NCBI GenBank assembly: GCA_025617745.1
Contig: CM046870.1
Coordinates: forward strand, 25,215,501 to 25,279,500
From: Heliocidaris erythrogramma
Lineage: Eukaryota > Echinodermata > Echinoidea > Camarodonta > Echinometridae
DNA: 64,000 nt
Direction: 5' to 3'
The first letter of the stretch is position 1; every line of letters starts with the position of its first letter. The notes beneath the pieces are model-generated. The model made no database searches, had not been told where the DNA came from, and saw nothing but the letters and a program-made list of their open reading frames with translations. The position numbers and the translations under genes were made by a program. Shown one piece after another: positions 1 to 64,000 of the stretch.

Positions 1-1299
1 CTCCGTGGCTTTCATGACTTTTTTCTTTTGAATCTCACACATCTTTTGAGACCAAATTCGCGATGTCTGGGCATGCGGTTCCGAAGTTACTCAACATTTC
101 GTACTGGCACGTCAGACCAAAAATTGCTCAAAAACGTGATTTCATGTATAATTTCAATACAAATGTGTTTTTAGCCAAAATTTAGATCTATGAATATTTT
201 TACATTTGCTGATTAAAATTAATTTATTTTATGCTGCTTATGTTCGCGAAAGTGTCCCTGCCAAATTTCATCCCCAAAAACAATAAAAAACAAAGGTAAA
301 AAAACAAAGAAATACATAAGAAAATTAAAATTTTCATAATTAATGGAAATTTTTTTTAGGAGCATTTAACTATACAGTTTTGTAGATTACGTTGTGGACG
401 ATGTGCGTGCCGATTTTCAGCACGATCGCGCGGTCGAAGGCCGAGATCTCGTGGGGGGGGGGGTTGGATTCCACCCCCGGCTGTGGCATAGCCAAAATAT
501 CCCGGCCCTTTTAGGAAGGTTGAGTTCTGGGAAAGGTGAAAAATAATTTGTGAGCTCTCTAATTCCTTTAATGTCACTTTGGAGGAAAATCATATCAGAA
601 ATGTTACCAGAAAAGGATTGCTCCTCAAATGCACTCATTTTCAGCAAAACTGGGTCATTTTCTTATCAACGACACAATATGTGAGACAATAACTGTAACT
701 CTTTTGATGTGATGACAGAGGCAACAGAAGGAGGAGGCAGAGCTATACATACAGAGTCGCGACAGGTCGCTTCTGATTGGTCAGTCATTTCATGGAGCTT
801 CAAATAGTTCCCTCCCATAGAGAATGTACATGAAAGTTAACTATTGGGAGCTCCATGATCCGCCATATTTTTAACAAAGACCGAGTAGGCGTAGGCGTAT
901 TATGCTTATGTCACAACTCTCTCTTTCAAAGTGCTCTGGAAGGAGGCAATATCCATAGTACAGTCAACCTCGCCCAAGTCGATCATGACGAGACTGAGTG
1001 AAATGTGTCGACATAGGCGAAAGAAAATCCGACTTACGCGTGCATACGTAACACAGGGATGCCGCGGTGCAGACTGTGGCCGGCGGCCCGGCGGTTCGAT
1101 CGATTGGGAGTTCTCATCACATAATGTACCATGATTTAAATTGCGCGGACATCAAGAAAATAAGAACATACATGTACTGTACCTTTCATGTACCCAGTAT
1201 ATTACTTCACACTCCTGTTACAAGTTGGACAATAAAGAATAAAACCAGACACGTCCAGTGATTAATTTCAATGTATTAAATCCTCCCTTACTTGTCTGT

Positions 1300-1412
1300 C
1301 TTGTCTGTGACTTTTACTGACAGATTTGCTCTCAGCCAATCAGATGCAAGGATTTCAGTAGCTTATAACGGTTATTGCAACTTGTCATTGATGACAAGTT
1401 TATGAAACACGG
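1300..1412. repeat. Degraded copy of the 34.9-kb MITE family
   Basis: Shares CAGCCAATCAGATGCAAGGA and the following TTTCAGTAGCTTATAAC with the intact element at 34921-35058. The left terminal repeat is not recognisable here. Confidence 0.6.
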
Positions 1413-1445
1413 CCCAGATCAGCCCTTTACTTTCTCAAACTGGGA

Positions 1446-1605
1446 CAGTGGAATCTCGTTATAAAGAGCTCCGATATAACAAGGTAATTTCGCTGGTCCC
1501 AGGTCTTTATGTTCTTTTGTGGTTTTACCCCGATGTAAAGAGATAAGTGATATAACGAGGTAATTTCCATGGTCCCAAGGTCCTCATTATAGTGAGTTTC
1601 CACTG
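1446..1605. mobile_element. Short pogo/Tigger-like MITE
   Basis: The left end starts CAGTGGAATCTCGTTATA and the right end is TATAGTGAGTTTCCACTG, an imperfect terminal inverted repeat of about 18 bp. The CAGTGGAA terminus is typical of non-autonomous pogo-class elements. No coding capacity (160 bp). Confidence 0.6.
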
Positions 1606-1633
1606 TACCTGACCTTATATATGAAATACCTAC

Positions 1634-1701
1634 CTTTGCATCTTCAACTGTGCAGAGCATTTGGAGTTTCTCGATTCCGTAGCAGATGGGAACACGTTTA
1701 C
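1634..1701 (-). CDS. EEF1B2: eEF1B coding exon 6 (exchange domain)
   Basis: Encodes [20 protein letters not shown] plus DAK; human has [24 protein letters not shown]. The Gly of human VGYG is Cys here. Donor AAAG|gtaggt, phase 0. One more exon is expected to the left of the window. Confidence 0.95.
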
Positions 1702-3753
1702 CTAAAGTGGAAGGATGGGAAAACAGTTTTGTTCATGTACTAAAAAAGCTAAAAAACTTTAAAAAGGTCCATTACTCAGAAAGTTATAACTTAACATTGT
1801 TCACAATTTAGACAATGTAACGCAGACTGAAAAAGTCTAAGAAATTACCCAAGATTGAAATTTGTTTTTAATCATTTGTGTTTACATTGTAAAGCCCATA
1901 GAAAAAAATTTCTAGTTTATGATGGCTGTATAAATCCATTGTTATTATAATTATTACTCATGACTTTCTACCCAGCACACAGACAAACTGAAGTGGCTTA
2001 ACCCGTTGACTACCGAATTCTTTAATTCCAGTAGGCTTAATACAGGGATGACCCGGTTCCTGCAGATAGTGGGTTAATATAACTTACTTGCACCCCATAA
2101 AAGTCCATCCTTTTCTATTCCGCGTACTGATTTTTCTATTTCTCCTAGATCCGTCTCATCATCCAATGGCTTGACGTCGAAGAGGACGCTCGATTTGGCA
2201 ATTACGACCTCTGTAAAAGGGAATAATAGTTATATCTTTTACATTTAATAATAGCTTTGTATAAGTTTAATTCTACATTTCTATTAGAGTGCTCTACATG
2301 CAATAGACCTGTTTACTAAGTGATTCAAATTTATGGATGATTCTTTCCTGGTCACCTAGTAACAAGGTATTCCATTAACCTGTTATCAATGAATGAAGTA
2401 CAATACTTGGAATCCAGTTTGCATACATTACTTGTTGCTATGTCTGACAAGCCTCTGGCAAGCTTTCAGGTTGTCAAGAACAACCTTTGTTTCAAAAGTA
2501 TACATAAAATTTGAATAACTTAGGAAACAGGTCTATTACTATTACCCCAGTCGTTGGATTCAATAGACCGCTTCTGTAATGTATACAAATTTATGCACAA
2601 GCTATTCCATGAACATGCTTTTTATAAATGAGCCTCAATGCTTGGAATCCAGTTTACATACATTATTTTTTGCTACGCCCAGCAAGCCTCTCACTATGAA
2701 CACGATGACAAAGAGAGCGGACGAAATATACAGCTCCTCTCACTATGAACATGACGAACAAAGAAGCTGACAATTTATGCTGCTCCTCATTGTACCCTTC
2801 ACAATTGCACTGGTTAACCCTTTCAAGACAACTGACCACATTTTGTGGTTTGGCTCAATAAATTTTGATTCAGAGCTCTAAAAAATATCCAGGTGCATGA
2901 GTAGAAAGAGCAACAATTTCTGCACATACTATGTCCATTTTTGTTGCATGACCATATTGCGTTTGATGCCAGGAATTTTAAACAAGAGAATAAGTTTTAA
3001 AATCCTTAAATTGGTAACGAATTGAGAGGTTCAAAATCATTGTTTTTCATCAAAATTGGCAATATTTTTCAACTAATCAACAAAATATTTAACCATATAT
3101 ATTGTTTTCAAAGACATTACACCTTACTAGAACCATGTAGAACTAAAAGAAAAATATTACTGTTGCCAATTTGAAAAACAAAAGTGTGATCAAATTAGCC
3201 CTGAAGTAATTCCTGTCCTGAAAGGGTTAACAAAAGAACATCCATTCATTGCTATCCTGTAAAAATATGTAGAACATGTGTCACATAATAGCAGTGAAGA
3301 GATGTCCTTTTGTCTACTAGAGCTATTGTGGAGGGTAATATGAGGAGCTGCATAAATTGTCCGCTCTCTTTGTCACCGTGTTCATAGTGTCTTGTACCAT
3401 CCACAATTGCTCTGGTAGACAAAAGAACATCCCTTCATTGCTATTATGTAAAATAAGTAGAACAGGTGAATATGAATGTGACACATGTTCTACTTACTTT
3501 TACATAATAGCAATGAAGGGATGTTCTTTTGTCTATCAGAGCAATTGTGGAAGGTACAATGAGGAGCTGTATATTTTGTTCGCTTCTTTGTTCGGCATGT
3601 TCATAGTGTCTGGCAAGCTTTCAGGTTGTCAAGAACAACCTTTGTTTGAAAGGTATGCATAAAATTTGCATACATTACCGAAGCGGTCTATTGCTACATG
3701 TTATTCTGCACATCTGAACATATGACCCAACTGTCTCTTGGGCCATAGGTAGG

Positions 3754-3798
<45 letters not shown>

Positions 3799-6700
3799 GT
3801 GACATCCGAAGTCACTTGTGACTGATCAGACAAATTCACAGTCTCATAGAGTTCCTTCCCTGATTTTCAACTGGTGCACTGGCTATGGCAAAAATGATTA
3901 ATCTTCTGAATTTACTAGAACCACTGGACGACAAGTAATAGACAATGATGATATTGAGTGTACAGTGCACAAAACACAATATTGCAGGTCACAACTAAGA
4001 ATTTAGTTCCAGTGTTGAAATTCTTATTTTTGATAACAATATTTGGCATGATACTAATCTATATTTGCCACTATCCACACGGTAGGTGGCAAATCCTTGA
4101 ATGCTTCAGTGCCTTAGGGCAGTTGGGCTAAAGCCAGGGTAACAATAGTACTTTGTAGATATGATGCACCACGCGTTACCCCAGGGTATAGCGTTGTACC
4201 CCGGGGTACCATAGTGTCCCTGTATTAATTAAAGAGTTGCGACAACTGGGGATTTGAACGCCATTTTGTTTCCACTATTACATAACATTTCTATTCAATT
4301 CTGATGAGCACCTGGGTGTTCTCAATAGAAAGAATTCGAACGGCATTTGTTTCCAGAAAAGTGAGACGTCCATGTCGCAACTTTTTAATACAGGGACACT
4401 ATGGTACCTCGGGTACAACGCTACCCCGGGGTAACGCGTGGTGCATCATATACCAGAAGCATCCTCTGAGATGGATATGCGTGCAATATAAGTGTAGCTA
4501 TTATTATCAAGTATTATTGGGTTTTGGGTTTTTTTTTTTTGTTGTCTTATTATTGATGTTAAGTTTAATAGCAGCAATCTTTAAAGATAATGAAGTAATG
4601 ATTTGTCAATGGAAACTACAAATCCAGAATTTCTACGCTGTCAACAGATATGAACTTACTCTTTGGTTTCTTGGCCTCGATCTTTGGGGCTGGCTTCTGC
4701 ACAAGAACATTAAAAAATAAAACCAAAATTGAGTGAGTGTTATGTCTTCTATCCAATATCTATATGTACAAAATCAAAGAGAGGGTTGAATACATGGCAG
4801 GAAGATGGGTCCAACTCCATCACAACAATTTTTGAGTTATCAAGAAAAGCATTAATATTTGTAGAAGTTTAAGACAAATTGTTTTCATCTTCATAGTAAT
4901 GCACATTCATGCATCAATAGTTCTGTGAAGACAATACATTATTCTTTTTAAACTTATCTCAATGTATCATCAAGTGGTTTTTTTTCATATATAACTAAAA
5001 AACTGCTTTCTTTGAGTTTTTTTATCTCTTATGTTTCAAATTGTACTTGAATCATCTACATCAGTGATATGTTGACAGCCAGAAGGGCTTTAACTCAGTA
5101 TTATAGTAAATGATAGGAGAAAATTGCCATCTGGCACCAGCAGATAATATAATATGAACCCCATCCATTTTCTTCTTTATTTCACAAAACTATTTCATTA
5201 AACTTTAAATAGTCTATGGAGGAATTTACTTCTCTTTTAATTAAACAGTGGTTATTACATTGACTGGACAAAACCACAACTCTCCCAACTTAAGATTTTT
5301 ACTGCAGCAGGAAAAGATTTTTTTAAGGGTTCTTAAATGTAATTATTAAAAAAAGGCAGACTTTTGAATGTGTATTTTAATCATTGTGTCACTGATGATC
5401 GATGGTTGTAGCATTATTACTGACTGATTAACATTAAAGAACATGTCTAGTCTATTTCATTTTACAAAGATAGAGCACTGGATATCTTACATAAGAAAAA
5501 AGTATAACACAACTGAATTATCATACATATTAAAGCTTTGAGCAGGAGAATAGAACTTGGATGAAAGATAGACCTGGAAACTCGACTGCAGATCTATGCA
5601 CTTTTCCAGTACATCCGGTAATAAGGTAATAATCATTCATGAATTAAAAAAAATGCAGGGCAAGACGACGCTTGAAGGATCTGTACAAGAAAGTCATGAC
5701 TAACCTCTTCTTCCTCGTCATCGTCATCTGATCCAAAGACGTCGAAATCATCATCGTCGTCATCATCTGCGGCAGGTTTCTTGGCAGCAGCTGGAGTGCC
5801 TGTAGGGCCGTACTCACTGAGAGCTTTGGCTACACCAGCAAGGCTGGTTTTTAAAAGAAAAGTTGGTAGAAACAGACTAGCTTACTAAACTTGTTCATTT
5901 GTATTGGCAGCTGGGTAAGTCCAGTATATGTCCACACATTACCAAGTATTATTGAATTGTGTTAGGAACTGTCACTACCAACTGACAAGAATATTACTTG
6001 ATATTTTGTTTGATCCAAGGTCTCATGGGGTGTTGCAAGAAAGTTGCAATCAATTGCAAATTGTAAAGCAAATTAGAACAACCATTCTGAATGGTTCAGG
6101 GTCTGCCCATTCAAGAAGATGCGCTTGCAACAATGATTTTGATTGGTCAGTACCGATCAGTTGCAACTTGCAATCAATCGCAACTTTCTTGCAACACCCC
6201 ATAAGATGGCTACAGTATCAGCTAGATACAATAAGTTACATCCACACACATATCGTACATGTGGCCATTAACATTATAATGAGGGTCTTGGGACTCAATT
6301 ATGATAAACTTTTATTATGACCTATCATGAAGAAATATGTCCCTGTCTTCTTAATGTTTGACTTGTTTTAATGTACAATATATAAACATTCATCGGACAA
6401 GATAAACAATGAATGCTAATTGCTGTTACATAAAAGATAAAGAGTTCTGACTGTCTGCCACGAATAACGGATGCTACCCTTGGTTACCAGCCGGCAACTG
6501 GAAATTTTTTCATTAAAATTGATTTTTATTTTTCAATTTGTTTTATATCACTTATTTAAAATCATGATTTCTTATTTATTTTTTTTTTAAATCACTGATC
6601 CTGGTTGAAGTTAACAGATAATTAGGCCTATGGACTAAACTGCACTTCTGGTCTGACTGAGAGCTGCTACATGTACTCACCTAGTAAATGTGGAGGAGTA

Positions 6701-9700
6701 GGACTTAACCTGGTTGTACCATCTGAGGGCATTGAAGAGCTCAGCGGCTGGGGCTCCGCTCATGGCTTTGAAAACGACGACATCAGCCTGAGATGGAGTG
6801 TACCTTTAGGAGACAAAAAGAGACATGTGGAAAGATGTAAGTATAAAGCCAATATTTTTGTGAACAGATATTTTTGCAGATGTCACAGGGAAACAGACAT
6901 TTTCGTTGATTCAATTATCACCGCAACTTACATCTACAGTGTACATGTACATGTATACTGTGCACATGTGGATTGCTAGCTCATTTTCATGTGCTGCTTA
7001 ATTTATGACACAACATGTACTGCAATTCACAAAAAATTTGAGAAAATAACAGATTTAGTCTTATCCCTGTTCATTTGATTTCTGGCTGTACATGTACGTA
7101 ACGTAATTGTGCAGTCTTACACTCCCTCGAGAGGACTCCTTTCATAAGATGCACCTTTATCCGTTCCTTTTTTTATTCTATTATTTTCTTCTGAGCTTGA
7201 TTTTTTCAATCATGACCTTGAATATTTTAAGGATAATAAATTTAGTAGGCAACCATGGGAACAAAATTTTATCAAATTTCAACTCCTTCAGTGATACTCT
7301 TCACAATGAATGAGACATACATGTAAGGCAGCTCTCTCCAATTAAATATACATATTTTCTACAGGCCTTCAAACTTTCAAAATTTGTCAAATGTCCTTCA
7401 GTGACTATTAAACCGATCAGACCTTCTTCTTTTAACCCAATTTTATTGTTTTATTCATCTTGATATACATGTAGCTTTGGGTTTTCTTTTTCAGTCGCCT
7501 ATTATTTTTTGGTCTCAATTATCTTTTTTTCCTTATGTTATTACTCAATGCTCATTTAATAGTCATTATTTAATATTTCTTCCATCTTATTACTTTCCCT
7601 TTTCTTCCATCTTATCATTTTCTCCTTTTCTTCAGAATGGAGAAGCTGAACTGTTCAACAGATGATGACAAACAAAAAACAAATGACTAAAATGTTAAAA
7701 TTTCATGAAGCACAAAAAAAGGGAGATGTTGAGATACACTTAAAGAAGGAAGACCAAAAATGAGGAAGAAAATGAAAAGAAATATATTGTAAGGAAACAA
7801 TAACGAATGAAAAGCAAACAAACAAGGAAACGATGAAAAGGGGAAATAAGAAAACAAGTATAATATAAACCAAGTACAAATGGGATATTTTGTTTCAGGA
7901 AATGGTAATATTCATTCCTTCATTCATTCAAGGAGAAAAGGAAGGAAAAGGTAAAAAAAAAATAAAAAATAAAAGGGAGTCAGAAAAATAAGAAATCAAA
8001 TTAAAGAAAAGGGTGGAGACAAATAACATGAAAAAGGAGTGTACATACAAAAAACAGACTAAAAAATGACAAGAAAAGGGAAACACATGAAAAAAAAAGA
8101 AAAGAAAAGATGACTGCATTAATTATAAAATCAAAACAAGTCGAGTCAATGGCATAAATTCATATTCATTGACATATATTCAACAAATACATATTTTAAA
8201 TTGTTAAAGGACAATTAACCCCACGTGATATTCTAGATGCACCTATTGTCTGCTACGTCTTTCCATGGAGGCTGCCATTTTGTGCATGACACGGATCATT
8301 AGGTACCATATGCATTGATAATAGCCTACCTTTACAACAGATACGTCGCTTTGTTCTGATTGTATTACGATTGTTATTGGCCATGGGCCTAGATAATTGA
8401 CGACCCATGAGTTCTAATAGCCATCCTGTAAAGCAGATTCCTCGCTTTGTTTTGGTATTGTTACGATTGTCTCCGTCCTTGACGTCAATTCTCCGTCCTT
8501 GACGTATATTTTTTATGAAGTATATTTTTTATGAACAAATTAAGACCTTTTAAAAAATATATAAAACTAAACTTACATTTCAGAATATGTGACTTTATCT
8601 AATATATATTTGTCCTCTAAAAATCAATTACAAGTTAACGATGAAGGAAATTTTACTTGGGATGAAAAATATGTTCGTGTACACATAAAGTAATGGCAGC
8701 CCCCTTATTATTGCTAGCAGACGATAACTTGGCTGGAAAATAGTGATTTATATCTATATCCTGTGTTTTTACATGAAATTGCATGTATCAAATAAGAGGC
8801 ATATACTACACCATTCAAAATAAGCTAATTCATACGCTGAGGTTAATTTCCCTTTAAGTGGATACCCATATGAAAACAGTGAAAAGAAAAGCCAAAGTCA
8901 AAGATAAAGACGAACAAACAACTTTAACATTAAAGTACAAAACAAAGATGAAAGAAAAAGAAAAGCAAGAGATTCCGCTGTTGAGGAAGACTTTCTAAAG
9001 AAAAATGAGTAGAGTCCCTGGGATCTATGATCTAGGCCTACTCACCAAGCATTTTTTACAAAATGTGGAAACTACAACACAAGTGACAACAGATTCAGAC
9101 ATTTACATTATTTTATTAAACAAAGACAAACTTGAAGTTGAACCATCACAAAGTCATTAAAAGTCATGCAAGTCAAACTCAAAGCAAAGTCACGAAAGTC
9201 TAAAATTTAGAAAATAAAAAATAAAACATAAAAAAGCAGAATAAATTCCCTTCCTCTGAGTAGACCGAAAGCTTCAGTCTCTGTTCGTCGGGTGTTCCAC
9301 TGGACTACGTCTTGCTTCACTACACCTCCTTACATAGACTGAAGTTCGTCTCTCACTCTGTACCAGGGACTAAGGACGAATTTTCATTTTCCAATAAATA
9401 CATTATTTTATTAAAATAAACAACTCAGAATGAGAACAACGGTAATATAATATGCTTGAATAAATTTCTTACCCCAAATTCCTCGTCTGGTACACGAATC
9501 TGATCATTTGAAGCATGGAAGTTGCACGTCAGTAGCGAGTCGCTGACAGCCATTCTTGGTTATAATCACATGACCCGGAAGTAGGCCTAGTCGGAAGCGT
9601 ATAGAGATTGTGTAGTAAAACGCAGCGAATACTCAGTCAGTCAGTGCGAAGGGAGTTCAAACCAGAGTAAGTCCGAAATTTTGTTAATTATCTGTATATT

Positions 9701-10339
9701 TTTCGGGGTTTTTTATGATGTATTGAAATATGAGAACCCTAGCACCATCTATGTGAAATTTTAGAGAAAGGGGATGGCTTATAGGGATGGAAAATCAGAT
9801 CCCCCTTTTTGGGGGGATTTCCTCATAGGCCATGTATTGTAAGATCCCCTTATCTACCGCGAAGGTTGGGTAGCCGTCTGTGTAGGAGGAGAAGGTAAAA
9901 ATAAGAAAATGTTAAAGACTCCTCCGAAACAGACGGTTTTCAGCTGTCTACCTCTGAGAGGCTCTGTGACCTACGGACCAAAACCGAGTGATGCTCTACC
10001 AGGGCTGATCAACTTCACTGATCAAAATCAATTAATGAGACACCGCATGTCAACATGGTGAATGGACATGATTGATGATGGAATTATTTGTGGAATATCA
10101 TGAATATTGCTAAGCTGAGTGACATGCCGGTTATAATCATGCCCGTGCCAAGCGGGGCGGGGCCGGGCCGGGCGGAGTACGTACCGGCGTCGGCTAACAG
10201 ACTGCACATTACAAGACAAACTTGTAACATCAACAAATAATAATTTCTTCAAATAATACCCTTCGATGTAACTGCGATCCACAAGAAAATCATTCAGGGC
10301 AGCTACACCGGCAGCACTTTTTAGATCACCGAAACCCAT
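1634..10339 (-). CDS. EEF1B2: Elongation factor 1-beta (eEF1B alpha), 3' end outside window
   Basis: This is the guanine-nucleotide exchange factor that reloads eEF1A with GTP during cytosolic translation elongation. Six coding exons join without a stop: 10260-10339, 6681-6803, 5705-5843, 4660-4696, 2088-2210 and 1634-1701 (570 nt, 190 codons). The N-terminus starts [11 protein letters not shown] and has the GST-C-like fold sequence ([21 protein letters not shown]). Next comes an Asp/Glu-rich linker with [11 protein letters not shown], a typical CK2 phosphorylation site, then a short Lys-rich linker. The exchange domain follows ([37 protein letters not shown]). Human eEF1B is 225 residues. 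The last exon (human end VQSMDVAAFNKI) is not visible in 1-1633, so it lies to the left of the window. The gene is head to head with POLR1B. Exon phases agree at every junction, so the call is firm. Confidence 0.95.
2088..2210 (-). CDS. EEF1B2: eEF1B coding exon 5 (exchange domain, first half)
   Basis: Encodes [20 protein letters not shown], a helix ([13 protein letters not shown]) and LLWGA. This is the start of the C-terminal EF1-GNE domain that contacts eEF1A. Donor GCAA|gtaagt, phase 1. Confidence 0.95.
2301..2538. mobile_element. MITE with CAATAGACCTGTTT ends
   Basis: About 240 bp with terminal inverted repeats CAATAGACCTGTTTACTAAG and CTTAGGAAACAGGTCTATTA. A second copy is at 55540-55782. 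The inner part (TACTTGTTGCTATGTCTGAC, GTTGTCAAGAACAACC) is also shared with the larger neighbouring element at 2561-3693. Confidence 0.75.
2561..3693. mobile_element. 1.13-kb foldback element related to the neighbouring MITE
   Basis: Ends are CAATAGACCGCTTCTGTAAT and its inverse ATTACCGAAGCGGTCTATTG. Inside, GACAAAGAGAGCGGACGAAA-type blocks recur in both orientations (about 2700-2790 and 3340-3400), and a second internal inverted pair surrounds CTTCATTGCTATTATGTAAA (about 3400-3560). No protein of note is encoded. Confidence 0.7.
3753..3796. repeat. (GA)n microsatellite
   Basis: About 22 uninterrupted GA dinucleotides in an eEF1B intron. Confidence 0.9.
4159..4451. mobile_element. Foldback element in eEF1B intron
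   Basis: Left arm TATGATGCACCACGCGTTAC continuing through CCCCGGGGTACCATAGTGTC to CAAATGG-type sequence; the right arm is its inverse and ends GTAACGCGTGGTGCATCATA. The arms span about 130 bp each, leaving a short loop. Confidence 0.75.
4660..4696 (-). CDS. EEF1B2: eEF1B coding exon 4 (37-nt microexon)
   Basis: Encodes only [12 protein letters not shown] plus one base, a basic Lys-rich linker in the place of the human RLREERLAQYESKKAKK segment. Acceptor gtgcag|AAG and donor AAAGA|gtaagt are both good matches to consensus. Confidence 0.9.
5705..5843 (-). CDS. EEF1B2: eEF1B coding exon 3 (acidic linker)
   Basis: Encodes [16 protein letters not shown], an Ala/Lys stretch, then a run of Asp around [15 protein letters not shown]. 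The Ser in FGSDDDD is the conserved CK2 target of this family. 139 nt; donor GAG|gttagt, phase 0. Confidence 0.95.
6025..6202. mobile_element. Small foldback MITE
   Basis: Terminal repeats ATGGGGTGTTGCAAGAAAGT and its inverse ACTTTCTTGCAACACCCCAT flank about 120 bp. The repeats continue inward as TTGCAATCAATTGCAA and TTGCAATCAATCGCAA. Confidence 0.75.
6681..6803 (-). CDS. EEF1B2: eEF1B coding exon 2
   Basis: Acceptor ctaaag|G completes the Gly codon left open by exon 1. Encodes [16 protein letters not shown] and [19 protein letters not shown], the rest of the N-terminal GST-C-like domain that binds eEF1B gamma. Donor CTAG|gtgagt, phase 2. Confidence 0.95.
8204..8857. mobile_element. 650-bp element with TTAAAGG ends
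   Basis: Ends TTAAAGGACAATTAACC and GGTTAATTTCCCTTTAA form an imperfect inverted repeat inside eEF1B intron 1. The interior has a local direct duplication (CTCCGTCCTTGACGT twice at about 8470-8505). No gene seen inside. Confidence 0.55.
9269..9346. repeat. Hairpin-forming repeat, copy 1
   Basis: AAGCTTCAGTCT at the left pairs with AGACTGAAGTT at the right, with GGTGT/ACACC inside. A second copy is split by the transposon at 11187-13064 (left piece 11157-11186, right piece 13065-13125). Confidence 0.5.
9473..9553 (-). CDS. Unrecognised candidate first exon
   Basis: An ATG in good context (AAGAATGG) opens 27 codons, [20 protein letters not shown] then VPDEEFG, ending in a consensus donor GGG|gtaaga (phase 0). 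It lies inside eEF1B intron 1 on the same strand. It cannot be an alternative eEF1B start, because joining phase 0 to exon 2 gives a stop after six codons. The plus-strand side (9560-9600) has GGAAGTAGG-type ETS-like promoter sequence. I do not recognise the peptide and found no second exon. Confidence 0.3.
9874..9936. repeat. Covarying hairpin, copy 1
   Basis: CCGTCTGT pairs with ACAGACGG, and inside them GGAGGAG pairs with CTCCTCC, around an A-rich loop ending TTAAAGA. A matching hairpin with a different but still paired inner stem is at 14938-15001. A second small stem (CCTC-TGA-GAGG) follows at about 9953-9963. Confidence 0.55.
10260..10339 (-). CDS. EEF1B2: eEF1B coding exon 1 (start codon)
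   Basis: Encodes [20 protein letters not shown] through RSYIEG, matching the invariant eEF1B N-terminus, which fixes the ATG at 10339. The donor GG|gtatta leaves phase 2. The intron that follows is 3.46 kb, the longest visible in this gene. Confidence 0.95.
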
Positions 10340-10681
10340 TTTTGGCTAGAGTTGAAAAATGTCTGGAATTAAAGATCCACCGGAACAGTGTCACACGTGT
10401 AATTTGGGAAAGAGGATTCTTCGATGCTTCTCAAATTTGAAGTAGCTAACCGCTTAATTGCGTGCTATGCTAGGCTCGCATGATATGAGGAAAGAAAAAA
10501 GCTCGGCGAAATATGTAATTTTCGCTGATGACGAGCAGCCTATATGATAGACAGTACGTACGTACGTAGCTAGCTAGCTACATGTAGCTAGCGACCCATC
10601 AAAAATATTGTTTACCACATGCACATGCACATGAAGTGTGCTACACACATACATGTACATGCCGTGCTCGCGATTGTCAAA
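10340..10681. promoter_or_regulatory. Divergent eEF1B/POLR1B promoter region
   Basis: Only 342 bp separate the two start codons, which face away from each other. The interval has a CACGTG E-box at 10394-10399, a CRE/ATF-like TGATGACG at about 10518, and a TACG/TAGC tract with CTAGCTACATGTAGCTAG at about 10560-10590. No convincing TATA box is seen. Shared control is an inference from spacing and from the related roles of the two genes. Confidence 0.7.
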
Positions 10682-10756
10682 ATGAGTGATAACACACCAA
10701 ACTTCCGTAATCTTACGAGCGAATCATATGGACAACCAAAAGAGCATCAGAACAAG
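10682..10756 (+). CDS. POLR1B: POLR1B exon 1 (start)
   Basis: Encodes [20 protein letters not shown] plus EHQNK; human has SLKHLTDPSYGIPREQQK at this place, which identifies the exon despite its size. An upstream in-frame ATG at 10619 would add a His-rich 21-residue tail not seen in relatives, so 10682 is preferred. Donor AAG|gttaat is weak. Phase 0. Confidence 0.85.
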
Positions 10757-11186
10757 GTTAATAATAAGAAATTGTTCAACTACCCTTATGTATTTATAAA
10801 GAATAAGATCGTGAAACTTTCACGTGTTAATCAATTAATGAATTCGCGCTGTGTATGGAATAGTAATTTGCTGTAACTGTCAGTGTGTATGGAATAGTAA
10901 TTTGCTGTACTGTAAAGGAATGGGACAGCGCACGAATATGAGTGCGGGACACTCTCCACTCGGCGGGTAGAATTAGAAATAAAATCTACCCACTCGCAGA
11001 CTGTCACACATATGCGAGTTTATTTAAGTCTTAGTCACTTCTTTTTGTTTTTGGGTTTTCTCCTCCCCAGCATGGCACAGATGACGCTAAATACATATTA
11101 AAATAATCATGATAATAGTCCCTTGGCAGTGATGGTAATTCATGCCATTGCCTAGACCAAAAGCTTCAGTCTCTCTGTATCGTCGG

Positions 11187-11245
<59 letters not shown>

Positions 11246-14200
11246 ACTCAGATTATAATCGGACGGGGGTGTGCGGCTGAGAACTCCAGACCCATACCAA
11301 CATCCAAGGCACTCATAGCTACATTCCTATACTTCGTGTGTATAATGTAGGCAGTCATACACCTCAACTTTTTAAAACACCACTGCACAAAAGTCACAAA
11401 CATTCACTCAAAATCGGCATTTAATTTACAAAAACCGACCACTAAATATCCAAGAAATACAATAAATTCAACTCACCGATGTTGGAAAAGATATTTCCAA
11501 AAATCAAATCCGTAATTTACTGTTGATTCTCGCGAAACGAGCTATCGGAGTCATTGTGTACATTTCCTGGTCGCCGCGGGCGCTGACATCTCCCCAAAAG
11601 AGTTTTGTCCTTAAAAATTCGGTCTCTATGTGGCATACACGGAAAGTCCCGATTTTCTGTGTGCGCGATCGTAAAGATCGCTGTGCGCTTGCGATCCCGA
11701 GTTTCTTCGTGGACAAAAATTTTATTGGCCGATTTTAGTCTAAGACATCGGCAGTATGTAAACAACACGCGATCGCGAAACAAATCGGCGGGGATTTCTC
11801 CGGTTTTGGACAAGATTTTGACTTTGGATTTTGCTGAAAATATCAAAAGTTCTTCCTAACGGCCATTTGAGGTAGGAGTGAGATTTTTAAGGGCTGAATT
11901 TGAAAGCAAGGTATTTAAAATATTTATCTTATTTTCCCCCCATACCTTTAGTACATGCGACAGAAAATACCAACTATTTTACAGGAATGTACCCGTGAGT
12001 GATCCAAGGGTCCTTTTGCTGTAAATAGGCACCCATGTCTAACGACTCTAAGGATTTTTTGTGAAAAAGGTAGACCCGTATTTTTTTTTGGGTCTTGCTT
12101 ACTGCGGCAGCCCGAACACTACGTCATACGTGTTCGGGCTGCGATTCGCAGTCCTTTGATCGCATGGATGTCACATAATTACAAGGTCGTTTGTCAAAAT
12201 GATAGCCATGAAACATGAAATCAGTTGATTTTAGGCTATTTTAGGTACTTACAATACTTAACGATTGACTGTCGTCTTTCTTTTCAATGAGGATGATACA
12301 AAAAAGGCATATTTATCTCCAAGAGCCTGTACTAAAAACTTCCGTAAGTCGGTGTTTTGCTTGCAATGCGCATGCGCAGCAGCTCCAATATAATACAGAC
12401 AAGAAGGGAGGATTATGAATATTCATTAGACGAGTGGGCTCGAGAGATCGGCGGATCACGGTGGATATATGAATATTCATTATTCCTGTGACGAAAACTA
12501 TGGCGTCATTGTAATAAATATTCATAGACGCATGCGCAACTGCCTATTTTCGTTTCTGCTTCAACTACATGGCGAATGGGACTGATTTGGAAAATTGAGA
12601 GTAAAAAGTGACATTCATCGATTCTACACATTTTTTAGGAAAATCTGATTTGTGGAAGGTCTGTTTAGGTAAGTGGCATCGTATATATGATACTTGAATG
12701 AAAGAAAATAAATTATATGGCCATATTTTCAATGGTCATTTGAACATTGGTAAATTGTGAGACCCACCGAATCGTACTGGTTTCACTCAGGACGCTGCCA
12801 CTTCGTGGCAGCGTCCCGGGGCTAGGGTCTCGCCAGCTTCTCAAAAAGTCGCTCAGTGGGGGGGGGGTGGGGGGTAGGGACAACATTTTTTGGGGGAAAA
12901 TGGGACCCATGTCTAAGGATTTTTTTTGGGGAAATGGGACCCATGTCTAAGGATTTTTAATGAAAAGGGGACCCATGTCTAAGGATCTTTCTTCAAAAAG
13001 TCACCCTTCCCAGCGGCACGTCCCCGTATACCCAATATACGTGAGTCCCCCCCCCCCCCCCGGGATCGTCGGTTGTTCCGCTGAGACCTTGTCTGGCTCC
13101 ACTTGACCTCCATACATAGAGACGGAATGATCACATATCGCGTAGTGTGTGGACGATCATATCCGGAACCGGAAGTGGTTCTCTGTGTGTTTGTGTGTGT
13201 AGCATATATTCAGTGGCGTACTCGTGCAGTATGTATACGTAACGGCAACGCGACCTAAGGCTCAGGTCGGCTGATCGTCCACTTTGTTGGTGATACACGG
13301 TCGTATCCACTCATAGGTACACGCCATTGCCGACTGTGTAGTAACGCAGCCAACACACATCCCATACCTAAACTGCATCACTGTGCATTTTGGGCTATAT
13401 TTAATTGAATGTCATATATTGCAGTTTACTTACATCCAAAGAATTATATTGAATAATAGATGATTAAAACTTACCAGGTTGTTTTGTGACCTTTGAAGAG
13501 GGTTTCCTGAAATTTTGGGTCCTTTTTGTCGATAACTGCTATCGAGACTCTCCCGTCAGCATCCAGTTTGTATTTTTCACGATTATGATGAAGGGAGCCC
13601 TCAGCGCTCGTAGTAGTACCGGCGCGATCATTTCGTCGATCTCCTACGAAGACCTGAAAGGGCCAAACTGACGACGTAAAAAAAAAAAAAATATTACGTA
13701 CGTACGTAATAATTACTACGTACGTACGTAATATTTTTTATTTTTTTTACGTCGTCAGTTTGGCCCTTCCACGTCTTCGTAGAATAGCTTGTGTGCGTAA
13801 CATTCTGCGTACGTATCTACGGTGCGTAACCATGTAGAGCGGCCTCACTAGTGCGCAACATTATTGAGAGCAGTCGTCATCAGTATGGAGGTGTGGGTAA
13901 CAAGTATCAAAAAGAGGGCTGTAAATGTAAGTTTTTATAACTTTCTACATTTTGTATCTTAACGAACTGATAACTCAAAATCTAAAGAATGATACTTAAG
14001 TATCAGTTTGCCCACAAAAACATCCATTTCAAACAAAATTACATCTGTATCCCCAATACCCAGTATACACACATGTATATGATTCTAATGGTCAATATGA
14101 CCATTGCTTGCTGATGTGGACGTAACCACTCATAGGTACACGCCATTGCCAACTGTGTAGTAACGCAGCCAACACACATCCCATACCTAAACTGCATCAC

Positions 14201-17200
14201 TGTGCATTTTTGGCTATATTTAATTGAAACTTATATACTGCAATTTACTTAAATCCAAATATTTATGTTGAATAATAAATACCAGGTTGTTTTGTGACCT
14301 TTGAAGAGGGTTTCCTGAAATTTTGGGTCCTTTTTGTCGATAACTGCTATCGAGACTGTCCCGTCAGCATCCAGTTTGTATTTTTCACGATTATGATGAA
14401 GGGAGCCCTCAGCGCTCGTAGTAGTACCGGCGCGATCGGTTCGTCGATCTCCTACGAAGACCTGGAAGGGCCAAACTGACGACGTAAAAAAATAAAAAAT
14501 ATTACGTACGTACGTAATAATTACTACGTACGTACGTAATATTTTTAAATTTTTTTACGCCGTCAGTTTGACCCTTCCAGGTCTTCGTAGAATAGCTTGT
14601 GTGCGTAACATTCTGCGTACGTATCTACGGTGCGTAACCATGTAGAGCGGCCTCACTAGTGCGCAACATATTGAGAGCAGTCGTCATCCGTATGGAGGTG
14701 TGGGTAACAAGTACCAAAAAGAGGGCTGTAAATGTAAGTTTTTATAACTTTCTACATTTTGTATCTTAACGAACTGATAACTTAAAATCTAAAGAATGAT
14801 ACTTAAGTATCAGTTTGCCCACAAAAACCTCCATTTCAAACAAAATTACATCTGTATCCCCAATACCCAGTATACACACATGTACATGTATATGATCCTA
14901 ATGGTCAATATGACCATTGCTTGCTGATGTGGTCGTACCGTCTGTCTATGGGGAAGGTTGAGAAATGTCAGAAATATTAAAGATTTCCCCATAACAGACG
15001 GTTATTTCTGTCTAGGCATTGCCTGGCCTGGGCCGGCTAGCCAGGACTAGCTTCCTGAGTGTAAAAAAAGATCTACGCCTTTAAAGTTTTAGTTTTACAT
15101 CACGAAGCTAGGTGTTTTATTCCGCCATTCTAACTGCGCACGGTTAGCAGGTCAACTGGTCATGAAAAATGCCCTGGAATATCACTTTCCTGATAACTCC
15201 CGCGACCGACAGGTTCTTCTTCACCACAGCATCTCCTCCTACATGTCCTACTAGGCTAGGGAAACTTTTGGAATGTTTGTTTTCGATTTTTTAAAAGTAT
15301 TTATTTCAAAAAAATCAAAAATATAGGATAAAAAATTTGCGAAAACTCACCAGTGTTTGTGTATTCATGCCTCCTCTTGTCATGCAGTTTTTAAAATGGC
15401 AGCTGCGTGCGATACAATCATAATCAAAACTACGATGTGGTGCAGTGGTGGAGATTTCCATTAATGCTAAATGTTGAGGTCTCAACTGGCTTAGGGCCAT
15501 CTACGTTGACTTTTTGTTTAGCATTAATGGAAATTTTGTCAGACATCACCACTGTACCACATCGTATTATTTCGATTATGGTTGTATCGCAGACAGCGCG
15601 CCAATGAGTATTGACATTACTATTATTGATGTCACGGAGTTGTCGTTTATCATGTCTTCGTGAAACAGTTTGTCAGGTCCATAACATTTCTGTTGATCGC
15701 TGACAAGAGTTATGACTGTCATGGAGTTGATTTGATGAAACGACCCCCACACCACTCATCTGCTCATAGCTACATTCCTATACTTCGTGTGTATAATGAA
15801 GGCAGTCATACACCTCAACTTTTTAAAACACCACTGCACAAAAGACACCAACATTCACTCAAAATCGGCATTTAATTTACAAAAACCGACCCCAAAATAT
15901 TCAAGAAATACAATAAATTCAACTCACCGATGTTGGAAAATATATTTCCAAAAATGAAATCCGTAATTTACTGTCGATTCTCGCGAAACGAGCTATCGGA
16001 GTCATTGTGTACATTTCCTTGTCGCCACGGGCGCTGACATCTCCCCAAAAGAGTTTTGTCCTTAAAAATTTGGTCCCTATATGGCGTACACGGAAAAGTC
16101 CCGATTTTATGTGTGCGCGATCGTAAAGATCGATGTGCGCTTGCGATCCCGAGTTTTTCGTGGACAAAAATTTTATTGGCCGATTTTAGTCTAAGACATC
16201 GGCAGTATGTAAACAACACGCGATCGCGAAACAAATCGGCGGGGATTTCTCCGGTTTTGGACAAGATTTTGACTTTGGATTTTGCTGAAAATATCAAAAG
16301 TTCTTCCTAACGGCCATTTGAGGTAGGAGTGAGATTTTTAAGGGCTGAATTTGAAAGCAAGTATTTAAAATATTTATCTCATTTCTCTCCCCATACCTTT
16401 ACTACACGCGACAGAAAATACCAACTTTTTTTGCATATTGTATTCGTAGTGGTCAATATGACCACTATTCGTGGTGTGCCCCAGACATTTAATTCTAAGA
16501 AGAATAGGTCCACAGTTTATTCATCTGTGCAATTTTTTCATATTCATCATTGTTTCTCTTTTACAGCTGCTTCAGGAAGCAGTGCGCCCTCACATAGAAT
16601 CCTTCAATTACATGCTAGACGACGGACTAGCCCAAGCCGTCAGGAATATCACCCCAGTGGAGTTTCTTTTAGAGGATGAAAGAATCGCGCTTTCGTACGA
16701 GGTGAGCATGAACCATCATCCACATGTGTATGACATTGTTTAAGTTTTAGTGCAAATTTCTCCTCTGCCTCCTTCTCCTCCTCCTCCTCCTCCTCTCCTC
16801 ACACCCCCACTACTAGCACCACCTCCATCTCCATCTTGTCTCCATTTTTCGAAGCCTCCAGCACCTCCTATCTTTCTCTACCTCTTCCTCTCCCTCCTCA
16901 GGACTCTCTCTTCCACTTCCCTTCCCCTTCCCCTTCCTCTCCCTCCTCCTCCTCCTCCTCTCCCTCCTCCTCCTCCTCCTCTCCCCTCCTCCTCCTCCTC
17001 CTCTCCCTCCTCCTCCTCCTCCTCCTCTCCCTCCTCCTCCTCCTCCTCTCCCTCCTCCTCCTCCTCCTCTCCCTCCTCTCCCTCCTCCTCTCCTCCTCCT
17101 CCTCTCCCTCCTCCTCCTCCTCCTCCTCCTCTCCCTCCTCCTCCTCCTCTCCCTCCTCCTCCTCCTCTCCCTCCTCCTATCCCTCCTCCTCTCCCTCCTC

Positions 17201-20200
17201 CTATCCCTCCTCCTCCTCCTCCTCCTCCTCCTCTCCATCCTCTCCTCCTGTCCATCCTGTCCATCTTACCCCTCCACCTCATTCTCCTATATTTACTCTG
17301 CCTCCTCTTCCTCTCCCCTCCTCTCCATCTTACCTCTCCATCTTACCTCTCCACCCTCATTCTCCTACATGTAGTCTGCCTCCTCTTCCTCTCCCTCCGG
17401 TACACTGTCGCTTGGTCTACCACCACTTGGTCTAATCATCAGTTCGTCGAACTCCATATGGTCTTACTTCATTTTGTCGACAGCCAGTTTGTCTTACTTC
17501 CAATTTCGTCTAATTTCCATTTGGCCTAATAACCAATTCGTCTAATACACAGTTTGGCTAACCCCATTTAGTCTAAATTTTCATATAGTCTAATGACCAT
17601 TAGTCCTAATGACCATTTGGTCTATAGGCTTACTATTTATTCTTCTGGTCATTTAGTAACAAGTTGAGAAAGGAAAGGGAAATGAAACTTTAAAAAATGA
17701 AACTTCAAAGAAGTCATCTATACGTAAAGGTGCATTAAAAGAGTTATTCACCTTGCTGCTGCTTATATCAAGTCAATCAATATCCCTACATTTTATATAT
17801 TAATTATCTAATTTATTAAAATCAATTATTTAGTATTATTTTTTAGTAATTAAAACAATCCTAGGTCTTCTCTTCCTTTCATGACTTAAGTATACTAGAA
17901 GAACCCGATTTTTTATTGCGCTTAAAATTATGTTTGGTGGGTTGATAATCTGTTATTCATGGTTCTTATTTGATATCCGATGTACAAATTTGCAAGTAGT
18001 CAATAAAAGCTAGGAGCGGTGCCAGGGTATTTTCATAGGAGGGGCACTTGGGGTTTCAACGAACTGGGTACCGTTTTTGGAAAAGGGGGAACTTAATTAT
18101 AAAGGGTGAAGACAAAATGGGAAATGGCGTTTTGATACGTTGCTGTACCCCTACATTGTACTTAACACGCATGAAATGTTAAGAATATATTTTCTAATCT
18201 TTGCATAATATGCAATTCTGCCTTACTCCTAACTTGCAAGCGAGCGACCAAAAATATGTTCTTGTTGGAGGTCATACATGATACTTGCATTATATTGATT
18301 TCATGACGAAGATGCCGCAAAAGCGTTTAATTTCAAGCATAATCTCTCAATAAAAGAGATAGATAGACTTTATGTGACTGCCATGAGTTACAATAAGTGA
18401 GTGCGAGCGAGCGTAGCGAGCAAGCTTCGGCCGGGGGATATCTTAATTGCTGCAATATTATTAAACTTTTGGGCACTGTGTCCCCAGCTCTGGCTAAGTT
18501 CCTGCTCAAAGGTGTCACACTGTTGTCATATCAAGAACTAAATATTCTCCCATTAAGCTTCTCTGATTCTTTTGAGCTATGCAAACTGCTATTTTCAGGG
18601 GCGGCGCCACAGGGGGGGGGGGAGGGGGCAGGGGCGGTTGCCCGCTATGATTTTTCAAGTGACTTAAAAGAGAGAGAGAGAGAGAGAGAGAGAAAAAGAA
18701 GAAAAACAACAAAAGAAGGAGAAGAAGAAAGAAAATTATGCAACTATTATTATTATTATAATTATTATCATCATCATTATTGGTATAGAATTAATCAGTT
18801 GGATAACATGAAATAATGAAGTTAATTATTCAATTGTCTCCAACGGCCACCAGAAGGTGGTAACACACGCAACTGCTGTGTGATAGGTTGCTCGACTGCT
18901 GTGAAAAAAAATCACAGGCAGACCGAGCGGGATTCGAACCAGAAGGTGGTGGCCGTTGGAGACAATTGAATAATTAACTTCATTATTTCATGTTACCCAA
19001 CTGATTAATTCTATACCATTGATTTGACATCATATGAATGGGATAGTTCGAACCTATACCACTAAGGGCACTCCAGTGGTCTAGTGGTTATGACGCTGGT
19101 CTAGTAACCCAGAGGTCGCGGGTTCGAATCCCGCTCGGTCTGCCTGTGATTTTTTTTTCACAGCAGTCGAGCAACCTATCACACAGCAGTTGCGTGTGTT
19201 ACCACCTTCTGGTGGCCGTTGGAGACAATTGAATAATTAACTTCATTATTTCATGTTACCCAACTGATTAATTCTATACCATTGATTTGACATCATATGA
19301 ATGGGATAGTTCGAACCTATACCACTAAGGGCACTCCGGTGGTCTAGTGGTTATGACGCTGGTCTAGTAACCCAGAGGTCGCGGGTTCGAATCCCCGCTC
19401 GGTCTGCCTGTGATTTTTTTCACAGCAGTCGAGCAACCTATCACAAAGCAGTTGCGTGTGTTAAGCCCCAGTCCCATATAGGCCCCGGATAACCCCGGAT
19501 TAGTCCGTAGCGATCCGGGGTCCGATCCGTTACTTGGCCGGAATGGTCCGGAATGGTCCTTGTATGTCCGGGATGATCCTTGGGCATCCGCCAACGTCCT
19601 GGGGGTAGTCCCGGAAGTTTCTGACTGTCAAAAACTTCCGGGATGATCCGTGACGAGCGTTCATCCGTAGTCATCCTGGACAAAACCGGGACACATCCTG
19701 GAATCCGCCGGGTAGGTCCGTATCGGTCCTGGAAGGTCCGTGAAGCCGCCTGCATGGTCCTGGACGATCCTAGACAGTCCGGGAAGGAAAAATACATGCC
19801 GGATCATCCCGTTTGACATACGGACTGTTACGGAATGTTCAGGACCATGCCGGCGGCTTCACTTCAGAACACATTGACATATCAATAAAATATTCAACAG
19901 TAACAACAGTTACAGTTCAGATCATTCAGTTCATCCGGGACTATCCGTAACTCTGCCTGGATGGTCCTGGACTCTGCCGGGATGAACCGGGATGATCCGG
20001 GCCTGTCCGGGACGGTCCGGGGTCACATCCGGGGTGGTCCTGGACTCTGCCGGGATGATCCTGGACTCTGCCTGGAAGGTCCGTTACTCTACCGGGACTA
20101 TCCGGGCCGGTATGCAACTGAGAGGAAATCTTGCATTTTTTCGTGGTCCGGGATGAAAATCATCCCGGATTAGGTCCCGGCAGTCCGTGATAGATCCGGT

Positions 20201-23200
20201 GCTTCAGATCCGGGGTGTCCCCATATGGGACTGTAGCTTTACCACCTTCTGGTGGCCGTTGGAGACAACTGAATAATTAACTTCATTATTTCATGTTACC
20301 CAACTGATTAATTCTATACCATTGATTTGACATCATATGAATGGGATAGTTCGAACCTATACCACTAAGGGCACTCCGGTGGTCTAGTGGTTATGACGCT
20401 GGTCTAGTAACCCAGAGGTCGCGGGTTCGAATCCCGCTCGGTCTGCCTGTGATTTTTTTTTCACAGCAGTCGAGCAACCTATCACAAAGCAGTTGCGTGT
20501 GTTACCACCTTCTGGTGGCCGTTGGAGACAATTGAATAATTAACTTCATTATTTCATGTTACCCAACTGATTAATTCTATACCATTGATTTGACATCATA
20601 TGAATGGGATAGTTCGAACCTGTACCACTAAGGGCACTCCGGTGGTCTAGTGGTTATGACGCTGGTCTAGTAACCCAGAGGTCGCGGGTTCGAATCCCCG
20701 CTCGGTCTGCCTGTGATTTTTTTCACAGCAGTCGAGCAACCTATCACAAAGCAGTTGCGTGTGTTACCACCTTCTGGTGGCCGTTGGAGACAATTGAATA
20801 ATTAACTTCATTATTTCATGTTACCCAACTGATTAATTCTATACCATTGATTTGACATCATATGAATGGGATAGTTCGAACCTATACCACTAAGGGCACT
20901 CCGGTGGTCTAGTGGTTATGACGCTGGTCTAGTAACCCAGAGGTCGCGGGTTCGAATCCCGCTCGGTCTGCCTGTGATTTTTTTTTCACAGCAGTCGAGC
21001 AACCTATCACACAGCAGTTGCGTGTGTTACCACCTTCTGGTGACCGTTGGAGACAATTGAATAATTAACTTCATTATTTCATGTTACCCAACTGATTAAT
21101 TCTATACCATTGATTTGACATCATATGAATGGGATAGTTCGAACCTATACCACTAAGGGCACTCCGGTGGTCTAGTGGTTATGACGCTGGTCTAGTAACC
21201 CAGAGGTTGCGGGTTCGAATCCCGCTCGGTCTGCCTGTGATTTTTTTTTCACAGCAGTCGAGCAACCTATCACACAGCAGTTGCGTGTGTTACCACCTTC
21301 TGGTGGCCGTTGGAGACAATTGAATAATTAACTTCATTATTTCATGTTACCCAACTGATTAATTCTATACCATTGATTTGACATCATATGAATGGGATAG
21401 TTCGAACCTATACCACTAAGGGCACTCCGGTGGTCTAGTGGTTATGACGCTGGTCTAGTAACCCAGAGGTCGCGGGTTCGAATCCCGCTCGGTCTGCCTG
21501 TGATTTTTTTTTCACAGCAGTCGAGCAACCTATCACAAAGCAGTTGCGTGTGTTACCACCTTCTGGTGGCCGTTGGAGACAATTGAATAATTAACTTCAT
21601 TATTTCATGTTACCCAACTGATTAATTCTATACCATTGATTTGACATCATATGAATGGGATAGTTCGAACCTATACCACTAAGGGCACTCCGGTGGTCTA
21701 GTGGTTATGACGCTGGTCTAGTAACCCAGAGGTCGCGGGTTCGAATCCCCGCTCGGTCTGCCTGTGATTTTTTTCACAGCAGTCGAGCAACCTATCACAA
21801 AGCAGTTGCGTGTGTTACCACCTTCTGGTGGCCGTTGGAGACAATTGAATAATTAACTTCATTATTTCATGTTACCCAACTGATTAATTCTATACCATTG
21901 ATTTGACATCATATGAATGGGATAGTTCGAACCTATACCACTAAGGGCACTCCGGTGGTCTAGTGGTTATGACGCTGGTCTAGTAACCCAGAGGTCGCGG
22001 GTTCGAATCCCGCTCGGTCTGCCTGTGATTTTTTTTTCACAGCAGTCGAGCAACCTATCACACAGCAGTTGCGTGTGTTACCACCTTCTGGTGACCGTTG
22101 GAGACAATTGAATAATTAACTTCATTATTTCATGTTACCCAACTGATTAATTCTATACCATTGATTTGACATCATATGAATGGGATAGTTCGAACCTATA
22201 CCACTAAGGGCACTCCGGTGGTCTAGTGGTTATGACGCTGGTCTAGTAACCCAGAGGTTGCGGGTTCGAATCCCGCTCGGTCTGCCTGTGATTTTTTTTT
22301 CACAGCAGTCGAGCAACCTATCACACAGCAGTTGCGTGTGTTACCACCTTCTGGTGGCCGTTGGAGACAATTGAATAATTAACTTCATTATTTCATGTTA
22401 CCCAACTGATTAATTCTATCCCATTGATTTGACATCATATGAATGGGATAGTTCGAACCTATACCACTAAGGGCACTCCAGTGGTCTAGTGGCTATGACG
22501 CTGGTCTAGTAACCCAGAGGTCGCGGGTTCGAATCCCCGCTCGGTCTGCCTGTGATTTTTTTCACAGCAGTCGAGCAACCTATCACAAAGCAGTTGCGTG
22601 TGTTACCACCTTCTGGTGGCCGTTGGAGACAATTGAATAATTAACTTCATTATTTCATGTTACCCAACTGATTAATTCTATCCCATTGATTTGACATCAT
22701 ATGAATGGGATAGTTCGAACCTATACCACACTCCGGTGGTCTAGTGGTTATGACGCTGGTCTAGTAACCCAGAGGTCGCGGGTTCGAATCCCGCTCGGTC
22801 TGCCTGTGATTTTTTTTTCACAGCAGTCGAGCAACCTATCACAAAGCAGTTGCGTGTGTTACCACCTTCTGGTGGCCGTTGGAGACAATTGAATAATTAA
22901 CTTCATTATTTCATGTTACCCAACTGATTAATTCTATACCATTGATTTGACATCATATGAATGGGATAGTTCGAACCTATACCACTAAGGGCACTCCGGT
23001 GGTCTAGTGGTTATGACGCTGGTCTAGTAACCCAGAGGTCGCGGGTTCGAATCCCCGCTCGGTCTGCCTGTGATTTTTTTCACAGCAGTCGAGCAACCTA
23101 TCACAAAGCAGTTGCGTGTGTTACCACCTTCTGGTGGCCGTTGGAGACAATTGAATAATTAACTTCATTATTTCATGTTACCCAACTGATTAATTCTATA

Positions 23201-26200
23201 CCATTGATTTGACATCATATGAATGGGATAGTTCGAACCTATACCACTAAGGGCACTCCGGTGGTCTAGTGGTTATGACGCTGGTCTAGTAACCCAGAGG
23301 TCGCGGGTTCGAATCCCGCTCGGTCTGCCTGTGATTTTTTTTTCACAGCAGTCGAGCAACCTATCACACAGCAGTTGCGTGTGTTACCACCTTCTGGTGA
23401 CCGTTGGAGACAATTGAATAATTAACTTCATTATATCATCATTATTATTATCATTATTTCTTCATCTAAAACGTAAATTAACTCGCTCGTTGGCGGGGTG
23501 CACAATCCCCCCTTTCCAAGCACCGAAAAAGTGTCTCCTGCTACCCACAAAAATGCCGCTTTTTATACTTGTTCACTGCCTTCTTTTTCTTCTTTTAAGG
23601 CAGTGGCGTATATAGGTATTATGACGCCCTGGGCAAACAGTGAACAAAATGACGCATAGTGTTGTTGGTAGGTGCGTAGAAGAAAAGGGAATAGCCCAAC
23701 AGGCAATTAGCCTTAGTGATAATAAGACAAAGTGATGTTTAGACAAATTGGCATTTAGACCAACTGGCAATTAGACTAAATGGAAAATGGACTAAATGAA
23801 AGTTAGACCAACTGCTCATTAGACCATATAAATGCCATGTAGACCAAATTGATACTAGACCAAGTGGATTTAAGACGAAATGCCTGTAGGCCAACTAGTT
23901 TTAGACTGACTGGGAATTAGACAAACTGACATTAGACGAACTGGTAGTAGACTAAGTGACAACAAAATAAAGTAGACGAAATGGTAATTAGACCAAATGG
24001 TAATTAGACCGAGTGATAATTAGCCCAAGTGGTCATTAGACCTTCTGGTTATTAGACCAAGAGCAAATTAGACCAAATGAAGAGTGGACCAAAAGGGTTT
24101 AGCCCGAATGAAGGTAGCCCATCTGGAAATTAGACCAAGTGATTTTAGCCCAAGCGTGCATAAACCCTCCCTCCTCAGGAATCTTTCTCTTCCACGTCCC
24201 CTTTCTCTCCCTCCTCTTCCTCCTCTTCATCTTACTCCTCCACCTCATTCTCCTACATTTAGTCTGCCTCCTCTGCCTCTTTCTGTGCTTCTTCCTCCTC
24301 CCCCTCCCCATCTTTCACCTCCACATCTTCCTCCTACTCTGCCTCATCTGGCTCTTTCTCTGCATCTTCTTCCTTCTCTGGATTATCTTCCTCTTCCTTC
24401 TCCTTCACCTCTTCCTCTTCTTCCTCCCCATCCTATTATTAACACATTCATTTGGGTGTCCATGTTTTCTATGAAGTGCAGCGTATAATTCAGATTTCAT
24501 CAATGTTTGATTGCCTGTTCATCTGTTGGTTTATTTTCTTTAGGATGCATCCATTGGTATTCCAACCATCGCTAGAGGAAACCTGTTTGCTTCCACTCTC
24601 AAAGTGTACCCTTCTGAGGTAGGTTCTTTTGAACCCGTAGCAGTACAGTACTCCTTTTAGTGACGTTTTTATGCCTTGGCCCACCGAAGGTGGTGCCATG
24701 CCAGAGGCATTATGTTTTCAGATTGTCCGTACATACGTCTGTCTATCCGTCTGTCCCACTTTCTTGTTAACATGATATCCCTATCGTTTTCTTGGAACAG
24801 TTACAAAAGATTAGCTTTTGGGGTACGTAGGTCAAAGGTCAAGGTCACAGAGGTCAATTCTGAATTTTCAGGTGTTAGCCTCTTTCTCGCAATAACTCAA
24901 GAACCATTTGAGGTATGAACTTCAAACTTGATGCTTTTATGCATCACTGCAGTAAGACAAACTGATAAGATTTTGGGGTAAGTAGGTCAAAGGTTGAAGG
25001 TCACAGGTCAGTGACCATGAAATTTCATTTTTTTAGCAACGTTAACGCGATATCTCAAGAACCATTTGACGTTTGAACTTCAAACTTGGTGCTATTATGT
25101 ATCACCGTTAGAAGACGCTCTGATTAGATTTTTATTTACGTAGGTCAGAGGTCAGAGGTCAAAGGTCAGTGAGGTCAGTATGCATGAAATTAAGATTTGT
25201 TAGTTTTGTTATCACTGTATCCCAACTATTTTGTATACATTACTAGGAGGAGATAATGTGATCGGACTTTCAGTTTTTTTTAGGTCAAAGGTCAAAGACG
25301 TCAATTAAAGGGATAGTTCACCCTGATTACAAGTTGGTTTTAAAAGAAGCAGAAAAATTAAAGAAACGGATCAGTGAAGGTTTGACCAAAATCCGATCAG
25401 AAATAAGAAAGTTATGAATTTTTGAAGTGGTAATCAATCAGACACAAATTGGCAAAAATTCTCCGTGACGTATCTTGCGAGCTCCTCTCCCATTTGCCCT
25501 GTATACCCAAAATCATAAATTTTCATTTTCTCTAAAGGAAATATTCAATCATACATGCACCTTAGATATAATCATTGCTCATATGTTTTTTACACAAAAC
25601 CTGTATGAAACAAATATATTTCTTCATCAAAAACTAAGAAAATGAAAATTTATGAAATTTTCTGTATCGAGCAAATAGAGGAGCTCGCAAGATATGTCAC
25701 GGAGTTGCCAATTTGTGTCTGATTGATTACAACTTCAAAAATTCATAACTTTCTTATTTATTATCGGATTTTGCTCAAACTTTCACCGATCTGTTTCTTT
25801 AATTTTTCTGCTTCTTTTAAAGCCAACTTGTAATCAGGGTGGACTATCTCTTTAACATGTAATTGTAGGCTACTTATTCTGGTTATCACAATATTTCAAG
25901 AACAGTTGGAGTCATGAACTTAACTGAATTTAGGCAGAGGCATATAGGAGACGCAGTCGCATTCATCCTGTTTGAATTATCTTTTGATCCAGAATGATAG
26001 GAATTACACATTATACATGAGCAGGAGAAGCATAAATCATACACAATTTTGAGTCTATTTCCAATGCAGTACATTGTGCCGTTTACGAGTAACGGCGATT
26101 TGATTCTAACTGAACATTAAAAGTCTCTACATTGGCAACACGGTTTAAAATATATAATCACTATTTTCGTGTACAAATTGGCAATTTTTCTTTTATTCAT

Positions 26201-29200
26201 TCACACTAGTTAATTTAATAAACATTTTTATTTTATTTCAAATTATGTAGGAGTGGAAACTAAGAACAATTGTTGCCAATTTGAGGAGGGAAAACTGATA
26301 AATTTAGACCATAGGAAAACTCTGAACTGCTCTGGGTTAAGGTGAAGTCCACTCTGAGAATATGTTAATTTTATTAAAAGAAGAACTTTTAGAGAAACAC
26401 ATCAGTGAAAATTTGAGAAGATCTGATAAAGAAAATGCAAATAAGCAATTCTGTGACCTTCCTTTGAGCCCCTCGCCCATTTGATGTGAACTGAAAATTC
26501 CAGAATTTCCCCATTGTTAATGATAAAGAATTAGATCTCTTTTGTAGATTTTATTTTGTAGAAAGGGTGTGTAAAAACATATCCAATAATGTATCTCAGG
26601 TACAGGTATGATGAAATATTTCCTTTGGAAACAAATTGACTTTACATGTATGAAACAATTACACAACTGTCTCTAAAGACATTGAACATTTTCTCATTTG
26701 AATCCATATTAGGGAGACATGTCTTATGGATTATAGACCTATGAAGACTGACTACTTGTTTTTCTTGAGTGGTCTTTATATCCTGGTTGGACTACAATTT
26801 TTTTTTAGAAGTTCTTACCAAATGTTTGCAATACAGCAAACCCTGCTTTAGCAACTACCTGTATAGAAAGACCACCTTTGTATTAAGACCACATTGTTTT
26901 GTTTCCCTTACATAGTGATTCACATGAAAATATGTCTTGAAAGAACCTGTGTATAAAGACCATCTGCCTGTGGAGAATACGTTTGTCTTCCTTGAGCGGT
27001 CTTTGTATACAGGTTTCACCGTGTGTCCTTTCTCTCACAGTGTCGGCAACGTGGGACAACGTACGCAGCTCCTGTACAAGCGAGGGTGCACTGGCAGAGT
27101 AGCAATGGTGATAGTGGGAGTGTGATGCGTCCTCTAGGACAGATACCACTCCTTGTCAAAGTAAGTTGACTTACCAGAAGACCAGGATGTTTCTTCCTAT
27201 TTGGTTCAAAATAAACTTGAGTTTTCATAATGATGGTGAAGAATTTAAAAAAAAAAATCAAACACAGGCTAAAGATCTTTTACGTTTCTTTGTCGTGTAA
27301 GAACTGCAACCCTTCAAACATAATGGGATTTCTGTCCATGTTTGACATTTCTTTGTAGTGTAAGAACTCCAACCTTTCGTACATAACAGGATTTCCGTCC
27401 ATCTTTGCCGTTTCTTTGTAGTGTAAGAACTCCAACCTTTCGTACATAACAGGATTTCTGTCCATCTTTGCCGTTTCTTTGTAGTGTAAGAACTCCAATC
27501 TTTCAAACATAACAGGATTTCTTTCCATCTTTGACATTTCTTTGTAGTGTAAGAACTCCAACCTTTCGTACATAACAGGATTTCTGTCCATCTTTGCCAT
27601 TTCTTTGTAGTGTAAGAACTGCAATCTTTCAAACATAACAGGATTTCTGTCCATCTTTGCCATTTCTTTGTAGTGTAAGAACTCCAACCTTTCGTACATA
27701 ACAGGATTTCTTTCCATCTTTGCCGTTTCTTTGTAGTGTAAGAAGTGCAATCTTTCGAACATAACAGGATTTCTGTCCATCTTTGCCATTTTTGTCTCGC
27801 CCACCGGAGGTGAAGGCGAGACTAAGGGATCCAAATGTCGTCCGTCGTCCGTCCGTCCGTCCGTCACAAACGTTATGACAGATAACTTTGCAACCGTCAC
27901 TCACTTTTCGACCAAACTTGGGTTGTAGATGCACTGAGGGGACCTGCATGTTATGGTGCCGTTGGAGGTCACATGATAAGGTCAAAGGTCATTTCAGGTC
28001 AAACGTTAAAGTTTACCTGCAAGACTCTCTTATGACAGATAACTTTGCAACCGTCACTCACTTTTCAACCAAACTTGGGTTGTAGATGCACTGAGGGGAC
28101 CTGCATGTTATGGTGCCGTTGGAGGTCACATGATAAGGTTAAAGGTCATTTCAGGTCAAACGTTAAAGTTTACCTGCAAGACTCTCTTATGACATAACTT
28201 TGCAACCGTCACTCACTTTTCAACCAAACTTGGGTTGTAGATGCACTGAGGGGACCTGCATGTTATGGTGCCGTTGGAGGTCACATGATAAGGTTAAAGG
28301 TCATTTGAGGTCATACGTTAAAGTTTACCTGCAAGACTCTCTTATGACAGATAACTTTGCAACCGTCACTCACTTTTCAACCAAACTTGGGTTGTGGATG
28401 CACTAAGGGGATCTGCATGTTATGGTGCCGTTGGAGGTCACATGATAAGGTCAAAGGTCATACGTTAAAGTTTACCTGCAAGACTCTCTTATGACAGATA
28501 ACTTTGCAACCATCACTCACTTTTCAACCAAACTTGGGTTTTAGAAGCACTTGGGGGACCTGCATGTTATGCTGCCATCAGAGGTCACATGGTAAGGTCA
28601 AAGGTCATTTCAGGTCCAACATTATAGTTTACCCGCAAGACTCTCTTATGACATAACTTTGTAAACGTCACTTTCCAAACAGTAATGTAGATATATGCAC
28701 TTGGGGGACCAATTGCATGGCAACAGAGATCACGATATTTCTAGTTTTCGCATGTGGGCGAGACACATTATCGCTAATGCCTTGTTTTGTAGTGTAAGAA
28801 CAGCAATCTTTCGAACATAATGGGATTTCTTTGTAGTTTTAGAACCGTAACCTTTCAAACATAACAGGATTTCTGTCCATCTTTGCCATTTCGTTGTAGT
28901 TTAAGAACTGCAATCTTTCAAACATAATAGGATTTCTGTCCATCTTTGCCATTTCTTTGTAGTGTAAGAACTGCAACCTTCCGAACATAACAGGATTTCT
29001 GTCCATCTTTGACATTTCTTTGTAGTGTAAGAACTGCAATCTTTTGAACATAACAGGATTTCTGTCCATATTTGACATTTCTTTGTAGTGTAAGAACTGC
29101 AACCTTTTCAACATAACAGGATTTCTGTCCATATTTGACAATTCTTTGTAGTGTAAGAACTGCAATCTTTCGAACATAATGGGATTTCTGTCCATCTTTG

Positions 29201-32200
29201 ACATTTCTTTGTAGTGTAAGAACTCCAACCTTTCGTACATAACAGGATTTCTGTCCATCTTTGCCATTTCTTTGTAGTTTAAGAACTGCAACCTTTCAAA
29301 CATAACAGGATTTCTGTCCATCTTTGCCATTTCTTTGTAGTGTAAGAACTGCAACCTTCCGAACATAACAGGATTTCTGTCCGTCTTTGCCATTTCTTTG
29401 TAGTTTAAGAACTGCAATCTTTCAAACATAATGGGATTTCTGTCCATCTTTGACATTTCTTTGTAGTTTTAGAACTGTAACCTTTCAAACATAACAAGAT
29501 TTCTGTCCATCTTTGCCATTTCTTTGTAGTTTAAGAACTGCAATCTTTCAAACATAATAGGATTTCTGTCCATCTTTGCCATTTCTTTGTAGTGTAAGAA
29601 CTGCAACCTTCCGAACATAACAGGATTTCTGTCCATCTTTGCCATTTCTTTGTAGTTTAAGAACTGCAATCTTTCAAACATAACAGGATTTCTGTCCATC
29701 TTTGCCATTTCTTTGTAGTGTAAGAACTGCAACCTTTTGAACATAACAGGATTTCTGTCCATATTTGACAATTCTTTGTAGTGTAAGAACTGCAATCTTT
29801 CAAACATAATATGATTTCTGTCCATCTTTGCCATTTCTTTGTAGTGTAAGAACTGCAACCTTTTGAACATAACAGGATTTCTGTCCATCTTTGACATTTC
29901 TTTATAGTGTAAGAACTGCAACCGTTTGAACATAACAGGATTTCTGTCCATATTTGACAATTCTTTGTAGTGTAAGAAACTGCAATCTTTTAAACATAAC
30001 AGGATTTCTGTCCATCTTTGCCATTTCTTTGTAGTGTAAGAACTGCAACCGTTTGAACATAACAGGATTTCTGTCCATCTTTGACATTTCTTTGTAGTGT
30101 AAGAACTGCAATCTTTTGAACATAACAGGATTTCTGTCCATCTTTGCCATTTCTTTGTAGTGTAAGAACTGCAACCTTTCGTACATAACAGGATTTCTCT
30201 CCATCTTTGCCATTTCTTTGTAGTGTAAGAACTGCAACCTTTTGAACATAACATGATTTCTCTCCATCTTTGCCATTTCTTTGTAGTTTAAGAACTGCAA
30301 CCTTTTGAACATAACAGGATTTCTGTCCATCTTTGCCATTTCTTTGTAGTGTAAGAACTGCAACCTTTTGAACATAACAGGATTTCTGTCCATCTTTGCC
30401 ATTTCTTTGTAGTGTAACAACTGCAACCTTTCGTACATAACAGGATTTCTGTCCATCTTTGACATTTCTTTGTAGTGTAAGAACTGCAACCTTCACAACC
30501 TGTCGCCCAGTGAGCTGATCAAGAGAAAGGAAGAGAGCTGTGAGATGGGAGGCTACTTCATCGCCAATGGCATTGAGAAGGTCATCAGAATGCTTGTCAT
30601 GCCAAGAAGGAACTTTGTAAGTGCATCTTCCTTGAACTTAAAATTCTAGTTACAGGAATTTCTCTGTGAAATGCATCACGGTTTGCTCACACAGGACTTT
30701 GTAGGATCGCAAACTTTTTGTGCAGCGAAAAGAGGGGGGGTGGAGTTGTTGGGGATCATCCCATTTGGGATTACTCTGAACTAGGTCGAACATTCAGGTT
30801 ACGTACTTTATGAGGGCCATTTATTTTGACAAACTTCCCTCGTTGGTGGATTTTTAAGAGTATTTGGGTGGTGACCTGTCAGTCTTAACAGTGAATATAA
30901 GTCCATGGATCTATATAACATACATGTATGTTATCATATGAATACCAGAGCAGTGTCAAAGTCTTCAGATGAACCCAAGATTAACTCTTTTACTCTCACT
31001 GTGCCAAGGGGTTTAGCGCTCATCAAAATGTTACCAAAATGTGATCAATGCTTACTTTTCAAATGTCTGCACTTCATTAACCATCTATTATTTCACAAAA
31101 TATTGTGTACAAAACTTGTAATAAATTTATTACCATTTCTTATGATACCAAACATTATTACTTTACCCAACTTTAAAATTTCTATAGTAGCATATGATTA
31201 TAATCATATATATTTAGAATGCTTGATTTATGCTCAAAATTGTGATATACATTGACCGCCATACACCTTTACTGTTTTCAAGTAATTGGTGAATGAATAT
31301 AACAAGTCTATCTGTCACATATATGTGACATCGGCACTGAAAGAGGTAATACCTCAGTCACATCGTCAGACAGACCCCAAAACAACCATGAACCGACAAA
31401 ATCTGTGCCATTTGGGGTGATGTTGGCAAGGGTAATTTTTATGTCAGTTTTACATGTATGTTGGTTTGTTATCTGGGTGTCAGCCAGTGTGAATTGTATG
31501 AAATTAATGATAATTTTGGGGCATGTTTACTTTCCAACGCAGCCGATGGCCATCGACCGTCCCAAGTGGAAGACCAGAGGGAAAGGCTTTACGGAGTTTG
31601 GTATCCAGATGAGGTGTGTGCGGAATGACCAGTCAATAGTCGTAAGTACAGATTTTAAGAATATTGTGGGAATCAAATTTTGATTTAAAAAAAAGAAGAA
31701 ATCTTTAGGGTCATAGTTGTCACTGTCAGACAATATGAGATATGTCCATAATGATCAGTCATTGGTCGCAATTACAAATTTTAGCTTTTAAGAATTCACG
31801 AAGGAACTGTAAAGGATCCTTTTTTTTCCTCCAAAAAAAGGTTCACAATAGCCAGTGTCAGATAATATGAGATGTGTCCTTATCAGTCATTGGCCTTAAG
31901 TACAAATTTTAGCTTTCAAGAATTTAGGAAACCTATAGAGCATCTTATTTCCTGAAAGGTTCATGATAGTTGGTGTTAGGTAATGTGATATGTGTCAATA
32001 ATGGTTAGTTGGTCATAAGTACACATTTGAGCTTTCAAGAATGCAGGAATGAACCCACGCTGAGATTCAGTTGGTAAAATACCCCCACCCCCCAGCATTT
32101 GGTGAGCAAAAAATATGTGACCCCAATTCTAGTACTGAATCTGAGCTTGCAAGTATGTTACATGACTGAACTTATAGTGATCAATTTGAGCTAAGGGTGT

Positions 32201-35200
32201 CTAATGCCTGGAAAAAATACTTCTTGACATTGTCATAGGAAATAGGTCCTGCCAAATATGAAGGAAATGCATGGTATAAGAATGGCTGATTATCTCTCTC
32301 CCTCTCTCTCACTCAGATAGTGCCCATAGGCACTGTTGTTGCCTTCCAAACTGTAGTCTTTATTGGAATATGTCCTATTTCTTGTTTTCTCTTTCAGACA
32401 ATCACCCTTCACTACTTAAGCACTGGTAGCATTGTAGTAAGCTTTGCATACAACAGGGAGATTTTCTTCCTTCCTCTACTACTCGTTCTCAGGGTAAGAT
32501 TAATGATGATGAAAGTGATGATAATAATGGTGGTGATGGTGATGATGATGATGATGATGATGATGCTGATGGTGATAATGTTGTTAATGATGATAGTGGT
32601 TGTGATGGTGATGATGATAATCATTGATGTTTGTGTTAGTGACAATGATGATGGCAACAAAATGCAAAAAAATTAAAATGAAATAAAGGAGAAAATAATA
32701 ATAATAAACAGTTCTTGTATAGTGAATAAATGAAAATAAATGAAATGAAATAAGTGAACCACTATACCACGACACCTCCACCAAGAAAAATATAATAATC
32801 AAAGAATGTGATTATCAAGCTTTGATCATTGTAAGGATAAATTAATGATGAAAAGAATCAGGATGGTTAAGAAAACTGATGATGACCGTTGTGATGAGGA
32901 TGACAGGATGATGATGTTTACGAGGGATGACTTGTGAAGATCGTGTCCTGTAAACCTATGCAACACACTGGTAATTTGTACTAGAGGTATGAATATTACT
33001 CCTGAAGTTGACAGGGACCTAGGTTGCCCTACCTGTTACGAAGAGGATATGCAATATGCACATTCTGCTTCCCTTTTTTAAAACCAAATTTATTTTTTTC
33101 TTTAGTGCTTTTTATTCTTTTATTGCTTTTTAAAGAAGTTTGATGTCAAATATATTTATCTTCTTTCTTTGCGCTACCTCTTTTCTTCCTGTTTCAGGCT
33201 CTTGTAGATACCTCTGATCAGCATGTGTATGATGAGCTTGTCAAAGGGAAAGAAAAAGACACTTTCTTGATAGGGTAAGATTCCTCTTGTCATCCTAGTA
33301 CTGCTTCATATTTCTGTTGTTCAGTATTATATTTTGTCATGACCTGTCTATTCTCTTTTTCTGAGATTTTGTTAAAAAAACCACATGAGAAGACTACAAT
33401 GTGGAAGCTAAGTTTAGAACATCGGGGTGAGCTTAGTCATTTAAACCAAATCTAGGAATGTAATTTGGATTTATAGAGCAATCGACCAAGCATGGTATTT
33501 TTAAATGTTCAAATGTTTGAAAGTGAAGCAAATTTGATACCTGTTTTCATATCTTTTGATACAGGAATGTTGTGTTGGACCCACACTTAGAATCTCCCTT
33601 GAAGCAGAAAGGGATCTAAAACACATTGAAATTAGTTTCTTTATCAAGCTTTTGCAGCCTGTATTACAATGATGTTATTTAGATTTTAGACCCCATCTGT
33701 ATCTTGCATGTTTAGATGTGTTGTAAAGATGTTTTGTGCAAAATCCAGATGCAATATCTATCATTTACTAGTTGAGGCTCTAGAATGCATTTGAAAGCAT
33801 TTCTGTACCAAACTTGTGCAGTCTGCAGTACCTATGATTGTGTTCTGATTCAGACTTTGTTTTCAGCTACTGTGTGTCGGTGTGTTGCAAGAAGTTCCAA
33901 CCCAGAGTCTCTCTTAGATGCAAGTGGAGATTGGAAATGTAGGAAATAGTTTCTGTTTTATACTCGCAGCAGTCATCTTATCCTAACTGCATACTCACAT
34001 CTTTTATCTTCCATCTTTTATCTTCCATGTGCAGTTGTGTCACCGGAATGTTGCGTCAAACGCAGACTCAGAATCTCTCCACCCAGGAGCAAGCTCTGGA
34101 ACATCTTGGAGAGCGGTTCCGTATCAAGCTCTCTGTTCCTCCATGGTACACCAACGTCCAGACTGCCAAGTTCCTCCTGCAGCAGTGCATCTGTGTACAT
34201 CTTGACTCCAATCAGGACAAATTCCATACACTCACGTAAGATATCCTGTCCAGTTCCCTGTTTCATAATACTTGATAATAATGATAATTGTGGCTTCTTG
34301 TATAGCGCTCAGGTCCTTCACATCGTGATGCTCATGGCGCTCCAAACATCATTACCCCTGTCACAGCCGAGCGTCCATATACATGTCTGTAGGACTCTTC
34401 ATATAACAAGTGCTACAGATCAAAAAGTATGTTTCATGATTTCATGAACCTCCAATATCTTTTTTCTATCTTCAGTAAACTCACAAATTCACTTAATTCA
34501 GTACTGTTAGGCCCCTCTCGTCATCGTCTGAAATAATTGACCTCATACAATTTATTTCTTGATGCTAATCAAATGAAAGATGTGTGATTTATTTATTGAC
34601 ACTATCCGACATTTCAGTGGTTTCCATACTTGCCAACGATTTTCACTTTTTCTGATGCTGTTGACTACTTGAGTTCCTGTTTTAGAAAATACAGGTAGCA
34701 GTAATCATATTTTAAAAGTTAGTCTGACTGAACTGTTATATTCTCCTTTTGAGGTGATGACATATGAAGTGAATGTGATGCTTGAAATTTAGCGGTCATT
34801 GATTATGACATTTACCAATTTTAAAATCTCTCTTCTTTTAAATCTAATAACACGGATCTGGGAGATCTTTTGTATCAACAAATAACACACTTCTTCTTTC
34901 TTTGATTGTATGATCTATCTGGGGAGTGTTTCATCAAGCGCTTTGTCAGTGATTTTTACCGACAAATTTGCTCTCGGCCAATCAGATGCAAGGATTTCAG
35001 TAGCTTATAACAGTTGTCAGTAAAAATCATTGACAAAACACTTGATGAAAGGCTCCCCTGCTCTCTGAGCCTATATGCACCTATCCTCCTAATCCCAACG
35101 ATTTCATACGATAGTTGCACATATGCTCTCCTTGTGTTGATAGATTGTTATAACGAACCTATTCACATGCATCATTTGTATTACTGTCTTTTAAACTTTT

Positions 35201-49900: not shown

Positions 49901-50273
49901 ATAGAAAGCAGTGGTAGGATAATCTAACAAGCCAAAAATTATCTTGCAGATTTTTTTTCAAATAATAGTTGTAAATTGTAATAAATATTTCCTTGTTGTA
50001 TACTCATACTCTAAACACACCATTGTTTTACAGACAAGAATATGCACCAAGTGTGGAACCCTCCTCGGTATCCACCTTGAGAAGCTTAATGACCGGTCAT
50101 CAGACGGCAAGATGGACCTTCAGGACATGTTGTCCAGTGCCCAGAGGAAATGGGTCTGTGCCACGTGTGAGACGACAGATAGCATCGAGACTATAACTGT
50201 GCCTTATGTATTCCAGTACCTCGTGGCTGAACTTAGCGCAATGAACATCAAGGCAACTCTGGAAGTGAAGTGA
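10682..50273 (+). CDS. POLR1B: RNA polymerase I second-largest subunit (RPA2/RPA135)
   Basis: This nucleolar enzyme subunit works with the largest subunit to form the active centre that transcribes the 47S-type pre-rRNA. I can join 26 exons with consistent phase into 1142 codons (human 1135). Exons: 10682-10756, 16567-16701, 24544-24618, 27041-27160, 30476-30616, 31543-31641, 32398-32493, 33198-33274, 34035-34235, 35240-35357, 35735-35819, 38210-38319, 39045-39180, 40317-40390, 41108-41314, 41614-41811, 42298-42402, 44993-45169, 45592-45736, 46011-46107, 46666-46807, 47239-47395, 47718-47843, 48553-48680, 49353-49517, 50034-50273. Order of parts: protrusion and lobe (about 25-400), fork (440-515), Pol I-specific external domain (550-610), hybrid-binding region with [12 protein letters not shown] and [12 protein letters not shown], and a C-terminal anchor with a zinc site. 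Every family hallmark is intact, so it looks functional. It is divergent from eEF1B. Confidence 0.97.
11157..11186. repeat. Hairpin repeat copy 2, left piece
   Basis: AAAAGCTTCAGTCTCT then CTGTATCGTCGG matches the start of the repeat at 9269. It is cut by the transposon that starts at 11187 and resumes at 13065. ATCGTCGG (11179-11186) is the left target duplication. Confidence 0.6.
11189..11244. repeat. Poly(G) tract
   Basis: About 56 consecutive G, part of the left end of the hAT-like element. A tract this long is likely to be imprecisely assembled and can form G-quadruplexes. Confidence 0.9.
11312..11978. repeat. Long direct repeat A, copy 1
   Basis: About 667 bp, nearly identical to 15763-16430 and 4451 bp from it. 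It contains CGCGATCGCGAAAC and TATGTAAACAACACGCGATC-like words. Reading frames of about 110 codons on the minus strand shift between the copies, so it does not look coding. Confidence 0.8.
13065..13125. repeat. Hairpin repeat copy 2, right piece
   Basis: ATCGTCGG-TTGTTCCGCTGA through ACCTCCATACATAGAGAC aligns with the 9285-9340 part of copy 1. GTCTCTCTGTAT of the left piece pairs with ATACATAGAGAC here. Confidence 0.55.
13475..13653 (-). CDS. Unrecognised exon-like segment in duplication copy 1
   Basis: Minus strand: acceptor ggccctttcag, 179 nt open in one frame, donor CCTG|gtaagt. The peptide starts [12 protein letters not shown] and contains [20 protein letters not shown] and [16 protein letters not shown] do not recognise the family. 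It lies inside POLR1B intron 1 in antisense. It could be an exon of a nested gene or transposon, or chance. Confidence 0.35.
13644..13782. repeat. 139-bp palindrome, copy 1
   Basis: CTACGAAGACCTGAAAGGGC on the left is mirrored by GGCCCTTCCACGTCTTCGTAG on the right. The centre is built of TTACGTACGTACGTAATAAT and an AT run. The arms are about 68 bp. Confidence 0.85.
14283..14461 (-). pseudogene. Duplicate of the unrecognised exon-like segment
   Basis: Same 179-nt length and open frame as 13475-13653, with Asn to Thr, Arg to Thr and few other changes. The acceptor cccttccag is intact, but the donor is gtattt, so splicing would be weaker. The duplication is recent, so the preserved frame is poor evidence of selection. 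Confidence 0.3.
14452..14590. repeat. 139-bp palindrome, copy 2
   Basis: Same palindrome in the second tandem copy. Changes between copies (such as AAAGGG to GAAGGG in one arm and CACGTC to CAGGTC in the other) make the arms here pair better at the tip. Confidence 0.85.
14938..15001. repeat. Covarying hairpin, copy 2
   Basis: CCGTCTGT/ACAGACGG outer stem as at 9874, but the inner stem is ATGGGGAA/TTCCCCAT. The loop again ends TTAAAGA. CTGTCTA and then a short stem AGGC-ATT-GCCT follow, where copy 1 has CTGTCTA and CCTC-TGA-GAGG. Confidence 0.55.
15763..16430. repeat. Long direct repeat A, copy 2
   Basis: Second copy of the left part of the hAT-like element. It ends about 135 bp before POLR1B exon 2. 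No target duplication is visible, so it looks like a fragment. Confidence 0.75.
16567..16701 (+). CDS. POLR1B: POLR1B exon 2 (protrusion)
   Basis: Encodes [20 protein letters not shown] and continues to [10 protein letters not shown]; yeast RPA135 has LLQEAVQPHIGSFN. The acceptor follows the pyrimidine tract ttctcttttacag. Donor GAG|gtgagc, phase 0. Confidence 0.97.
16760..17400. repeat. (CTC)n-rich pyrimidine tract
   Basis: About 640 bp almost without purines on the plus strand, mostly CTCCTC. It starts 58 bp after POLR1B exon 2. A diverged relative of its edges (CCTCCTCAGGA, CTTCCAC) is at 24160-24440. It can form triplex DNA and will give spurious Ser/Pro or Arg/Gly frames. Confidence 0.9.
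17400..17625. repeat. GGTCTAAT short-period minisatellite
   Basis: Degenerate repeats of about 17 bp of the type GTCTAAT-ACCATTTG. The reverse-complement version is at 23690-24140, on the other side of the tRNA-like array. Confidence 0.8.
18782..18946 (-). repeat. Inverted partial array unit
   Basis: The reverse complement of the spacer and the 3' end of the tRNA-like core, ending at GGGATTCGAACC. It abuts the direct array and would fold back on it. Confidence 0.85.
19067..19144 (+). tRNA. tRNA-Thr(AGU)-like unit 1
   Basis: A box TGGTCTAGTGG, anticodon loop CTAGTAA (anticodon AGT), T arm GCGGG-TTCGAAT-CCCGC and T run downstream. The acceptor stem extends to 10 positions (GGCA/TGCC outside, CC-G inside) with two central mismatches, and pair 31-39 is a mismatch. 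This is a tRNA-derived sequence; aminoacylation is doubtful. Confidence 0.5.
19330..19408 (+). tRNA. tRNA-Thr-like unit 2 (extra C)
   Basis: As unit 1, but with an additional C in the T arm (TTCGAATCCCCGC), which breaks the 7-nt T loop or stem register. T7 terminator. Confidence 0.4.
19464..20238. mobile_element. 775-bp element inserted in the tRNA-like array
   Basis: Flanked by direct TTA (19461-19463 and 20239-20241). The ends are inverted: AGCCCCAGTCCCATATAGG and CCATATGGGACTGTAGCT. The interior is dense in GGTCC and GGATGATCCGGGA-like words on both sides of a short AT-rich centre. No protein homology seen. Confidence 0.7.
20370..20447 (+). tRNA. tRNA-Thr-like unit 3
   Basis: Intact T arm. 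First unit after the 775-bp insertion. T9 follows. Confidence 0.5.
20633..20711 (+). tRNA. tRNA-Thr-like unit 4 (extra C)
   Basis: Extra C in the T arm; T7 follows. Confidence 0.4.
20895..20972 (+). tRNA. tRNA-Thr-like unit 5
   Basis: Intact T arm; T9 follows, and the spacer carries the private GGTGACCG change. Confidence 0.5.
21158..21235 (+). tRNA. tRNA-Thr-like unit 6
   Basis: Intact T arm; variable region AGGTT instead of AGGTC, shared only with unit 10. Confidence 0.5.
21421..21498 (+). tRNA. tRNA-Thr-like unit 7
   Basis: Intact T arm; T9 follows. Confidence 0.5.
21684..21762 (+). tRNA. tRNA-Thr-like unit 8 (extra C)
   Basis: Extra C in the T arm; T7 follows. Confidence 0.4.
21946..22023 (+). 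tRNA. tRNA-Thr-like unit 9
   Basis: Intact T arm; its spacer has the same GGTGACCG change as that of unit 5. Confidence 0.5.
22209..22286 (+). tRNA. tRNA-Thr-like unit 10
   Basis: Intact T arm; AGGTT variable region as in unit 6, marking a duplicated two-unit block. Confidence 0.5.
22472..22550 (+). tRNA. tRNA-Thr-like unit 11 (extra C)
   Basis: CCAGTGG and GGCTATGAC changes near the A box, plus the extra C. Confidence 0.35.
22729..22804 (+). tRNA. tRNA-Thr-like unit 12, 5' deletion
   Basis: The TAAGGG just before the core is deleted (ACCACACTCCGG), removing the GG of the outer acceptor extension. The rest is intact. Confidence 0.4.
22990..23068 (+). tRNA. tRNA-Thr-like unit 13 (extra C)
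   Basis: Extra C in the T arm; T7 follows. Confidence 0.4.
23252..23329 (+). tRNA. tRNA-Thr-like unit 14 (last)
   Basis: Intact T arm; the array ends about 100 bp later, where the spacer diverges into an ATTATC repeat. Confidence 0.5.
23690..24140. repeat. ATTAGACCAAATGG minisatellite
   Basis: Degenerate repeats of about 17-18 bp such as GGTAATTAGACCAAATGG, the reverse complement of the 17400-17625 repeat. Confidence 0.85.
24160..24440. repeat. Second pyrimidine-rich tract
   Basis: CT-rich, sharing CCCTCCTCAGGA, CTTCCAC and CCTCATTCTCCTACAT with the tract at 16760-17400. Ends about 100 bp before POLR1B exon 3. Confidence 0.7.
24544..24618 (+). CDS. POLR1B: POLR1B exon 3
   Basis: Encodes [20 protein letters not shown] plus VYPSE; the VYPSE/VYPAE block is shared with yeast and human. 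It follows a 7.8-kb intron that contains the tRNA-like array. Confidence 0.93.
24673..25300. mobile_element. AGGTCA-rich interspersed element
   Basis: Starts TTGGCCCACCGAAGGTGG, then has a TCCGT-repeat zone (about 24725-24760) followed by about four units ending in clusters of AGGTCA (GGTCAAAGGTCAAGGTCAC). Related by layout to the element at 27794-28784. Confidence 0.6.
25305..25855. mobile_element. 551-bp foldback element
   Basis: TTAAAGGGATAGTTCACCCT at the left and its near inverse AGGGTGGACTATCTCTTTAA at the right, with arms extending over 150 bp each. Diverged half copies are at about 26338-26480 and 35390-35530. Confidence 0.8.
26826..27024. repeat. MITE-like relic before POLR1B exon 4
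   Basis: Inverted blocks around AAAGACCACC...GAGCGGTCTTTGTATACAGG, ending 16 bp before the exon acceptor. The boundaries are unclear. Confidence 0.45.
27041..27160 (+). CDS. POLR1B: POLR1B exon 4
   Basis: Encodes [20 protein letters not shown] to GQIPLLVK, matching human CRGRRSTYRGKLTADINW and VPIMVKS. Acceptor ctctcacag|TGT. Donor AAA|gtaagt begins the intron filled by the 63-bp splice-site minisatellite. Confidence 0.95.
27276..30475 (+). repeat. 63-bp minisatellite made of the POLR1B intron 4 3' splice junction
   Basis: Roughly 35 units, about 8 before and 27 after an inserted element (27794-28784). Each unit is intron tail ACAGGATTTCTGTCCATC, pyrimidine tract TTTGCCATTTCTTTGTAG and the first 18 nt of exon 5, TGTAAGAACTGCAACCTT. 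The last unit runs directly into the true exon at 30476. A period of 63 is a multiple of 3, so several frames stay open on the minus strand without meaning anything. In the POLR1B sense frame each unit ends in TAG. Confidence 0.92.
27794..28784. mobile_element. GTCTCGCCCAC-ended element inserted in the minisatellite
   Basis: The left end GTCTCGCCCAC and the right GTGGGCGAGAC are inverted repeats. Inside are a TCCGTCCGTCCG run and about five tandem units of about 160 bp (ATAACTTTGCAACCGTCACT ... AGGTCAAAGGTCATTTCAGG). A solo right end is at about 37028-37100. No protein. Confidence 0.7.
30476..30616 (+). CDS. POLR1B: POLR1B exon 5, true target of the decoy acceptors
   Basis: Encodes [20 protein letters not shown] then [20 protein letters not shown], the hallmark EMGGYFI-NGIEK motif of the family. 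The first 18 nt (TGTAAGAACTGCAACCTT) and the preceding acceptor ttctttgtag are repeated in every unit of the minisatellite just upstream. The exon becomes unique at CACAACCTG. Phase 0 at both ends. Confidence 0.96.
31543..31641 (+). CDS. POLR1B: POLR1B exon 6
   Basis: Encodes [20 protein letters not shown] then [13 protein letters not shown]; human has [23 protein letters not shown]. Phase 0 to phase 0. Confidence 0.96.
32398..32493 (+). CDS. POLR1B: POLR1B exon 7 (lobe)
   Basis: Encodes [20 protein letters not shown] and [12 protein letters not shown], equal to human [24 protein letters not shown]. Donor AGG|gtaaga is followed by a GAT microsatellite. Confidence 0.95.
32500..32640. repeat. 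(GAT)n-rich microsatellite
   Basis: GATGATG/GTGATG repeats directly after the exon 7 donor. Related tracts lie at 40130-40225, 45749-45960, 49545-49765 and 51866-52140. Confidence 0.85.
33198..33274 (+). CDS. POLR1B: POLR1B exon 8 (lobe)
   Basis: Encodes [20 protein letters not shown] and DTFLIG; human has [24 protein letters not shown]. Ends in phase 2 (ATAGG|gtaaga). Confidence 0.95.
34035..34235 (+). CDS. POLR1B: POLR1B exon 9 (lobe)
   Basis: Encodes [20 protein letters not shown] through [12 protein letters not shown] and [20 protein letters not shown], matching human YLGECFRVKLNVP and QCICIHLKSNTEKF. The 201-nt exon ends in phase 2. Confidence 0.96.
34921..35058. mobile_element. MITE, intact copy
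   Basis: GGGGAGTGTTTCATCAAG and CTTGATGAAAGGCTCCCC ends, with a longer inner inverted repeat TTTGTCAGTGATTTTTACCG / CAGTAAAAATCATTGACAAA. 138 bp. Confidence 0.8.
35240..35357 (+). CDS. POLR1B: POLR1B exon 10
   Basis: Encodes [20 protein letters not shown] then [19 protein letters not shown]. The GEC--NPDS--NQEVL motif marks the lobe-to-protrusion return of the family. Phase 0 at the end. Confidence 0.96.
35735..35819 (+). CDS. POLR1B: POLR1B exon 11
   Basis: Encodes [20 protein letters not shown] and SRRFVLND, equal to human EKLEGWLVSIKIAFDKKAQK. Ends phase 1 (GATG|gtaagt). Confidence 0.95.
37028..37102. repeat. Solo right end of the 27.8-kb element family
   Basis: CATGGCAACAGAGATCGCGA, then GTGGGCGAGACACAATATCG, nearly identical to 28710-28784. 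Confidence 0.75.
37751..38155. mobile_element. Foldback element with G run
   Basis: GGGGGCGGATCCAGGATTT at the left is mirrored by CTGATCCGCCAATGCGCCC. A G run of about 28 lies at 37874-37901. Shares GGTCTTGCCAGCTTCTCGAA-type sequence with the hAT-like element at 12826. Confidence 0.55.
38210..38319 (+). CDS. POLR1B: POLR1B exon 12 (fork start)
   Basis: Encodes [20 protein letters not shown] then [17 protein letters not shown]. The ATGNL-SKTGLGL motif is near identical in human and begins the fork domain. Confidence 0.96.
38668..38739 (-). tRNA. Degenerate tRNA-like sequence (SINE relic or pseudo-tRNA)
   Basis: GCCCGGATAGCTCAGTTGGT at the 5' side and T arm CCGGG-TTCGAAT-CCCGG, with an acceptor GCCCGGA/TTGGGGC. 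The anticodon arm is poor: position 33 is A, two stem pairs fail, and the nominal anticodon is TGT. A and B boxes are good. Lies in POLR1B intron 12. Confidence 0.45.
39045..39180 (+). CDS. POLR1B: POLR1B exon 13 (fork)
   Basis: Encodes [40 protein letters not shown] and [36 protein letters not shown] is the signature of Pol I subunit 2. Phase 1 end. Confidence 0.97.
39200..39600. repeat. Duplicated CT-rich segment
   Basis: Two copies of about 190 bp (about 39215-39390 and 39391-39600) sharing CTTTTATTTTTCTTACTGTT and ATGTATGGGCAC, right after POLR1B exon 13. Confidence 0.75.
40317..40390 (+). CDS. POLR1B: POLR1B exon 14 (fork)
   Basis: Encodes [20 protein letters not shown] plus ASCQ, the most conserved fork segment in all multi-subunit polymerases ([15 protein letters not shown]). 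Confidence 0.97.
41108..41314 (+). CDS. POLR1B: POLR1B exon 15 (external domain)
   Basis: Encodes [20 protein letters not shown] through [20 protein letters not shown] to [11 protein letters not shown], the less conserved Pol I-specific region. The last codons come from AGGTCAAAGGTCAAAG, which is also the core word of the interspersed repeats in nearby introns; this may be coincidence. Confidence 0.95.
41614..41811 (+). CDS. POLR1B: POLR1B exon 16
   Basis: Encodes [40 protein letters not shown] and [20 protein letters not shown]; yeast has RGQYPGLYLFGG and GPFEQVYMNIAVTPQEI. Phase 0 both ends. Confidence 0.97.
42298..42402 (+). CDS. POLR1B: POLR1B exon 17
   Basis: Encodes [20 protein letters not shown] and [33 protein letters not shown] is the start of the hybrid-binding domain. 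A 1.9-kb foldback element follows 21 bp into the next intron. Confidence 0.97.
42424..44346. mobile_element. 1.92-kb foldback element
   Basis: Ends GGCTTTTGCTAAACAGTCGG and inverse CCGACTGTTTAGCAAAAGCC, with inverted arms extending about 290 bp and over 400 bp in parts, including GTAACGTCGCGTCGCGTTGG. The interior is A/G-rich on the plus strand and has a tandem pair of about 180 bp (43560-43890). The right arm has an extra 150-bp insertion (44090-44240). Fills most of POLR1B intron 17. Confidence 0.85.
44685..44770. repeat. Short inverted repeat
   Basis: TCTGTTTGGAGCCAGAACGG and its imperfect inverse CTTCTGGTTCCAAACAGA around ACTCTGTACAAATGAT. Confidence 0.6.
44993..45169 (+). CDS. POLR1B: POLR1B exon 18 (hybrid binding)
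   Basis: Encodes [40 protein letters not shown] and [18 protein letters not shown] and the [10 protein letters not shown] block line the RNA-DNA hybrid in related polymerases. Confidence 0.97.
45592..45736 (+). CDS. POLR1B: POLR1B exon 19 (active-centre exon)
   Basis: Begins [20 protein letters not shown]; the Glu-Asp of GYDMEDA corresponds to the acidic pair of Pol II Rpb2 that approaches the catalytic metals. Ends phase 1. Confidence 0.97.
46011..46107 (+). CDS. POLR1B: POLR1B exon 20
   Basis: Encodes [20 protein letters not shown] and [12 protein letters not shown], equal to human [20 protein letters not shown]. Phase 1 in, phase 2 out. Confidence 0.95.
46666..46807 (+). CDS. POLR1B: POLR1B exon 21
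   Basis: Encodes [40 protein letters not shown] and FIQLRIQ; human has CVVDNIKVCSND and ITMRVPR. The least conserved stretch of the hybrid-binding region. Confidence 0.93.
47239..47395 (+). CDS. POLR1B: POLR1B exon 22 (hybrid binding)
   Basis: Encodes [20 protein letters not shown] then [20 protein letters not shown] and SRMTI. GDKF-SRHGQKG and [14 protein letters not shown] are universal subunit-2 motifs. Confidence 0.98.
47718..47843 (+). CDS. POLR1B: POLR1B exon 23
   Basis: Encodes [20 protein letters not shown] and [20 protein letters not shown], matching human [23 protein letters not shown] damaged partial copy of the end of this coding segment (GATGCTCTGCCCTTCATATT, GAGGAGCAACCAGCT) lies in the intron at about 47548-47590. 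Confidence 0.97.
48553..48680 (+). CDS. POLR1B: POLR1B exon 24
   Basis: Encodes [40 protein letters not shown] and [19 protein letters not shown] is invariant in Pol I. Confidence 0.98.
49353..49517 (+). CDS. POLR1B: POLR1B exon 25 (anchor)
   Basis: Encodes [20 protein letters not shown] then [20 protein letters not shown] and [15 protein letters not shown]. The QP--GR---GGIR-GEMERD block begins the anchor domain. Confidence 0.98.
50034..50273 (+). CDS. POLR1B: POLR1B exon 26 (zinc site and stop)
   Basis: Encodes [20 protein letters not shown] through [20 protein letters not shown] and ends [18 protein letters not shown] followed by TGA. The four Cys (CTKC and CATC; residues about 1067, 1070, 1105, 1108) form the C-terminal zinc-binding site. 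The end YNVK/LDVV-like tail matches the family, so the C-terminus is intact. Confidence 0.98.
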   Translation, partial: TRICTKCGTLLGIHLEKLNDRSSDGKMDLQDMLSSAQRKWVCATCETTDSIETITVPYVFQYLVAELSAMNIKATLEVK

Positions 50274-50624
50274 GCACAATTGACATTGCCAATTTGAATG
50301 CTTTGTTGCTGAACTCGGCACAATGATCAGTAGATCTGGTGCCTGCTGAATTCTCTCATTTTCATATGCTAAGTAAAGGGACCACCTGGATTTTGTATGC
50401 AAAGGAATAAGGCAATGCCTTTAATAAGGAAAATGAGAAGAATTATTGTTGCCAATTTGCATACTTTGTAGCTGAACTCAGCACAGTGTTAAGGCAATGC
50501 TGGAAGTGAAATGAGTACACTGATGTTGCCAATCTGAATGATTCAGGTATTCCACTGTTTTTCTTTGACTTGTGAACAATGTACAATAGTCGGGCTTGTA
50601 TTTTTATGAAGTTGCCATCTGCAT

Positions 50625-51022
50625 ATAGAGTACCGAAGTGATGACGTCACAAAAAGCTATTTTTTCATTTTGACATTTTTTATACCATATCTCAAAGGAA
50701 CATGGTGAAAAACATCCAGATCCCAAATGTTATGGCAATTGGCTCATTGGGCCCCGAGATATGGCCGCATGAATACCTCCTTAGCCCCATTGAAGTCAGT
50801 GTTAAATTGGCCTGGTTCTAAACTGTTAAGAACCAGGCCAATTTACACTGACTTCAATGGGGCTAATTAGATATTCATATAGCCATACCTTGGGCCACCA
50901 TGAACTGATTCATGTCAAATTTGATGTGTGAACGTTTTCCATCCTGCTCTACCTAAATATGGTCATAAAAATACTGAAATACAAAAATCAAAATTTGATG
51001 ACGTCACACTTCGGTACTCTAT
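50625..51022. mobile_element. 398-bp foldback MITE
   Basis: ATAGAGTACCGAAGTGATGA and TTCGGTACTCTAT inverted ends, each with GATGACGTCACA; a central palindrome around TGGCCTGGTTCTAAACTG. Just beyond the POLR1B coding end. Confidence 0.8.
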
Positions 51023-52795
51023 TGTTACTTGACTTTCATTTGACTTTCACATATAATTTAAATTGTATGGAATATTACAGGCATATGATAGGCAGGCCAT
51101 TGGAGTACTGAGAGTACTGGTACATATGGCATAAATTTCGCAGCCATACATTTTCGTGAATAGGACTAACCAGACTATTTCACGATCAGGAAATTCTCAA
51201 TTCTACAAACAGCAATGATGATGTACTTATGCAAAGCGAAGTGGTGAATTTCTGACCAGGAGACAACAAATTCAAGTGAATACTCATGTTGGCAATATTT
51301 TAGCGAACCCACTCGCGATTCGCGAAATTCGCAGAGAATAAAACCCTGCGAAATATATGGCGAATACAGTAGTTTAAAGCTGTAATGATTGCCATATTTG
51401 AAAGTTCCCAATTTTATAGCATAGATATAAAGAAAGAACAAGAATGAGTTTAACTGCAGGTCATTATACATGTATATGCATTATATTCTGATTCATATAC
51501 TCTGTAATTTCAATTCATATCAAGGCCTTTATAAAAAGTTATGTAAAGTGCAATGGCAAAGTGAGAGAAATATTTATATTGAGCTGTCCAGATTGATTTG
51601 TATTACCTGCTTCTTTAGTTTCCTCTCTCACATTAAATGATCTAAATAATTACATTGTTTACAAAACTCCTTATATGAATCATGTATGCAGAGTATAAAA
51701 CCATGTAATACAATTATCCTCAACAAAGCCAAATCACAATATCTTGTAGGCCTGATTGAAAATATATGTTGTCAAGAAAACTAACAGAAATTATGATCAT
51801 GTTCTTTTTTGTAAGAACTAATAAAGTCTTCCAGTACTTTATACTTCCAGCTGTTTAGATGATGACTTTTATAGATAATGATGATGCTGATGATGAGGAT
51901 GCTGATGATGTGATGTGATGATTATGATGATAACGATGGTGATGATGAAAGATGATGATTCGAAGAAAAAGGGATTAGGAGAAGAAAAAGGGAGGATGAT
52001 GATGTGATGATTATGATAACGATGATGATGAAAGATGATGAAAGATGATGATGATGCTGATGTGATGATTATGATAACGATGATGATGAAAGATGATGAT
52101 GACGATGACGCCGATGATGATGATCATGATGATGACTAGTAGGAAAATGAGGAGCAGCATGCAGAGGATGACAATCATCATCATTGTAGTTTTGATGACG
52201 GGAATTAACAGCACAAAAGCCAAGACTAGTGACATACAGTGTTGATTAATGTCATCGTTATTTTTATTCTCTACATCTTCATTCACAAAATAAACGAGAA
52301 ACCATATGCGTGTATACTGTATAAAGATACAAAAATGTGGACAGCTTGGAACACTAGTAGTGCATGTATTGGAAAAATCCTAAAAGAATTACTTCAAGGA
52401 GCACTTTATATACATATAATATTGTCAACAGTAATGTTTCATATAAATATGTGTGGAGCACTTACAATAGATAGAGTGTCCAGTGTACATGTACATGTAC
52501 TATAGAGTTACAAAATTCATAGTTCTCACATTACACCCTGGATATTTCAAAAATTTAATGATGTTAGAGAAGAGAAAGCACAGAAAATCTTTTTTTTTCC
52601 CGGTGAACTTCTATCTATAAAATCCATGATTCTACAACATCGGTAGATCCTTTGAAAAAAAAAAAAAACAGCAAAACTTTAAGATAATATTTAGGAAATT
52701 ATGACCATGCACATCAAAAACCTTTTAAAGTATTCCAATATTCTTTTGGAAAATAAATCTTTAATTTTTAATATCTATATCGGGTTTATTTAACT

Positions 52796-53102
52796 ATAGC
52801 CCGTATTTTCGAAAGTGGCCAAGTTGAGCCTGGTTTAACTAAGGCCATCGATTTATGGAAGGCCATTCGTCAACCCCTAAGTCCCGTATAAATTACTATA
52901 TTTATGCAACAAAATAAAGAAACAGACTTATTTTCTGTCATGAAATGACCATCAGAAATCAATTCTATCCTGTCGGTTTTTGTATTTGCATTTAGTCCCA
53001 GAACTGTGGTGATTTTGTAGGGTTAAAAGAGGGTGACATTTGGCTCTCCATAGTTCGGTGGCTTAAATCTTAAGGCAGGCGCCTTTCGAGAATACGGCCT
53101 AT
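52796..53102. mobile_element. 307-bp MITE
   Basis: ATAGCCCGTATTTTCGAAAG and CTTTCGAGAATACGGCCTAT ends. Confidence 0.75.
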
Positions 53103-53349
53103 GCCAATGGCCCTGCAACTCTCTTTATTAGCTTGTGTCTGAATAAACTGAAACAACATATAGGTGTACAAAGTATTATTTCAACAACTGTTATATCTTC
53201 AATAGTGCAATTTATCACCATGATAATCGCCAATTCAGTACATACAAGTGCAGAGTGTAACCCTTCAAGTATGCTTATTGCTACAAATGAAATAACAAAT
53301 GTCGCTGTGTTCTTCCATTTGAAATGAAATGTAAGTTTCCATCAGTCAA

Positions 53350-53504
53350 TCATGAGTTCTTCGGGTCCGTCTTTTTCTTGAGATAAGCAACAAGGTTGGC
53401 CTTTTCGGATGATTTCCCTTTGAGTTCTCGGAAAAGGAACTTGGTGCCGGGGATGTGAGGTTTCTCCAGAAAATCAAAGATGGTCTTGTCACCCCAAATG
53501 ACCC
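53350..53504 (-). CDS. Cytochrome c-like gene 1, last exon
   Basis: Acceptor ctatcag|GG. Encodes GVIWGDKTIFDFLEKPHIPG, TKFLFRELKGKSSEKANLVA and YLKKKTDPKNS with a TGA stop. The position of Met80 is Phe. Confidence 0.9.
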
Positions 53505-56500
53505 CTGATAGAAATGTAAACAAATCATACAGGTGTCATTTGTAGCAATGAAGATGGTGATGAGTCGGGGATTTCTATTTTGAAAAAGATCTGTTTAATA
53601 CATTTCATGAGAAATGTTTCCTTAACTACCTATTTATCTCTCTTTCATTGTCTTTCTGTGTCTCACTTCCTCCACCCCTCTCTCTCTTCATTCCTCCCTC
53701 CCTCTTCATTCCTCCCTCCCTCTTCATCTCTCCTTCTCTCTCTTTCTTCCTCCCCCTTCTCTACCATTCCTCTATCCTTATCTCTGCCTCTTTCTATCTC
53801 TCTGTCTTTTCTCACCGTTTAATTGCAAAGGATAATTAATGTCAATGAAAGGAATGATCAAACGATATGAACACCAAATAATTTGGTGAACAATCAGTTT
53901 GTTTGCTTAATAACAACTTGTTCTAAAGACAGAAACATATATTTTAGTTTTAAACTAGAATAAATGGGTCTATAGAGCATGTTAGTTGACAACTGGCTAA
54001 TGTATTTTTTAATGAATGTGGGCCTTGTGTTTCTATCCATAATTCGATGTGCATCTACCTCTGATCTTTGGAAGTTTTTAAAGTTATTTCGCCCATCAGC
54101 TAATTTCAGTAATGGTTATGCCATAAGCTTCTGGGGGTCAGTAACTCTAGCTGTACCTTTCTTCTCGTCGGATTCCACAAAGGCGAAACCATCAATGGTG
54201 TTGGCCTCCCTTCCCCACAGCCCCATCAGGTTTGGCCCCGCCCTGTGCTCGCCGCTCTTGTCAATGTCATGGCAACCGGCGCAGTGTTCTCTGAAGATTT
54301 CGCCTCCTTTCTCGGGATCACCCGGAGGAATGACGTCATCTTCGGCAGCCATGTCCAGTCGTTTATAGCCAACGTTATTTCTATACAAAAGAGAGGGAAA
54401 AGAAGGATGCCATTATTCCAACAATAGACCTAAGGTGCATATCCAGGATTTTGTAAAGGGGGCATATTTCCGAAAATAACACAACAAGGGGTATTTTTTG
54501 TGGTGTATTAAGGTTGCCAATTGTAATTTGCATTTCAAAAGCAGGCACGGACCGGTAGTGCCAATGCCCCCGCCCCCATATTCGCCACTGCTGACAGTTG
54601 TCTGCTGATATCACATCTAGGCCATGAGCTTATCACGAAATAATCACCCCATCACATTACAAAAATATGGAAACTTGACAAAATTGTCCATCGGGAAGGG
54701 CGTGTCAGACCCCCTGGAATTCGGCATTTCCTGCTAGACCCAACTTAGCATTCGTGTTCACAGATCAAGCTACTCATCCCAATATTACGGCAATAATTTT
54801 AATGAATGAAAACAGAATTATCAGCATGATCGTTTCTATGAAAAAAATGAGCTATTTAATACCATCTTACAAATAGAACTATATAACAACTATTTAAGTA
54901 CAAAAATGTAAATTTAGCTTACCAGTGTAAACAATATGCTGGATTCTATTTTCCGTGCGAGTGAGTATACATACGTCTCTTAATTTTCTAGCTGCAAGTC
55001 ATTGTGCATTTTATCATATTTGATTGAACTTTGCCATTTGTGACGCACTGACTTATATAAAAAATATTCCTATCGCCCCCCCCCCCCTCCGGAAAAAAGG
55101 AAGCTATTTAGAATAAGAGACTTAGACAGAGAAAACCTAATTTTGGGAATTAAAAAAAGCTCTGACTTACAAACCTTTTATAATGAAATCGAACAAAATT
55201 ACCTTTCGTATACCGAGGGAATGTTATAGGGATTTTGAGGATAACATTTTCCTTGAAGTGCAATAGAACAAACAAACAAAAATATCAACTTTATTTGTTA
55301 ACTCTTCCTTTATTGCATGTTTGTTTTACTTTCGATTTTTTCTCCAAAGAGGAGAACTTTCCTCATCGCCTTGATACATGCCTTGATTTATGGTAAGCAT
55401 GGAGACGACGAATATATCCATTCATCCCGATAACGTGCAAGAAGGTCAATTATGTGGGTTATGAATACTTTCGTTAATTTCGATCTCAATCACTGAAGTA
55501 TTTGCATGATTAGGATCTGAACGAATTTGCCAATGGATACAGTAGGCCTGTTCACAAAGTTATTCAAATTTATGGATGTTTCTTTCCTGGGGACCTAGTA
55601 TACTAACGAGGTATTCCATTAACCTGTTATTAATGAATGAACTACAATACTTGGAATCCAGTCTGCATACATTACTTGTTGCTATGTCTGACAAGCCTCT
55701 GACAAGCTATCCGGTTGTCAAGAACAACCTTTGTTTTAAAAGTATGCACACAATTTGAATATATTTGTGAACAGGTCTATTGCCCAAATTTGTTATTGGA
55801 GGATTTGAGGAGCTGCATATAGCATTCATCAATAGTACCCACAACTATTTCCTTTCGAAGTTGTTCAACCACATGCATGTAATATCAAGAGGGATCTGAA
55901 AATGAATTTAGGTGTTATTTAAGGATTTTAATCAGAAACCAATAATTTATCAAAATAATAATGCAAGAAAAATATGAGTAGACTAAAATACTCTTACTTT
56001 GCGATATCAGATGTCAATATGCATATCATGATTTAATCTGTCTATACATGTATATACCTGAATATGGCGTGGTGCATGTACGGGATGAAAGTATGGGGGG
56101 GGGGGGGGGGGAGGTATTAACATGAATGTATACATCATGTTAACAAAAGTGTAGTGGTCTCAAGTTATGTCCTTGTATTTTAAATTGCACAGTACTGCAT
56201 GCACCTATATCCTTTTCAATAAGTTTCAAATGCGATTCATGCATGGGTAATATAATTTATATATATGCACATGCTCAAGATAAGATTGCAGCAAAATCCT
56301 TGTGCGACTATTATACTTGAACTTTAAACTCCCGTATACATCGAAACAGAGCATTTAAAACCTGCTTTCGGCACGTAGGCAGTCGGCGGTCAACGTCCAT
56401 TTCATGTGTTCAGTGAACGTCAACGTTTGTTATTAATGAAGGAGAAGCCAAGGTTTATGTATCCGATGCCTGTCGTTATGCACGTAGAAAGGTACCCACG

Positions 56501-56567
56501 TTCATATGCCATAAATGCGAAGAAATATTGCATACTCTTATCATACATGACTTTGTACTTACCCCAT
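53350..56567 (-). CDS. Cytochrome c-like gene 1 (haem ligand Met80 replaced by Phe)
   Basis: A class I cytochrome c, normally an intermembrane-space electron carrier between complexes III and IV. Exons: 56563-56567 (ATGGG, inferred), 54157-54380, 53350-53504. Sequence marks: GDPEKGGEIFREHCAGCHDI (CXXCH haem attachment), GPNLMGLWGR, GFAFVESDEKKG, VIWGDKTIFDFLEKPHIPGT, then KFLFRELKGKSSEKANLVAY. The usual PGTKM has become PGTKF, so the axial Met80 is missing, and three residues before IPGT are absent. 127 residues with the tiny first exon, or 116 from an internal MAAEDD start. The intron after GAGAAGAAAG is the conserved animal CYCS intron. It may be a modified redox or non-redox paralogue. Neighbour of the similar gene at 59590. 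Confidence 0.85.
54157..54380 (-). CDS. Cytochrome c-like gene 1, haem-binding exon
   Basis: Acceptor ttgtatag|A, then NNVGYKRLDMAAEDDVIPPG and the CAGCH motif; donor AAAG|gtacag. If the tiny first exon is not used, the ATG at 54352 would start the protein. Confidence 0.9.
55540..55782. mobile_element. MITE, second copy of the 2301-2538 family
   Basis: Ends CAGTAGGCCTGTTCACAAAG and TTTGTGAACAGGTCTATTG. About 85-90% like the copy at 2301-2538 by eye. Confidence 0.75.
56563..56567 (-). CDS. Cytochrome c-like gene 1, candidate 5-nt first coding exon
   Basis: ATGGG|gtaagt has a perfect donor and the right phase (GG plus A gives Gly). Chosen because gene 2 has the same layout, with ATG plus two bases. 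Otherwise unproven. Confidence 0.45.
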
Positions 56568-57269
56568 AATGAGTTATCTCTTTGTGCATATACGGAGTGA
56601 AAAGGTCGTCGATTTTAGTACAGCTAGCTCGATCTCGCGCGTTTTTGTTTTCGTAGCACTGATAATGAGGTCGTCTGCTACTAGTTTTCAATGACTTCCT
56701 GTATTTTAGGTGAAAATGTCACCACACACTGCTATTTTTCGTTCTTCATGCTTCAATCTGGAAATCGTACCTCAAAATACAATTCTCTTGTCGGTGTTGA
56801 ACAAAAAAATGCGACTACTACCTGAACTTTACTTCATCTAACTGAGCTATATGCGAATATGTACTGTAGTGTAGATACATATCGGAAGGAGTTATTTGTG
56901 AGGGTACCTGCGTTCTCAGAAGAAAGCATTTCCGAGGGTATAGCTTTTTTAAAAATAGGTACCCGGTAATATCGTGAGAGCTAGGATCAAGGTATTGTGA
57001 GGTGGCTTTGGCGTACGTGAGGTTAGGGTAAAGGTCGGGGCGGCGCGGGGGCTTGGGGGGGGGGGGGTTTATACGGGGAATTCCAATCATGGAGCGAGGT
57101 GGGAGAAGAACGGGTTGAAGGTGACAGTTTGCTCTTCTGCAAAAATGTGATATTGTGCTTTTAGCGTTTCATTGTCAGCTAAACAATATTGGACGGCGTC
57201 GGCCAAGGTCAGGGAGATTTCCCCTCCCAACCCCATCTTCTTCAGTGTTAACGCGTCTCTCTCTCTCTC

Positions 57270-57363
57270 TCTCTCCCCCTCCCTCCCCCCCCCCCCTCTC
57301 CCCCCCCCCCTCTCCCCTCTCACGGCTCCCCACTTCCTCTCTGTCTCTCCCCCTCTCTCTCTC

Positions 57364-57402
<39 letters not shown>
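57270..57402. repeat. CT/C-run and (ATC)n tract
   Basis: A pyrimidine tract at 57255-57365 is followed by about 13 ATC units (57366-57402). Confidence 0.85.
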
Positions 57403-57403
<1 letters not shown>

Positions 57404-59012
57404 ATCCCCCTTTTCACTCTATTCAGGCCCGCTACTATTTCCCCTCTCACTGGCCCCCTCTCCTTTATTACCCTTTCATTCCGCTGTAGGAATATTTGAT
57501 ATGTATATATATGATACTTCTATTACAATTACCACCTACCTCTAACAAGAACACTCTTTGCACAAAACACCTATGTTTTTCAGGTTCCATGTATTGGAAC
57601 TCTTTAGATAAAGAAATTGAAGAATACCCTAGTCTTAACAATTTTAAAAGTAAACTTTAAAAAATATCTGCTCAGCCTATACCCCCTTCAAACAGGTCAA
57701 GCCTAATACCAAATAAAAATTGAACATTCACCCTTTTCATGCTTTCCTGTGAACAAGTGCCTAACGACCATGTTTTTGCTCCTGCTCCCAACCTCTTTTC
57801 CCTTCCATTTCCCGTCTTCTCACTCTTCCTCTTTGTTTTCTTAGAAATCTATGTTGGCATACAGTGAATTTTTCTGAATTTTTATGTATTAAACTTTCCC
57901 CACTATTTATCCAATTATTATAACTTTGACCAAAATTCTTTAACGTATTTAAGTCTTTGAGGCATGCTTCTTACAAGCATTGCTTTCTTAGCATGCCCCC
58001 CCCCTCCGTTTCATTGTATATGTTAGCTCAATAATGATCCGATTGTACTATTTTTTGTACTCTTCTTAGTACCCTTTATATTTGTATGTTAGTTTGATAT
58101 ACTAAACTTATTACATTGTTTAATGTTTAATGATTTGATCGATATGTATCATGTATAATTATTTTGAAACGGAAAATAATTCAAATCAAATCATATCAAT
58201 CTTCCATTCTCCCCTCTATCATTACAGTCTAAATAAAATATTAAGGAGACACATAATACAAAATATATACCGAAGTGTATCCATTCATAGCCGTGTTTGA
58301 CTACTTTTTATTTTTCCTATTCATAAAGATTTAGTATAACGGTTATAACCCTTCACTATATGCCATATTTCAATTGGACCTCTGATTTGAAAGGAGACAA
58401 AAAATGATGATAAGTAATACAACACTGATATTAATGATACACAAGAACTAAATTACTACAGGTAGACCTACCCCTTTCAACCACAAATTGTGAGATGCAA
58501 TATAGAATAGCAGGGGCGTCGTTTAAGAAGGGGGTGTAGAGTGCCACACCTCTCCCCCCCCCCCCCTTATCGGCAAATTTGAAAATATGATGGCTTTTAG
58601 GGCTTGTTGGAAATCTTGAACTAAGTTATAGCCAAATATATCGGACGAACACCCCACCCCCTCCCCTTCAAAATGGTCTTACGATGCCCTTGTAAAAAGG
58701 GGACACAGTAGTCAATATTTCATTGCTGTCTAAAATTTAGAATAAATGCAAAAGTGTAAGACATTAAATATTAAAAGAACTCAATATCTTGTTTCGTACA
58801 CGACCAACAATGTTATGACGTGTAGCATCATCACGTATAGGCCATAGAGTTCTATAATCACCATCTATTTCAAGATATCTGGTATGCACAAGATTAAGAA
58901 AATATGTAAGACTTGATGGTTTCAAAGTGTAATTCCCATTGCATATGAGGCACAGTTTGCTTACCTCTAGGACTGCGTCAGCGATTTGCATGGTCTTTGA
59001 CGCGCCCTAAAG

Positions 59013-59418
59013 CCCGGCTTACGCGAGGCGATTACTCTATTGTTCTATTCAATAGTATGCTCGAAACTTGTTTTTAAGCGGAGCAGAAACAAGTTTTAAG
59101 CGCATCTCTAGCGTAGCATAACTATACACAAACCCAATTAATGAGAAGAGAGATAGAGAAAGGACAAAAAGCGTTTAGTTTTGCAGGCTAGAGATGCCAA
59201 TCATTCCCGGCAGTGGCGGCACCAGGATTTTGAAAGTGGGGGGGGGGGGGGGGGGGGCAAATGGGGGCAAAAGAAAATGTTGGGGGGGGGGCAAGGGCGG
59301 ACAAAAAAAATTTCCACCCTTTTATTTTTTTTCACTCCGAAAATTATTATTATGCAAATGCCCCCCCCCCCCCCCCCTTGGTGCCGCCTTGGTGAACTAA
59401 CGCCTCGTGTAAGCCGGG
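59013..59418. mobile_element. 406-bp MITE
   Basis: CCCGGCTTACGCGAGGCG and CGCCTCGTGTAAGCCGGG ends. The interior has a G run and C run flanked by GGCGGCACCAGG-type and GGTGCCGCC sequence, giving a second foldback (59212-59390). Confidence 0.8.
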
Positions 59419-59589
59419 ATTAAGAGAGTGATATTGTACAATAAGTGAAAGCAAAAATAATGAACAATGCAAACATCACGTGGGGCTAATGGCGCAAACA
59501 CTAATGTCTTAATAGGCTTGATTAGTATAGGTGATGGCACAATCGGACCGACGCATATTGTGCAACGGGTATTAGATGTTGAACCATCA

Positions 59590-59741
59590 TCAATTTGGCG
59601 GGGCTGACGCTATCTTGAGGTATGCAAGAAGATCGGCTCGTTTCTGTTGGTTTCTATGCAAAGCCCGGAAGAACATCCTTGTACCAGGTATATGACCACG
59701 CTCAAAGTATTTCCACAAGCTCCTGTCATTCCAGATGATAC
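59590..59741 (-). CDS. Cytochrome c-like gene 2, last exon
   Basis: Acceptor ataaag|GT; encodes GIIWNDRSLWKYFERGHIPG, TRMFFRALHRNQQKRADLLA and YLKIASAPPN, then TGA. Confidence 0.92.
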
Positions 59742-62374
59742 CTTTATAGGGATGAGGTAAAGACGGATGAGTTTTTAGTGAGTGTCTTTACAACAGCTAG
59801 TCACAAATAAATTCATACGGGGGTAGTATTGATTGCAGAAGCAAATTATGTTCCTCAGAAATGTAGGGTAATAATTAAAATATTTGCTGGAATGAATGGG
59901 AATATGTAGGAATCGAGAATAGGAATTTTAAAGTAATTGATTGAAATAACTAGAATCGAACAAGTCATCATGTTGCACAGAAATCTACACTACATTAATA
60001 ATTAGAAATAAGATTGTATTGATGTCGAAGAGGCGGAAGTTGCAAAATCAGATTGATATATCAGAGATGGTTATCTATAAACATAATGTACAATTCATAA
60101 TCATTATTCATATATGAAAATAAATACATCAGTTGAAGAAGAGAAAATTAAACTGCGTACTAATAATTATTACAATTCATGAAAAGAATATTCGGACACT
60201 GCAGAAATACTTAAAAATGATGAAAAGGATTGCAAAAAAGACAGTATTCACAAGAAATTAATCTCCCTGATAAATTAATATTATGGTAGTAATATATAGA
60301 TTCCATTACCCCAAGGCAACTTCCAATTTAATTCTGAATTCTTTCACAAATACTGGGCCACGAATCTGGAATGATCTTAATGTTACTCTTGTTTCATGCC
60401 CAACTATTTCTTCGTTCAAAGCTAAACTTAAAAAGATTATTATTGATACCTATGCTTAATATACCAAATTCATTTTATGATAGTTTACGGCTGTAAATTA
60501 TTCTGCACTTCTCTCTTTCTCTTTTCTTTCTTGTATGTGTGTGTGTGTATATGATGAATTAATATATTTTTAATTTGAATGTAATGTGTATCATCTGACA
60601 TGTACATGTAATGCCATATTTTGGAGGCTTCTTAAATCAAGTGTATACTTTTTGTTGCCCTCCTTTTCTTGTTCAAATATGATTATTTATATGAATGTAC
60701 ATCTGATGTTTTATTTTGATGTTCAAGAATAAAACTGATTTGAATTGAATTGAATGGTTACAGAAGCGAAATGTGGAAAAACAAAAATAGATACATTAAC
60801 TAAATAAGAAGCTGGAATATTTAATTTCAAAATTAGCAATCTGATATAATCAAAGATAGGTGTATAAATGAAGATAGGAAAATTAGGAGTTTAACATCTC
60901 CAATGAAATGAACAAATAATTCATTATTACTGCTCAATAAAGAATAAATGGTCATTAGAGAGCCCTCGTAAAACACAATGCAAATTACAAACAAATCATG
61001 AATATTTATTTATTTATTTCTGCATGGTTCATCACATTACATAATGTAATCATGATGAGAATAATCAAATAAAAGTAGTAGACTTAGAAAGTAGTTACGA
61101 TCATAATACATTTACAGTTGTAAATACAGAAGAATGTTATATTCTTTCTGAAAGAAAAAGAATACAAAAATATTAAGAGAGTTCACAGATATATATATAT
61201 ATATATATAACAAGTAGAACACAGTAGAAATGCATTGATTGCCAACTGAAATTTATTAAATCCGAATTTTCGGGGGCCTCCCCCTTCTTCAGGGATATAA
61301 ACTAACAATGCAAGATTATACAAATCATTGTTAGTTTATATCCCTGAAGAAGGGAGGCCCCCGAAAATTCGGATTTAATAAATTTCAGTTGGCAATCAAT
61401 GCATTTCTACTGTGTTCTACTTGTTTAATAATTTTGCCAATACGTGGACTGTAATCATCATACATATAATATATACACAGTATATAATTTACATATATAT
61501 ATATATATATATATTACAAAAGAGGTAAATGAAAATAAAAAGATATGATTGAGAAGGAGTAGCCCTTATGTAGGGTAATTCATCGATGTATGAGTACTAC
61601 AAATCTACAATGATTGAATTCAAAGAGATTAATCATTCATACATATCGCACATTAAGGATTAGGACAGCACAACGCAATTCAGCAGTAGGACCGTGAGGT
61701 AGAACGCACATACCTTTCTTTTCATCTGATTCAGCGAACTTGTAGCCGGTGAGAGTACCCGCCTGGCGGCCCCAGACCCCCGATAGGTTTGGTCCCGATC
61801 GCTGGCTGCCACTGGAGTCGACGGAATGACAAGAAGCGCAGATTTCTGCATAGAGTATCTTCCCTTTCTCGGGATCTCCGCCAGGGAGGGTCCATGTCTT
61901 GTTATCCTCAACACTGCAGAGAGTTATACACAATACTATCAATCTTATAATTTGAGGCTATACAGTCCATTCAAAGTTTTCGTTGCCTTTGTGAGGTTTT
62001 ATTTCTGATTATTTTATTTATTTTATATTATGAATTATGTTATATACATGTCTACGGAGTGTCATCAGACAGGACTTCTATATAGAGTATAATATAAATC
62101 ATTATAATCAAATTAAAAAAAGGAAAGGTCGAACTTACCTCATACTTTGTAATAGTTATTTGGTTCTAGATCACAAAATAGGAAAACACCTCGAAGTCTG
62201 CTCTACAGACATATTTTCAACCTTTTGCCAAAATTTCAAAAAGGAGGACAGCTCTGGGGAACTTTGACTTACAGTAAGTAAGCTACGCACCCATTATTCT
62301 CCCATTTCCTTTCACATTGTAGTTATTTCCACGAGAGTTGCAAAAGCTTTTGTATATGTTATTTTCTTCCACTT

Positions 62375-62410
<36 letters not shown>

Positions 62411-62669
62411 GGGGGGGGGGGGTGTATGTTTATATACATACCTATATATACATACATACATACACATACATAATAAAATCGGCAAGAAGAAACTTATCCA
62501 TGAATATATTCCACTATACTCTTGGATCTACGTTTACAATTACCAACAAGTTTTAGCCAAAATGGAAGTCTTCAGACTGACAGAAACAACTCAATGCCAG
62601 ATTTTAACAGTATGCACTTCATTAAATCATTATAACTAATTCAAAAGGAAAAGTCGAATCTTACCTCAT
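59590..62669 (-). CDS. Cytochrome c-like gene 2 (Met80 kept)
   Basis: Paralogue of the 53.3-kb gene. Exons: ATGAG at 62139-62143 or 62665-62669, then 61714-61913 and 59590-59741. Joined protein of 118 residues starts MSVEDNKTWTLPGGDPEKGK. It has ICASCHSVDSSGSQRSGPNL (CXXCH), GVWGRQAGTLTGYKF, then GIIWNDRSLWKYFERGHIPG and TRMFFRALHRNQQKRADLLA. PGTRM keeps the axial Met, but as in gene 1 three residues before IPGT are missing, and the invariant Lys-rich tail differs. It is clearly diverged from normal cytochrome c and may have a tissue-specific or reduced role. Confidence 0.88.
61210..61424. repeat. Long near-perfect hairpin
   Basis: Arms 61210-61310 and 61326-61424 with a 15-nt loop. They pair over about 99 bp with only a two-base C bulge (CCTCCCCCTTC versus CCTCCCTTC). 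An AT run lies outside. Located in the cytochrome c-like gene 2 intron. Confidence 0.92.
61714..61913 (-). CDS. Cytochrome c-like gene 2, haem-binding exon
   Basis: Acceptor ctctctgcag|T, encodes VEDNKTWTLPGGDPEKGKIL, the CASCH motif and GYKFAESDEKK; donor AAAG|gtatgt. Confidence 0.92.
62139..62143 (-). CDS. Cytochrome c-like gene 2, 5-nt first exon, proximal copy
   Basis: ATGAG|gtaagt; AG plus T gives Ser, so the protein begins M-S-VEDN. The surrounding 100 bp is duplicated at 62640-62740. Confidence 0.6.
62378..62475. repeat. AT/GT microsatellite with G run
   Basis: (TA)n, (TG)n, a run of about 12 G and (TACA)n in sequence. Confidence 0.85.
62665..62669 (-). CDS. Cytochrome c-like gene 2, 5-nt first exon, distal copy
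   Basis: ATGAG|gtaaga in a second copy of the same block (CACAAAATAGGAAACCGCCT, CGAAGTCTGCTCTGC). Would give the same protein from another promoter. Confidence 0.5.
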
Positions 62670-62740
62670 ACTTATAGTTACCTAGGTACTACATCACAAA
62701 ATAGGAAACCGCCTCGAAGTCTGCTCTGCAATATTTTTCT

Positions 62741-64000
62741 TTTATACATATAAGTGTTCATGTTGTAGTAGCATGAGAGGCCCTATATCTGACTTATTTC
62801 CTATTTAATTACCGTTTCCGCTCAGTATTCTTTTACGTGGTACCCGCACTTTCCCAATAAACTATTTCTTTGTGGGAGGGATCTACATCACGCTAACCGA
62901 CAGTACATCAATCATTGTCAGTCTTTTTATTTTTTATTTTTATTTTTTTTAGGGGGGGGGGGGCATGAACATGATGAAAGGGTTAGTCATTCATTGCTCT
63001 CTCATACAAAATGATATTGATATATTCCATAACCGTAATAACTTTGACCAGCTTTAGTAATGCGTATACATCTATACAAGATGTTGATATTGACTCTTAT
63101 TCTCATCACCTTACACTACTTGTACATAATTTGATAATGTATTATTATGAAACAGCATTCTAGTTGATCCGTTATGGCATAAGTTTGTTTGTTACTGATG
63201 CTGTACTTACGATATATATTGTTCTGATTTTGGTGATGTGTCGCTATTGAAAGATATGTCAATAAAGTTCAATGAATAAAGACACACACACACACTCTCA
63301 CCATACTATCTTTGGGTTTTCCCACCGTCTCTTCAAATATAAAACCTTTTCAACAACTATAGTAAGCAAAGTCACAAGCTACACACAGGTGTCTGTCTGT
63401 CTCATGGTCTATTCCAATATACAAACATAATTTATTGCGATAAGGTCGTGTACAAATACATTTACAAAGAGGCAAATATAAATCATTTTGTCTTGAATTT
63501 TTATCGTTTAATAATTTAATTTCATTGTTTGTGGGTATTTTTGTATCACGGTAAGGTTTCTTTTTCCCCTTTCAGTTTGTTTTAGTATGCAACCTGGTTT
63601 ATAAATTTCTTTAGTTCATAAGCTTGATATCTTGGAGTGATGATCTATTTCTATTTTTAGCGCTCATTTAACTTTAATTTGCAGTACATTTAACATCTTT
63701 TAAAGAATGATGATAATAATTATGGTTATGAGTTTTACGCATGAGGGAAGGAAAATAATGGTACTCTCGTTTGCTTGCATCAGTCTTTTCACTTAGGAAG
63801 CATTCCTACCATTTTGCACCATCCACATGCATGCATGTAGGGCAATGGCAAAAACAGTCACATTAACTTTTGGCAATCCTTGGTAATTAGAGTGGCAATG
63901 TCGAGTAATGTCTTGCCAAACAAGTGTTACAAATAAAACTTTAGCTCATTGAAATTCATTGACGAACATTTTCCGTAAACTTTGTGGCATTGAGGGGCTA
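62741..64000. other. Right-hand region without recognised gene
   Basis: AT-rich, with a (CA) run at about 63283-63294 and a G run at 62954-62963. I see no coding exon or RNA gene that I can support. Confidence 0.6.

What the first reader, a model, noticed from the sequence alone, without database searches (positions are those of the whole stretch)
27276..30616. About 35 tandem decoy copies of POLR1B exon 5's own 3' splice site
Seen directly: the 63-bp repeat that fills intron 4 contains the end of that intron (pyrimidine tract, TTTCTTTGTAG) and the first 18 nt of the exon (TGTAAGAACTGCAACCTT), and the final unit runs into the real exon. Almost every unit therefore offers the same acceptor as the true site. 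Entry at a decoy would read the array in the protein frame for 21 codons and hit TAG, so it would create a premature stop. The acceptor is also followed one base later by GTAAGA, a 5' splice-like word, so each unit could act like a one-base recursive splice point. Inference: the array must be skipped reliably, may slow or regulate POLR1B splicing, or may make unproductive isoforms. I know of no described case of this size; this is not a literature search.
Basis: partly seen in the sequence, partly recalled or inferred. Interest (0 to 1): 0.85.

Follow-up and report, generated by a model that had tools for sequence, protein, structure and literature searches.

The report
Gene's splice site copied 35 times
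In a single-copy essential gene, a 63-base stretch holding the boundary where one coding block begins has been copied head to tail about 35 times just upstream, so the cell must pick the one correct splice site out of a row of near-identical false ones; it looks like a tolerated local DNA stutter and a ready-made natural test of how splice sites are chosen.

Summary
Intron 4 of POLR1B (27161-30475) carries 36 acceptor positions, mostly 63 bp apart; the last (30476) starts exon 5, and 34 of the 35 upstream copies keep AG. By a score trained on 22 other introns of the gene, 26 of 35 copies equal or beat the real site. The array consensus equals the exon's first 18 bases, which encode residues partly conserved to yeast, so the repeat was made from the exon boundary, not the reverse. 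Two searches of the 1.06-Gb assembly found the unit only here, and one found exon 5 once. All 35 copies lead to an in-frame stop before exon 5. One-base recursive splicing would add a T per step, breaking the frame unless repeated in threes; 27 of 36 positions keep the donor-like word. I found no convincing sign that units are purged or preserved. Best reading: a boundary-spanning minisatellite made by tandem duplication, tolerated because the real site is the acceptor closest to exon 5's own donor (exon definition, inferred). Donor-side counterparts (ABCA7, IFI6) and a single-duplication acceptor case (potato RdRp) are published, so this is an unusually long acceptor-side variant. Use of decoys is untested: no RNA data.

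The parts
27041..27160 (+). POLR1B exon 4; donor AAA|GTAAGT at its end. Start 27041 read by eye; one search's 27013 came from a forced join over a missing exon
   Evidence: donor score 7.56, mean of 22 others 7.86
27275..27792 (+). array block 1: acceptor positions 27296 (AG lost, TCG), 27359, 27422, 27485, 27548, 27611, 27674, 27737; similarity to the unit begins at unit position -21
27793..28765 (.). insert splitting the array: inverted ends TGTCTCGCCCAC/GTGGGCGAGACA and 5.2 copies of a 157-bp repeat at 27873-28672; transposon-like (inference)
   Evidence: its search in the genome did not complete
28779..30475 (+). array block 2: 27 upstream acceptor positions (28793 to 30413; one unit shortened by 19 bp between 28793 and 28837, one with a 1-bp insertion after 29971) and the intronic part of the last unit. 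Left end approximate (TRF row begins 28786)
30431..30493 (+). last unit: -45..-1 of intron 4 plus the first 18 nt of exon 5; holds the real acceptor TTTCTTTGTAG|TGTAAG
30476..30616 (+). POLR1B exon 5 (141 nt, [14 protein letters not shown]...RRNF), donor TTT|GTAAGT
31735..31782 (+). decayed 48-bp copy of the end of the next exon and its donor (31609-31656), 126 bp downstream; donor position now GCAATT
   Evidence: 0 of 1000 shuffles as good

Best explanation
It is a minisatellite born from the gene's own intron 4/exon 5 boundary. A 63-bp segment (45 nt of intron end, 18 nt of exon) was tandemly duplicated; after each such event the downstream copy stays the exon start and the upstream copy becomes intron, so the protein is unchanged and the array can grow. 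Later multi-unit duplications and one insertion shaped it (read from the sequence). The real acceptor is not stronger than its copies; it is chosen, I infer, because it alone lies next to the exon 5 body and closest to exon 5's donor (exon definition, cross-exon proximity). Leakage to the nearest decoy (204-nt exon) and to the first decoys near exon 4 (198- and 261-nt introns, within reach of intron definition) is expected and would be degraded by nonsense-mediated decay (inferred). No selected function is needed.
For: Consensus of 32 complete units and exon 5 agree at 18 of 18 exonic positions, and the exon keeps RPA2 homology inside and beyond the shared part ([11 protein letters not shown] against SKLCNLRNLPP in human; C and L of CNL kept in the yeast and archaeal rows shown), so the exon is the source. 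The unit was found only in this intron: 9 of 9 and 20 of 20 genome matches. Units ten apart are nearly identical in places (0-2 differences), a trace of block duplication. Exonic and intronic parts of the units diverge equally (5.2% and 5.1%). AG loss is 1 of 35 against 3.6 expected (P about 0.13): no sign of purging. Exon 5 gives one match in the genome and 23 of 24 exon joins read on in frame with the human protein, so correct splicing presumably works. For exons flanked by long introns, sites closest across the exon are preferred (PMC9225289, abstract and passages). Two other local copies of exon pieces lie in introns of this gene.
Against: No RNA was seen. Exon length alone separates the real site poorly from 30413 (204 nt; the gene's other exons reach 207 nt). 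A 306-fold preference over a mean decoy is needed for 90% productive splicing if all 34 AG copies compete (arithmetic), which may need extra help. PMC9225289 reports for 3' sites that the upstream preference is significantly reduced under exon definition, not reversed (passage). Nothing like unit positions -45..-21 was found upstream of the array. The last 10 intron nt are as invariant as or more than all but one of 63 circular windows, and first codon positions of the exonic part vary least (0.5% against 7.8% and 7.3%, six positions each); either could hint at constraint.
Confidence: 0.75

Rival explanations
1. Regulatory sink: decoy acceptors divert a share of POLR1B transcripts into unproductive, decayed mRNA, so copy number or splicing-factor level tunes RNA polymerase I.
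For: 34 AG-bearing decoys, many of real-site strength; all lead to stops; the array is rich in TTCT/TCTT words (66 per kb against 15 in the window), recalled as PTB-like motifs.
Against: No excess conservation of the exon part or of AG beyond chance; position test marginal; no expression or comparative data.
Confidence: 0.1
2. Serial recursive splicing: intron 4 is removed in 63-nt steps using the GTAAGA one base after each acceptor.
For: 27 of 36 positions carry T|GTAAG; the donor rebuilt on exon 4 scores 6.9 against 7.56 for the normal donor; reconstituted donors are real and repressed by the exon junction complex in human cells (PMC6224609, passages).
Against: Each step leaves a T; only multiples of three keep frame, adding Phe. 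Ratchet points have AG|GT with nothing between (recalled). 9 of 36 positions lack the donor word.
Confidence: 0.04
3. A pre-existing satellite inserted here and by chance supplied exon 5's start.
For: The genome holds other arrays: 4 with period 30 or more and 5 or more copies in a 200-kb sample.
Against: Unit found nowhere else in two searches; the shared 18 nt encode conserved residues.
Confidence: 0.03
4. Assembly artefact (false expansion or collapse).
For: Tandem arrays are hard to assemble; reads not available.
Against: 32 complete units differ by 8.2% on average and an insert splits them; false duplication would tend to give identical copies.
Confidence: 0.05

Closest known systems
ABCA7 intron 18 VNTR (human; PMC5954066, passages read)
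   Same: Repeat array touching an exon; its first two bases are the exon's donor GT; about 12 to 427 units; use of a decoy donor with retention of one unit, and a frameshift, were observed.
   Different: Donor side, 25-bp unit; length variation and RNA shown there, not here.
[quoted passage not shown] title only, in reference lists; paper not held; that it is IFI6/6-16 is recalled)
   Same: Minisatellite supplying repeated splice sites to one transcript.
   Different: Donor side; short units (recalled).
Potato RdRp intron gain by tandem duplication (PMC4974935, abstract and results section)
   Same: Duplication crosses an intron-exon boundary, copies branch site, tract and acceptor, and uses a GTAAG from the exon.
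   Different: One duplication there, with a new intron shown by 106 RNA reads; here 35 extra copies, splicing unseen, and the GTAAG lies one base after AG.
Recursive splice sites / RS-exons (PMC6224609, passages)
   Same: Joining the upstream exon to the unit rebuilds a donor.
   Different: One-base offset leaves a T; many tandem copies.

Membership tests
Minisatellite overlapping a splice site | Head-to-tail units of about 10-100 bp | tested here: met
   63 bp, 8.0 and 26.5 copies
Minisatellite overlapping a splice site | Unit includes the real splice site of an adjacent exon | tested here: met
   last unit = real acceptor and 18 nt of exon 5
Minisatellite overlapping a splice site | Copy number varies between individuals | not testable with these tools
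   one assembly, no reads
Minisatellite overlapping a splice site | Repeat copies used as splice sites in RNA | not testable with these tools
   no RNA data
Recursive (ratchet) splice site | AG immediately followed by GT (recalled) | tested here: not met
   of 36 positions: AG-T-GTAAG 26, AG-TTT 8, AG-T-GTAAC 1, CG-T-GTAAG 1
[quoted passage not shown]
   6.9 against a range of 3.5-11.5 for 22 donors of the gene
Recursive (ratchet) splice site | Lariats or intermediates | not testable with these tools
   no RNA data
[quoted passage not shown]
[quoted passage not shown]
   no RNA data
Poison-exon regulation | Inclusion creates a premature stop | tested here: met
   35 of 35 upstream positions
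Poison-exon regulation | Conserved across species and regulated | not testable with these tools
   no relatives held

The most novel reading that the evidence does not exclude
A copy-number-tunable 3' splice-site array: the row of decoys runs from intron-definition distance of exon 4 (first AG decoy makes a 198-nt intron) to the exon-definition site of exon 5, and the competition along it sets how much productive POLR1B mRNA is made, so allele length adjusts ribosome production. The only decoy that lost its AG is the one nearest exon 4, as that model would allow (1 of 35; edge decay explains it equally).
Probability: 0.08. Interest if true: 0.85.

Novelty: new variant of a known kind. Interest (0 to 1): 0.5.

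Why it matters
Splice-site choice among duplicated sites has been studied with one or a few engineered copies (recalled). Here a gene found once in its genome holds 34 AG-bearing acceptor copies of similar strength, laid out from 198 to 3,252 nt after the donor, with the real one last. Junction counts along it would measure, in one molecule, how intron length, exon length and order of transcription weigh in the choice. It also shows how a boundary can be duplicated many times without changing the protein, a path by which exons' own ends become intronic repeats.

Tried and rejected
Left edge: by eye (a note says so too firmly) the sequence before 27275 looked like a gapped copy of unit positions -45..-21; the alignment test did not support it (121 and 146 of 2000 shuffles as good, best alignment elsewhere), so I do not claim a whole number of units.

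Selection on decoys: tested by AG loss (P about 0.13), exon part against intron part (equal), distance of copies from the real unit along the array (rho -0.09, p 0.62), codon positions in the exonic part (0.5%, 7.8%, 7.3%; third position not in excess, so no coding signature), and the position profile (last 10 intron nt: 2 of 63 circular windows as low or lower, itself included). No convincing sign for or against. These tests ignore shared ancestry of units.

RNA loop-out: no long inverted repeats bracket the array (minimum 14 nt; one 21-nt imperfect palindrome at its left edge).

Other introns of the gene as controls: of 22 introns under 4 kb scored for boundary copies, intron 4 scored 83 at the acceptor side, one scored 41 at the donor side, the other boundaries 28 or less. 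A first alignment of the donor-side case was a self-match and was redone.

Dropped before counts: per-position and pairwise unit statistics used 32 of 36 units (27296, 28793, 28837, 29971 left out as partial or shifted); the splice score used 22 of 24 joined introns (intron 4 and one forced join over a missing exon left out); exon lengths include two unsure ones (16567-16727 and 27013-27160) for that reason. Joins considered GT-AG only, so GT-AG ends are by construction. The splice score is a simple matrix from this gene, not MaxEnt.

Not obtained: copies of the insert in the genome and a mismatch pattern search; the species.
Full report
What was checked. The window lies at G000:C18:25215501-25279500 of a 1.06-Gb, 26-contig assembly of unnamed species. 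A recalled human POLR1B protein maps exon by exon over 10691-50267 on the + strand; exon 5 alone finds human RPA2 and yeast RPA135 in the PDB at E 5e-16 and 3e-13. I joined 24 pairs of neighbouring matches by the best GT-AG pair (GT-AG by construction); 23 read on in frame with the human protein and one was forced over an exon not in the match list, a likely candidate for which lies near 24544-24618 (weak match, E 0.04). Intron 4 runs 27161-30475, phase 0: VK | CKNCNL.

The array. Units of 63 bp occupy about 27275-27792 and 28779-30493. There are 36 acceptor positions; 35 have AG (34 copies and the real one); the 5'-most reads TCG. Each of 32 complete units has ACATAA(C/T) about 36 nt before the AG, a branch-site-like word by recall, then a pyrimidine-rich stretch. 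The real unit differs from its closest copies at 2 of 63 positions. With a matrix from 22 other introns of the gene the real acceptor scores 6.51, inside the gene's range (0.2 to 14.2), and 26 of 35 copies score as high or higher; the 126 other AGs in the intron score at most 6.0. So nothing that this score sees within the unit marks the real site.

Where it came from. The consensus of 32 complete units equals the first 18 nt of exon 5 exactly. Those 18 nt encode CKNCNL, against SKLCNL in human, and homology continues into the exon past the point where the units diverge. Searches of the whole assembly with 425 and 126 bases of the array found only this intron, 9 of 9 and 20 of 20 places (the tool warns that counts are lower bounds and that common words are skipped). 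The exon is therefore the likely source. The 32 units differ by 8.2% on average, and some units ten apart are nearly identical, so blocks of several units were also duplicated. A 973-bp insert with 12-bp inverted ends and its own 157-bp tandem repeats splits the array, so it came after the array began. Exonic and intronic parts of the units have diverged equally.

Consequences. If a copy is used, the mRNA reads 20 codons and stops in 28 of 35 cases, and stops before exon 5 in 35 of 35 (one of the 35 has no AG). The donor-like word stands at 27 of 36 positions. Rebuilt on exon 4 it scores 6.9, beside 7.56 for the normal donor and 5.99 for exon 5's donor, so even correctly joined exons 4 and 5 carry a possible re-splicing donor; human data show such donors are held down by the exon junction complex (PMC6224609, passages). 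Each recursive step would leave one T: one or two give stops, three add Phe. Recursion is thus no silent way through the array.

How the real site is chosen (inference). Intron 4 is 3,315 nt and the next intron 926 nt. In human data, alternative sites flanked by long introns tend to pair closest across the exon, and the change from intron to exon definition falls near 250 nt; for 3' sites the upstream preference is reduced in that setting (PMC9225289, abstract and passages). The real acceptor makes a 141-nt exon; the copies make 204, 267 and so on up to 3,321 nt. The nearest copy would still be within the gene's exon sizes, up to 207 nt, and the first AG-bearing copies would make introns of 198 and 261 nt, so those two places are where leakage should appear. 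If all 34 copies competed, the real site would need a 306-fold advantage over a mean copy for 90% correct splicing (arithmetic).

Is it functional? Exon 5 gave one match in the assembly, so the gene must cope. AG was lost in 1 of 35 copies against 3.6 expected from the mean divergence, P about 0.13; the last ten intronic positions rank second of 63 circular windows for low variation; first codon positions vary least in the exonic part. None of these proves purging or upkeep. The array is rich in TTCT/TCTT (66 per kb against 15 in the window), words I recall as PTB-binding; this follows from a repeated pyrimidine tract and shows no function.

How unusual. In 20 sampled stretches (200 kb) there were 4 arrays of period 30 or more with 5 or more copies, and none of period 20 or more with 10 or more. 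If such a density held genome-wide and the gene set were of ordinary size (recalled), some units should catch an exon boundary by chance. In the same gene, the end of the next exon and its donor have a 77%-identical 48-bp copy 126 bp downstream with a changed donor, and the intron before the exon at 47718 holds a copy of that exon's interior; 0 of 1000 shuffles matched either. So local copying of exon pieces recurs here and this array is the long extreme.

Literature. ABCA7 is the mirror image on the donor side, with about 12 to 427 units and observed retention of one unit (PMC5954066, passages). A minisatellite giving multiple donors in an interferon-induced transcript is known to me by title. 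Potato RdRp has a single duplication across an acceptor boundary that activated a GTAAG (PMC4974935, abstract and results). No acceptor-side array of this size was listed, which cover only open-licence PMC papers and a few word choices.

Verdict. Its worth lies in the natural experiment it offers, not in a shown function. On checking, facts were mended without changing the odds.

Noticed in passing
31735-31782: Decayed copy (77% over 48 bp) of an exon end and its donor (31609-31656), 126 bp downstream; its donor position now reads GC. A second boundary-spanning copy in the same gene.
   Followed up: partly
47530-47586: Degraded copy of the interior of the next POLR1B exon (about 47758-47812) lying in the preceding intron.
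   Followed up: partly
27793-28765: Transposon-like insert with 12-bp inverted ends and an internal 157-bp tandem array of 5.2 copies; an 11-base end motif also at 37067-37077.
   Followed up: no
20239-23439: 263-bp tandem repeat, 12.2 copies at 97% match, with about two more copies of what looks like the same unit at 18947-19463, in POLR1B introns upstream of the 24544 exon candidate.
   Followed up: no
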